Source of the DNA: Rhizophagus irregularis
Taxonomy: Eukaryota; Glomeromycota; Glomeromycetes; Glomerales; Glomeraceae
Direction: 5' to 3'
Length of the DNA: 64,000 nt
Assembly (NCBI RefSeq): GCF_026210795.1
Contig: NC_089457.1
Span: forward strand, 372,001 to 436,000
Shown: in pieces, positions 1-64,000 of the stretch
How positions within the stretch are numbered: position 1 is the first letter of the stretch
How the letters are laid out: the number at the start of each line of letters is the position of its first letter
Notes under the pieces: generated by a model
Told to the model about the DNA's origin: nothing
Database searches by the model: none
The model's input: the letters and a program-made list of their open reading frames with translations, nothing else
Position numbers and translations under genes: made by a program

Positions 1-519
1 CTTTTTTTGTAGGTTTCCCCTTCGAATTTTATCAGATCAGGTAAATTTCTTTCAAACCCAATTTTTTTATTTAAAAAATGAGTTATTGGCCGTTTCCTCC
101 TTTTTTTGGTAGTTTTCTTCGGACTTTTATCAGGTTAGGTGAGGATTATGGGTGGATGATGGATGGTGGATGATAAATGGTGTATATAAATGATAGATAG
201 ATAATAATTTAATATGCAATTTTTAATAAAACGAATTAATAAAATTTAATCAATAAATTGTTATTATAAAAATTAAAATCAGCTAAATGTACAAAAATCG
301 GTAATAATTATTAGGTTTATTAACAATCGTCAATTTGATTTTACCAATTTGTTGCCAATTTTACTGATCGATTTGTTGACAAGTGGCAGGCATTACAGTG
401 TAAATCGTTTATAAAATTAGTTGCTGATTTTTTTGGTACTGATCGGCTAAGGTCAGACCAAATTTCGTCCAACATTCAGCAATTTAAAATTTTGCCAAAA
501 TGGACTATTTCGACCAGTG
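1..519 (+). mobile_element. Right end of CACTA-like element A (partial)
   Basis: The segment ends in GACCAGTG at 519 and is the imperfect reverse complement of about 5548-6080, the left end of complete element B, so both belong to one family with CACTGGTC termini. The first 150 bases show an exon-like module on the plus strand: a T-tract ending in GTAG, a block of about 28 nt, then GTAAAT, followed by a second module. This is the same tandem arrangement as in element B. The left end lies outside the window. The 62-codon ORF near 492 crosses the element end and is not a gene. Confidence 0.75.
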
Positions 520-689
520 GCTTGAATAAAATGGAGACATGTAAGATAAAATTTAGTGACGCGTTTAGCTTTTTAAGCCTTTTTACTTCTTTTTTTTATT
601 TTTTTACAATGCTACCAACTCATCAGAAAATAAATGATCCTCATACATATTGCTCATTTTTGATCTTTGGAAAATTTTGATAAAATTAT

Positions 690-3600
690 CAATGAAAAAA
701 CTGTTTGTTGTAAATGTGGAGTTATAATTCGGCTAGATCGTCCATTTAGAACAACAAATTTTGAATGACACATTAAGAGTTAAAACTGTATTCTTGGTAC
801 TGACAAACAATAAAGCTTATATCTTTTCTTTGATTAAAATCAAAATACAGAAGAAAAAACTGAGTCACATGAATGTTTGCCTTGTATTGGTTTATTTGGT
901 GATTCGTACACAAATTATGCTACTAGTACTCCATCTGATTATAGTGGTAAAGAAAGGCCTGAAGTGGTTGGAAAGAGACTTTTTCCCGTAAAGTTTTCCC
1001 ATGATGCTCTTTTTTTCCATAAGAAACTTAATAAAGAACAAATTCAAGAATTTAATACTACATTACAAGTAATATCTCTCTGGAAAATAGATCAATTTGA
1101 AGGAGTAATACGAAGTGTGAAGTGTACAGTTATGACAACAAATTTATCGGATTTATGTGGTGAATGTATTGATTTGAAAAATAATACTAGATTAAAAGAT
1201 GCAATAAAATCTATAAGTTTACCAAGTTTTATTTGTTGGTTAATAATTGAAACTTATTTCTTTTTTTGTATAAAGAGACGGGCAATACCATTGACATTCA
1301 AATTTATACCAAAATTTTATTTCAATACCCGTTTGATTGATCTTATAAAAAATCAAAATCTTAGAAGTCTTTGGACTTGTATAATTACCAATAACAATGA
1401 TTCTGCAATGTGGGCTTCTTTAGCTCAAATGGGAATGAATGGTTCTTTTAGTGGCGAAAAAACATTTACAGAGTTGGCTTCTCTAATGTTACAAATTAAG
1501 ATAAAAGAGGAAGCGGGTATAAGCATGAAAGGCTTGCAATATTCTGAACACTTTACACATTTCTTTAGTTTGTTATCTGAAAGTAGTCGTGAATATGAAG
1601 TATTTCGTAAAGCATTAGATGGAATGTCTATTCAAAGAATTCAGTGATTTATGTATATATTTATTATCTCTTTATTATCTCTTTATTATTTGATTTATGA
1701 TTATTACAATTATTTATATATTTAATTTATAAAAATTTGTTTAGTCAAATACATGCCTCAAATACAGAGTTAATTACGGATCCTAATTTAGTCCTAGATA
1801 ATGTGACAAAATTTGCTTGCATAACAAAAGAATTAAAGTGGGAAGGGCCAATTTTATTAATGACTGATTATACAAAGATCTGTTCTAAATTAGTTTATTC
1901 TCAAAAACTTGGTTATATTACGGGATCTACTTTACCTTCAAGTGAAGTATCAGTTTCTGATATTAATGATATACATGAAAAAATTTGTAATATTTATGAA
2001 AATAATGCATTTGCAACACAAGTTCAAGTTATTGTTCTTAAGGTATTTTTTTAATTTTTTTTTTTAATTAGTAAGGTTTCAGTGTTACATTATTTTAATG
2101 TTTATTATATTTAGATTCCAATTGGAAAAATACCTCTAATGGTGATTGCTATCTTGCCTACAAAAGATGATAAATCTGCAGAACAAATTTTTAATATCCT
2201 CTGTACTAAGGTTGCTTGTCTAAACCTCTTCAAAATCCTACGATTAGTTTCGTCAAAATTTTACTATAGATTTATTATAGTTTCGGCAGAATTTTGGCAG
2301 TTTCGGCATTTATAATAAGTTTCGGCAGTTTCGCCTTTCTCCAAAGTTTCGCCAGTTTTTTAATATAACTTTAATATAGTTTCAGCAGAATTTCGCTTTT
2401 TGGCGAAACGCCATCTTGCCTAAACCCCTAGGTTTCGGCAAGCAACCTTACTCTGTACTGTATTAGATTTTGCACACCAAAATAACTTAAATATTCTTAG
2501 TATAGGTGCTGATGGTGCAAGATCAGAATTTAATGCTCAAACAAAAATTATGAATTCATCGTCAACATATTTTACGTTTGATGATCCATTTTACAATGTA
2601 CATTTTAAAGTGCCAATTATACATGGAAGACCGTTGGTTCATGTTTAAGACCCAAAGCATGCCAAGAAAACAGCATGGAATCAATTATTTACTGGAGTAA
2701 GACATCTTTCATTAGGAATAGATACTGTACGATATGATTAGCTGTATCTACTAGCACATCAAGATACTTTATTGAAATGTAATGTTCTTAATATTAATAA
2801 ACAAGATGATGGTGCAGCGTATTAGATGTTTCATTCAGATAATCTATTACAAATTATTCAAGCAGAAAATATTTCTGATATGATCAGACTTTTTATTTAC
2901 TTATTTGTTCTTGGTAAGTTGTCTTACATTTAAACAATGAAATTATTTATTGTAATACTAATTAATTACTTGATTATTAGGAGAATTATGTGATCATATC
3001 TTAATCGAAAAATTGATCATAAGGTAAGAATTAGGATGGCTATGCGTGCATTTTTTTTTCTTAAAGTATGGAAAGATTACATTCAATGTTGTGGCATGAT
3101 TCATTCATCAAAATGGTATAATATGCAACACAGTATTATATCTATGTAAAGTTTTGAGATTTTTATTAGTATGGCAGAATCTTTGAAAATGCTTATTATT
3201 GTTGATTGAGAATACTATCCTCACTACCCTTTATTTTTATGGGAACATGTAACTGAGGCTTTTGAACACATATTTGGTATATTACGTCAAGTAATAGCTG
3301 ATTTTAACTTTTATGAATTTTATAAAATTCAAAAACGTGTAATGTATCGAGATAAAATTTCATGTGCTGGACTGATTAATACATCAAGAGATCGAACATC
3401 AGTTAGAAGTAAGAATTTGTTATATTAATTAAAATATATTTAATAAAAAAATTTACAAATTTTGTATATTTAGGTTATGTATTTGATATTGATGGTACTT
3501 CTCTTTTCCATGAAACTATTGAATATTTACGTACTTGGCCATCTGAAGATGACTTTAAAGAAGCAATTCATATTGAATATAGTGAAGCAATATCATTTGC

Positions 3601-4676
3601 AAAATATCTTCAAATTGACAATCGGACTGCACCTTCAATGCAAAAACTTATTCATTGTGATGAACATTCATCAGATGATCAAAATAATTTAGAAACGGTT
3701 GATGATGATGAACAATGTCAAAATTTAGCCGGTATAAAATTATTTTAATATTTATTAATCATTTTCATCTTTTTTAATTTTAATTTTTATTTTAGAATCC
3801 ATTGAACCACAAATGGAAATTGAGAATATTGGGACTGCTGCACTTGAAGTTTCTTAGCTCTTGTTGGATGAATCAGATGATGAATCAAACATAAGAAATG
3901 AAGATGAAGTAACAAATATTTTGTTAGCAACTTTTTCTGATTTACGTTACATTCTTAAACAAAAACCAGTTCCTCAAAAGCAATTTAAAAGGTTTGATCC
4001 ACTGTTTACACCTGAAAGATTTGTACATTATAAAGCTATAATTGATATTTGAAAAAATCATGATGCCTTTACATGACATTCAAAAAGTGCCTTCAACAAA
4101 CAGGCACAACCTGAAACATCTGAAACAACTGAAAAATCTGGTTTATTTAATTTCAATAATGCTAATCGATTAATTACTGAATTAATAATTGATTTAAATG
4201 TTCGAAAAGAACGTTAGAAAGGACGTAAATGACTTGCAACTATTCCAATAGCTGTTGGAACTAATGGTAAATATTTCTTTAATTGGCATTGTAAAATTCA
4301 ATTATGTTTAAAGCTAAAATATTTAAGTGAATATTTTTTTTAAGTGCACAATATTATTGATGCAAATGTATCTGATATTCATTATCTAATTTCGGGTGGA
4401 TATTTGATCATTTATTCAAACAATAAACTTTATATTGCTCAAATTATCTCAATGTATTATCTGAATGTTTATAACAATCTTTGAACAAATACATGCGAAG
4501 CAGGAGGAAAATTATTTGCCCATATTCCAGCTAAAGAAGTTTTATATTATTTTAATTCACCACCTTTTGTTTCTCAAGGTTCTTTTTTTACTTTAACAAA
4601 AGAAAATTTGGAAATTTTTCAGTATTTTAAAACACCAGAAATGATATCAAATCTAGCAAAGATTTTTCATAAATAA
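690..4676 (+). pseudogene. Decayed transposase-like gene with N-terminal zinc finger
   Basis: Coding similarity can be followed through many frame breaks, in-frame stops and intron-like gaps. Near 700-770 there is a CxxC plus late histidine pattern, a BED/C2HC-like zinc finger. A block at 877-1647 (256 codons) has tryptophan-rich motifs and GMNGSFSGEKTF. Near 2500-2700 comes IGADGARSEF and a DPKHAKKTAWN segment, and near 3230-3300 a WEHVTEAFEHIFG motif. I recognise the order from a large fungal family of transposon-borne proteins with a GSEACEHIFG-type signature, but cannot name its superfamily. The last readable stop is at 4674-4676. A hAT MITE (2207-2450) sits inside and removing it with one 8-bp duplication restores reading. 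Not functional. Confidence 0.6.
2207..2450. mobile_element. hAT-type MITE, TAAGGTTGC family, copy 1
   Basis: 244 bp with inverted ends TAAGGTTGCTTGTC and GGCAAGCAACCTTA, flanked by perfect 8-bp target duplications CTCTGTAC (2199-2206 and 2451-2458). An 8-bp duplication is characteristic of hAT elements. It interrupts the decayed transposase-like gene. Three relatives lie at 36556, 37748 and 40410. Confidence 0.92.
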
Positions 4677-4904
4677 CAATTTTTGATAATAAATTTGTAA
4701 TTTTTTTGTTACTAAAATGTAATATAACTAATATTTTACAAAATAAAACTTAATTTTCTATTTCTGGTAAGAAATTTAATAATTGTAATTTTATGATTCG
4801 AATATATTATAATTATTTATACTTACTGTAACTTTGGTTTGCATAATTAGTAAAATCATGTGGTTCGCAATCATATGATTTTTCTGTATTTTTCCAGTGA
4901 CCTC
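4677..4904. other. AT-rich spacer
   Basis: Nothing recognisable between the end of the decayed gene and the first satellite monomer. Confidence 0.5.
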
Positions 4905-5547
4905 TATTAGAAGTTTTTCTGATCTTACTATAGCTTATTGGAACGTTTCATAATGATGAGTCGAATAATGGTTAGATCATCTTTCTATGATCACTGGATG
5001 CCAAAATATTTAACGAAACATCAAAAATTGGCATTTTATATTTTGCGATACTGTGCTGTTTGACATTTTTCCTATTATCTCAGCATCCAGTGATCGTAAA
5101 AAGATGATCTAACCACCATTCAACTCGTCATTATGAAATGATTCCAACGAGTTATGGTGCATCTTTCTACGATCATTAGATGTTGAGTTATTAAGTAAAA
5201 CGTTAAATAGCGCAGTATCGCAAACTGAAATACAAAATGCTGATTTTTGACGTTTTACTTAATATCTCAGCATCTAGTGATTGTAAAAAGATGATTAAAC
5301 ACCATTCGACTCGTCATTATGAGACAATTCCAACGAGCTATAGTGCATCTTTCTATGATTATTGGATGCCAAGTTATTATGTAAAACGTCAAATAACGCA
5401 GTATCACAAAATATAAAATGCTGATTTTTGACGTTTTACTCAATATCTCAGCATCCAGTGATCGTAGGAAGATGAACTAACCACCATTCGAGTTGTCATT
5501 ATGAGACGATTCCAACGAGCTATGGTGCATCTTTTTACGATTATTGG
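4905..5547. repeat. Satellite, period about 184 bp, with internal inverted repeat
   Basis: About three and a half tandem units. The landmark GGTGCATCTTTCTACGATC recurs at intervals of 186 and 182 bp. Each unit folds on itself: the block around GATGCTGAGTTATT and GTAAAACGTC is followed some 60 bp later by its reverse complement (GACGTTTTAC, CTCAGCATC), so one monomer is itself a MITE-like inverted repeat. The array is split by CACTA-like element B and resumes at 8677-8720. Related monomers occur at 26884, 41520, 43120 and 61270. Confidence 0.85.
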
Positions 5548-5939
5548 CACTGGTCAAAATAGTCCATTTCAGCAAAATTTTAAATTGCCAAATGTTGGAC
5601 GAAAGCTAGTCTAAATTTGGCCGATCATTGCCAAAAAAATCGTCAAAATTATTTATAGACGATTTGCACCATAACGCCTGCCACTTGTCAACAAATTGAT
5701 CAGTAAAAATTGGTAACAAATCGGTAAAATCAAATTGACGATTGTTAATAAACCTATAATTATTACCGATTTTGTACAGCTGATTTTAATTTTATAGTAA
5801 CAATTTATTAATTAAATTTTATTAATTTATTTTATTAAAAATTACATATTAATTAATATCTATCTATTATCTATATAAACCATCTACCGACTCTACTGTC
5901 TACCATCCATCATGCATTCACCCATCATCCTTACCTAAC

Positions 5940-8200
5940 ATGATAAAAGTCCAAAGAAAACCTACCAAAAAAGGAGGAAATGGTCAGTAATTCATTTTTT
6001 ATAATAAAAAAATTGAAGTTTCAAAAGAAACTTTCCCAATCTGATAAAATCCGAAGAGGAAACCTACAAAAAAAGTAAAGAAATGGTTAGTCAACCATTC
6101 CTTTTAATAAAAAAAATAAAGTTTTAAAAAATTTGAAACTTACACGCCCATCCAATAAAGTCCGAAGGGGGAAATCTACAAAAAAAAAGAAGAAACAATT
6201 AGTTTAACGTTTTTTTGATAAAAAATGAGTTTTAAAATATTTTCAAAACTTACCCCTAATTCGATAATGGAAACTTACAAAAAAAAAGAAGAAACAGTTA
6301 GTTCGTTTCTTTAATAAAAAAAGTAAAGTTTCAAAAAATTTGAAACTTACATGCCCATCCAATAAAGTCCGAAGGGGAAATCTACAAAAAAAATAAAAAA
6401 ACGGTTAGCAAACCGATTCTTTAATAAAAAAATTTGTTTTGAAATATTTGAAACTTACCAAATCAAAAATCTGAAGTGGAAACCTACAAAAAAAAGGAAA
6501 AAATGATTAGTTAAAGTTTTTTCGATAAAATAATTTGTAAGAAAAAAGAAAACAAAACTTTGAACACACCTATCCAACACCCAAGAACTGGAGGCCGAAA
6601 CCTACAAAATAGAAAAAAAATTTAAAAAAAAATTTTTTTAAAGAGTTTCAAAGTTTTCGAAACTCACCTAGTATATATCTAACGCCAATGAATCAGAAGC
6701 TGAAACCTACAAAGAAGAAAAAATAAATTAAAAAAAATTGTTTTTTTTTTGAGTTTCGATTCTTTCACTTCGAAACTCACCCATATATCCAAAGTCCAAG
6801 CCGAAACCTACAAAGAAGGATAAAAAAAAAATTAAAAAAAGTTTTTTTTTGAGTTTCGATTCTTTCACTTCGAAACTCATCCATATATCCAAAGCCCAAG
6901 CTGAAACTTACAAAAAAGAAAAAAAAATTAAAAAAATATTTTTTTAGAGTTTTGAAGTTTTCGAAATTCACCTAGTGTATATCCAAAGCCCAAGAACATA
7001 GAATAAAAAAAAACGTTAGAAATTAAAATTAACGTTTTTTTATATTAAAGTTTCTAAAATTCGTTCACTTAGTATGGGATTTGATATCCAAGTAGGAGCT
7101 GATTTCCCTACAATAATATAAAAAAAATGTTAAAAAACGTTTTTTTTTTAAAGAAGTTTCGAAAATGAAACTTACCTGGAATATCAGCATCCTCGTTGGT
7201 GCCAGTGTTGGCATTTTCTGGAATCTGGAATCTGGAAACATGTATTCCAGATTGATTCCAGTGGTTTTGGAAGCATTGGAATCAAATTTCCAGATTCCAG
7301 AAACCATTGGAATCAATTTGGAATCAAAATTCCAATGTTTCAGATTCCAGATTCCAGTAAAATTTTCATTGGAAACTGGAATTTCCCATCACTGGTTGGT
7401 GCTGAATTTCTACAAAAAAAATAAAAAAAAAATGTTAAAAATAACGTTTTTTATATTAAAGTTTCAAAAATTTTTGAAACTTATCTTTGGGATTCGGTAT
7501 TCACGCCAGAACTGATTTTCCTATAATTAAAATATAAAAAAAAACGTTTTTATTATAAAAACGTTTTATTAAAGAAAGTTTGAAATTTTTTTTTTGAAAC
7601 TTATCTTTGGGATTCGGTATTTACGCCGGAACTGATATCATTACAAAAATATTAAAAAAATAAAACGTTTTTAATTTAAAAACGTTTTATTAAAGAAAGT
7701 TTCAAAATTTTTTTTTCAAAACTTATCTTTGGGATTCGATATCCACGCCAGAACTGATTTCCCTACAAAAATATTAAAAAAAAAACATTTTTAGTTTAAA
7801 AACGTTTTATTAAAGAAAGTTCTGAAATTTTTTTTTGAAACTTAACTGGAACATCGGTATTCACGTCAGAACTGATTTCCTATATAAAAGTGTAAAAAAA
7901 AAAATGTTTTTTACGTTAAAAATGTTTTTTTTAAAAGAAAGTTTCGAAATTCTTTCGAAACTTACCTAGAATATCGGTATTCATGCCAGAACTGATTTCC
8001 TATATAAAAGTGTAAAAAGAAACATTTTTTAATGTTAAAAAATGTTTTTTTTAAAGAAAGTTTTAAAAATTTTTCAAAACTTTACCTGGAATATCGGTAT
8101 CCATGCCGGAGCTGATTTCCTGCAAAAAAAAAACATTTTTTAACATTAAAAAACGTTTTTTTAAAGAATGTCTCGAAACTTTTTTGATTTAATAAAAAGT
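5940..8200 (-). repeat. Tandem exon-like module array inside element B
   Basis: Roughly 18-19 modules spaced 90-120 bp. On the minus strand each reads: long T-tract ending in GTAG, a block of about 25-30 nt starting GTTTC, then GTAAGTTTC or GTGAGTTTC. The donor-like GTAAGT lies within an inverted repeat (GTTTC with GAAAC about 10-15 nt later), and a second inverted repeat (AACGTTTTT / AAAAACGTT) follows in most spacers. Blocks vary in length, so a conserved reading frame is not apparent. A 192-bp hAT MITE interrupts one module. Confidence 0.7.
7203..7394. mobile_element. hAT-type MITE with CAGTG ends nested in B
   Basis: 192 bp from CAGTGTTGGCA to CCCATCACTG, flanked by perfect 8-bp duplications GTTGGTGC (7195-7202, 7395-7402). 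The interior is a string of direct and inverted copies of GGAATCTGG / CCAGATTCC. ORFs called across it are incidental. Confidence 0.88.
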
Positions 8201-8676
8201 TATCAAATTCAATGTATACATTTACCTGAAAAAATAAGGTGTAAGAAAGGGGAGGAAAAAGGATGAAAGAGAAGGAGGAAGAAAGCGAAAAGTTTAAAAA
8301 GTTAAAAAAAGTTTGTTTAAAAAGATCTGTAAAATATCGATCCAGATCATCTGATCATTTCAGTCACTAATTTGTCGAATTATTGCCAACTAGTTACCAT
8401 TTGGCAAATTTGGCAAAATCATGTTGATTTATATGACTAATCGGTATAATTTTACTGAATAATTTTAAAGGAATCATTTTTCGTATAACAATCGGTATAA
8501 GTTGATTTTTCACCAAAAGACTGAACAAACTTTCATTTAACAATCAGTATCAGTTGATTTGTGATTGATTTTACTGATTTTTGCCATTGGTCAAAAAATG
8601 TGACGAATCACATGACCAATCAGCAAAAATTATGCCAAAAGCTCTTAACGGTCGAAAGTTTTGATTTTGACCAGTG

Positions 8677-8829
8677 TGGATGCTGAGTTATTATGTGAAA
8701 TGTAATATTTTTAGATTTTGACAATTTTGACATGTCAAAACTATTTCGGCATTTTGACAAATCAGAGAGCCAATATCGAAATGTCAAAATAGTTTCAACA
8801 ATTTTGACATGCTGAAACTCCCTAATTTT
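8677..8829. repeat. Satellite continuation and palindromic repeat
   Basis: 8677-8720 continues the 184-bp satellite interrupted by element B. The rest is rich in inverted copies of TTTTGACATGTCAAAA-like sequence, probably a decayed MITE; boundaries were not resolved. Confidence 0.5.
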
Positions 8830-11411
8830 GGCAGGCAACTTTAGCTATAAGTTTTGCTGGTATTCATCGAGAATTTCAAAATATTCTTTGCCTTATTGCT
8901 GTTTTCAATTCTTCAAAAAAACTGAAAAGACTTTCACATTTTAAACAGGTAACCAGATGATTAAGATTACAGTCTCCAAAAGCATGTCGTATACAGTGAC
9001 TAATATAAGAATTATAAACTGCAATACTAGATGCTGTAATTACCAGTTCTTTTGAATATTCTCGATGTATGTATCGTCTCAATTCTTGTGATTTTGTTAG
9101 TAAATGTTTTTAATATAATCAAATTATGTTATATTTTATAATTATGTTTGCAAATTTAGTAAATTTTATTTGTACCTTTAAAGATTCATTCATAATATTA
9201 GCAGAAATTATTACTTCAATATCTTTAAATACCATATAGCTGCAGTCATTACATGTAGAATATAAACCACCTAAATTTTCTCGATATACATATTGACCAC
9301 CTTCAAGATAAGTCATAAAAGATGTATGACATATACCATTAGGATATTCTTCTGCAAATCTTTCTCATAACGCTTTTTTAGTATTTTGTAAATATTTGAT
9401 TAGTTTTCCTGATTTGGCATCAGTTTTGTATGAACTCATATTAACAAATTCTTTATCATTTAAAATCTGACAATTTGTTTAAGCATTTTAAGTGCAAACC
9501 TTTGTTGATGGATTATTAGTTTTACAAGTGAAAGAGCTTCATAACCATTGATACGTGCATATTTGCGAGATTTCACAATAGTATGTGAACTAACCTGTAT
9601 ATATTCATTATAAATAAGATGTAAAAATTATTGTATTTGTACAGTCAAACCTTGATATAGCAAACTTTTGATATAGTAAATTTTTCAGACAACTATAATA
9701 AATTTCCCTTCATTATAATGAATTAACCAATCAAATCTTTTAAAATTTTCACTATAGTCTTATAGTGAAGTTGGGTGGGTCTGGATCCTAGAGTTCATTA
9801 TAATAAGGGTTAACTGTATAATTTTTGCAAATTTTTCTTTTTTTTGTATATATATTTTATTTATATAATTTTAAAATAAAAAAATTTTAAAAAAATATGT
9901 ACATTAAAATTTCACGTAAATAAAGCAAAATTATATTACATTTAAATTTTGTTTTAATTCTTCATAGGTAAATTTGTTGGAAATTATAGAAAGTATATGT
10001 CATTTTCTATCAGAAGTTTTTTTATTGTTGGCAAGTGTATGTTCAAAACACATCCAAAATTTTTGTGTTGCATTTGACATCATTTTTGGAGTACTAGTAA
10101 GAAAATCACTTTAATATAAGTAGCAAATACTTCTTTATCTGCTTCTCCATTTGATGATTTTATTTATAATTGATACTAATATAAAATATTTCATTTTAAT
10201 ATTTGAATAAAAAAAAATAATAAAAAATATCATATTTACTGACCTGTGATTTTTTATATGACCAAGAAGTTATATTTGTTGCACTAGCTACTTTTAGTAT
10301 AGTTTGCCATGCACCCAATTCACATTCACTAAATTCATATCCTCTTGGATATATAGTACGTAAAGAAGATTCAAAGTTAATTATTAGATTTTTAGATTTA
10401 GCCCAATTTGTAAAAAAATATTTCTAATTAGAGCAGTGACATATATTAGCTAATATTATTTTAATAGTAACGTTTACTCCTTCACCTCCAGGTAAGATTT
10501 TATGACCAATCACAACCATTTCACATGGTTTATTTTTATACATGTGTAACCTAAGATTTTCTTTTACTCATTTTGCCACAAATATTAGTAATATATAATC
10601 TATTGCCTTAGCATTTGCTAGAGTTCTTCTTTTTATATGATAATCAAATAAGTTTTCTAGAATATATTCATTATTCCAGTCATCAAGAGTACATTTAGGT
10701 ATTCGATGCTGTTGAATTAAATTTGTTGTAATTAGATTATCAAAACCAAAAAGTTGTATACTAGTAAAATTTTCCAGCTGTCCAATTTTCCCCATGCCTC
10801 ATTTGGTGTTTTACCTATAAATTGTTTTATTAAGGTGAAATCTCAGTAAATTTCAATAATGCATCTCTTTTCTTCAATTTGTGATACAAAAATTGATTGT
10901 TTTTTTTATATCTATGAAGAAGGGATGATTGAAAACTTGAACTTACATAACACCATTTTTTATGTGATGACAACTCCATACTATAAATAAAAATCTTACA
11001 GTTTCCTATATTAACAGTAACAGAAATATAATCAACATCTTTTTTTAGAGTTTCAAGAATATTTTTGTTATTCCAACCCATTGCTTGATATCCTGAATGG
11101 CGTGTTGAAGTATTAAAATGATTCTTGTAAGCTGTAGAAATAGCCTTTATAGAACTTGACTCTGTAACGACATGCAAACCACTTTGACAGCAGTACATTG
11201 GCATTAATTTGCTATTACCAGAACCGGTTTGTATTGTTAAAATAAAGTCTACTTCATTAATGTGAACTTTAGTCTGTTGCCCCAGTTTAATCGGAAATAA
11301 AGTTTTATTTTCATCTGAAAATATCCACCAATAAAATGAATAAGGCCTATAGTGGAGCTCAGAGACTATAGAACCTGGTTTTATTAAAGTAACGCATAAA
11401 TTTTGAACCAT
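8830..11411 (-). pseudogene. Decayed member of a repeated protein family, function unknown
   Basis: Read from 11411 downwards. An N-terminal 193-codon block (11411-10830) opens MVQNLCVTLIKPGS and is followed in shifted frames by GKIGQLENF (10795-10568), then QHRIPKCTLDDWNNE, a segment with YPRGYEFSECELGAWQT near 10330, a YLEGGQYVYRENLGGLYSTC block (9316-9119) and a RRYIHREYSKELVITASS block (9082-8876) with a CNLNHLVTCLKCESL cysteine motif. Several stops, frame breaks and possible introns separate them. I recognise the blocks as part of a high-copy family I associate with mycorrhizal fungi, but do not know its function. A pogo-like MITE (9642-9816) lies inside. Confidence 0.55.
9642..9816. mobile_element. 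pogo/Tc1-mariner-like MITE
   Basis: 175 bp with ends CAGTCAAACCTTGATATAG and AATAAGGGTTAACTG, flanked by TA on both sides (9640-9641, 9817-9818), as in pogo/Tigger-type insertions. No coding capacity. Confidence 0.88.
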
Positions 11412-11989
11412 TTTGATGGTTATTAAAGATTGTCAACAAGAGATTTAAATTTATTATAGCTAGTTATTATATATCTTAACCCCAAATTTACTATATACAA
11501 ATCATATGATCTGATGTCAATCATTCGCGGATCACGACTTAAGGAAAATGATAGAAAAAAAAGAAATTTTATACAGAATTTATAATAAATGATATACGTT
11601 AAACTGCTGAGTCTTAGGATCTAGTCCAGAACAGGACTTGGTCGGACACAAGTCCTGGACTAATCATATATGGACTTAGTTTGTAGGTCCATCGGATAGG
11701 ACTTGCAAGTCTTAGGACTAAAACCGGACTAGGACCGACTTTACCAACCTTACCTGCATGTACGTACAACCACGTACAAAAAAAAAAAATTTTTGTTTGT
11801 CGAATGCTTACATAATAAATTTTTTTTTCAGCAAGAGGCTGAAAATTTACGTATATCCATGCATATTTGTGTTTCAAAATAAATAACTCGATTAACTTTT
11901 CACAATAAAAAAAAATTTTTTTTTTTCTGGAATTTTACGCCATGCATATTTATACACGTGGTTCAAATAATAAAAGTATATAATCGCAA
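11412..11989. other. Spacer with GGACTAG-rich repeat; 5' flank of channel gene
   Basis: About 11586-11760 carries many inverted copies of AGTCCTAG / CTAGGACT, resembling the interior of the hAT element at 59113, probably a decayed relative whose ends I could not fix. The last 60 bases before the next gene are AT-rich and include GTATATAAT at about 11976, a possible TATA-like element some 10 bases before the ATG, which is too close to be certain. Confidence 0.4.
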
Positions 11990-14900
11990 ATGGACGATAT
12001 AAAAAAAAATAATTTCTTTGGAAATAAATTTATATTTATAAGTAATTACCAAATGGGCATTGAAATTGAAGATAAACCACATACTATTGAAATATTACCA
12101 AAATTTACCTTCGATACCTTCGATGGTTGTAAACCACATGATGGTAAACCTATTACTAGGATAGAAATATCACCAAATGAAAAATACCTTGTTGTTTACA
12201 ACGAAGAAGTTCTTTCGGTTTCCAGGAGGGATGTTGAAAATATGACGGAAGATTATTCTAAACTCATTGATAATAAAATCAACCAAATTTGTGTTTCCGA
12301 TGATAAGGAACTTGTTTATATTGATGATGGAAACGAATTAAGTGAGTAATGATTATTTAATATGTATTTATTCATAATTAGTGGGTGCTTATTAACTTGT
12401 ATTTTATTAGGAATAATTGATATGAATGGTTTCAATAAAATACGACTAAATTTTGACATTGAGCATAAAATGCTTTATTGTACCTTTAGTTCAAAAGGCG
12501 ATTTTATTTTATACGGTGAATTTTATTTTGATACTTACGATTATAAAAATATTATTTGGGTCTTTTCAACACAAACTAAAAATAACAAGTGGATGTGTAA
12601 AAAAGTTTACATGGTACCCGACGATTTTAAACCATTACATCATATATCAAAACATGATAAATTTTATCTATTTTCAAATAATTACATTTATGAATGGAAT
12701 ATCCTTACCGGAGAATCAATCAGAAGCATATTTGTAAACGAGAATGAGGTAGTAAATTATATTAAAATCATTCGTTTTAAAACTATGTATAATTAATTAT
12801 TATCTATTTTTAACAAATTAATAGTTTAAAGCAGTAGATCTTAATATTACAAGTAATGAAAAGTTTATTTGCTTGAGAATCAAAGATAAAATCAAAGATG
12901 AAATCAAAGACGAAATTAAAGACGAAATTAAAGATGAAGATAAAATTATTATTTATTCAATTGAATTAGGAATTACTATCGCTTCTTTGGATATAAATAA
13001 TGGTATTTGCCTTTTTATTTTTATGTTTTATGTATTATACCATTAGCTTTTATTAATATCGATTCATAATTTCCTTTATTTGCTTTATTTAGATGATCAA
13101 CTATATAGGTTTATGAATCATACTAGTCATATTGGATTACACCCATTATTATTCAGCTGTATACTAAACAGTGAAGTTTGTAATTCCGTCATGAAACAAT
13201 GTTGGAAAAATGGTTTAAAGGAATTTCAAACTAATAATTTAGAAAATTTTCCAAATAACGTTCTAAATAAAACAACTACAACCAATTACGCATTTGGAAT
13301 TCTAGATGGGTTTGTTCTGAAGATTAAACTTACAGAACAATTATCAAAAATAGTTTCACCCCAAAATCCTAAAGAATCAAATTTAGAAAATAGTGATGGT
13401 TATGATGATATAAACTTTAATTTATTTAATCCAGATATGAGTATTATATGTGAATTATTTGAAGAAGTTACTTCATCTTTGATTGACAACAGAAGTGAAC
13501 TTGAGAATGAAGAAGGTTTATTTATATGGAATATAATAATTAAAAAAGCAACTGAATATGAAGTTAGATTGGAATTAAAAGTTCTTAACAACAATTCTGA
13601 TCTTAATAGATCCGATTCTAACAACAGTTCTGATGCTAATATTATTTGTAAAAGACTTGATAAATTTGAAAGACTTTTTGAAAAGAAGATTTATTTATGT
13701 AAAACTAAATTATTTAATTGTAATAATATTGTTATATTTACAACAATTGGTCTTTTTATTTATCATTTTAATGAAAATAATAAGTCAATTTCCTTAAATT
13801 ATTTTTATTTTATGGATTTATATATCATGGAAGATGAAGAACAATATAAGGATAAATTACAATATTATAAAGATGTATTTTCAAAGCCTAATTTACCTTT
13901 ACCAAATTATGATAGTTTCAAGTCATTTGATAAATGGGTTTCATATATAATAGATAATAAGGAAAGTCTTTTGAAATATGGTGTTGAATTATTTACTTTT
14001 GCAATTAAAGAACATAAATTAGAATTAGTAGAAGTAATCTATAAAAAATGTATGTTTTATTTTAAAAAGGATTTAAAAAACAATAGGGTATTTTTGAGTG
14101 TTATTACTTCTGCTATGCCAATATTAAATGAATATTATCCAGAATATATTTCAAGATATTCATTAGAAACAACTATGATTATAGATTCCCCTTTTTATAG
14201 TATAAATCACAAAAAAAATAATTTACATCTTCATTCTTTTTCCCTAAATTTTCAAATAATTGATTTAAGTTTTTTTATTTTGATAAAATATTCCCATTTA
14301 TTGAAAATAACCTTAAAAGCTGCTCATATTTTTAATCAATATTTTTCAAAATCTTCAAAACATACATTAATACCAATGATTACTTTTATGATTCCTTATA
14401 TTAAATTTAATAATTATTCACAAAATTATAATTGGCTTTTGAAATCTAGTCCATTTACTAAAACAATAAGTAAAGAAATATTTAAAACATGGAATGGAGA
14501 AGCATTAATTAACTTTAAATGGAATGCTTATGGAAAATATTATTATTATACAATTTGGATTGGATTTCTTGCTTTATTTGGATGTTTTATTGCTGCAATT
14601 TATTGTAATGATAATATTCGAAATCCACTTTTAATCATTTCAATTATACTTGGATTTTTTCATTTGTTTTTTGAAATTCTTCAAATTATATATAATCCTA
14701 TTAAATGGTTTTATGATCCTTGGAACTGGTTTGGTATGTATATAACTATATATATAATGTTTAATTTAATCATTTAATTATTTTAAAATATACTAATTAT
14801 TATGAAACATATAGATATATTTGTATATTTACTTCCAACATACACTTCTATTTATTGGTTAGTAAACCATAATAAAAATGATTGGATAGTTCAATTACTA

Positions 14901-15783
14901 TTTTATTCATGTTTATTATTAGATTTAAAGTTATTATTATTTTTTAGAATATTTAAATCTTATGGTATATATTTTTCACTTATTATTAATATTATAAAAG
15001 AAGTATATTTTTCTTTAATAATCTTAATGATTATTATTATAATAAGTTTTGCACATGCAACTAATATTTTACTATCACAAGATTTTAAAACTACAGTTTT
15101 TGCAATATACTTGTTTTTTATTGGTATAGTTTTATTTATTTTAATTTTAAATCATAACATTCATTAATAATTAACTTTAATTAAATTATTTATTACTTTA
15201 TATAGGTGATTCAAATGCATTATTCAATTTATCAGATGAAAAAAAACCAACATTTCTAATATTGACAGTTTTCTTTACATTATTGATTATTATATATTTT
15301 TTAATTGTGTTTATCAAGTTATTTAGTGAAATAAATCAATATCAAAATCAAAATAATAATTTTAAAATCCTACAATTGATGTTAAAGGTTAAGGTATAAT
15401 ATTATTATTTAATATAGTAAAATTGCTTAATATTTAAAAATACTAAAATCTTCTTTTTTTTATTATAGATCTTAATTAAAATTGAGTTATTTTACTTAAC
15501 ATCATATCAAAAATATTGGAAGGCATGGTTTCCTGAAGTAATGTATGTTGATTTATTATTTTTTATAAAGAATTCTATTTACTTAATATTATTACTAATT
15601 TATACAAATTTATTTTTCAGATATTATTATGCTGATGTTAATAAATCTCAAAAAAAAATTATAGAAATAATTAGAAAAAATGAATGGAATATTGATGAAT
15701 CTTTAAAAATAGATCAAAATTTATTAAAAGCACTTAAAATTCAACATAATTCTATTATAAAAGAATTTGAACAAATAGTTTAA
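11990..15783 (+). CDS. Predicted TRP-like ion-transport domain protein, seven exons
   Basis: Exons placed at 11990-12341, 12411-12748, 12825-13002, 13093-14733, 14815-15123, 15206-15393 and 15469-15783, with GT-AG introns of 69-90 bp. Coding length is 3321 nt (1106 residues), a multiple of three with no internal stop. The N-terminal third resembles a WD40-like propeller (ISPNEKYLVVYN, SSKGDFILYG, TSNEKFICLR). Around residue 250 is a charged repeat of KDEI units. The C-terminal part has hydrophobic segments at about 773-795, 798-823, 837-855, 861-885, 900-920 and 953-978, with charged FFRIFKSYG before the fifth: the S1-S6 layout of an ion-transport domain. Another hydrophobic stretch lies near 1028-1050. 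It matches a family I know as ion-transport proteins in mycorrhizal fungi; ion selectivity cannot be judged. Confidence 0.82.
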
Positions 15784-16367
15784 ATAAGCAAATAATAACT
15801 CTAAAGAATAAATAATAATTATGTAAAATTTACTTATTGAAACTAATAAGAAATTTGATAAATTATTATTATAAACTTATAGTTATATATAAAAAAAACA
15901 TTAATTGGCAAATAAATATATATTTTATTTTCTTAATATTTAGTTTTATTTATTACGGCTTTTTATATATTATTATTTATTTATTATTATAATTAAAATA
16001 ACCAAAATTTTAAAATAAAAGGTAATATTTTAACTTTATGTAATTAATATATTATATTTTAAATGTAGGAATTAGTCTTATATCAGTAAATTCTTTGAAA
16101 TATAAATTCCTAATAAGGATTCCAAAAATTTTATAATTAATAAAAACAGATTTCTAAGAAACTTTTTCTACTAGCAAGGATTTTCCATTAAATAAATTTT
16201 ATAAAAGGAAGGGGTAAACTTTTATATTAAAGTGATATTAGGTAATATCTGACAGTGCTCTTACAATATTATTATGATATTTTAATAAGAAAAAATGTAT
16301 TTGTAACAGCCTGTTACATATCTTATTTGTAACATCCTTTTTTTATTTTTTTTTAATAATAAATTTA
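15784..16367. other. AT-rich intergenic region
   Basis: 3' flank of the channel gene. No ORF, RNA gene or clear repeat was seen. Confidence 0.5.
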
Positions 16368-16580
16368 GGATTAATTTTATATTCACCAGTGGTTAATTTA
16401 AAATTAATTCACCAGTGGTGAATTTCACTTCAATTTTTATAAATTTTTATTAAAATACCAAATTTTAGTAATTTAATGGTGAATTTCACCTTAATTTACA
16501 TGTATTACATACATGTGTTACATTAAATTTTTAAAATTTTATGGTGAAATTCACCATTGGTGAATTTTACCCTAGCCTTA
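16368..16580. mobile_element. MITE rich in GGTGAAATTCACC palindromes
   Basis: Starts GGATTAATTTTATATTCACC, nearly the same 20 bases as the left end of the Mutator-like element at 52221. Palindromic GGTGAAATTCACC-type blocks recur at both ends, and the right side reads GGTGAATTTTACC. Target duplications were not resolved, so the boundaries are approximate. Confidence 0.55.
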
Positions 16581-16635
16581 GAACGCCATTTTTCTTTTTT
16601 TGTTTTTATAATTTTCTTTAAAAAATATAAACAAT

Positions 16636-17450
16636 ATGGAGGATTCTAATGATTATAATAAAGATATATATAAGACAAATGCATTTTTTTCGCCATATTC
16701 TGAAACTTTAGACTTTTTATTATTACCATTTAATGATAATTTTGCTATAAATTTTTTACCAGTTATTGAACCAGATTTTAATCATAATTTTACAAACATA
16801 GATAGTTTTTCTCTTGAAACACCTTCTAAACTATCTATTAACCCTTCTTTAGAGTTACTTTCTGAGCCTTCTTTAGAGTTATCTCCTGAACCTTCTTTTG
16901 AACCTTCTTCTGAACCTTCTTGTGAAACTCCTTTTAAACTACCTTTTGAAGAACATTTTGAATCATTATCTGAACATATTTATCAGTATAATCTTACTGT
17001 AGGAGATTATTTTGATGATTGGCAATCAGTTGATACATTTATGCATCAATATTGTTTAGAAAGAGGGTTTGGATATCAAGTTTATCGAAATAATAAAGAT
17101 CCAAATAATTTTACTATTATATGACGTAAATCATTTTGTTGTTCTTCAAATGGAAAATATAAATCCAGAAAAGTAATAGATCAGAAATTGCACGTTTACG
17201 TGATACTATAAAGACAAATTATGAGTGGCACTGCAACTTCTCATTTCCAAAAATGGAAAATCAAGTAAAATGTACATCATTAAAAGATATACATAATCAT
17301 GAAGTAAACCCTACCCAATTACCTCATATCATTGCTAGATATAGACGTTTTGATAATGAAATAATAAAAGACTTGAAATTTTTTTTGGATTGCAAAATTG
17401 TACCTATTATACTGCTGAAAACATTAAAGATGCCATTGAAAAAATCCTAA
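16636..17450 (+). pseudogene. FAR1/MULE-type transposase, N-terminal fragment
   Basis: The ORF starts with ATG at 16636 and has an acidic Ser/Pro/Glu-repetitive stretch (SLELSPEPSFEPSSEPS) and then VGDYFDDWQSVDTFMHQYC, the start of a FAR1-type DNA-binding domain of fungal Mutator-like transposases. A TGA stop at about 17122 replaces the expected RRKSF continuation and a frameshift follows. The domain resumes with WHCNFSFPKM, CTSLKDIHNHEVNP and IIARYRRF up to 17450, where it stops. The MULE catalytic domain is absent. Confidence 0.72.
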
Positions 17451-17754
17451 ATGTTTGGAATTTGTGATCTAAAGTGCATTCATAATGGGAGTAATGTTAA
17501 AAAGTGTATAAAAAGTATGAATGGTATTGAATGAATTTCCTGTACTTTACACACGTCACAACTAGTAATTGGAAAGAGATTGGTACTGGTCAAGAACTTG
17601 ATTTTAAGAGTCAAAAGGGTAATTGATTTTTTTTTAAGGATTGAACAAGCTGAAAGGCTAGAGGATATTCAAAAAAATCTAAATAAAGGGTAATTAATTT
17701 TGATTAAAGTTAATAATGTATATATAATATTTTAATTAAATATATAATTATAGG

Positions 17755-18165
17755 GATCAAAGAACTGCTCCTTCGAGATGCAATAAATGTTCTTAATACA
17801 AGATTAGCACGTGAAACTGATAGCAATTCAAAGAAAGATTCTATATGGTTAAAGGAAATTATGATTACTGCTCATGAATGGGATTTAATACAAAATTTAG
17901 TTGATATATTGATTATTTGGATGGTAGTTCTTATTTTACGTATAGTATAATTAATCCTGTAATTGAAGAAATTAAAAAAAGACTAAACCATCATCGGCCA
18001 CAGAAATAGATGAAGACGTTTTTGATTATGATGATATAGAAGATGAATCTGATCAACAACATGTAAGCACACCTGTAAATACATCTGGATTGTTGAAAGA
18101 CTTTATGAATGCTTATATTAATATTGGAATTTTCAAGATTCTTGTACCCTTCTTTATTAGTAATA
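17755..18165 (+). pseudogene. hAT transposase fragment
   Basis: Readable in broken frames: LLRDAINVLNTRLARETDSN, HEWDLIQNLVDIL, INPVIEEIKKRLKPSS, an acidic linker and VNTSGLLKDFMNAYIN. These match the region of hAT (BED-type) transposases ahead of the C-terminal dimerisation domain. No complete domain remains. It abuts the FAR1/MULE remnant with unexplained sequence between. Confidence 0.55.
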
Positions 18166-18419
18166 ATTGTATAATATACAAATATATATATAGGTTTTGT
18201 ATCTCTATTTATCTAATGAAAATAATTGATAATTGATAATATCAATTTTATTAAATTTTTATTTAAAATCTGGTTATAATCTAAACAATAAAAAAAATCA
18301 TAATCCAGATAAATATTGGCAGATAATCCAAATGATCTACAGATTCGCTATGGATATCCAAATTTACGAAATTAATTATGAATCAGATTAACAGATCACA
18401 GATTCATTCAGATCTTAAC

Positions 18420-20250
18420 ACCACACAGGATGAAGATGATGAGATAAAGGAATTTGAACCTTCATCTCAAGATAAAAACTTAGTAAATATTGCAGATGAG
18501 TTAGAAGATAAACTACGTTATCATTTGTGAAAAAGGTTACGTCAGAAAAAGAGGGTAGAAGCAAATTTTGAAGAATCAGAAGCAGAATCAGAATTAGTAA
18601 ACTTTGAAGATACTGAATTCATTGATCCTGAAGACCTTCAGGGTGTATCATTAGATGATACCATAGATGTAGTCGATGGAAAAACCATACCAGAGCGTAT
18701 AGTAAAATGGCCAAATGATGCATATTACGACTTTTTAGAGTTGATAGTAGAGGGTAATATCTCTCAACAAACATAGTAATTTAGACAAATCACCATTGCC
18801 AAGTTCAATGATGGATTATCTTAATCAAATAAATTCACCTTTGATAGACTTTCCAATTTTTCGTGCTATTCAAGCTTTTCTGCAATGACCAGAAGTAGCC
18901 AATAACTTCGTCCATAAAGGAATCCAAAATAAATGAAGGTTGGTAAAGGCAAAACAAGAATATTTGGCGAACCTTTTGAAGGTAACTGGTGGCCATCATT
19001 AAATCAACTATTGTCCATCAGTTTTTTTAACTCTTAAAATTTGCTGGAGGCTAAAATTCTTTTAGTATTTCTCTCTAAAGTTCAAGATACAGAAATCAAA
19101 ACTACAGAAAGTTTTCAAAGTTTACAGCATGATATATATCATAAATGCTTCAAAATTATACTTCAACTTTTATTAGAAAATCTGAAGCACTATATTTTGG
19201 AATTAATGGACAAGTGATTACTTTTGCTGCACAGATATCTTTTTTTCTCACAGATATGCTTGAAGCTGATGATATAACTGTGATATATAAAGGAGCATGG
19301 TGCAAAATACCATGCCATACTTGCATGATTTTGCAAAGTGATCTGAACAATATGAGTCTTAAACTAGAGAATATACCTCATAGAACTTATTATGAAAATA
19401 TGAAGGAAGGGATTTTCTGTGTATTCTGTTGAAAACTCCTTCTGAAAATTTCCATAAATATCTTTATATTTCTGTAATGAATTTCAAAGATGTAAATTTT
19501 ACACATGTATAATTTGTTTCAGAAATTTAAATATATACAAAGCCTGCATTTCTGACTATATGCATCATATTGATCTTAGACTCTTCAAATACCAATTGGA
19601 ATTTACACAAGATATTTTGAAGGCAGTTGGAGGAACAGAATTACAAAAAAAATTTGATGATCAACTTCATCAGATTCCTCGCTTTCTGGATCTTAAACTC
19701 TTACATAAATTAGAACATTTAAACATATTTACTGCGTCAGACTATCGTAACATAATGAAAATTGCCCTTTTTGCCTTAGATGAAATTTTTTAAAAGAACA
19801 AAATAACCTGTAAAGAATTTTGTGAACTTTACGCAAAGTTTAGTAAGATATACATAATAAGCAGGAAAGAAATGTACACTGAAAAAGATCTGAAAATTTT
19901 TAGAGTAAGTCAAAGTTCATGAAGTCACATTAGAAATCATCAATACACTAAAGATTATCAATTATAGGAAGCAATTATTGATTGGTCTCTCCATTGTTCA
20001 CTACAAACTGCAATTTTCTGAAATTACACAATTGGCAGTATCACACAGGTAGGATGCTAGTAAACATACAGTATATGATTTTATTCTAATTTATTTTGAT
20101 TGTTTTTAGTGTCTGCTATTAGAAAATATGGTGCATTGAATGGATTGTCAATGGAAACATATGAAACACTCCGCAAATTATATGTCAAAACCCCATATTA
20201 GTTATCAAACAGAAAAGACATAATGAGACAATTGGTGAATGCTATTAGTT
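18420..20250 (+). pseudogene. CACTA/Tnp2 (Plavaka-like) transposase remnant 1
   Basis: Acidic N-terminal segments with WPNDAYYDFLELIVEGNIS (near 18710), then FGEPFEGNWWPSLNQ (near 18970), an ORF at 19145-19432 containing FFLTDMLEADDI and KIPCHTCMILQSDLNNM, an ORF at 19560-19793 with MHHIDLRLFKYQLEFT and FTASDYRNIMKIALF, and WKHYETLRKLYVKTPY-like residues near 20160. The CHTC motif and the MHH-D block are typical of fungal Tnp2-type transposases. Many stops and frameshifts. It is a different subfamily from the next entry. Confidence 0.65.
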
Positions 20251-20639
20251 GAATTCGATATGACTAAAATCAATTTTTTTAAAATATACATAAAGTTAAT
20301 TATAAATTCTAATATTCTTTATAGGTAAAATACAAAGAATTGATATCTTCTGCTAAAAAAGTTATTCATTGTAAAGCCAAAAAATTTGGAAAAGTACTTT
20401 GAAAACTAACATTAGATAATATCGATCAAAAAATAAAATTGTTGAAAAATCTGAAAATCCATCACATTCAAACTTCTTAAATACCTTTTTGGACACATCT
20501 TTACAGAAGTCTGAAAATAATGGATTTTACATTAAAATTTATGGCAAAGTAAATTTATATAAATTTACATATTATTTTATTTATTTTTTTGTATTATTAA
20601 TTAATGAAATAATTTATATTGCAGGTATTAATGTTAGCA

Positions 20640-21242
20640 GAAATTTTATTTCTTCCAAACCATCCTATCTTACCTATCATACTAGTACATTGGTATGATT
20701 ATTATTCCAAACGGTCATATGATCAATGCATTGTCTATTTTTAGGCATTGCAAAATGGATTGTGAAGCGAATTTGGGTCGATCAGGGAATCTTAACTTCA
20801 AGTATGCTCAATGAAGTTCAAAAACAAATGAATCGATTTCAAGTTCCGGTCGATTTGGGTCAAATTCCTGGCAAAATCGACTGCGGAAAGGATTTTCTAA
20901 CTTCACTGCTGACCAGTGGCGAAATTTTTTCACAATTTATGCCACAGTATCGCTTTGGGACCATCTCTCAGCTGAAGATAGAAAAATTCTGACTCATTTT
21001 GTCAGAATTTGTTCGATATTGGTAAGTCAGATTATAGAATCCGACATGTTGCAGAAAGCCCATAGACGACTTGTTAAAATAATAAAGCTCATTGAGGTAC
21101 AATATGGCAGGAATAAAATTACACCGAATCTACATCTCTCGCTTCATTTGTCCGAATGTTGTCATGATTTCAGCCCATTATATGCATTCTGGTGTTTTTC
21201 ATTCGAACGCATGAATGGAATACTCGGTAAGATACACTGGCC

Positions 21243-21281
<39 letters not shown>

Positions 21282-22165
21282 GGTTTTAAATTTTCTTTTA
21301 AATACAACCCTTAGGATCATTACCGAACAGTAACAGAAAAATTGAACCAGAACTAATGCATCGATTAATGAATGATAACCAAATCAGAGATATCATTACT
21401 TCTAGCGCTCAGATGAAAGGTCTTGAATTACTCGAAAATCATCCTACCGTTGGATCGCTATCAGAAAATGACCAATTCGCTTCAGATGAAATGGAAAGGT
21501 TTTGGCTAAATTCAAAAAATATCCAGGAATCTACTGTTACTGGATGCGAAGCGTTTCCTGGTGAAATGTTAAGACCTACTTCCGAAAATGTAGTATTATC
21601 ACAATCGATGCTTGATTTAATGATCGATTATTATATTGCTACATATGAAATGTATAATTTCCAAAAACCATCTGATGCTATAGAGCAAGATGCGATAACT
21701 ATTCATGTAAAAATGAATAAATTTGGGAGATGTCGTATTGGATCTGAGGTGTTTGGCTCCGCGTTATCATTTCGACACATAAAAAGTTCATATGTATTAG
21801 CCAAATTCATAACGACTGATGGAAAAGTCAATCGTTATCCTGGACAAGTCCAGTATTATTTCAAGCATGAAATTGACTTGCCAAATGGACCTACTGAGCA
21901 TTATTTGGCTTTTATTAGGTGGTACCGACCAGCAAACACAGCAAATATTCGGTATCATTTTAGTATTGATGATACTGAAGAAACGGAAACATGCAATGTT
22001 GAATTATGGAAAACAGATTTTTTTCCTGAAAGTAGGGATTGTATTATTCCAGTACACAACATTCTTTGCCGATTTGTACCCGCTAAATATAAAATTTCTT
22101 CTAACCGCAACGCAACTGAATATTTAGCGATAAATCCATTAAATCGCAAGTTTCACATTCGGTAA
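20640..22165 (+). pseudogene. CACTA/Tnp2-type transposase, C-terminal part
   Basis: Segments in order: MHCLFLGIAKWIVKRIW, then frame-shifted pieces through FVRICSILVSQIIESD, ITPNLHLSLHLSECCHDF and SFERMNGILG. A GT-AG intron at 21227-21314 contains a TTA microsatellite, and the next exon continues in frame SLPNSNRKIEPEL to the stop at 22163-22165. The conserved FERMNG motif is the Tnp2-type signature. A near-identical inverted copy lies at 62760-64000. Frameshifts near 20990 and the missing N-terminal half show that this copy is defective. Confidence 0.72.
21243..21281. repeat. (TTA)n microsatellite inside an intron
   Basis: About 12-13 uninterrupted TTA units within the predicted intron of the Tnp2-type gene. 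The inverted copy near 63644-63684 has about two more units, consistent with slippage since duplication. The poly-leucine ORF is an artefact of reading through it. Confidence 0.85.
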
Positions 22166-22610
22166 TTTACTAAAAGCTACAGAATTTTCTTTACAATAAT
22201 TGTTTAACGAATTTTATGGAATTGGTTATTTAATAATAAATAATACGAATAAATTGATTTACAATAAAATTTGACGAATCTTTAACTTCAGTGTTTTCTT
22301 ATTTTACTTATATGTCATTATTATTTATTGATATTAATTAAAATTAATTAAAAAATCGGTTAAAAATCGTCAAAAAAGTTTTAAGTCGATCGTTGTTATT
22401 AATAAAAATCGATAAAAAAGAAGTATTGGTCGATTTATAGTTTTTTTTATGTTACAGCTCAACCAAAAATCGACCAAAAATCGACCAGTTGATTTATGCT
22501 GAAATTTTTCCGAATTTTGTAATTAGCCGAATGTGTGACGAATCACGTGATGACGATGACGAACTTTTGACGAAAGGTATTAATGCCGAAAAAAATGATT
22601 TCGACCAGTG
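22166..22610. mobile_element. Right terminal region of CACTA-like element F
   Basis: The element ends TTTCGACCAGTG at 22610. The subterminal region has repeated GGTCGATTTTT motifs in both orientations around 22340-22500, as is usual for CACTA termini. The same sequence in inverse orientation starts the copy at 62311. The left end is missing here, so the element is 5'-truncated. Confidence 0.78.
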
Positions 22611-25600
22611 ACCCTCTTCTTTGGTTACGATAACTTCCTTTTCTCTCTCTTCTTTAGCTTTGAATACTTCATTTCGCTTTTTAGGTATTTGGTTTTCTTT
22701 ATCTGCTTCTTCTCAATTTGTGCTTAAGCAAGCGCGCTCTATGGTTAAAGATATGGCTGCTCTTTTTGGTCCAAAAAAGTTATTAGCGCAACATGTGGCC
22801 TATTTATATATTGCTGTTTTCCTCCCATGATTGGAATTTCGTCTACAAACCACTCTTTTTTCAGAAAAAACGATTGAATCGATTATTAAACCCATGTTCT
22901 TGGTTTTACAGAAAAAAACTGGACTTGCTGCTACCCCATTGGCTTTGTTATTTCTTAAACTTCCGTTTTCAATTCAAAATGCCTTTTATCGGTTCCTTTC
23001 CTCCTATATTGCATCTTTGCAAAAAATATTTACACATCCTGATTTTAGTGTTCCAATCCGAGGATATCCATCACCATTTTATCCGATCCGATTAGAATCC
23101 GCCATCAGTTTATCTGATCTGATTAGAAATCCGTCATCCGGAATATCCGCATAAGTATCATCCGGATCATCCAGATCATCCTTAATTCGTAATCCATGTA
23201 CCAATCGGACCACCCCTTAAATCTGCATTTCCAATATAGGAATATCCACCAATTTTTAATCGAATAAATTGAAATTTTTAATGAAAAAACTTTGACATTT
23301 GCTTTATTTTATTAAAGTATCAAAAATAACTTTTAAAAAAGTCAAACTTTCACCAATAAACTTTAAATTTCTTCAAATCGTAATTTGTGTAACCATCGAC
23401 ACAAAACCGAAAATTTTTTTTACTTAATAATTTGAAAATAAATGCTTTAAATATGTTTAGAACTAATATTTTAAGATAAAATTACCATTTTTAAATTCCT
23501 AAAGATTGATTTATAAAAGTTTCATATAGGCATTAAAAATGGGAAAATGGATTATTGTTAGTTAACCTTAAAATAGGAAATATTTTTACATTTATTATAT
23601 CATTTTTTTTTAATATTCTATTAATATATGTCCAAAGTATATATGTGTGAATTTTGAGACTTCTTGCTAGTACTTTTATTAGAAAAAAAAATGATAAATA
23701 ATTTTTACTAAAATTTCGCTAATTGATGATATTTAAAAGCAATTTGCAAAATTTTGAGTTTTGAAATACTTAAATTTATATTTTTACAAAATAGATTTAA
23801 TCTCAAGTTTTTTTAAAAAAAAATTTAATTGGTTTGGCTAAAAATTGACCGACTTTACTTTTTTTGGAAGTGGAGATTTGATTTTGCCGATCACTAGGTC
23901 CGATTCATTCGTGGATCGGCAATTAAGGATTATCTGAATTATCCGTTAATACCATTAAAATTTGTATATTATATAATTCCAGCCAGCATTAACTGATCGG
24001 CACCAGAATTTCCTTTTTTGGATACTTGTACAACAAGAATTCCCATTTTCGCAGAAATCAAAATTTCCTTTTTGGAAATTTGTGTAACGTCACGTGATTT
24101 GGCGGGATCCGAATCATTATAAATTAAATTTGTCAGATATCCGTCAGATGAATCCGTTATTATCCGTAATCCGAGAAATCTGATCCATTATTATCTGTCA
24201 TCTGTGTAATCTGATCCGTTAACTTATCCGTTATCCGTATAACCGCCAATATCCGGATATCCGTTAAAAAATCCGGATAGCGGCTAATCGGATTGGAATA
24301 CTACCTGATTTCAGGCATTTTGCCCTTTATGCTATCTCTTATCTTCAAAGATATTTGGGCGCTGAAAGCTGCCCGACTACCATTAGCCTGGAACCATGGT
24401 CTCAAGTAATCTCTCTTCGAACACATACTTTGTTTAATTCAATTTTATTTTCCTCGTGATTGAATATCACATGGTCCCTCCCTTTCTGACCTCCGAAACG
24501 GGATTTACAACAAGCCTTGCCGCTTCGATCCATTTTACCACATTCGATTTTTCAGATGGCTTGGAAACTCTGGAAAAATCTGAACATTTTTGTGCTTGCT
24601 CAACTGGCTTCTCGTTACCTTGGTATCATTGGTCGTAAAGGACGAATTCCTACTTGATTTAATTTTATTATTAATAATTTTCTTTCTTCTTCTTCCTCTT
24701 CTTTATTTTTGTCTTTGTATTTTATTAATTCTTCTTTTACTTTAGTTTCACCTTGTTTATTAGATCATACTGTTAAAGATTATCATTTTTATCCTCAATG
24801 GGCTATTAATTTTAATTCTGCTACCCAAACTTTATCTGTTGGCCATGTCTGTATCACCTATAAGAAACAAAACTCTGCTATTATGTCTCATTGGCTTCCT
24901 GTATCTACTTCAGCCGATAAACGATCCTATAATTTTTGCCCTGGTTGTTCTTTTAACATACCTGCTCTATCTAAGAAATCTGCAATTAAACAGCGCTGTA
25001 ATAGCGAAAAATGTTTTTTCAATGTTGCTTTATCTAAAACAACGGGATATCCTACCAGAAATGCTAAAGTATTTGCGGCTTATCTCCCTATAACTCTATC
25101 TACTTCATGGAGTTATGCTACTTCTCTGGCTCTTGTACATTTGACAAATTTGTCCTCGCCTGATCCCTCCATCAATTTCTCTCCTTCTACATCAAGGATT
25201 GATGACGATGATATTTTACCTCTTTCTGTGCATACTGTGTATACCGATGGTTCATTCTTGTCTGCTAAGAACTCTTTTTCTCCTTCTATGACTTCTGCTT
25301 GGTTTGCTTTTAATGATGATGAATTTATTCTTGACTCTTCATCTTTGTGCCTCCCTTCATGTTTTCCTTCAGCTTTGCGTTCTGAGATCTATGCTATTGT
25401 ATTAGGACTAAACGCTCTTCCCCATAACTCTTCAATTTCCATTTATACTGATTGTAGTCAACTTATTTCGTTATGGAAACGTTTTGTTAATGCTCCTTTT
25501 TCACCGAAGTTGCTTCGTGAACCCAATCATCTTCTTTGGCTTTCTATTCGATAACTTATCATGGATCGTGTTCTCAATGTCAATTTGATTAAAGTCCCTG

Positions 25601-26868
25601 CTCATGGCGATGACATTTATAATATATAAACGGATTCTTTGGCTAAAAATGCTCATTCGTCTTTACAACCTACTTTCTCATCTTTGGCTTTTTGTCAGCT
25701 CCATATCTATTGACTTTTAATTCTTTGCCTATTGACATGAATATCCATCATTTTATACGCTCTATAGCAGATTCTCGTGCTCTTTTATCATTCTGTTCTA
25801 TGGCGCATTTTACTGCACTTGGTTCTCCTGCACTCTTTGACTGGGCTGGTATACATTTTTGCCTTTCGCAGATTAAAGGTTTCGCTTCGCATAAGAATGG
25901 TCATCCTGAATTTTGGATCTTTAGTATCAAACTTCTTTTGGATATGTTGCCTACTTTGACTACTCTACAACAACGTATGACTCATTTGTATTCTCCGGAT
26001 TGGCTCTGTCCGCAATGTAACTCTGCTCCTGAAGATTTGAATCATCTTTGGACTTGTCCTTATATTTTACCTGATCTTAACCCATGTTCAACGCATCATT
26101 CCAAAGTTATTAAATTTAGAGACCTTTGCTTATCTTCGTTCTTATCCTTGAAATCCTTGGATATTTCCTTTCAAACTGAATTTTCTACTTTAGATTGTTG
26201 GGATTACGATACCCCTTCTCCGTCCTGTCTTTGGCTTTCTAGAGGATTATTGCCTGCGCATTTGACGGCATTTCTGAAACAGTATTTTCCATTTCTGTTA
26301 TATACAAAACTATTTCTCCTCTTCTTAATGACTTCCAAGTCGAACTGTATGGTGAAATTTGGTTATGTCAGAATGTTCTTTTCCATGCTTGGGAAGAGTC
26401 ACAGGGTATTTCGGCTGCTTCCAAATCATGTGGCCCATCTTTAAATTCTTCACCTATTACTTCTTCTTCACAAATTCACAACTCTTCTCTGGCGACAGTT
26501 TCTCAGGATTCCTGGATTTCTTGGATATCCTCTTATATAATTCGGGGTGGATCATGGATTTCGCACTTGGATTTTCTGCGCCACTTAACAGTTCAACCTC
26601 TTAGGATTTCTTTCTGGTAACGGATTAGATTTTTGGATGTTGGATAGTTAACTCACACTGGCCTTCAGGTAAAGTTGGGATATGCGATTCTGTAATAGTT
26701 TAATTTTTCTTCGCTTTAATTTATTTTAGTTTAGATTTCTTTACTTGTATGAGTCGTGAAGCTACTCTTTTTATTTTTTAGTTTATTTTCTTATTCTTGT
26801 AATATTGTTCAATTTTATTTTTGATGTTAAATATAAATAAAAAATAAAGTCATAAGACTGTTTGCACA
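22611..26868 (+). mobile_element. 5'-truncated LINE with RT, RNase H and zinc motif (decayed)
   Basis: Begins abruptly after the CACTA end. The first block has FRFLGIWF, a late reverse-transcriptase motif. A hAT element (23046-24303) interrupts it. The coding trace resumes with an RNase H domain at about 25240-25660: YTDGSF, ALRSEIYAI, IYTDCSQLI and DSLAKNAH supply the four acidic residues. A zinc motif LCPQCN...HLWTC follows near 26010-26060, and the reading ends near RISFW at about 26619. There are several stops (26618, 25552, 24640 and others). The 3' end reads AAAGTCATAAGACTGTTTGC, shared by all three LINEs in the window, then GGAAAGGATAAAACT, a target-site sequence. Confidence 0.82.
23046..24303. 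mobile_element. hAT-type element nested in the LINE
   Basis: 1258 bp, ends TAGTGTTCCAATCCGA and TCGGATTGGAATACTA, perfect 8-bp duplications CCTGATTT (23038-23045, 24304-24311). Subterminal regions are dense in GGATATCCG and ATCCGGAT motifs. No transposase ORF. Its ends resemble the 1.9-kb hAT element at 39267. Confidence 0.93.
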
Positions 26869-27163
26869 GGAAAGGATAAAACTACCACCATTCGATTCGT
26901 CTCAGTGAGACGATTCTAACAAGCTATGATACATCTTTGTACGATTATTAGATGCCAAGTTATTTAATATATTCTTTATATAACTGTGATTATAAACAGT
27001 TCTTTTTAATATAAGATTTTTGAGGATAGGTGTGATAGTGACTATAGATAGATTGTGACTATATAGGATAGATTTTAATAATAAAGTGTTTTGAACATTC
27101 AACTGGTGTGACTATATAGTAGAATGTGACTATAACGGGAGTGACTATAGAGGGAGTTCACTG
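26869..27163. mobile_element. Pogo-like element remnant with satellite monomer
   Basis: Ends GGGAGTTCACTG followed by TA (27164-27165). It is over 99 percent identical by eye to the reverse complement of 41322-41617. It begins with the LINE target site GGAAAGGATAAAACT and a satellite piece (CCATTCGATTCGTCTC), then TAGTCAC-rich pogo sequence. The rest of this element, on the far side of the LINE, is lost. Confidence 0.8.
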
Positions 27164-27180
27164 TATATTTGAGTGGCAAC

Positions 27181-27296
27181 CACTCGGAATCCAAACAGAA
27201 TATTGCCTTTTTAAAAAAATTGGTCAAAATTGAGTTATAAATCAGATTAAAATCAGATGATCGATTTCTATCTGATTTGGACTATTTCGACTAGTG
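27181..27296. mobile_element. Small CACTA-like MITE
   Basis: 116 bp from CACTCGGAATCC to TTTCGACTAGTG, flanked by GCAAC on both sides (27176-27180, 27297-27301). The right end matches the family of element A (GGACTATTTCGACCAGTG). A 5-bp duplication is longer than the CACTA norm of 3, so the classification is tentative. Confidence 0.5.
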
Positions 27297-28240
27297 GCAA
27301 CAAATTGACGGTTTTGATCCACAGAGTAAAAACATGGAGTGATTCGGAGATAGGTGGAAAAGCAGTAAACAGCCCATTGGTCAGTAAATCGGGCAATTGA
27401 ATTAGCATTGTCATATACAATGCGGGCTTGTTGTACTTTCGTATTGGGTCTGAAAAAAAAGCGGCAAGAGATAATGTTTCCAAATTTCTTGAAGTAAGCC
27501 ATAAGGTTATCTTTTTTAATAAAGAATGGAATATCGGTAACTTGGATAGCCCAGAGATCTTCATTAGAACAGAGTTGGCAAGGGTTATGTACGTGGAATA
27601 TAAAGTCAGGGAACTCAGGATGAGAGGAGCCAGCACATAAGTCACATGCTTCAGCAGTATGGAAATGGATAACAAGACGCTTAGCATCACCAGAACCAGT
27701 TATACGTGCTTTTCAGTGTATGACTCGTAAGTTTCTAAAAAAGATTATTAACAGCCTTGATAAGAGCCTTATTAGTTGGAAATTTTTTAAGGGATTCAGG
27801 GGCAGCATTCAGCGTAGCCGCAGCCTGAAAATCATCTCTGGTTATAGAAAAAGTTACCACTGAATCCAGGACTTGATCGCCAGAAGAAACACCATTGGTT
27901 TTCAAATTGGGCAACGCATTAAGGGTTGCGCAACGTGACTGAGCGTAGTTGGCGCAGCAGAATTTTTTGGGAAGGAGGTCAAAGTATTTTTGCCAGAGAT
28001 ATTTTGTTGAGGAGAAAAGAAAGGACCATCTTTTCTAACGACAACAGTCTGGGTGTCGGCAATGTAATCTTCATTCATAGAATTTTTGGTAATCATACGG
28101 TTACATTTTTGCTGGACAGTGTTTTCACCATCAGAGCTTGAGTCATCAGAGTTATTATTCTTGATGGGAAGCTTTCCTACTGTTAGGGTTATAATTTTTA
28201 CGGCCTTTCTTAGTATAGTTACTAGACATAATAGAGGATG
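27297..28240 (-). pseudogene. LINE ORF1 fragment (RRM-like) of a second subfamily
   Basis: Read from about 28230 (MSSNYTKKGRKNYNP) downwards through several frame breaks to 27297. The block VTDIPFFIKKDNLMAYFKKF...ISCRF...SIARFTDQWAVYC aligns with the RNA-recognition-like block of the intact-length LINE ORF1 (VTDIPLFLNETQVRQAFSRY...FNDI-AIIC) at 44580-44770. It therefore derives from a related but distinct LINE. ORF2 is absent. Confidence 0.65.
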
Positions 28241-28563
28241 TTAGGTTGAAAATATAAAATTTTGTTAGTAGTTTGTATTATTTTTAAAAAAATAATAAAA
28301 AATATTTTCGTCAGAAATTTTTGTTATTGAAAAATTCAGGAGAGAATTGATGATGATATTTTATTATAGACAAACATAGTTTGAGCTTAAATTTTATTAA
28401 TTAATGCTAAAGTGACTTTAGAGAACACAAAGTGATTTAAAAAGTACTACAACAAGTGCAAAACTAATAGAAAACAAAGAACAAATAATCTTCTGAAATT
28501 ACAAATAAAAAGAAAAGCTAAGATTATAAACCCCACTCTCTCTATATAAATAACTACAGCTAC
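28241..28563. other. AT-rich spacer
   Basis: Probably 5' flank of the LINE fragment and the target region of the next element; nothing else was seen. Confidence 0.4.
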
Positions 28564-29414
28564 CATTAGTTGAAATAAGGCAAATCGGCTAAAATCGAAT
28601 TACGGCTGAAATATGTCCGATTTTTACAAAAAAAATATATTCTGATTGTTATTCGATTGACTGCCAATCAGATGTACTTTGGAACTTAAATCATACTAAA
28701 TTCGGACAGTCAATCAGATGTACTTCAGAACTTAAATCGGACAAAAATCGGACTATTTTTTTCTGAATTTATTTCAATTTTTATTATCAAATTTATTAAA
28801 TGTATTTATTAATTAAATGCTTAAAAACTTTATAATTATATTATTATTATTAGATCTATTTAAATTACAAATAAATATTGCTAATTCAAAATTATAATAA
28901 AATAATAATAATAAAATAAACCATGATTTGTACTTACGAATCTTGGTTTTAATTCATCCATTCGTCGAAAATCCACCCAAACCTATAAAAAAAAAAAGAA
29001 CGGTTATTAGTAACCGTTCATTAATATTAATAAAAAAAATTTAACCAAGATTCGTATATACCTACAAATCTTGATTTTTTTCCGTTCTTCAGAACTTGAA
29101 AGCCCACCCGAACCTATAAAATAAAAGAAAGGAACGGTTAGTACCCGTTTCAAAATAATAAAAAATAAAAATAAAAAATAAACCAAGATTCGTACTTACT
29201 TACGAATCTTGGTTCCTTTCTTCTGATCTTTGGAAGTCAACCCAAAACCTAAAAAAAAAAAAAAGGAACGGTTAGTAAACTGTTCCAAATAATAAAAAAA
29301 AAATAAAACCAAAACCAAGATTCGTATATACTTAAGAATCTTGGTTCTTTTCCGTACTTCGGAATTCAAAAATCCACCCGATCCTAAAAAAAGAAAAGAA
29401 CGGTTATTAGTAAC

Positions 29415-30752
29415 TAAGGAATGGCCCTCAAATGATTTTTCAAATCTGCAATATTGCGGATTTTGGAGTAAAATTGCGGTTAGTAATCCGCAATTCCACA
29501 ATTCTGATTGGCTAATGTTTTTAAATAATAAATTATTTTTTAAACGTTTATAACGATAAATAAATAAAAATGTTTTTTAAATCAATATAATAAATTTATT
29601 TATTTATTTGTTTATTTGTTTATCATTCGTCTTAAGCATAGACCAATATTTTTCTAAATTGCATAACTGTGCCGTTTCTTAGAAAAAATTCTGGACAATT
29701 TTGTCCATTTTTAAAATAAATCTCCCCGCTATATATATTTTCATCCAGCAACCCTATAAAAAGAAAAGAAATGTTAGTGACGTTTCTTTTTAAAGAAAAT
29801 TAGCAACAAACATCTTTTCATTCGGTTCTCTCTTACCTCAATTTCAAAATTCTGGTCGTGTCTTTATTTATTAAAACCCTACGAAAAGAAAAAAAAATAA
29901 ATTAATTAAATTTATCAAAAAAAAATAATGAAAATTTTCCGGTTCTCCTTTACCTCAATCCGGAATTCTGGTCATACTTTTCGTCTGGCAACTCTAGTGA
30001 AAATTATTAAAAAAAAGTAACAAAATCCCTTCCCGGTCCTCTCTTACCTCAATTCCAGAAGTTTGGCCATGCTTTTCGTTTGGCAACTCTACAAAAATGA
30101 AAAAAAAAATAAATTAGTTTGAAAATATTAAAAAAAAAAGCAACAAAAACCCTTCCCGGTCCTTCTTTATCTTAATTTCAAAAGTCCGGTCATGCTTTTC
30201 TTTCAGCAACTCAACAAAAACAAAAAAAAAAATAAATTAGTTATTAAAAAAAATAACGAAAACCCTTCCCGGTCCTTCTCTTACCTCAATTTCAAAAGTC
30301 TGGCCATACTTTTAGTCCAGCAACTCTACAAAATCAAAAAAAAAAAAAAATTATTAAAAAAAACAACTTGCCGTCCGGTTTCTCCTTATCTACATGACTC
30401 CATTTTAAAAAATTCAGTCATAATTTTTGTCCAGAAACTTCAATAAAAAAGAAAAAGAGATCATCAGATGATTTGTACTATGCAATTTATCTGATAATCT
30501 GTGTCAGACTGGAGGACTATAATTGGCAAATCCGCAAATCCGCAAATATTCCGCAATTTTGTAAAGTACCACAATTGTACCGCAATTGAATTGCGGTACT
30601 TTAGATTATTTGCGGAATTGCAGAATATTTGCGGAATTGCGAATAATTGCGAATTGCAGATTTGCAGATATTTAGACTTCAAAATCCGCAATGTTACGCA
30701 ATACCGCAAATCGCAATTATTCCGCAATTGCCTATTTGCAGCGTCATCCTTA
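29415..30752 (-). mobile_element. hAT-type element carrying a 41-nt module array, copy 1
   Basis: 1338 bp, ends TAAGGAATGGCC and GCGTCATCCTTA, perfect 8-bp duplications TTAGTAAC (29407-29414, 30753-30760). It is the inverted counterpart of 34293-35744. The TAAGG end next to GATGAC is followed by about 250 bp packed with TTGCGGA / TCCGCAA motifs. The middle (29700-30430) carries exon-like modules on the minus strand: TTTTTGTAG, a 41-nt block beginning AGTTGCC, then GTAAGAG. It is nested in CACTA-like element D. Confidence 0.92.
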
Positions 30753-30812
30753 TTAGTAACCATTCATTAATAATATTAAAAAAAAAAGAAAAAAAAATCA
30801 AGATTCGTAATT

Positions 30813-30966
30813 ATACATGCTGCCCAAATTATTTTGGGATGCCATAATTCATTCGGTTTATATATAATTTACTATGTAAAGTGCCAAAATAATTTGGGAT
30901 GCCATAATTGAATTTGGGATTTTACTTATAATTACGGCAGTCCAAAATAATTTGGGTGGCATGTAT
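30813..30966. mobile_element. Mutator-like MITE, 154 bp
   Basis: Ends ATACATGCTGCCCAAATTAT and ATAATTTGGGTGGCATGTAT form long inverted repeats. The flanking duplication is 10 bp, ATTCGTAATT (30803-30812, 30967-30976), in the 9-11 bp range typical of Mutator-like elements. Nested in element D. Confidence 0.9.
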
Positions 30967-31124
30967 ATTCGTAATTAGTAGTTATGAATCTTGATTTTCC
31001 ATTCTTCAGAATTTGGAAATCCACCCAATCCTTAAAAAAAAGAAAAGAACGGTTATTAGTAACCGTTCATTAATAAAATTAAACAAAACAAAAAAATTAA
31101 AACCAAGATTCGTATATACTTACG

Positions 31125-31593
31125 TAGTGCTCCGAAATAAGTCGAGTTGACTTGCGAGTTGGTCGAGTCGAGTCAAGTCAAGTTGAGTTGAAAATTACAA
31201 TCAAATCAAATCGATTCAAGTCAAGTTAATAATTTAATAAAATCGAGTCGAGTCAAGTTAAGCCGAATTAAACATAATTCCGGCCAAATTTATGGAATTT
31301 CTTTTTTTGGAAATTATGTTACACAAAATCCGAGACGAAAAATTTTTGAAATTTACAAAAATGGAAATTTGTGAAATGGCTATCACCAAAAAAAGGAAAT
31401 GATCGGCATAGCCGAATAAAATCACGTGATTTAATTCGACTTGACTCGATTCGATTTGACGGGCCAACTTGACTCGAATCGAGTCAAGTTTATATTTTTT
31501 ATAATTTTAACTCGACTCGACTCGACTCGATTTAACTCAAGTCGAATTGAGTTTACATATAACTCGACTCGACTCGACTCGTTCGGAGCTCTA
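31125..31593. mobile_element. hAT-type element rich in GACTCGA repeats
   Basis: 469 bp, ends TAGTGCTCCGAA and TTCGGAGCTCTA, perfect 8-bp duplications TACTTACG (31117-31124, 31594-31601). Both ends are packed with GACTCGA / TCGAGTC. The middle (about 31270-31430) holds the GGAAATTATG-type repeat also found inside other elements. It is inserted exactly at a splice-donor-like site of the array. Confidence 0.92.
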
Positions 31594-33247
31594 TACTTAC
31601 GAATCTTGGTTCTTTTCCGTTCTTCGGAACTCGCGAACCTAAAAAAAAAAAGAACGGTTATTAGTAACCGTTCATTAATAAAATTTAAAAAAAAACAAAA
31701 TTAAAACCATGATTCGTATATACTTACAAATCTTGGTTTTTTTTTCATTCTTCAGAACTCGGAAGCCCCTTCTGAGACTCCGAACCTATAAAAAATAAAA
31801 GAAAAAGAACGGTTAGTAATAACAATTCCAAATATTAAAAAAAGAAAAAAAAACTAAGATTCATAGTACGAAATCTTAGTTTTTTTCCGTTCTTCGGAAA
31901 CTCACCTAAACGGCCGAACCTATAAAAAAAGAAAGAAACAGTTAGTAACCGTTCATATAATAGGAAAAAAAATAAAATAAAAAATAAACCAAGTTTCGTA
32001 CTCGTACTTACGAAACTTGGTTCTTTCCATTCTTCAGAACTCGAAAGCCAACCCGATCCTAAAATAATAAAGAAAAAAATGGTTATTAATAACCGTTCGT
32101 TAATATTACAAAAAAAAACAAAAAAAATTAAACCAAGATTCGTTTACTTAAGAATCTTGGTTCTTTTCCATTCTTCGGAACCAGGAAGTCCGCCCGAAAC
32201 CTATAAAAAAAAAGGAACGGTTAGCAACCGTTCCGAAATATTAATAAAAAAAATTAAACCAAGATTCGTTTACTTACGAATCTTGGTTCTTTTCCATTCT
32301 TCGGAACTAGGAAGCCCGCCCAAAACCTATAAAAAAGAAAGGAACAGTTAGTAACCATTCCAAAATATTAATAAAAAAAATTAAACCAAGATTTGTTTAC
32401 TTACGAATCTTGGTTCTTTTCCATTCTTCGGAACCAGGAAGCCCACCCGAAACCTATAAAAAAGAAAGGAACGGTTAGTAACCGTTCTGAAAAATTAAAA
32501 AAAATAAAAAACAAGATTATTAAGAATCTTGGTTCTAAATCCCCTTCCTCTTTCCCCTTCCCCATTTTTTATTTTAAAGTCCAGTTTCGTGTTAAAGCCA
32601 GCGTCCTCCTGCTTCTAACAAAAAAAATAATGAAAAGAAACGTTAGTTTGTTTCTTAAATTAACAAAACTTCACTTTCCCGTTTTTTACCTTAAAGTTTA
32701 GTTTCGTGTTAAAGCTGACATCCTACAAAAAAAAACAATGAAAAAAAATTCGTTTTTTAAATTAAAAAAAAAAAAATTAAAAAAAATATGTAAGTTTCAA
32801 AACGAAACTTACATTACTTCCAAGAAAAAGAGGCAGAAGAAAGGTATGAGAAAAGGGAGGGGGAGAAAGGAAGAAGCAAGGAAAGGATGAAAGGGAAAGG
32901 AAAGGACAATAGGGAAAGGGAGGGGAAGGACGAAAGGACAGGGGAAAGTAGGGATGAAGTGAAGTAAAAGGAAGGAATGAAAAGGGAAAGTTTAAAAAAG
33001 ATCTTTTTTTAAACTTTGATATGCATAACGCGTGATGTTTAATTAGACTATTCGACTAATGTCTAATCATAGATCATGGTCGAATTTTTAATTGAATATA
33101 GGCCGGCCTTTTTTGACTAGTGAAATCAGAAATTGGCTATGCCGAATGTCACCTGATATACAGACAATCATCAATTATTAGCCGAAATTTAGCCGAAATA
33201 AGGACGATTTGCCTTATTTCCGATTTGCCTTATTTCGACTAGTGTAC

Positions 33248-34292
33248 TCCCCCAAATCTATTTCAAAATGGGTAAAGTCAACTATGCTATACGTAACCCA
33301 TCCAGCGCCGTATCCACTCCTAGAATCAGTAAAGAACCTTTAAGCTACCATTAGCATTTAGCACCATCAGAAACGCATAAAATTCAATTTTTCCTATTTG
33401 ACTACATATTATGGATAACAAACCTATTTCACGGAACTTTTTAGTGTCATGCAGTCCAGCTGATGAGGAACTTTTTAGTGTCGTGCAATTCCCGAAAGGA
33501 CATCCACCTCATTGCGAACAATCCCAAATGAAGGATACCCACCTCATTGCGAACAATCCTTTGACCTTGGCATACTACAAAAACTGTTATCACCCGAGTG
33601 ATCATCAATTTTGAAATTGTAACACCAAGCCACCATGATGATCAAATTTTCCAGTATCCCCCACCTTCAAAGAAAATAAGATTACACCAAAAAATGTGAC
33701 CAAGAAAAACAAAAAGCAAAAAATAAAAACATAAATCTCAGGAAAACTCAAAGTGCAATGAGAAAAACCTGAGTAAAAAACACCAAACATACACCTCAAC
33801 TCCATCTTCTTATTTTAGAAGACTAACTCCCCGTTAACAACATCAACTAGCAAGAAATACGTTGGTCAGAAGCTCCTTCCAAGAAATGCCAGTCCGGCCT
33901 GTGAACCACTTGGCCAGTTAGTCTTTAAAGGCGTAGGAATCAAGACGTACTACTTTTCAACCTTTTAGAAAGCCCAGGATAATGTTCATATGAAACTGCC
34001 ATCTTACAGTATTATTGGTAACTCCAAAACTCATGATAATGGTCTTAACTCAATATAAGTCGTAAGGAGTTCAAGCGAAACTAAAAACCTCAGTAATAAC
34101 TTCATATAACGTCGAAAAGTCCTTTTACTATCACTCAAGGCAAAAAATCCTCATTTTTTATCCATATCTTCTTGGAAAAAAATGGGCAGAGCCCAACGGG
34201 AGAGAAAGTACGATGATCCTTGATATTTTACTATAATATATTGAATATCTAATAAATCTATGATATGTGACTGATATTTAACTACCCAATAT
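33248..34292. other. Non-repetitive spacer
   Basis: Higher in GC than its surroundings and without obvious array structure. A 67-codon ORF at 33411 includes a direct repeat of CACCTCATTGCGAACAATCC and has no recognisable domain. Possibly an old intergenic or decayed gene region. Confidence 0.35.
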
Positions 34293-35744
34293 TAAGGATG
34301 ACATCGCAAATAGGCAATTGTGGAATAATTGCGATTTGCAGTATTGTGAAACATTGCGGATTTTGAAGTCTAAATATTCACAAATCCGCAATTCGCAATT
34401 ATTCGCAATTCCGCAAATATTCTGCAATTCCGCAAATAATCTAAAGTACCACAATTCAATTGCGGTACAATTGCAGTATTTTACGAAATTGCAGAACATT
34501 TGTGGATTTGCAGATTTGCCGATTATAGTCCGCCAGTCTGACACAAATTATCAGACGAATTGCATAGTATAAATCATCTGATAATCTCTTTTTCTTTTTT
34601 ATTGAAATTTCTGGACAAATATTACGACTGAACTTTTTTAAATGGAGTCATAAAGATAAGGAGAAACCAGACAGAAAGTTGTTTTTTTTTAATAAATTTA
34701 TTTTTTTTTTTGATTTTGTAGAGTTGCCAGACGAAAAACATGGTTGGACTTTTGAAATTGAGGTAAGAGAAGGACTGGGAAGGATTTTTGTTATTTTTTT
34801 TTTAATTTATTTTTTTTTCATTTTTGTAGTGTTGCCAGACAAAAAGTACAGTCGGATTTTTAGAATCGAGATAAGAGAGGACTGGGAAGGATTTTTGTTA
34901 TTTTTTTTAATACTAATTTATTTTTTTTTGTTTTTGTAGAATTGCTAGAGAAAAAGCATGACCGGACTTCTGAAATTAAGGTAAGAAAGGACCGAGAAGG
35001 ATTTTTGTTACTTTTTTTTTAATATTTTCAAACTAATTTATTTTTTTCATTTTTGTAGAGTTTCTAGATGAAAAGCATGACCGAACTTCTGGAATTAAGG
35101 TAAGAGAGGACTGGGAAGGGATTTTGTTACTTTTTTTTTAATAATTTTCATTAATTTATTTTTTTTTTCATTTTTGTAGTATAGAATTGCCAGACGAAAA
35201 GTATGACCAGACTTCTGGATTGAGGTAAGGGAAATTTTCATTTTTTTTTTGATATAATTTAATTAATTTATTTTTTTTTTTTCGCAAGATTAATTAAAGA
35301 TATGACCAGAATTTTGAAATTGAGGTAAGGGAGGACTGAAGGAAAAGATGTTTGTTGGCTATTTTCTTTAAAAGAAATATTTCTACTTTTCTTTTTATAG
35401 GGTTGCTGGATGAAAATATATATAGCAGGGAGACTTATTTTAAAAAATGGACAAAATTGTCCAGAATTTTTTCTAAAAAATGGCGCAGTTATGCAATTTA
35501 GAAAAATATCGGTCTATGCTTAAGATGAATGATAAACAAATAAACAAATAAACAAATAAATTTATTATATTGATTTAAAAAACATTTTTATTTATTTATT
35601 GTTATAAAACAGTTAAAAAATAATTTATTATTTAAAAATATCAGCCAATCAGAATTGTGGAATTGCGGATTACTAACCGCAATTTGACTCCAAAATCCGC
35701 AATATTGCAGATTTGAAAATCATTTGATTGAGGGCCCAACCTTA
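34293..35744 (+). mobile_element. hAT-type element carrying a 41-nt module array, copy 2
   Basis: 1452 bp, ends TAAGGATGACATCGC and GGGCCCAACCTTA. Flanking 8-mers CCCAATAT (34285-34292) and CCCGATAT (35745-35752) match at 7 of 8. It is in inverse orientation to copy 1. Exon-like blocks with flanking TTTTTGTAG and GTAAG: 34722-34762, 34830-34870, 34940-34980 and 35059-35099, each exactly 41 nt, plus a fifth of about 40 nt near 35185. The donor of the second block is mutated to ATAAG. Confidence 0.88.
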
Positions 35745-36224
35745 CCCGATATGTATAAGATATGTACATGATATTTACAATATATGTCACCAATTTTCTA
35801 CATTTCTACTACACTTATTGGTAGCCGATATATGTAGTATTGTTAAATATCATACACATACTGTATATCACATATATTGCACATATATCAGGTATCCGAT
35901 ATGTACCCGATAACATTGATTTTGACCAGTGTGAACCATCATTGTGGAGTTCAGAGTAGGTTTGGATTTTTTTGTTTATGATCATAGTGATATGTTATTG
36001 TATCATGTAATAGGCCTTTTCAGCAATTTTTACATTGATTTCATCTTTTGCCTCTTTGTGTTTTAATTTAATAACTCTTCTTTATTGGTTACTACTGGGA
36101 GGATAATAAGTTTTACCTGAATTTGAAAATAAGGAAATCCAGGAAACGTAAAGAAGATCTTTAGTTTAACGTAAACACAAGGAGATAGAGAAACCCAAGA
36201 ATCTAAAAAAATATGACTGTTATG
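35745..36224. other. AT-rich spacer with a CACTA-like end
   Basis: ATATGTA / GATATGT-rich sequence to about 35910, then TTGATTTTGACCAGTG ending at 35931, the same end as element B. Its left end was not found, so this may be a solo or broken element. 35932-36224 shows nothing. Confidence 0.4.
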
Positions 36225-37087
36225 CTACACAGCTCTTGGTTCAATGATGTTTACCATTGTATTTGCAATTTGTGGATCAGTTAGTTTGGCGATGTATTGA
36301 GATTCTAATAATAAAAAACAGTATTTACAAGCTTGGAAGATTCTATCATCTAACGATGAATTTAAAGAAGCAACTGGTGATTTGAAGATTCTTTTGCAGT
36401 AGCACTTAAAGCATTCATTTTGTTTTTTCTTTGTATATAGATTGTTTTGGGATATACATTTAAATCCATTTATAAATTTCTTGTACATGTAGTGAAATCC
36501 TTGATTGATGACTTTATTATAACCGTTTGCATGGTAGGAGACTGTATAACTAATGTAAGGTTGCTGGAGAAACTAGGAGGTTTTGGCAAATTGGAGAAAT
36601 GCTGAAATAGCGAAATTTTTCCAAAACTATATGAAAGTCTTATTAAAAAGTTGGCGAAACTCTGGAGAAAAGCAAAACCTGATGAAACTTATTATAAATG
36701 CTGAAACTGCTGAAACCTTGCCGAAACTATAATAAAACTATAGTAAAATCTTGGAGAAACTAATCGTAGGATTTTGGAGAGGTTTAGGCAGGCAATCTTA
36801 AACTAATGCCTAAACAATTTGATTTGATCATTTATAAACTCTATTGACTTGCCAAATTTTGGTATTATCATTAGTATTATTAGGTTCCATTGATAGTAAA
36901 ATCGATGTTGAAGTAGAATCATCAATAGCATCTTCGTTAATGGGTGAAGGTGATCTATCAGACTTGTTGTGTTATTAGTGTCCTTAAAACTATGAATAGT
37001 TATATTTTTGTGTAAAAAAGAAAAAAGAACAAGGTAATTATATTGAGAAGCATCCAGGAGATATCCTTTTTTATATCTCAGATGCAT
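36225..37087 (-). pseudogene. Decayed ORF, unknown product
   Basis: Two blocks on the minus strand, 37087-36803 (MHLRYKKGYLLDASQYN) and 36488-36225 (QNECFKCYCKRIF, LDDRIFQACKYCFLLLESQY), are separated by a hAT MITE. The second block has cysteine pairs of zinc-ribbon type. Stops and frame breaks make function unlikely. It may be the C-terminal part of a repeated family in this genome; not identified. Confidence 0.35.
36556..36800. mobile_element. hAT-type MITE, TAAGGTTGC family, copy 2
   Basis: 245 bp, ends TAAGGTTGCTGGAG and CAGGCAATCTTA, perfect 8-bp duplications AACTAATG (36548-36555, 36801-36808). Opposite orientation to copy 1 relative to the internal GGCGAAAC repeats. Confidence 0.9.
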
Positions 37088-37747
37088 AATGGGTTTACAG
37101 ATTTGTTGATCATTAGAGAAAAGAAAGTTTTTTATCTTGCTGCATAAATTTGATCTTGGAGATTAATGATTAGGTTCGATTTGTTAATACAAAAGATTTG
37201 ATTTTTTAAGCATTCAAAATGAGCACATTGGCATTTCGTGATTTTATCATGTTTGCATTTTATAAAAAATGTAATAAAAATGTAATAGAATAGACTGAAT
37301 AGTAAATAATATAAAGAAACATGGTGTATTTGAAACTATTAGCCTTATAATATATTTGATATTTAATGCCAAGTCAATGTGAATAAATTGTTTTTGATTC
37401 TTTTTTTTTCATAGGTTGAAAGCATCAGCGATCACATTTAGGTAAAGTGTTGTTATCAGAAAGTTGTACAATTAAAGTATTAATTTAAAAAATTCATGTT
37501 GATATGTAATACAAGTACATCAAGCGTTAGACATGATGGAATTTTTAACGTTAAGATTATGTTTATTACGATATATTTAAAATCATATATAGGTCACGTA
37601 ATATATATAATCATGTGACAAGGTGCGATGCATCGACATGGTGATAAATTACAAAACTCTAATAAATAAATAAAATAAAATAATTATAGTAGGTAATCAA
37701 AAATATATAGACATCTCTCAAATTAAAAAAATTATCATACATATAAT
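37088..37747. other. AT-rich spacer
   Basis: No coding potential or repeat with clear boundaries; ends at the next hAT MITE. Confidence 0.4.
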
Positions 37748-37927
37748 TAAGGTTGCTTATTTAAACCTCTTTTATAGTTTTGGCATTTATAATAAGTTTT
37801 GGCAGTTTCACCTTTCTCTAAAGTTTTGCCAGTTTTTTAATATAACTTTAATATAGTTTTGGCAGAATTTTGCTTTTCGGCGAAACGCCATCTTACTTAA
37901 ACCCATAGGTTTCGGCAAGCAACCTTA
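37748..37927. mobile_element. hAT-type MITE, TAAGGTTGC family, copy 3 (internally deleted)
   Basis: 180 bp from TAAGGTTGCTTA to GGCAAGCAACCTTA. The left duplication is CATATAAT (37740-37747). On the right only CATATA remains before a pogo-like end CAGTCAGACC; the missing AT is found 16.4 kb away directly after TA at 54365-54368. The MITE therefore predates the whole nest that follows. Confidence 0.88.
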
Positions 37928-38289
37928 CATATACAGTCAGACCCCTATACAGTCACACCCTATACAGTTACAAGGACCCCAAAAAATACTTATATAGGTA
38001 AGGTCCTAAAAATATTTTTTATTAGTAGTTCTAAGCACAGGTTTTTACTATGATTGCTAAGCATTGTTGATATCTAACCTTAAAAATTATATAAAAATAA
38101 GCAAATTAATCTTCTAACCTAATTAAATTTTTATTATAACACATATAATTTATAAAATATATTTATTAATTAATATATTTTATTAAATCCAATTTTAAAT
38201 ATGTTGTGAAGTTAAACTAAACATAATATACAAGTAGATTAACAATATTCAATTAATAAAGTTAATAAATAGTAAAAGAAAAATTCGAA

Positions 38290-38760
38290 ATTAATACTAT
38301 TACAAAAAATGTAAATTTCTCCATAAGTATTATACTTACACCCATAAAAATTAATATGTAGGTAGTTTCGACCTTGCTAAACAATTTTCAATTAATTTAG
38401 AAAGTCGATTTTATTTGACTAAAGGGGTGTAATTACGCTCTGAAGTTGTAAATGAAGAAATGAGAAATTCAGAAGTTAGTACCATTATGAAAAATGCACT
38501 TTCTCCATAAGTATTATACCCACACTCATGAAAATTAATATATAAGTAGTTTCGACCTTGCTGAACAACTTTTAATTAATTTAGAAAGTCGATTTCATTT
38601 GACCAAAGTGGTGTAATTACGCTCTGAAGTTGTAAACGAAAAAGTGAAAAATTTAAAAGTTATTACCATTATAAAAAATATGCTTTTCTATATAAATATC
38701 ATACTTATCCTTATGAAAATTAAAATACAAGTAGATTTAACTTGCTGAATAACCTTACTT
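38290..38760. repeat. Tandem repeat, period about 183 bp
   Basis: Two good copies and a decayed third. Landmarks CTCCATAAGTATTATAC, GTAGTTTCGACCTTGCT and TAATTACGCTCTGAAGTTG recur about 183 bp apart. It lies in the outer pogo-like element. No coding signal. Confidence 0.75.
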
Positions 38761-39479
38761 AAGCATAAAAGATAATTTGATATAACCAAAGTGGTAAGTA
38801 GTGAAATTATTTTAAAGTAAAACATATTTACAGTAATTTTATTTAACAAAATAAACATGTATAATTTAGTAATTTTATATTAAAAATAATACACTGAGTT
38901 TAATAAAAATTAAAAAGATACTATTGAAAAATAATTAATAAAACATTGAAAAAAAAAACTGAAATTCCATTAAAAAAAAATTTTTGTTTATGTATTTATA
39001 TAAAATCGTGAAATGTAGTACAAAATTAACACTTACCGTTAGTAAAAATAAATAAAAATTAATTATAAATTCAATATATAGTAATTCAAAAAGTTCTATA
39101 AATATGAAAAATAAGCAACTAGAAACTCTTAATATTTTAAAATAATACCAAAAATATGCAATTTAATTATCTTATATAGTATAAAATTTTCTCAAAATTA
39201 AGCATTATAAAATTCTTACATCATAAAATTTTTCTATGTTGGCTAAGCACCTTGTTACCTTACATATAGTGTTCTAAACGGATCGAATCAGATCAGATTT
39301 GAGATGAATCTGATCCGATTTGAATTCAGAACAAAAAAAAATGGATTCGATCTGATCTGAATTCAGATAAAAAAAAATGGATCTAATCTGATCTGAATCT
39401 GAAACAGACTTGATTCGATTCGGTCTGAATTCAATTCGGATTTATCTGATTTGATCTGAATCCAAAATTTAAAAAATGT

Positions 39480-41010
39480 TGTGAACATTTCACAACATTT
39501 TTTAACGATTTTAATAAAAAACGTTGCGAAATGTTTTTTATTTTTAATTTAAAATAAAAAAACCGTTTTGCAATGGTTTTTTTACTATTTTAATAAAAAA
39601 CGTTGTAAACGTTTTTTATTATTAATTTATCGAAAAAAATGTTTCGCAACATTTTTTTAATGATTTAATAAAAACGTTGCGAAATATTTTTTATTTTTAA
39701 TTTAAAATAAAAAATATCGTTTCGCAACAGTTTTTTTACTATTTTAATAAAAAACGTTGCAAAACGTTTTTTATTATTAATTTACCGAAAAAAAACATTT
39801 TGCAACATTTTTTTAACGATTTTAATAAAAAATGTTGTGAAATGTTTTTTACTTTTAATTTAAAAGAAAAAACTGTTTTGCAACAGTTTTTTAACTATTT
39901 TAATAAAAAATGTTGCGAAACGTTTTTTATTATTAATTTATTGAAAAAAAAACATTTCGCAACATTTTTTTAACAATTTTAATAAAAAACGTTGTGAAGC
40001 GTTTTTTATTTTTAATTTAAAAGAAAAATACCATTTCGCAACGGTTTTTTTAAATATTTTAATAAAAAATGTTGCGAAATATTTTTTATTATTAATTTAA
40101 AAGAAAAAAACCATTTCGCAACAGTTTTTTTAACTATTTTAATAAAAAAACGTTGCAAAACATTTTTTACTTTCAATTTAAAAGAAAAAAACTATTTTGC
40201 AACGGTTTTTTTTAACTATTTTAATAAAAAACGTTACGAAACATTTTTTATTATTAATTTATTGAAAAAAAAATGTTTCAAAACGTTTCAAAACGGTTTT
40301 TTAACAATTTTAATAAAAAACGTTGTGAAACGTTTTTTATTTTTAATTTAAAATAAAAAATACCATTTCGCAACAGTTTTTTAAATATTTTAATAAAAAA
40401 TGTTGCGAATAAGGTTGCTTGTCTAAACCTCTTCAAAATCCTATGATTAGTTTCGTCAAAATTTTACTATAGATTTATTATAGTTTCGGCAGAGTTTTGG
40501 CAGTTTCGGAATTTATAATAAGTTTTGGCAGTTTCGCCTTTCTCCAAAGTTTCGCCAGTTTTTTAATATAACTTTAATATAGTTTCAGCAGAATTTTGCT
40601 TTTCGGCAAAACGCCATCTTGCCTAAACTCCTAGGTTTCGGCAAGCAATCTTAGTTGCGAAACGTTTTTTACTTTCAATTTAAAAGAAAAAATACTGGTT
40701 TGCAACGGTTTTTTTAACTATTTTAATAAAAAAAATGTTGCAAAACATTTTTTATTATTAATTTATTGAAAAAAAATATTTTGCAACATTTTTTTAACGA
40801 TTTTAATAAAAAACGTTGTGAAATGTTTTTTATTTTTAATTTAAAATAAAAAATACCATTTCGCAACAGTTTTTTTAAATATTTTAATAAAAAATGTTGT
40901 GAAACATTTTTTATTATTAATTTATTGAAGAAAAAAATGTTTTGCAACATTTTTTTCGATTTTAATAAAAAATGTTGTGAAATGTTTTTTATTTACCATT
41001 TTGCAATGGT
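39480..41010. repeat. Hairpin array, TTTCGCAACGTTTTTT family
   Basis: About 14 hairpins. Arms of the type TTTCGCAACGTTTTTT and AAAAAACGTTGCGAAA flank a spacer near ATTTTAAT, repeated every 55-120 bp. Unlike the other arrays there are no flanking GTAAGT or TTTGTAG signals, so hairpins occur here without splice-like modules. Short ORFs within it are incidental. Confidence 0.78.
40410..40653. mobile_element. hAT-type MITE, TAAGGTTGC family, copy 4
   Basis: 244 bp, ends TAAGGTTGCTTGTC and GGCAAGCAATCTTA, perfect 8-bp duplications GTTGCGAA (40402-40409, 40654-40661). Inserted in the hairpin array. Very close in sequence to copy 1. Confidence 0.93.
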
Positions 41011-41617
41011 TTTGAACCAGATCTGATCCGATTTTAATGAATTGTTAATCTGATCTGATCTGATCTGAAACAGATCAAATTTTTTTGATTCAGATTAGAT
41101 CACGGATCATAAAATATATGGTCTGATCTGATCCATCACAGATCAGATCCGCAGATACGAATCAGATCAGTTTTTTTTTGGAACACTACTTACATATATA
41201 AGTATTTTCTGGGGTCCTCAATCACACCTCTTTATAAGAACTCGATTTTGAAAACGGTTTTAAATACTATCAAATTACCCCTCTATAATCACAATTTGAC
41301 TATAATCACTATCACTGCATACAGTCAACTCCCTCTATAGTCACTCCCGTTATAGTCACATTCTACTATATAGTCACACCAGTTGAATGTTCAAAACACT
41401 TTATTATTAAAATCTATCCTATATAGTCACAATCTATCTATAGTCACTATCACACCTATCCTCAAAAATCTTATATTAAAAAGAACTGTTTATAATCACA
41501 GTTATATAAAGAATATATTAAATAACTTGGCATCTAATAATCGTACAAAGATGTATCATAGCTTGTTAGAATCGTCTCACTGAGATGAATCGAATGGTGG
41601 TAGTTTTATCCTTTTCC

Positions 41618-43103
41618 TGTGCAAACAGTCTTATGACTTTATCTTTTATTAAAATTTTTAACTTCGAAAGTATAATTGAACAATATTACAAAAATAAGAA
41701 AATAAACTAATAAAAAATAAAAAGAGTAGCTTCACGACTCATACAAAATTAAAGCAAAGAAAAACTAAACTATTACAGAGTCGCATACCCCAACTTTACC
41801 CAAGGGCCAGTGTGAGTCAACTATCCAACATCTAAAAATCCAGTCCGTTACCAGAAAGAAATCCTAAGAGGTTGAACTGTTAAGCGGCGCAGAAAATCCA
41901 AGTGTGAGATCCATAATCCACCCGAATTATAGAAGAGGATATCCAAGAAATCCAGGAATCCTGAGAAACTGTCGCCAAAGAAGAGTTGTGCATTTGTGAA
42001 GAAGTAGTAGAAGTAAGGGAATTTAAAGATGGGCCATGTAATTTGGAAGCAGCTGAGATACCCTGTGACTCTTTCCAAGCATGGAAAAGAACATTCCGAC
42101 ACAACCAAATTTCACCATATAATTCGAGTTGGAAGTCATTAAGAAAAGGAGAAATAGTTTTATATATGACAGACAGGGGAAAATAAAATTTCAAGAACGT
42201 TGTCAAATGTGCAGGTAACAACCCTCTTGTAAGCCAAAGACAGGACGGAGAAGGAGTTTCATAATCCTAACAGTCTAGAGCAAGAAATTCTGATTGGAAA
42301 TTAATATCCAAGGACTTCAGGGATAAGAGCGAAGATAAGCAGGAATCTCTGAATTTAACCATTTCAAAACGATGTGTCAAACATGGATTGAGATCCGGAA
42401 GGATATAAAGACAGGTCCATAGATGATTCAAATCTTCAGGAGCAGAGTTACATTGGGGACAGAGCCAATCCGGAGAATATAAATAAGGTTTGCGTTGTTG
42501 AAGAATAGTTAAAGTAGGCAACATATCCAACAGAAGTTTGATACAAAAGATCCAAAATTCAGGACGACCATTCTTATGCGAGGCGAAACCTTTAATTTGG
42601 GAAAGGCAAAAATATATACCAGCCCAATCAAAAAGCGAAAGAGAGCCAAGCGCAGTGAAACGTGCCATTGAACAAAAAGATAAAAGAGCACAAGCATCAG
42701 CTATGGATCGGAAGAAGTGACGAATATTCATGTCAATAGGCAAAGAATTAAAAGTGAGCACACAAGGAGCATGACAAAACGCCAAAGACGAAAAAGTAAG
42801 TTGTAAAGACGAATGAGCATCTTTTGCCAAAGAATCCGCTTGTATGTTGTAGACGTCATCGCTATAGGTAGGAGCTTTCATCAAGGCAACATGAAGGGTA
42901 CGATCCTTAAGAAGTTGTCGAATAGAAAGCCAAAGAATATGATTAGGTTCACTAAGCAACTTCAGTGAAAAGGGAGCATCCACGAAGAGTTTCCATAGCG
43001 AAAGTAACTGATTACAATCAGTATGAATAGTAATCGAGGAGCCTCTGGAAAGGGAATTTAATCCTAAGAGGACAGCATAGATCTTAGAGCGCAAAGCCGA
43101 GGG
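41618..43103 (-). mobile_element. 5'-truncated LINE with perfect target duplication
   Basis: 1486 bp flanked by 16-bp duplications AGTTTTATCCTTTTCC (41602-41617, 43104-43119). On the minus strand it starts inside the RNase H domain (ALRSKIYAV, where the catalytic Glu is Lys; IHTDCNQLL; DSLAKDAH) and continues through LCPQCN...HLWTC to the RISFW end, then a 3' UTR ending AAGTCATAAGACTGTTTGC. The largest ORF spans 43094-42267 and is followed by frame breaks near 42267 and 41880. About 85 percent similar by eye to the LINE at 22611-26868, so it is a separate copy. Confidence 0.9.
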
Positions 43104-43119
43104 AGTTTTATCCTTTTCC

Positions 43120-43640
43120 GATCACTGGCTGACGAGTTATTCAACAAAATGTTAAACATCGGCATTATAATATTTCTTGATTTACGTTTACTGCGCCATT
43201 TAACATTTTGCTAGAGTTCTCGGTACCTAGTGATTGTAAAAAGACGATTTATAGCTCGTTGGAATCGCCTCATCGAGACGAATCGAATGGTGGTAAGCTC
43301 ATCTCTCTGTGATCAATATTGACGGAGTTATTACTTAAAAACCATTTAATATTTTTTAATTTCGGAAATTGATCTAGTGATTGGATTTCGATGTATCTTA
43401 TACCATTAGATTCGTCTCATTAAGACGAATCGAATGGTAGTAAGATCGTCTCTCTAGGATCAATATTGGCAGAGTTATTACACAAAAACCATTAATATTT
43501 TTTTAATTTCGGAAATGAATCTAGTGATTGGATTTCGACGTATTTTATACCATTAGAACCGTCTCATCAAGACGAATCGAATGGAGGTAAGATCATCTCT
43601 CTACGATTAATATTGGCGAAGTTACGATACAATAAAGTTT
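43120..43640. repeat. Satellite with a 147-bp period
   Basis: The landmark CGAATCGAATGG occurs at 43279, 43426 and 43573, exactly 147 bp apart. Each unit contains an inverted repeat TTCGTCTCAT...GAGACGAATCGAATGG. The first 150 bp are closer to the 184-bp satellite at 4905-5547. Confidence 0.85.
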
Positions 43641-43748
43641 TAAGTATAATTCTGGCTAAAATTATGTTAATTTTTGGCCGGAATTATGACATACAAATAT
43701 AAGAAATTTTTTATATAGTCACATCTCTTTATAATCACCAAATATAGA
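43641..43748. other. Pogo-like internal sequence and LINE target site
   Basis: Contains GGCCGGAATTATGACATAC, a short repeat seen in several other elements here, then TATAGTCACATCTC pogo sequence and the 18-bp target ATAATCACCAAATATAGA at 43731-43748. Confidence 0.55.
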
Positions 43749-43887
43749 GGATCATCGCAACTCTTTCCTGAATTTTTGAAAATACTAATAAAATTTATTT
43801 TTGAAATTTTCGTTCAAAAATTTCTAAGTGCTCGTTCACAATACTAATATTTCCCCAGTTGCTTTCCTCTTTACTGAGCCCTATACT

Positions 43888-46008
43888 ATGACTACACCTT
43901 CAGCTCCTTCTGTTATTAACCCGGATATTCCGCCGCTACCACGTCCTGACACTTCTGCTCCTTCTGGAGATCGACCTTTGTCTCCTACCAATACCGCTGG
44001 CACGCCTAATAAACGTTCGCGTATTGTCTCTGATGATGCTATGAATGTTGATATAACTTCGCCCTCTGCTCCAGCTCCCAACCTTATTTCTACCATTCCT
44101 TCTGGTCTTCCTGTCAATAAAGTCCAAGTGATTACATCTCCTCCCAATACTACCACTCCGGTTGAAACTGTTGACGCTTCTATCCATGCTCCCTCTAATA
44201 CCGATGGTAAAGGCAAAGCTGTTGCCTTTGATATCCCGGAACGCTGACCTTTTCCCGATGGTAATGCTGCTGCTATTAAATCTGCACCCTCTCGTTATCA
44301 TGCTGCGGCCTATCTACGCGACGCGCCTGACGCGTTCAAAGCTAAATTCACCACCAATCGTTCCATGTGTGACGAAGTGGATTGTTCACTCTCTCGATAT
44401 CCTTCTTATGGCGCCCGTGCACGTTGCGATGGATCAAACGATAATAAAAAAATCCTTGTCTTCTTTAATGATCAACATGATTATACCGATTGTGTCAGCT
44501 CCTCACGTGCTGATCTTCTCAATTTAGCCTTTACTCACTATTCCCCTGCAGATGCCAAACTCAATGATGAAGCGAAGTCTTTGTTTGTTACTGACATCCC
44601 ACTTTTCCTGAATGAGACGCAAGTCCGCCAGGCATTTTCCCGATATGGCACTGTGATTAAATGCAAACTCACCCCCAAAAAACACTATTACAATGGTCAT
44701 ATCCAATTTTCCTCCACAGATGCTATTACCCAATTTAATGATATTTGAGCGATCATTTGCCTTGGTAATTCCTTACGTGTCTGCCCGGCATCTTTCTCGA
44801 AATCCCAACACGACAGCCGTAGAGAACATGTCGCTATCCTTGCCGGCATTCCAAAAAATATTAAAGAGGCCGACCTTCTAGAAATTGCTGATCAAGTTAA
44901 TGCTAAAGCCCTTAACGTTCCACTATCTATTAACTCTTACAAGCCTAAACCCTATGCATACTTGAATTTCTCTTCATTTGACACTCTTGAGACTGCAAAA
45001 GAAATGACTGTAGCTTTCCATGGCAAAGGGTTGACGTGGCACCCTCACAATGAAGCACATACTTTATGCCATGTTTGTGGACGTCCTGGTTGTTCACCTT
45101 CTGTTTGTAATCCTCGTTCTACACGAAAAGTGGACGATCGCTTTAACAAACTATATTCACGCTTCAATACTGGTCTTCGACGTGGTCACCAGGATTCACG
45201 CCAATCACGTGATAAATCCAATTCCCGTTCAAGATCATGATCTAATTCCAGATCCCGCAATTATTCTTCTTCATCCCGATCTAATACCAGTAATAATCGT
45301 ACTAATAATTCTCGTCCTGATACTTCTTGTAGTAACAACTGTACCAACAACAGTAATAATAATAACATTCCCAATAACAATGGTTATTCTTCTGGTACTA
45401 CTCAACCTCCACCAGAACCTCATCCTAATAGCTCTACACATACCTCTTCTTCTGACAATTCTGCCTATATACTTCCTCAACATATTATTGATGAGTTAAA
45501 GGCGCAGATCAAAGAGATTGCTACTACCCTCAAATCTCTCGATGAAACTGTTTCCTGGATGCAAGATACTATCACGCATCATGATTATAGAATATCTGAG
45601 CTCGAATCAGTGATGAATTATGATAACAATAATCCTGGTGACTCAGATTTATACCCACCTCATGATGATCAAGAAACTCATTCTTTTGGTAATGGATGGG
45701 ATGATACCTCAGCCCATGACACGAATTCAGGATTCAATCTTCCTCCTCATACTTCACCTTCTCTTATGGATACTTCTCCAGATGCTTCCTTTTCAGCTTT
45801 GAATCCTAACTCCGTCCTATCAAGACGACATGTTCCCTTACCTAATTCTCGACCTACTATTATTGCCCCTGATGCTAATGCTTTTCGTCTACAATCGGAA
45901 ATTTTTAATGTTACTAATACACAAAAGAATCTTTCTGCCCAACTTGGTTTGATTATGGAAAAATTGGACTCCTTCTCTCCTTCAAACCCCTCCCCTTCCA
46001 ATGATTGA
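43888..46008 (+). pseudogene. LINE ORF1: RNA-binding protein with zinc knuckle and coiled coil
   Basis: 706-residue frame with three in-frame TGA stops (44245, 44746, 45238) and no frameshift. N-terminal 120 residues are Pro/Ser/Thr-rich. An RRM-like domain lies at about residues 230-290 (KSLFVTDIPLFLNETQVR, YNGHIQFSS). A cysteine motif CHVCGRPGCSPSVC is near residue 393, followed by an Arg/Ser-rich tract and an Asn-rich tract. A probable coiled coil lies at about 535-575 (ELKAQIKEIATTLKSLDET). The stop at 44746 replaces a tryptophan kept in the related fragment at 27297-28240. Such proteins coat LINE RNA in the retrotransposition particle. Confidence 0.85.
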
Positions 46009-49000
46009 ACACCAATTTATATCGGGTGCATCACAGGGATTTCACTCCCCTAATAGTGCGATACCTAATATTAATAGTCCTAATAATCTTTCTTCTCCTT
46101 TTTCCCCTCTTATTAACTTTGGACAAATCAATGTTAATGGTTTGTGTTCTCCTGTTCGACAATTGCATTTATTAAATTATTTTCTCCATTCTTCTTTTGG
46201 CGTTTTATCTTTAAATGATACTCGCCTTACTTCTTCTGGTGCTAAATTTATTTATCAAAATGAACATTCCTTATATAATTTTAAGTCCTATTGGGCTCCT
46301 TCCCTTTCTAATTCACGACCACATGATGGTGTTGGTCTTTTGCTTCACCATCCTTTACATAAACATGTTCAGAAGATCGATCCTTGGAATGGTCGTTTAT
46401 TAAAACTAGATCTTTTTTTTCATCAGACAAAAATTTCTATTATTTCTGTTTATATTCCTCCTTATCATTCTATTCATTACAAAGAACGTGATGCTATTTT
46501 TGCTCAACTTAATTCATGGCTTGATAAAGCCCGTTCTAATAATTATCATGTAGTTATCCTTGGTGATTTTAATGCAGATGAAGTTTCACATTCACATCTT
46601 TCTCAACATCATTTGAAAATTTTGTGATCACTTTCTTCTCGATATTTTATGGATCATCAATCCCATATTTCTTCGATTTCCGGTCCTAGTCCTACCTTTT
46701 ACCATCAAAATGGTTCTTCAAGACTTGACTATATTTGGTCATCCCCTGGATTTCCTGCTCCCGGTCTTCTCTCTCAAGTTGAAACTTGCCCTAAGCTGAA
46801 TGATAATCAGTTTACTGATCACTGTGTACTTATAACGGCCTTTGATTTTAGCTCTTGTTTCGCTACTTTAGCTAAAGCTAGACTTAAACAGAAAAGCGAA
46901 CAACGCACCATCTTTCTTTACAAAAATTTGAAAGAAGACACTTGGAACAAATTTTCCAATGAAGTAAACTCACGTCTCGAGTTATATTTGACCACACACC
47001 ACCCCTCAATATCTTCACTATCAGCTCTCTCCTTAGACAAACTTTGGCACGCTCTTAAACGTTCTATTCTTGGTGGTGCCATTGATTCTCTACCATTTCA
47101 ACATGTATCCAATACTCATCATCATAAATATCCTCCCGAACTTACAATGCTTATTGCTATTAACAAATTCTTGGATAGATTATTGTTTAAATTGACCACA
47201 TCTAGGCCTAGTCGTCCTGCTCAAATTTCACAAATGATTAATTCTTTACCTACCCAATTAATCCTTCTTAAATCTCTTTTAACAGATTATACTATACCTG
47301 CTTATAGTACAAGACCACTCCCTACTTTTGTCAAATTTTTGCGTTCACAAAAAGCTTTGGTCTCAGCTTATCTTTCCACACAATTTCATCAACATCGTGT
47401 AGATTCCATTGAATATTACACTGCTCTTAGAGATGAACATTTCTCTATGTCTCCGGGCTCCTTTATTTCTTCAGCCCTATCAGTGGAACATTGTTCTATC
47501 ATTCTTGATAGAGTCTTAGTTGTTATTGACTCCAAACCTACATTACTTACTGATCCTTCTGATATCAAACAAGCTGCTATTAAATATTTCCAATCGGTTG
47601 TCACTCCTCCATTGGTCCAATATTCTTCTACAGATTCATTTCCTCCACGTTGGCAAAAAGCATATACTCCTCTTTCTGATATTGATTCGTCACTGTATAA
47701 CTCGGTCTTGTCTCCTATTCTGGATGATAAATGGAAGAACACTCTTAATTCAATGCCTAACAATAAAGCTTCTGGTCCCTCCAAGATCTCTTATGAGATG
47801 CTCAAACACTTAACTGGCAAAGCTTTTAATTTGTCTCTTATTTTAGCTAATGCCTGTATTATTCATGGTGATGTTCCTGCAGATTGGCGTGAAGCGCTTG
47901 TTTATCCCATTCCGAAGCCTCATGAATTTGACGCTCAACTAAAGAATACACGACCTATTACCTTGTTGGAAACTGTACGAAAATGTGTGGTTAAGGTCAT
48001 TACAACTCGACTTTCAAAAATCCTAGCTGATAACCACGTGCTGCAAGGTGGTAATTTTGCTGGATTACCAGGCGGTTCTACTGATATTCCTATTAAAATG
48101 CTCGATGCTATTATTCATCAACGATGCTTTGATAAAAGCGATGACCAAGAATTATAGATTGTTTCCCAGGACATTTCTAAGGCCTTTGACTCAATTGATT
48201 TAAACATGTTCAGACTGGCTTTAATTCGTTTGCACATACCGTCTTTGTTAATTAAATTTATTATTAACCTTTTTATAAGGCGTAATAATAAAATTATTAC
48301 CCATCATGGTGATACTTCTGGATATAGAGTTAGAATTGGTATTGACCAGGGTGAAATCATTTCTCCATTATTATGGGTTATTTACTTGGACCCTTTACTT
48401 ACCACACTTAATCGAGAAGCTTGTGATCCCTTCATTTTGAAATCTTCTGCATTCTCCGATTGAATATGAACAACACAATCTTTCTGTTTCGCATATTACA
48501 TTTATGGATGATTCTACTTTGATTGCTTCATCTAAACGAGGAATTGAAGATCGCCTTTCCATCACTGCTGAATTTTATACTTTAAATAATACTCAAGCCA
48601 ATTCAGCAAAATATATCCTTCTTTCTTCTGAACAATTTTCTCAAACTATAGTGTTTGACCTCTCTCCCTCTCCTTTAATTTCAAGTTCTACTCTTACTTT
48701 AAAAGCGTTAGCTTTATCCACATCTTTCCGTTTTCTAGGTGTTTGGTTCTGTCTTTCGGCTTCTTCTCGCTTTGTTCATAATCAAATCACTTCCATGGTT
48801 AAGGACATGGCCGCTCTTCTCAGTCCTAAAAAACTTTTGGCACAACATATAGCCTACCTTTATAACATTGTCCTACTTCCGAGGCTAGAATTTTGCCTAC
48901 AAACCACATTATTTGCCGAATCTACCATTAATCGCATGGTTTCTCCAATGCTTTCCCTTATTCGTCAGAAGGCTGGCCTTGCCTCAGTCACCCCTCTTCC

Positions 49001-51464
49001 TGCGCTTTTCACATTGTTACCATTCTCTATTCAACAAGCGTTTGGCTGATTTCTATCATCCCATGTGGCTTCATGGCAGAAAATTTTTTCTCACCCTTCA
49101 TATAAGCTCTTTGCCAATTATATGATTACTTATCTCCAAAGTTTTTTGGACTGTGACGCCTGTCCTTCTACTATCGACCTGGAACTATGGTACCATACCT
49201 TTTCCTTGCGAACACATTCTTTATTCAATTCTTTATTGTTTTCTTCTCGATTAAATATCACGTGGTCTTTATTGTTCCGACCTCTGAGAAAAGATTTACA
49301 TCCGGCGATTCCACTCCGGTCTATTTTACCGAAAGATTTATTTATTTCCATGAAAAATGTTTGGAAAAATTTCTGTACTCATTTTCTTGCTCAATTGATT
49401 ACACCGTGTGGCTCTCGACTTCTCTTATGGAAAGATTTACACTTTCTTAAACGAGTATCGAACAAAGGATCTGTGCCTGCTTGGTTTAATTATTTGTTTA
49501 ATCTTATTGTTATTCCTAATTCATCTTCTTTTTTTATTTTACAACAATTTAGAATTCCTAGTTCTCATACTGTAGCTTCTATTTCTTCTATAGATATTAG
49601 TCGAAATTATTGGTTTAACCCTCAATGGGCTATTTCTTTTAATCGTAATACTAATTCTTTTCTTGTTGGCCGTGTGATTACTACCTATCCTGTTCCACGT
49701 AACAAAGCTCTTATCTCACATTGGATTGCGACTTCGGTTGATGATTTGCTTTCTGAATTTACAGCATGCCAAGGATGTGACTCTGCTATCTCGCGATCCT
49801 CTACCTCTAAGACTCTACTTAAACGATGTCCCTCTGAAAGATGTTTTTCTTATGTTCCGTTATCAAGTTTGATCCGTTATCCTATGAAACCTCATACTTA
49901 TATACATGCGGATACTCGTTCGGTTTCACTTTCTGCTTCGTTAGGCTATGCCAAATCTCTTTTACTATTTCACCTTTTTGCTCCGGTTCGACTACCTCCT
50001 ATGAATAATCAAGTGTCTAGGATTTCTGATATCCAACTTCCTTCTTCGGTGTCTACACTTTATATTGATAGTTCCTTCCTTCCTCCTTCTAGTCATCCGA
50101 TATCTTCGATGGCTTATGCATGGACTGCTATAGATCCTGATAGATTTATTTTGGAATCCCATTATAATATCATTTCTTCCATTTTTCCTTCTGCTCTACG
50201 TTCAGAAGTTTTTGCTTTATTGCACAGATTGGACTCCTTCCCTCGGAATTCAATGATTACTGTCGCCACTGATTGTGCCCAATTATTTTCTTTATGGTCT
50301 TTGTATGTGGATGCTCCTTTTATTTCCAGAATGCTTAAAGAACCCAACCACCTTTTGTAGTCTTCCATACGCACTATTATGTTGCAAAAGAATCTGGATG
50401 TTACCTTGATCAAGGTTCCTGCTCACGCTGATGACCCTTTGAATAATCATGTGTATGCATTAGCCAAAGCCGCTCATACTGACTTGTATCTTTCTTCTCA
50501 TCCATCATCGGAACTGCTGGCTCCTTGCATTTTACAATTTAATTCCTTACCTGTGGATATGAATATCAGGAAATTTATTAGAGATATTCTTGATGCTAAA
50601 AGTCTTTTAACTCTTGCTATATTACCAAGATTTAATTCCTATTCTTCAACTTCTGATATTGATTGGGCATGCACCAAATTTTGTCTCAATAACAATAAGC
50701 AATTTGTCTCTCATTGGAATGGCCGTTCCGAGTTTTGTAGTTTCCGTATCAAGCTACTATTGGATATGCTTCCGACGCTTACAACTCTTCAGAGACGAAA
50801 ACCTCATCTTTATAATCCGAGTTGGCTTTGTCCTCAATGTAACTCCCTTCCAGAGACTTTAGACCATTTGTGGACTTGTCCTTATATCTTACCAGAATTT
50901 AGCCTTTTAATTACCTTTAAAACATTACTATTGGCTCTTCGGACTAATTTTCTTGATAAATTCCTTTCTGCGTCATCTTTAATACCCTTACCGGACTCTT
51001 TTGCTGCTGAATTTACGGTTCTTGATTGTTGGAATTGTGACCCTCCTTCAATTTTCTGCCTGCGATTCACACGAGGACTAATACCGATATCCCTTACAAT
51101 GTTTCTTGGAAATTATTTTTCTTCATTTACCATATGGTCTATCTTAGATACACCTTTGCACGACTTTCATTTTGACCTTTATGTACAAATCTGGTTGTGC
51201 CGTTCCATTTTCTTTCATCATTGGGAATCAGCTCAAGGCATTACAAAAAAAATGAAATCGTCATCTCTTGGGCCTTCTTCTACTTTTCTTCCTTCCTCTA
51301 ACATTCCTTTCAACACTTCGACACCTTCCTTGGCGACAGTTTCCTTGGATTCCTGGGTTTCTTGGGTTTCCTTTTCTATAATCCGTGGTGGATCTTGGAT
51401 CTCGCACTTGGATTTTTGGCGCCGCTTAACAGTTCAGCCTCTACTTAGGATTTCTTTTTGGTAA
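46001..51464 (+). pseudogene. LINE ORF2: APE endonuclease, reverse transcriptase, RNase H
   Basis: About 1820 residues in order. Endonuclease: GQINVNGL, LSLNDTRL, VVILGDFNA, SRLDYIWSS, FTDHCVLI. Reverse transcriptase: RPITLLETVRKCV, QDISKAFDSI, GIDQGEIISPLL, catalytic FMDDSTL near 48498, FRFLGVWF. RNase H near 50060-50460: IDSSF, ALRSEVFAL, ATDCAQLF; the fourth acidic residue, Asp in the other copies, is Tyr here (HVYALAKAAH). Zinc motif LCPQCN...HLWTC follows. Disruptions: stops at 46625, 48155, 49047 and 50358 and a one-base frame shift near 48461. In the endonuclease the usual Glu of the ET motif is Asp. Confidence 0.88.
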
Positions 51465-51778
51465 TGGATTGGATCTTAGGACATGCTGGATAGTTGACTC
51501 ACACTGGCCTTCGGGTAAAGATGGGGTATGCGTTTCTGTAATAGTTTAGTTTTTCTTTACTTAATTTTATTTTGTTTAGATTTCTTTACTTGTATGAATC
51601 GTGAAGCTAGTTTTTTTATTTTTTGTTTAATTTTCTATATTTTGTAATATTATTCGATTTGTTTATTGTACTCTTCGTTTAAAAATTTATAATAAAAGAT
51701 AAAGTCATAAGACTGTTTGCTCATAATCACCAAATATGGACTGTCCCAAATGTGTGACTATAAAGAGAGTTGACTGTA

Positions 51779-52220
51779 ATCCCAAACAGATATATCATTT
51801 CTATTAGTGATTAGACCTCTATTAATCACATCATAATTTCGGCTAAAAAACAATTTTGCCCAGAATTACGAAACATATAATTTTTCTTTCCTTTTTAGGA
51901 ATTAATGTTACATGACATTCCAACACAAAACCGGCAAAAAATTTTTTGTGGAACAGCTATCACCAAAAAAGGAAATATCTGTAATGATCACGTAATTTTA
52001 TAAATTATAATTTACTAATTTCGGCCAAAATTAAGATATAGTACCTGTATATAATCATAGTGATACCTGGCTAAACTCTTTTTGCCAAAAATTTCGGTTT
52101 CGTCACCAACTAGTTTCGGTTTCGTCATTGACTAAACTATATAGTAATATTTTTTAAGTTTAAATTTTATTTATATAAAATTATAATTTTATTATAAAAA
52201 TATATTAAATTATATTATAA
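51779..52220. other. Internal sequence of the outer pogo-like element
   Basis: Between the inner pogo-like element and the Mutator-like element. About 51840-52020 holds the GGAAATTATG / ATCACGTGAT short repeat family; the rest is AT-rich. Confidence 0.45.
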
Positions 52221-54057
52221 GGATTAATTTTACATTCACCTCCGGTGAATTTCACCGGGGTGAATTTCACCTCGATCTGCAATGCATTAAAATTATTAAA
52301 ATTTTAAATTTACCCCGGTGAAATTCACCAGGTGATTTCATATTACACAAACGCGTAACGCATATTTTGTTTTTTGCTTTCTTGTAGTATTATTTTCAAA
52401 ATGACCAGCTTTTACTGGAACTTCTTAAGGTAAGATTTTTTTTATTTTCTTATTACTTCGCTAGTTTAATGTTCTTTTTCTCTTATGCTAACTTGTTAAC
52501 TTGTTTTTTAGAAAACAACAATTTCAATAACTTCAAGAAGTTAAGGTAAGACTCACTTTTATTGCTAGTATTTTTATTTTTCTACCATTCCCTTTGCTTC
52601 CACTTTGTTTTTAATTATCCTTTTCATTTATCATTGTCCCTTTCGCTCCCATATCATTTTTCGTCACTCCATATCGCTTCATATCATTTTTCATCACTCC
52701 ATATCGCTTCATATCATTTTTCATCACTCCATATCGCTTCATATCGTTTCATATCAGTTTTCATCACTCCATATCGCTTCATATCGTTTTTCATTACTCT
52801 ATATCGCTTCATATCATTTTTCATCACTCCATATCGTTTCATATCGTTCCATATCGGTTTTCATCACTCCATATCGCTTCATATCGGTTTTCATCACTCC
52901 ATATCGCTCCATATCATTTTTCATCACTCCATATTGTTCCATATCATTTTTCATCACTCCATATCGCTTCATATCATTCCATATCAGTTTTCATCACTCC
53001 ATATCGCTTCATATCAGTTTTCATCACTTCATATCGCTTCATATCGGTTTTCATCACTCCATATTGCTTTTCATCACTCCATATCGCTTCATATCGGTTT
53101 TCATCACTCCATATCGCTTTTCATCACTCCATATCGCTTTTCATCACTCCATATCGCTTTTTATCACTCCATATTGCTTTTCATCACACCATATCGGTTT
53201 TCATCACTCCATATTGCTTTTCATCACTCCATATCGCTTTTCATCACTCTATATCGCTCCATATCATTTTTCATCACTCCATATCGCTCCATATCGTTTT
53301 TTATCACTCCATATCGTTTCATATCATTTTTCATCACTCCATATCGCTCCATATCGTTTTTCATCACTCTATATTGCTTCATATTGTTTTTCATCACTCC
53401 ATATCGCTTCATATCATTTCATATCGGTTTTCATCACTCCATATCGCTCCATATCGGTTTTCATCACTTATATCGCTTCATATCGTTTTTCATCACTCCA
53501 TATCGCTTCATATCATTCCATATCGGTTTTCATCACTCTATATCGCTTCATATCGGTTTTCATCACTCCATATCGCTTCATATCAGTTTTCATTACTCCA
53601 TATCGCTCCATATCGTTTTTCATCACTCCATTTCGTTTTGCAACATTCCACTTTATTTTTCATCATCTCAATTCACTTTGTATTGTTTCATTTTGTTTTA
53701 CATCATCCCATTTCTGTTTTCATCAACCTATTTCACTTTCATTTCATTTTCATTATTATAAAGGATTATATATTATGCATTTATACTATAGGTTTTAAAT
53801 TAATAAAAAATCTGGATTAAATGGTTAGTGGATGGGTGTAATACTAGTTTAATTGAAGTTATGTTAATTTAAAAAGAAACTTTTTGTCAATAAAACTTTA
53901 AAAATTTATGCTTAAATGGTCAATAGAAAAAACTTTTTTTTACATGTTTATTCAAATACAAAAAAAATTTGATGCGATGAATTTTACTAAATTTTAATTA
54001 ATAATAAATATCACGTGATATGGTGAATTTCACCTCCGGTGAACGTTAAAATGATCC
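52221..54057. mobile_element. Mutator-like non-autonomous element with modular minisatellite
   Basis: 1837 bp, left end GGATTAATTTTACATTCACC, right end GGTGAACGTTAAAATGATCC, matching over about 36 bp as inverted repeats and rich in GGTGAAATTCACC palindromes. Perfect 9-bp duplications ATATTATAA (52212-52220, 54058-54066) indicate a Mutator-like mechanism. Near 52401-52550 are two exon-like blocks: ATGACCAGC...TTAAG followed by GTAAG, and a 34-nt block between TTTTTTAG and GTAAG. The minisatellite follows. Confidence 0.88.
52630..53640. repeat. Minisatellite built of 10-nt modules
   Basis: Array of CATATCGCTT, CATATCGTTT and TTCATCACTC modules combined into 20-, 30- and 40-bp units, about 35 units. 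Stop codons are almost absent on the plus strand, so two overlapping frames stay open for about 400 codons each (52562-53761, 52605-53798) and a shorter minus frame reads MERYGVMKND repeats. Open frames here follow from the monomer and are not evidence for a protein. Confidence 0.88.
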
Positions 54058-54366
54058 ATATTATAAATAAAATAGTTTTATAAATTCCTTTAAAAAATAT
54101 TATATTTTAATATAAATTTATTATTTTTTTTTTTATAAGCAATTATTATAATTAAAAATCCATAGAAATCCATAAAAAATCCATGGAAATACTATGGAAT
54201 ATTGAATTTCGGCATTTCGTCTTTTAATTTTAAATGTCTAAACTATTTTGGTTTAGTCAAATGACTAAATATTTCGGTTTCGCCCAGGATCTCTATATAA
54301 TCACACCCCTATACATCACTAATTTTATGGGAACCAATTAGGTGACTATATGGGGGTCTGACTGTA

Positions 54367-54859
54367 ATATAAAATAAAACTAAAAATATAAAGTAAACAT
54401 ATTTATTTTATCTTCATTTATTGAATTTCATAAAATATAGGCATTAAAAATTTAATTTAGGGCAGTTATTACTTCAATTTTTCATGCATCATATTGATTA
54501 ATTTTCTTATAATATTTTGAAAAAATATTTTTGACAATCTAAGCAAATAAGACAATTGGACAGGCATTCAAATGAAATATCAAAAAAGTTATTATTCAAA
54601 TAAAACAGTAAAAGTAAAGGTCTTTAAAGGTAAAGGTAATAAAGGTATCATACTAATGATACTACTGTATTTTATAATTATACATTTACATATATTATAT
54701 ATATAACATATCGCATGTTCATTATTTTTCAATTCACTGACAAGCTGGCAAGTTGGCAACCTAACAGATTCTCAGCAACAAAATTTTCAAATATTTCCTT
54801 TATTTTGAAATTTTTTTTTAAAAAAAAAGGGCAAAAGTTTCCGAATAAAAAAAATAAAA
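54367..54859. other. AT-rich spacer
   Basis: Flank of the outer pogo-like nest. No recognisable gene or bounded repeat. Confidence 0.4.
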
Positions 54860-55640
54860 AAAATAAATAAAATATTCCTTCCTATCTTACAATTCAAATA
54901 TAAGCCAAAATCTAAATCTGAAAGAACATCCTTAAGAAAAAAAAAGGAACATTAATAATGTTTCCAATAGCAAAAAAAAATGAAAATCTCCACCTTCTAA
55001 TTTACCTTCATAACCCAAGTCAAAATCCACGCGTTCCTTAAGTAAAAAAAAGGAAAGAACGTTAAATGATGTTCCCAATGACAAAACAACAAAAGTTCAA
55101 CTAAATTTATATATAACCTAAGCCAACATCTAGGTTTAGATTGGTATTCCTTAAAGAAAAGAAAGAAAATGAACATTAGTAATATTTTAATGAAACTGAA
55201 ATGACCCCACTCTAACTTACCTTTCATAATCCAAACTGAAAACAAGTCCAAGGAGACACTCTCTAAAAGAAAAGAAGAAAAAGAAATGTTAATAACATTC
55301 TCAAAGACAATTAAAATACCCTTTCAACTTATCTTTATAGTCCAAGCTAAGGTCCAGGTTCAGGAAGGGTGTTTCTTAAAGAAAAGAAACAAAAGAAACG
55401 TTAATAATATTCCCAAAAATAAAAAAACATTAAAATACCCTTTCCAACTAACCTTTATAGCCTAAGCCGAAATCCAGGCCCAGAAAGAATGTTCCCTAGT
55501 AAAGAAAAGAAGTAAAAGGAACATTAATGACATTTCCAAGAAAAAAGAAAAAAGAAATTTACATTTACCTTACAAAATCCAAGCCATCCAAGTCATTCCA
55601 AAGTCCAAGTTCAAATCCAAGTCAGTTCTTAAAGAAAAAA
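54860..55640 (-). repeat. Tandem exon-like module array, fourth family
   Basis: Six to seven modules spaced about 120-130 bp. On the minus strand: TTTCTTTAAG or TTTTACTTAAG, a 31-60 nt block rich in TTGGAC and TTGGATT and ending TATGAAG or TATAAAG, then GTAAGTTAG, GTAAAT or GTTAGT. Spacers contain GAACGTTAATAATGTTC-like inverted repeats. I could not find terminal inverted repeats, so the carrier element is unknown. Confidence 0.6.
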
Positions 55641-56156
55641 AAGGTAAATTATTTTTTTAAATTAGAGAAGTGCTCATTGATCAGATTTATGTGATGTGGT
55701 CATATTAATATTAAAGATCGATCCATAGACCATTTACAAATTATATAAACCTTTGATTAATGAAACTCTTTTATTTATTTGAACCCCAAATATATCAACG
55801 ATCATTAATTGAGTGCTTGTAAACAAAAACTAATCGGCCGAAATGGTCAAGATATTTTGTCCATGGTATATCCGAAATCACTTCATCTCTTGCGTTAATA
55901 TAATTTTGTATATTATATGAATAGAAATGAAAGCGTAGTAGTAGATAGGCGAAAAGTAGCATTAGATAGTATGGAAACTCATTATCCTTTAAATTAACTT
56001 TTTACATTCATTTACAAGAAAAATAATTTCGCTTTGAACTTTTATGCTTTATTGATGCTCATTCCTGCAATTACACTTTTTTTCTCCTAATATTCCCTAA
56101 TTATAATATTTTATATAAAAACTCACAAAATGAAAATTACATACATTGTTTATTTT
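55641..56156. other. Intergenic region, 3' side of deaminase-like gene
   Basis: AT-rich with no clear ORF. The closest AATAAA-like signal downstream of the gene is weak. Confidence 0.4.
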
Positions 56157-57485
56157 CTAAATTTTAAATTTTAATTCCATTTTGTTACATACATTATCAA
56201 ACCTTCCTATAAATCCCTTATATTTTATATATTGATATCTATTATTACCATCATCATCTAAATCTGGACTGTTCCCGCCACTGTCAGAATCCCCCGGTAA
56301 ACTCCTGGTATAGCGTTCTATTTTTTTCTCTATGATTTGATCAAGTTTTTCTAGTATATATTTCAGGGATTTATCCTTGAAGTCGCTATTCTTTACATGC
56401 GGAAGTAACCATCTATCATATAATTTCTGGTGTTTCCCGGGGACGACGATGTTATATCCTTGTTCTATTGCAAAATTAATATAAAGTTCGCACAAGTAAC
56501 AGCATCTCTTTGACACTGCTATAAACACCCTACTTTTAAAATCATTGTCGATAATTAAGGAGGCCAAAATGTGCATCTCCGCATGTAAGTATATACATTT
56601 TTCAACGTTATCGTTAAGTTGTAGTTGTTTTGTGGCATTGTCGGTATATACTTTATGGATTCTTTCCATTACTCCAGGCTTTTCCAAACACCTAGTCATG
56701 AAACGATTATATTTGTTTTCGTCTTCGTTAATAAACCTTTTGATAATATTTTCCCATGAATATATGGGCTGTTTATTTATGATAACAGGGCTTGCGCTAT
56801 TCACTTTAATGTTAGAGAATAGTGGTTTATATTGTATATTCATTGCACAATCTATGATACCTTTAATAGACCCAAAATAAGATCCCACTTTCTTAATATG
56901 GCCTAAAAATTTTTGGGAGATGTTAGGATTAACTTTAGCTTTAATTTGCTTATAATACTCGTAACAAACTAGGGATATGTTGATAGGAGTTGCTGAATCA
57001 CCACACTCTGCCGAAATATAATTTCTTAAAGATTTAACGTGTTCATTATCGCCATTATTAATATCATTCTTAAGTTTATCCCATCTAAACTCAAATTTAG
57101 TTCTGCAGTATGACATCACAGCCAGGTAAAAAGCCGATTCGATATCTGTTGATTTCATGGGAGAATTTTTCGATATAACTTTCAGATAATTCGTAATATC
57201 ATCAATATACTTCGCATCTTCGTTGAGCCAATCAAAGTTCTTAGAAATGTAAATTTCACTGCTATCTTTTAAAATTCTCAACCACAATGCAACTACTTCT
57301 TTGTCCCTTGCAAGTATTGTTGCTAAATAACAGGAAAATCTATCATGAATATTCAAGTCAGCGACTTCATCTCTTGCTTGACCGACAACAAAGTTGATAC
57401 AACGGGCAACACATTCTTTACTATACAACTCCTTCTCACGATCTTTTTCTTCCTCACACTTTTTCTCACTTTTTCTTACGCTCAT
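56157..57485 (-). CDS. OTT_1508-like deaminase-fold protein, intronless
   Basis: 442 residues from ATG at 57485 to stop at 56157, uninterrupted. The zinc-deaminase signature is visible: HAE at residues 301-303 (His ligand, catalytic Glu) and C329-x-x-C332 in VSKRCCYLCELYINF, followed by a GYNIVVPGKHQKLYDRWLLP segment. This spacing and context match the fungal OTT_1508-like branch of the deaminase superfamily; the substrate is unknown. The 300-residue N-terminal part is helical, starts with a Lys/Glu-rich tract and has no domain I can name. The C-terminal tail (395-420) is acidic and Asp/Gly/Ser-rich. No signal peptide or membrane segment. It is free of stops in a region where all neighbours are decayed, which suggests recent or continuing selection. 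Confidence 0.8.
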   Translation of the reverse strand: MSVRKSEKKCEEEKDREKELYSKECVARCINFVVGQARDEVADLNIHDRFSCYLATILARDKEVVALWLRILKDSSEIYISKNFDWLNEDAKYIDDITNYLKVISKNSPMKSTDIESAFYLAVMSYCRTKFEFRWDKLKNDINNGDNEHVKSLRNYISAECGDSATPINISLVCYEYYKQIKAKVNPNISQKFLGHIKKVGSYFGSIKGIIDCAMNIQYKPLFSNIKVNSASPVIINKQPIYSWENIIKRFINEDENKYNRFMTRCLEKPGVMERIHKVYTDNATKQLQLNDNVEKCIYLHAEMHILASLIIDNDFKSRVFIAVSKRCCYLCELYINFAIEQGYNIVVPGKHQKLYDRWLLPHVKNSDFKDKSLKYILEKLDQIIEKKIERYTRSLPGDSDSGGNSPDLDDDGNNRYQYIKYKGFIGRFDNVCNKMELKFKI

Positions 57486-57565
57486 TTAGCTCTTTCACTT
57501 TCTCTGGAGACATTTGAACTGCTTGACTGTAACTGTACGGTAGGCTTGCCATACTTCAATACAGC

Positions 57566-57573
57566 TATTTATA
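57566..57573 (-). promoter_or_regulatory. Possible TATA box of the deaminase-like gene
   Basis: TATAAATA on the minus strand, 81-88 bases upstream of the ATG at 57485, a plausible distance for a short 5' leader. Not tested against other signals. Confidence 0.35.
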
Positions 57574-57879
57574 GAAATATTCTACAGATCAAACAAGAGA
57601 CGGTCTTAATCAACAAGCGACGGTTTTAAATAGATGATAAAATTCTGATTTCTGACCCATATTGTCACACAATTATTTATATCATATATCAAAAATACGT
57701 AGCTATGACATAATTTTTTTACTAAGTAAACACATCCGTTCTCTAGCTTGTTTTCTATGCCCTGGTTCAGTGTTTTTATATTTATGAATAATGAAAAAGA
57801 AACTGATAAACTTGTATTATAAATAATAGTATTTTTATTGTTTTTTCTTTACTATCAAGCAAAGTTTAAATGATATTGT

Positions 57880-58140
57880 AGTTAAATCGCCTCTTCATCT
57901 ACATTTTCATCATTTTCTTGTTCCATTTTGTAATCTATTTAAAAATGATTTTACATTATCAAATACATCTCATTTATAATATTGTTTATAATGATACATC
58001 TATTTTTTAAATTATTATAACACATCCACAGATAATATCACTATCATTATTTAATTTAGCATTACATGTGTTACAAACATTTGGTTTTGGCGAATGTCCT
58101 ATATGATACCCAGTTGGTAGATTTTTAATATCTATTTGCT
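57880..58140 (-). pseudogene. C-terminal gene fragment with zinc motif
   Basis: Minus strand reads IDIKNLPTGYHIGHSPKPNVCNTCNAKLNND and then CGCVI, an incomplete RING or zinc-ribbon cysteine pattern. A possible intron and a short acidic end (KMEQENDENVDEEAI) follow at 57940-57890. Upstream coding sequence was not found, so this is a remnant. Confidence 0.45.
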
Positions 58141-59112
58141 AATCTAATGTAGCAAGGTAATAGGTTTAGGATTTTTTTCTTTTTCCTTTCGTATCAAGTG
58201 CATGACTATGATTGAGATTTTGGTAAGTTTGTGAAAGTATTGTTATAAGAATAAATTTGTTTTATTTATTAAGCTTTAATGTGTTTTAATAATATCAGTC
58301 ACTGGAAATGTCACACGCAGATCATTTTCATATTAAACGAATTTTGTGTAATGTTAATCGGAACACTTCATTTTGTCAAAATCTTATGTATCACGTTCAA
58401 GTAAATTATACAATCGATGGATTATCATGTGTTCCATCAACTTTTATCCATACTTTTCCCTTTTCGTTAAATAAACATATTTGTTGAAAAATCGCTTTAA
58501 AAACTAGCTTTTGTCAAGATCTAAGTTGGGGTAAGAAGAAATGTACAGTTTTAATGGTAGTAATATATGTAAATTTACGAGAGGAAAAAGTTTTTCTAAA
58601 CTTATGATAACGGTTATTTAGTCAGATTTCACACAAATTGCAAAAAACTGAATTTTACTATTGTAAGTGGCCTTTTTTATTATATTTCATTTTTTACAGT
58701 TGTTTTCTTGTTATTCATTTAATTTTTGGCTAAAAGTTAGTTATATGTGGCCGGTGGTTTAAATTTCTTATTTATTTATTTTTTTTTGTTTAGAAAGGAT
58801 GCTTTACCTTTAGTCTCTGATGTAAGATTTTTTTTGTAAATTTAGGCCACCTTAGCAGATGGTAAGTTTAGATGTCACGTATATTCTTTTCTAATATATT
58901 TATTTATTTATTTATATTTATTATTTTTTCATTTTATTCCACCAGCAGATAGAGGAGTAGCACCACTAGCAAATGCAGAAGCAGAACCACTGGCAAATGG
59001 AGGAGTAGTATCGTGAAGCCAAATGGTAAAAGTTAGGAGCGGCGTACGAAATGACGTAAACGTCCAGATAACAACAACAAAGAAAATCTATCAGGGGGCC
59101 GTGAAGTGTCAG
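58141..59112. other. Intergenic, possible lone exon
   Basis: Mostly AT-rich. At 58945-59016 a pyrimidine tract ending in CAG is followed by an open stretch reading DRGVAPLANAEAEPLANGG and a stop, which could be a terminal exon fragment; no upstream partner was recognised. Confidence 0.3.
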
Positions 59113-59561
59113 TAGGGATGTTAATGGTCTGGTCTTGACTGACCAGACCGTGGTCCAGTCCTAGGGACCGATTTTGGACTGGACCGCATTAGGACTGGAC
59201 CGATAGGACTGTCAATCCTATAGACGGTCCTATAAAAAATTTTTTTAACTAAAATTCATAGTGCCGGCCCGAATTATGGCAGTTTAACGTTACATAATTC
59301 CAAAAAAGGAAATTTTAATTTTTCGCGAAAATTGAAGTGTGTTGTTGCACAAGATTACACTAAATTCCAAATAAGGAAATTTTGTTAATTTTGGTAGAAA
59401 TTATGCGAAGCAACAAACTAATGCTAAAATTTTTTTTATGAAACTACAGTCCAGACCACAGTCCTATAGGACTGATCGATTCTGGTTCTCAGTCCGGTTC
59501 CAGATTGTGGACTGATGAAAATTGGATTAGGATGAATCGGATCAAACTGTTAACATCCTTA
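59113..59561. mobile_element. hAT-type element rich in GGACTGG repeats
   Basis: 449 bp, ends TAGGGATGTTAATGG and CTGTTAACATCCTTA. Flanking 8-mers AGTGTCAG (59105-59112) and AGTATCAG (59562-59569) differ at one base. Subterminal regions are dense in GGACTGGACCG and AGTCCTA. The middle carries the GGAAATT short repeat also seen elsewhere in the window. Confidence 0.85.
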
Positions 59562-59759
59562 AGTATCAGTGATAAACCAATTGAACAAAGTTTACTTTTT
59601 GGTTTTTTCTTTTATTTGTTTTTTTATTTTATTAATTGTTGTATTTTTTTAAAAATGTTTTACGAAATGTAATTCAAATTTTATTTAATTGAATAAAATT
59701 GAAATTAACATCAAAAATGGGTTGCTACTCTTTTATTTTTTTTATTTATTGTTAGTTTA

Positions 59760-60600
59760 TTAATAATTTTCGTTTGCTTTCTCTTCGTTAATATCTCTTT
59801 GTCTTCTCTCTCTTGGTTTACCTTTTGGTCTACCTCTTGGTTTACCTCTTGGTCTATCCTTTGGTCTTCCTATTTCTCGATCTTCTCCTCTTTTCCCTTC
59901 TTTTCCCTTTCTCATTTTATTAATGTTAGCAACTGTAAAGCGCACTATATTTCTTGCCTTCCTTCTAACAGTTGTATGCTTTTCAGTTAAAAGAATTTCT
60001 TGGTTAACTATTGTTTGCAATCTTTCAATTCCAATATCATATGCTATAAATAATTTATCAATTCCTTCACTGTTTAAATTACTACAGAATTCAAATATTG
60101 GATGTTTAGAAGGATTTGCAGATTCAAAAGCATCAAGCACAAGTTCCCAAATTTTTTCTTTTTGGGATTAAATATGACATGGTTGGAAGCTTTGTACAGA
60201 ATCATTAATGTAATTACAGATCAATATATCCATTCATTCTTTTTCTAATTGTGTAGCTCTAATTCTTAATTTTAGTTCTTCTTTATCTGCAGAAATTCTT
60301 GTCATATTTTGTTTTACAAATTTGACATTAAACATTTCCAATGCTTCATCATATGCAAGAAAATATCCATGACTTGTTAAATTAATGAATGGCACCATAC
60401 AAAGTATTGCACGAAGTTGGAGATCATTTTCTATATGATAAAGGTGATATGACATTGATCTTGCGTAATTTAACTTTCCAGTAACAGGAAATAAAGGGGA
60501 AAAGCCTTTTAGATTTTCATATTGGAGATCAAATATACCCCATTGGATTCCAAACTAATGTGCTTGCCAATAACTAGCCCACTGAAAATATAGGTACCAA
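59760..60600 (-). pseudogene. Decayed DUF6589-like repeated-family protein, C-terminal part
   Basis: Read from about 60600 downwards: QFGIQWGIFDLQYENLKGF, then YARSMSYHLYHIEND (60455-60234), INLTSHGYFLAYDEALEMF, VKFVKQNMTRISADKEELK, a stop, then a frame at 60140-59760 with VLDAFESANPSKHPIFEF and YDIGIERLQTIV. The tail is strongly basic with repeated RPRGKPRGRPKGKPRER, an AT-hook-like DNA-binding tract. I recall this as a transposon-linked high-copy family; the DUF name is tentative. Stops near 60234 and 60170 make it non-functional. Confidence 0.5.
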
Positions 60601-60729
60601 ACTTTTATAATTTTATTTTTTTTAAGATGTCATTTAATGTTTGTTTATTCTTTTCTATATATAAATGAATTCCTATACCGACAGAGATCCAAATTAGTTC
60701 TAGTACCCTTGAAGTTGTTCTAAAATCTA

Positions 60730-60913
60730 CAGTCAGAACTCGATATACCGATATTTGATATACCGATACATTATTAAAAACTTGATATACTGATAAAATT
60801 TTACATTCCCACTATATATGAGGACATATAAATATCGGTATAATTTGATATAACGATATTTTTTAAATTTTTTCTTATGAGTCCTGACATATCATTATAT
60901 AAAGGTTTGACTG
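60730..60913. mobile_element. pogo/Tc1-mariner-like MITE with GATATACCG repeats
   Basis: 184 bp, ends CAGTCAGAACTCGATATACC and ATAAAGGTTTGACTG. TA precedes it (60728-60729); CA follows (60914-60915), one transition from TA. The interior repeats GATATACCGATA. Confidence 0.82.
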
Positions 60914-61574
60914 CACATCTTTTTCTAATTTATCCAAAACTGTACACCTAATATTTCTGCCATATTAAATATACCATATCCCAAAAAAATTGTAATTAAT
61001 GCAGACATCATATTCTTATTTGTATGCTATTGCCCAAGAATTATTTTACTTTTTCACTTTTTTTGCAATAGCTAATACTTCTTCTATAAATTGCTTCATC
61101 TGCAGCAATATAAATATATTTATTTTCTTCTATATTAACCTCATTAAAGCTCTGAACGGGTCAGTTTGATGCAGTTTTTTTCTGGTTCAGGTAAGAACTA
61201 AAACCGAATGAAAATTGAACTAGAACCGTTCAGTTCAATTCAGTTCTATTTGATTTTAAGAAAAAATGCAAAAATCGAAATAACTCAGCAACCAGTGATC
61301 GTATAAAGACGAGCAATAGCTCATTAGAATCATCTTATCGAGACGTGTCAAATGGTAGTAAAATCATCTCTCTAGTATTGATATATCACGAGATAATTAA
61401 CACTAAACATTTTTTATAAAACTAGTGATGGAATCGTATCTATTCATATGGGCTAATTTCGCTCATCTTCAATTCTGTCACCTTGATCAACAATGTGATA
61501 ATCACGAACTCTGATTAGCTGATCAGATATTAGTTTTCACATCATAGTTTTTTTTCAGAGGTCGTGTCGTAGTT
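60914..61574. repeat. Spacer with decayed repeats and one satellite monomer
   Basis: 61150-61260 holds GTTCAGTTCAATTCAGTTC-like inverted repeats with GAACGG ends, probably a decayed MITE. 61270-61385 matches the satellite seen at 43120 (CCAGTGATCGTATAAAGACG, GAGACGTGTCAAATGG). 61386-61574 is the 5' flank of the zinc-finger ORF. Confidence 0.5.
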
Positions 61575-62300
61575 ATGGTGAGCCAGTCTTCTATTAGTTG
61601 CAAGCTTTGTTTTAAAGCTTTTATAACTTATCAAAAATTGCTTATTCACGAAAGAAATAAACATTCACATAACAAAACAATACCCCACTTTTGTTCGCTT
61701 CTCCAACCTTCTTCAGAACAAATGTCTTACTATATTAACTCTTTTATTGTTCTTATTAAAAAAAAACTTGGATTTTCCCGTCATGCTATTGGGAAAAAAT
61801 GTTTTTCTATCAAAACTTTCCCAGAAAATGTGTTTGTATATCTTTTTAAAAATGAAGAAAAGTTTAAATATAGTCCTGCTAAACACAAATATCAATGTTA
61901 TTTTGAAGGATTTGCAGGAGCAGCTAAACTTAAGGAAATATTTCACTATGATCATTGGAATTTCCGACAGAATCCCTTTACTAATACTAAGGGTTATGTT
62001 TTACTTGAGAATTATGAAAATACATATCAAGTCAAATTTATGTGAAATCAAACGACATTATCAGAGAATAACAGAGAGTTCACGTTGGGAAGAATGACCT
62101 GTAATTTCATTACTGATTCTGGAGAATTTTAGGAAAAATATGTTTTATAACGCAAACCTATTTTTAAAATGCATATTTATTTTTTTTTTTTAATATAGTA
62201 ATGAGAAACAAATAGCAACATTGAATAATCAAAAATCACCTGAGGAATCTATTAAAGAAAAGTTTCATTATATTTTACCACAACTACCACTTCAGAATAT
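61575..62300 (+). pseudogene. C2H2 zinc-finger protein gene, broken and cut by a transposon
   Basis: ATG at 61575. A classical C2H2 finger lies near residues 9-32 (CKLCFKAFITYQKLLIHERNKH). The rest of the 156-codon frame contains IGKKCFSIKTFPENVF and FEGFAGAAKLKEIF and ends at 62045. Continuation in another frame (CEIKRHYQRITESSRW) suggests a frameshift at about 62043. A possible intron acceptor at 62198 is followed by coding-like sequence that stops at the CACTA end at 62311. It may be a young pseudogene whose 3' half was displaced out of the window. Confidence 0.5.
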
Positions 62301-62310
62301 AAATCAATAT

Positions 62311-63640
62311 CACTGGTCGAAATCATTTCTTTAGGCATTAATACCTTTCGTCAAAAGTTCGTCATCATCGTCACATGATTCGTCACACATTCGGCTAATT
62401 ACAAAATTCAGAAAAATTTCGGCATAAATCAACTGGTCGATTTTTGGTCGATTTTTGGTTGAGCTGTAACATAAAAAAAACCATAAATCGACCAATACTT
62501 CTTTTTTATCGATTTTTATTAATAACAACGATCGACTTAAAACTTTTTTGACGATTTTTAACTGATTTTTTAATTAATTTTAATTAATATCAATAAATAA
62601 TAATGACATATAAGTAAAATAAGAAAACACTGAAGTTAAAAATTCGTCAAATTTTATTGTAAATCAATTTATTCGTATTATTTATTATTAAATAACCAAT
62701 TCCATAAAATTCGTTAAACAATTATTGTAAAGAAAAATTCTGTAGCTTTTAGTAAATTACCGAATGTGAAACTTGCGATTTAATGGATTTATCACTAAAT
62801 ATTCAGTTGCGTTGCGGTTAGAAGAAATTTTATATTTAGCGGGCACAAATCGGCAAAGAATGTTGTGTACTGGAATAATACAATCCCTACTTTCAGGAAA
62901 AAAATCTGTTTTTCATAATTCAACATTGCATGTTTCCGTTTCTTCGGTATCATCAATACTAAAATGATACCGAATATTTGCTGTGTTTGCTGGTCGGTAC
63001 CACCTAATAAAAGCCAAATAATGCTCAGTAGGTCCATTTGGCAAGTCAATTTCATGCTTGAAATAATACTGGACTTGTCCAGGATAACGATCGACTTCTC
63101 CATCAGTCGTTATGAATTTGGCTAATACATATGAACTTTTTATGTGTCGAAATGACAACGCGGAGCCAAACACCTCAGATCCAATACGACATCTCCCAAA
63201 TTTATCCATTTTTACACGAATAGTTATCGCATCTTGCTCTATAGCATCAGATGGTTTTCGGAAATTATACATTTCATATGTAGCAATATAATAATCGATC
63301 ATTAAATCGAGCATCGATTGTGATAATACTACATTTTCAGAAGTAGGTCTTAACATTTCATCAGGAAACGCTTCGCATCCAGTAACAGTAGATTTTTGGA
63401 TATTTTTTGAATTTAGCCAAAACCTTTCCATTTCATCTGAAGCGAATTGGTCATTTTCTGATAGTGATCCAACGGTAGGATGATTTTCGAGTAATTCAAG
63501 ACCTTTCATCTGAGCGCTAGAAGTAATGATATCTCTGATTTGGTTATCATTCATTAATCGACGCATTAGTTCTGGTTCAATTTTTCTGTTACTGTTCGGT
63601 AATGATCCTAAGGGTTGTATTTAAAAGAAAATTTAAAACC

Positions 63641-63685
<45 letters not shown>

Positions 63686-64000
63686 GGCCAGTGTATCTTA
63701 CCGAGTATTCCATTCATGCGTTCGAATGAAAAACACCAGAACGCATACAATGGGCCGAAATCATGACAACATTCGGACAAATGAAGCGAGAGATGTAGAT
63801 TCGGCGTAATTTTATTCTTGCCGTATTGTACCTCAATGAGCTTTATTATTTTAACAAGTCGTCTATGGGCTTTCTGCAACATGTCGGATTCTATAATCTG
63901 ACTTACCAATATCAAACAAATTCTGACAAAATGAGTCAGAATTTTTCTATCTTCAGCTGAGAGATGGTCCCAAAGCAATACTGTGGCATAAATTGTGAAA
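62311..64000 (-). mobile_element. CACTA-like element F, inverted second copy (runs off window)
   Basis: Begins CACTGGTCGAAATC at 62311 after TAT, the mirror image of 22610 and leftwards. The minus strand carries the Tnp2-type transposase C-terminal part from 64000 to about 62760, including HLSLHLSECCHDF, FERMNGILG and a GT-AG intron with a longer TTA run. The frame is better preserved upstream than in the first copy (63978-63589 open) but has a stop at about 62913 where the other copy has Trp. Differences between the copies are mostly transitions. Confidence 0.85.

What the first reader, a model, noticed from the sequence alone, without database searches (positions are those of the whole stretch)
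28925..32545. Tandem arrays of splice-like modules on DNA transposons
Read on the minus strand, about 13 successive 125-135 bp units each have a polypyrimidine tract ending TATAG, a 48-49 nt block and a GTAAGT donor. This is what a string of microexons separated by about 80-nt introns would look like, and the intron length matches the introns of the intact channel gene in this window. Three other arrays with unrelated sequence have the same layout. I know of no described transposon type built of serial microexon cassettes. Possible roles are splicing the insertion out of host transcripts, forming circular RNAs, or producing a repetitive peptide; all are conjecture.
Basis: partly seen in the sequence, partly recalled or inferred. 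Interest (0 to 1): 0.85.

Follow-up and report, generated by a model that had tools for sequence, protein, structure and literature searches.

The report
Transposon arrays of tiny splice cassettes
Jumping DNA elements of a symbiotic soil fungus carry long rows of very short, apparently non-coding exons separated by short introns with strong splice signals and hairpin folds; I found no description of such a transposon cargo, and existing RNA reads could show at once whether it is spliced.

Summary
Window 28564-33244 is one non-autonomous CACTA transposon (TIR CACTAGTCG..., 3-bp TSD TAC) whose minus strand carries about 13 intron + microexon units. Three later insertions interrupt them, and not every unit keeps GTAAGT or TATAG. 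The assembly is Rhizophagus irregularis. Genome-wide, three GTAAGT in a row at array spacing occur 1503 times against 88 for the control. In 138 segments chosen by donor alone on one chromosome, a strong acceptor occurs in 115 (shuffles 82 of 690; reverse complement 0 of 138), and acceptor plus branch site in 94 (shuffles 11 of 690). Array introns fold far better than 16 inferred host introns. Carriers include CACTA and hAT-like elements. Exon lengths do not keep a reading frame, so a repetitive peptide is unlikely. Best reading: transposon-borne, serially spliced, non-coding transcription units built of structured, introner-like introns. Splicing itself, and any benefit to the element, are not shown; no RNA data could be searched. 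No paper describing such a cargo was found.

The parts
28564..33244 (-). whole non-autonomous CACTA element (F1 copy), 4681 bp with its nested insertions
   Evidence: TIR matches at 28564-28588 (2 mismatches) and 33220-33244 (exact) (converted from C29 coordinates); flanking TAC/TAC
28564..28588 (+). terminal inverted repeat, array 3' side
33220..33244 (-). terminal inverted repeat, array 5' side
32851..32930 (-). CT-rich stretch (95 percent pyrimidine over 80 nt), promoter-like by inference
   Evidence: found in 17 of the 20 F1-type loci examined there
32807..32812 (-). first donor GTAAGT of the transcription unit
   Evidence: same place in L001
31593..32551 (-). first run of exon-intron units of the array
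31124..31591 (.). insertion into a donor site, flanked by a copy of GTAAGTATA on each side (borders by eye)
   Evidence: read; split hits
31008..31123 (-). continuation of the array (one unit)
30820..30990 (.). second small insertion (borders approximate, by eye)
   Evidence: read; absent from the like place of L001
30750..30813 (-). part of a unit, cut at its branch palindrome by the next insertion
29415..30752 (-). nested hAT-like F2 element (TAAGGATG.../...CATTCCTTA, direct repeat GTTACTAA on both sides, by eye) with its own cassettes (donors GTAAGAG at 30284, 30047, 29836)
   Evidence: read; donors; F2 family
28901..29414 (-). last run of exon-intron units
28768..28860 (-). terminal exon region with AATAAA; in this copy the terminal acceptor reads AA instead of AG
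34293..35744 (+). second F2 element (TAAGGATG...CAACCTTA, near-direct repeat CCCAATAT/CCCGATAT, by eye) with a cassette array and a long last exon
5560..8480 (-). F3 element with two cassette arrays and an upstream CT-rich stretch (borders approximate)
54700..55800 (-). decayed copy of the F4 array family (borders approximate)

Best explanation
The array is a non-coding RNA polymerase II transcription unit carried by a non-autonomous CACTA transposon. Transcription starts at or near the CT-rich stretch (inferred). The transcript holds about 5-23 GT-AG introns, mostly 70-110 nt, each with a strong donor, a TACTAAC-type branch site, a T-rich tract and TAG (signals shown in DNA). Intron removal would join exons of about 30-60 nt, and the transcript would end at AATAAA in a terminal exon (signals shown, use inferred). 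Hairpins place the branch site at or near an apex and, in several families, the donor at the foot or loop of a stem; I infer that they shorten the introns and help efficient removal. Arrays grew by tandem duplication of intron + exon units (inferred from unit similarity and varying unit number). Intron modules of the same plan, some with no detectable sequence similarity, sit in several transposon families including hAT-like ones. Likely benefit, inferred only: a transcript through the element, its own or the host's, is processed like a gene transcript, so that the insertion is less likely to end host transcripts early or to be silenced.
For: Triple-donor census 1503 vs 88 for the reversed pattern. 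Segments chosen by donor alone: acceptor 115/138 vs 82/690 shuffled vs 0/138 reverse complement; acceptor + branch site 94/138 vs 11/690 vs 0/138. Best perfect stem found without use of the branch motif: 63 of 115 introns; in 52 of the 56 with a branch motif its centre lies within 4 nt of the branch A. Donor-hairpin pattern 618 hits vs 0 control; in 50 distinct cores the stem goes on inward by 3.68 pairs vs 1.01 with swapped arms, maximum 1.80 in 2000 swaps. Array introns fold with mean z -2.87 (76 of 115 below -2) vs +0.16 (0 of 16) for inferred host introns; branch motif 92/115 vs 0/16; TAG 111/115 vs 7/16. In 280 aligned F1 units the acceptor AG is kept at 99-100 percent where other G columns average 82. 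CT-rich stretch in 17 of 20 F1-type loci and AATAAA downstream in 15 of 16; AAUAAA is the main poly(A) signal of this fungus (PMC10234402, passages). Carriers: CACTA TIR, 3-bp TSD in 13 of 17 TIR pairs, tnp2 transposase in a longer element with the same TIR; F4 with TAGAGGTGTGCTC ends and 8-9 bp direct repeats in 4 of the 5 copies with a TIR pair.
Against: No RNA evidence was available. No DNA copy of a spliced product for 3 of 3 junction patterns. Within F1 the donor G is no better kept than other G columns (82 percent both) and the CpG test at the junction was not decisive. Arm-swap covariation inside families is weak: F1 donor hairpin 0.845 own vs 0.819 swapped (max 0.839 of 1000), both branch hairpins and the F3 donor hairpin not different. 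52 of 115 introns have no perfect stem in the branch region. 5 of 31 chromosome-1 arrays show no strong acceptor. Longer transposase-bearing elements with the same TIR lack the array (L021 and L023 compared), so it is not needed for transposition. Two F4 and two F2 copies examined have no CT-rich stretch. Host introns are only 16, inferred by me.
Confidence: 0.58

Rival explanations
1. Captured gene fragment turned satellite: transposons picked up a host gene piece with one or more introns, which multiplied in tandem by unequal exchange. The splice signals are inherited, may or may not be used, and give no benefit.
For: Longer relatives with transposase lack the array; the donor G is no better kept than other G columns within F1; pairing inside families decays; unit numbers vary between copies.
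Against: The same plan occurs in several blastn groups (5 of 10 groups on C1 with acceptor + branch site in at least half of the segments) and on CACTA and hAT-like carriers; stems differ in sequence yet stay complementary; signals are stronger than in the inferred host introns.
Confidence: 0.25
2. Camouflage cassette: the array serves to splice the insertion out of host transcripts, as a multi-part introner would, with complementary palindromes of different introns helping to skip the array as a whole.
For: Strong splice signals on a mobile element; palindromes make introns of one array complementary to each other (inference).
Against: F1 begins with its own CT-rich stretch and donor and ends with AATAAA, the layout of a transcription unit rather than of an intron; each unit would add an exon; insertion inside host genes was not tested.
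Confidence: 0.1
3. Protein-coding microexon gene making a repetitive or variable peptide, like the micro-exon genes of flatworms.
For: Some F1-type arrays joined in silico are open over long runs (L017 259 of 262 codons).
Against: Exon lengths 220/170/183 by remainder of three; the same exon falls in three phases; openness of F1 is explained by few TA dinucleotides; F4 exons hold more stop trinucleotides than shuffles.
Confidence: 0.03
4. DNA-level array of palindromic binding sites for transposase or a host protein; likeness to introns is accidental.
For: CACTA elements are known for repeated subterminal binding sites (recalled); palindromes are regular.
Against: The four longer elements with the same TIR have 0-1 copies of the branch palindrome motif per strand; acceptor and branch motifs sit at splice-like distances on one strand only, 0 of 138 on the reverse complement.
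Confidence: 0.04

Closest known systems
Introners / introner-like elements (van der Burgt 2012: recalled, seen only as a reference; Gozashti 2022 PMC9860276: passages; Amoebophrya introners PMC7789003: passages)
   Same: Repeated spliceosomal introns, in part with hairpins, in part tied to non-autonomous DNA transposons
   Different: Introners are single introns inserted in host genes. Here intron + exon units are repeated head to tail inside a transposon, with a promoter-like start and a poly(A) signal; hairpins surround the branch site or donor rather than joining the two intron ends. The Gozashti text has no hit for Rhizophagus or Glomer-; [quoted passage not shown]
Stwintrons of Hypoxylaceae (PMC9024468, passages)
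   Same: Fungal repeated introns with internal symmetry and predicted stems
   Different: Stwintrons are nested introns in host genes; no tandem microexons, no transposon body
Micro-exon genes of flatworms (recalled; only a search listing seen)
   Same: Strings of very short exons
   Different: Those encode proteins with frame-keeping exons (recalled); here exon lengths do not keep frame
Non-autonomous CACTA and hAT elements with captured or repetitive internal sequence (recalled)
   Same: TIRs, TSDs, no transposase of their own, foreign internal sequence
   Different: Internal sequence is a serial array of complete splice modules, shared in plan by different carrier families
SOS splicing of transposons from animal mRNA (recalled; none of the 8 rows listed holds that term)
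   Same: Idea that a transposon is removed from RNA with help of paired repeats
   Different: Recalled as not using GT-AG signals and as using the element's terminal repeats; here GT-AG modules lie inside

Membership tests
CACTA (EnSpm/CMC) transposon, carrier of the F1 array | terminal inverted repeats beginning CACTA | tested here: met
   102 sites with up to 3 mismatches vs 0 for the control; the window copy begins CACTA on one side and CATTA on the other
CACTA (EnSpm/CMC) transposon, carrier of the F1 array | 3-bp target site duplication | tested here: met
   13 of 17 TIR pairs, window copy TAC/TAC; 1 pair with 2 bp, 3 with none
CACTA (EnSpm/CMC) transposon, carrier of the F1 array | tnp2-type transposase in a full-length relative | tested here: met
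   L021 ORF vs PF02992 E 1.4e-14; L021 and L023 share TIR and subterminal sequence with F1 copies. The array-bearing copies were not found to carry it.
hAT-like transposon, carrier of the F4 and F2 arrays | 8-bp target site duplication and short TIR | tested here: inconclusive
   F4: 5 of 7 loci gave a TIR pair; 4 of the 5 have 8-9 bp direct repeats, border shifts of up to 2 allowed, one clean at 8 bp. F2: 8-bp repeats read by eye, exact in L032, L033 and the nested copy, one mismatch in L034 and in 34293-35744; the automatic scan, set on other borders, did not give them. No transposase looked for.
Introner | near-identical introns inserted at many positions in host genes | tested here: inconclusive
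   0 of 16 inferred chaperonin introns fold with z below -2 or hold the branch motif; no wider survey of host genes
Introner | the mobile unit is itself one intron | tested here: not met
   F1 mobile unit spans TIR to TIR and holds many introns and exons
Micro-exon gene | frame-keeping exons (lengths in multiples of three) | tested here: not met
   220/170/183 of 573 exons
U2-type spliceosomal intron | GT...branch A...polypyrimidine...AG in order and spacing | tested here: met
U2-type spliceosomal intron | removed from RNA in vivo | not testable with these tools
   no RNA reads; DNA copies of junctions not found

The most novel reading that the evidence does not exclude
A class of DNA transposon cargo not described before: serial arrays of structured introns and non-coding microexons, in an estimated several hundred copies per genome (extrapolated from 31 clusters on most of one chromosome), carried by different transposon superfamilies, whose transcripts are cut by the spliceosome some 5-23 times. 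They would be natural high-efficiency splicing substrates with branch sites on hairpin tips, and could give transposon RNA the marks of a gene transcript, or be a standing source of ready-made introns and exons.
Probability: 0.4. Interest if true: 0.9.

Novelty: categorically new. Interest (0 to 1): 0.8.

Why it matters
If spliced, these arrays would be a way in which selfish DNA uses the spliceosome, different from introners, and would bear on how exons and introns can arise in bulk and how transposon RNA is told from gene RNA. They are also a natural test of whether a branch site in a hairpin apex helps splicing. The abstract of PMC11075540 (start seen) says that two-thirds of the transposable elements of this fungus remain unclassified; some of these may be of this kind. 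Published RNA reads for the same strain should decide it.

Tried and rejected
Coding test by in-silico joining: rejected coding. The exon finder allows only 24-90 nt exons and 45-170 nt introns, so the length distributions are partly set by it; 5 of 69 arrays with fewer than 3 exons were dropped.

CpG deamination asymmetry at the exon/intron border as a sign of selection: not decisive, because units share ancestry. Within-family arm swapping: weak or no signal. Search for DNA copies of spliced products: 0 of 3. Rfam on 7 loci: nothing reached a gathering score. Pfam on 10 window ORFs: only an RNase H match below its cut-off and an OTT_1508-like deaminase. Literature (listings; passages): no description of such arrays; only open-access papers are held.

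Host introns were placed by my own scoring between Pfam match blocks in five chaperonin loci; 18 were placed, 2 longer than 130 nt were dropped. Array introns run from the donor to the best-scoring acceptor, which cuts some of them short (for instance the L069 example printed there).

In one search the 11 cores shorter than 9 nt were dropped before the count of 50. In some searches the group named 'C1 others' also holds the four window arrays, by the way I selected it; loci L019 and L031-L041 are in none of the three groups.
Full report
Genome. The window lies in an assembly of 146,748,485 bases in 32 contigs. Contig C13 is 5,085,394 bases long, exactly the scaffold N50 reported for the 32-scaffold R. 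irregularis DAOM197198 assembly (PMC10234402, passages). I take the organism as R. irregularis on that ground.

The element. TIR matches place one element at 28564-33244, flanked by TAC on both sides. 102 TIR sites exist in the genome with up to 3 mismatches, 0 for the control. Of 17 TIR pairs in my loci, 13 have identical 3-bp flanks, 1 has 2 bp and 3 have none. Longer elements (6.8-7.1 kb; L021-L024) have the same TIR. In L021 an ORF matches Transposase_21/tnp2 (PF02992, E 1.4e-14). L021 and L023, compared with 5 and 2 F1 copies, share only the ends with them; L021-L024 hold 0-1 copies of the branch palindrome motif per strand. The array copies are therefore non-autonomous CACTA elements, and the array is not part of the transposase carrier.

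The array. In L001, a copy without the window's insertions, reading 5' to 3': TIR, CT-rich stretch, first donor, a run of introns with GTAAGT or a near form, TACTAAC/TACTAAT mostly 21-29 nt before the acceptor, T-rich tract and TAG, exons of 38-58 nt, then a terminal stretch. A CT-rich stretch of at least 88 percent pyrimidine stands in 17 of 20 F1-type loci. A terminal acceptor TTTGTAATTTAG is present in 14 of 16 copies looked at; the window copy has AA there and L015 lacks the stretch. AATAAA follows in the 15 copies that have the stretch. AAUAAA precedes 56.7 percent of poly(A) sites in this fungus (PMC10234402, passage). The window copy is damaged by three insertions, one of them (29415-30752) a second array-bearing element that landed in a branch palindrome, and by lost donors.

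Other families. F4 (L025-L028 parsed) has up to 23 introns, mostly 76-80 nt, exons mostly 32, 42 or 43 nt, donor mostly GTAAGTTG and branch site mostly 25-27 nt before CTTTAG. Its ends are TAGAGGTGTGCTC/GAGCATACCTCTA; 5 of 7 loci gave a TIR pair and 4 of these 5 have 8-9 bp direct repeats, hAT-like by form. F2 (34293-35744, the nested copy, L032-L035) has ends TAAGGATG/CATCCTTA; 8-bp flanking repeats were read by eye, as my scan used other borders. F3 (about 5560-8480) has two arrays and a CT-rich stretch.

Beyond chance. The pattern of three GTAAGT spaced 111-141 bases occurs 789 + 714 times vs 36 + 52 for the pattern read backwards. All 31 clusters listed on C1 (the listing stops near 7.78 of 8.0 Mb) were held. 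Between successive donors, 138 segments were tested for what had not been selected: a strong acceptor in 115, vs 82 of 690 dinucleotide shuffles and 0 of 138 reverse complements; acceptor plus branch motif in 94 vs 11 and 0. Five loci (L043, L046, L047, L050, L068) show none. By blastn the 31 loci fall into 10 groups; in 5 groups at least half of the segments have acceptor plus branch motif, in 2 more only acceptors, in 3 neither. From about 100 listed matches in 31 clusters I extrapolate several hundred arrays in the genome; this is an estimate.

Hairpins. In the 115 introns with an acceptor, the best perfect stem in the branch region was sought without using the branch motif: found in 63; in 52 of the 56 of these with a branch motif the stem centre is within 4 nt of the branch A. 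The other 52 introns had no perfect stem of 5 bp with a G-C pair. GTAAGTTTCG followed within 5-35 bases by CGAAACTT occurs 618 times, control 0. Among 61 distinct inner cores from the printed hits, the 50 of at least 9 nt extend the stem by 3.68 pairs on average vs 1.01 when arms are swapped between introns, maximum 1.80 of 2000; 39 of 50 have three or more extra pairs. Stems vary in sequence but remain complementary. Inside families the same kind of test is weak or negative, which may mean that single copies decay after insertion. Mean folding z is -2.87 for 115 array introns and +0.16 for 16 inferred host introns (Mann-Whitney, host introns vs 26 locus means, p 4e-7).

Coding. 573 exons from 64 arrays: remainders of three 220/170/183; median 43 nt; 588 introns, median 83 nt. 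Some F1-type arrays are open over long runs, but the same exon falls in all three phases and few TA dinucleotides explain it (345 stop trinucleotides vs 360 in dinucleotide shuffles). F4 exons have more stop trinucleotides than shuffles (204 vs 170). The group of the other C1 arrays plus the four window arrays has fewer than shuffles (284 vs 338, range 318-361), which I cannot explain.

What is not shown. No RNA data could be searched. No DNA copy of a spliced junction was found for 3 families, which does not speak against splicing. Within F1 the donor G is as variable as other G positions, while the acceptor AG is kept at 99-100 percent. So use by the spliceosome is an inference from signals, spacing, strand and folding; a benefit to the element is a further inference.

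Comparison. Introners are the nearest idea: spliceosomal introns spread in part by DNA transposons. The F1 mobile unit is not one intron but a TIR-to-TIR body with many, and the units keep exons between them. Of the papers on R. irregularis that I looked into by passages, PMC11075540 and PMC8647823 name CMC-EnSpm families and report expression of such elements, with no hit for 'intron' in either text; PMC10234402 has no hit for CMC. The transposon layer is known; the array module is, as far as these searches reach, not.

Noticed in passing
39486-41002: Tandem array of period about 78-81 with palindromes like GTTGCGAAACG, related in look to the intron hairpins but without GTAAGT donors seen.
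   Followed up: no
L019:1500-2520: Array of branch-type palindromes (CGGAACGTTGGCTAACGTTCCG) without clear donors or acceptors, directly upstream of intact cassettes.
   Followed up: no
L019:3650-3760 and reverse complement of L069 at about 3740-3850: Two different arrays share one 3' module beginning ACCTTGTTATGGTTGTGTCAC and ending in CAATCCAATTATAACAAG. Rfam gave no match there.
   Followed up: partly
29415 and 30752: The nested F2 element sits in a branch palindrome of the F1 array, flanked by GTTACTAA on both sides.
   Followed up: partly
31600 and 31123: A small element inserted into a donor site duplicated GTAAGTATA, so both copies keep a donor.
   Followed up: no
56157-57485 (minus): ORF of 442 aa with an OTT_1508-like deaminase domain (PF14441, E 4e-15), upstream of the decayed F4 array on the same strand.
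   Followed up: no
52650-53635: Minisatellite of about 30 bp units lying under three overlapping open frames of 401-409 aa on the plus strand.
   Followed up: no
C9:1033107-1049497, C30:146461-162619, C10:4801085-4813147, C17:960936-981792: F1 TIRs also occur in pairs 12-21 kb apart, possibly larger composite or heavily nested elements.
   Followed up: no
exons of C1 arrays L042-L070 and the four window arrays: Fewer stop trinucleotides than dinucleotide shuffles (284 vs 338), unexplained given the lack of a fixed frame.
   Followed up: no
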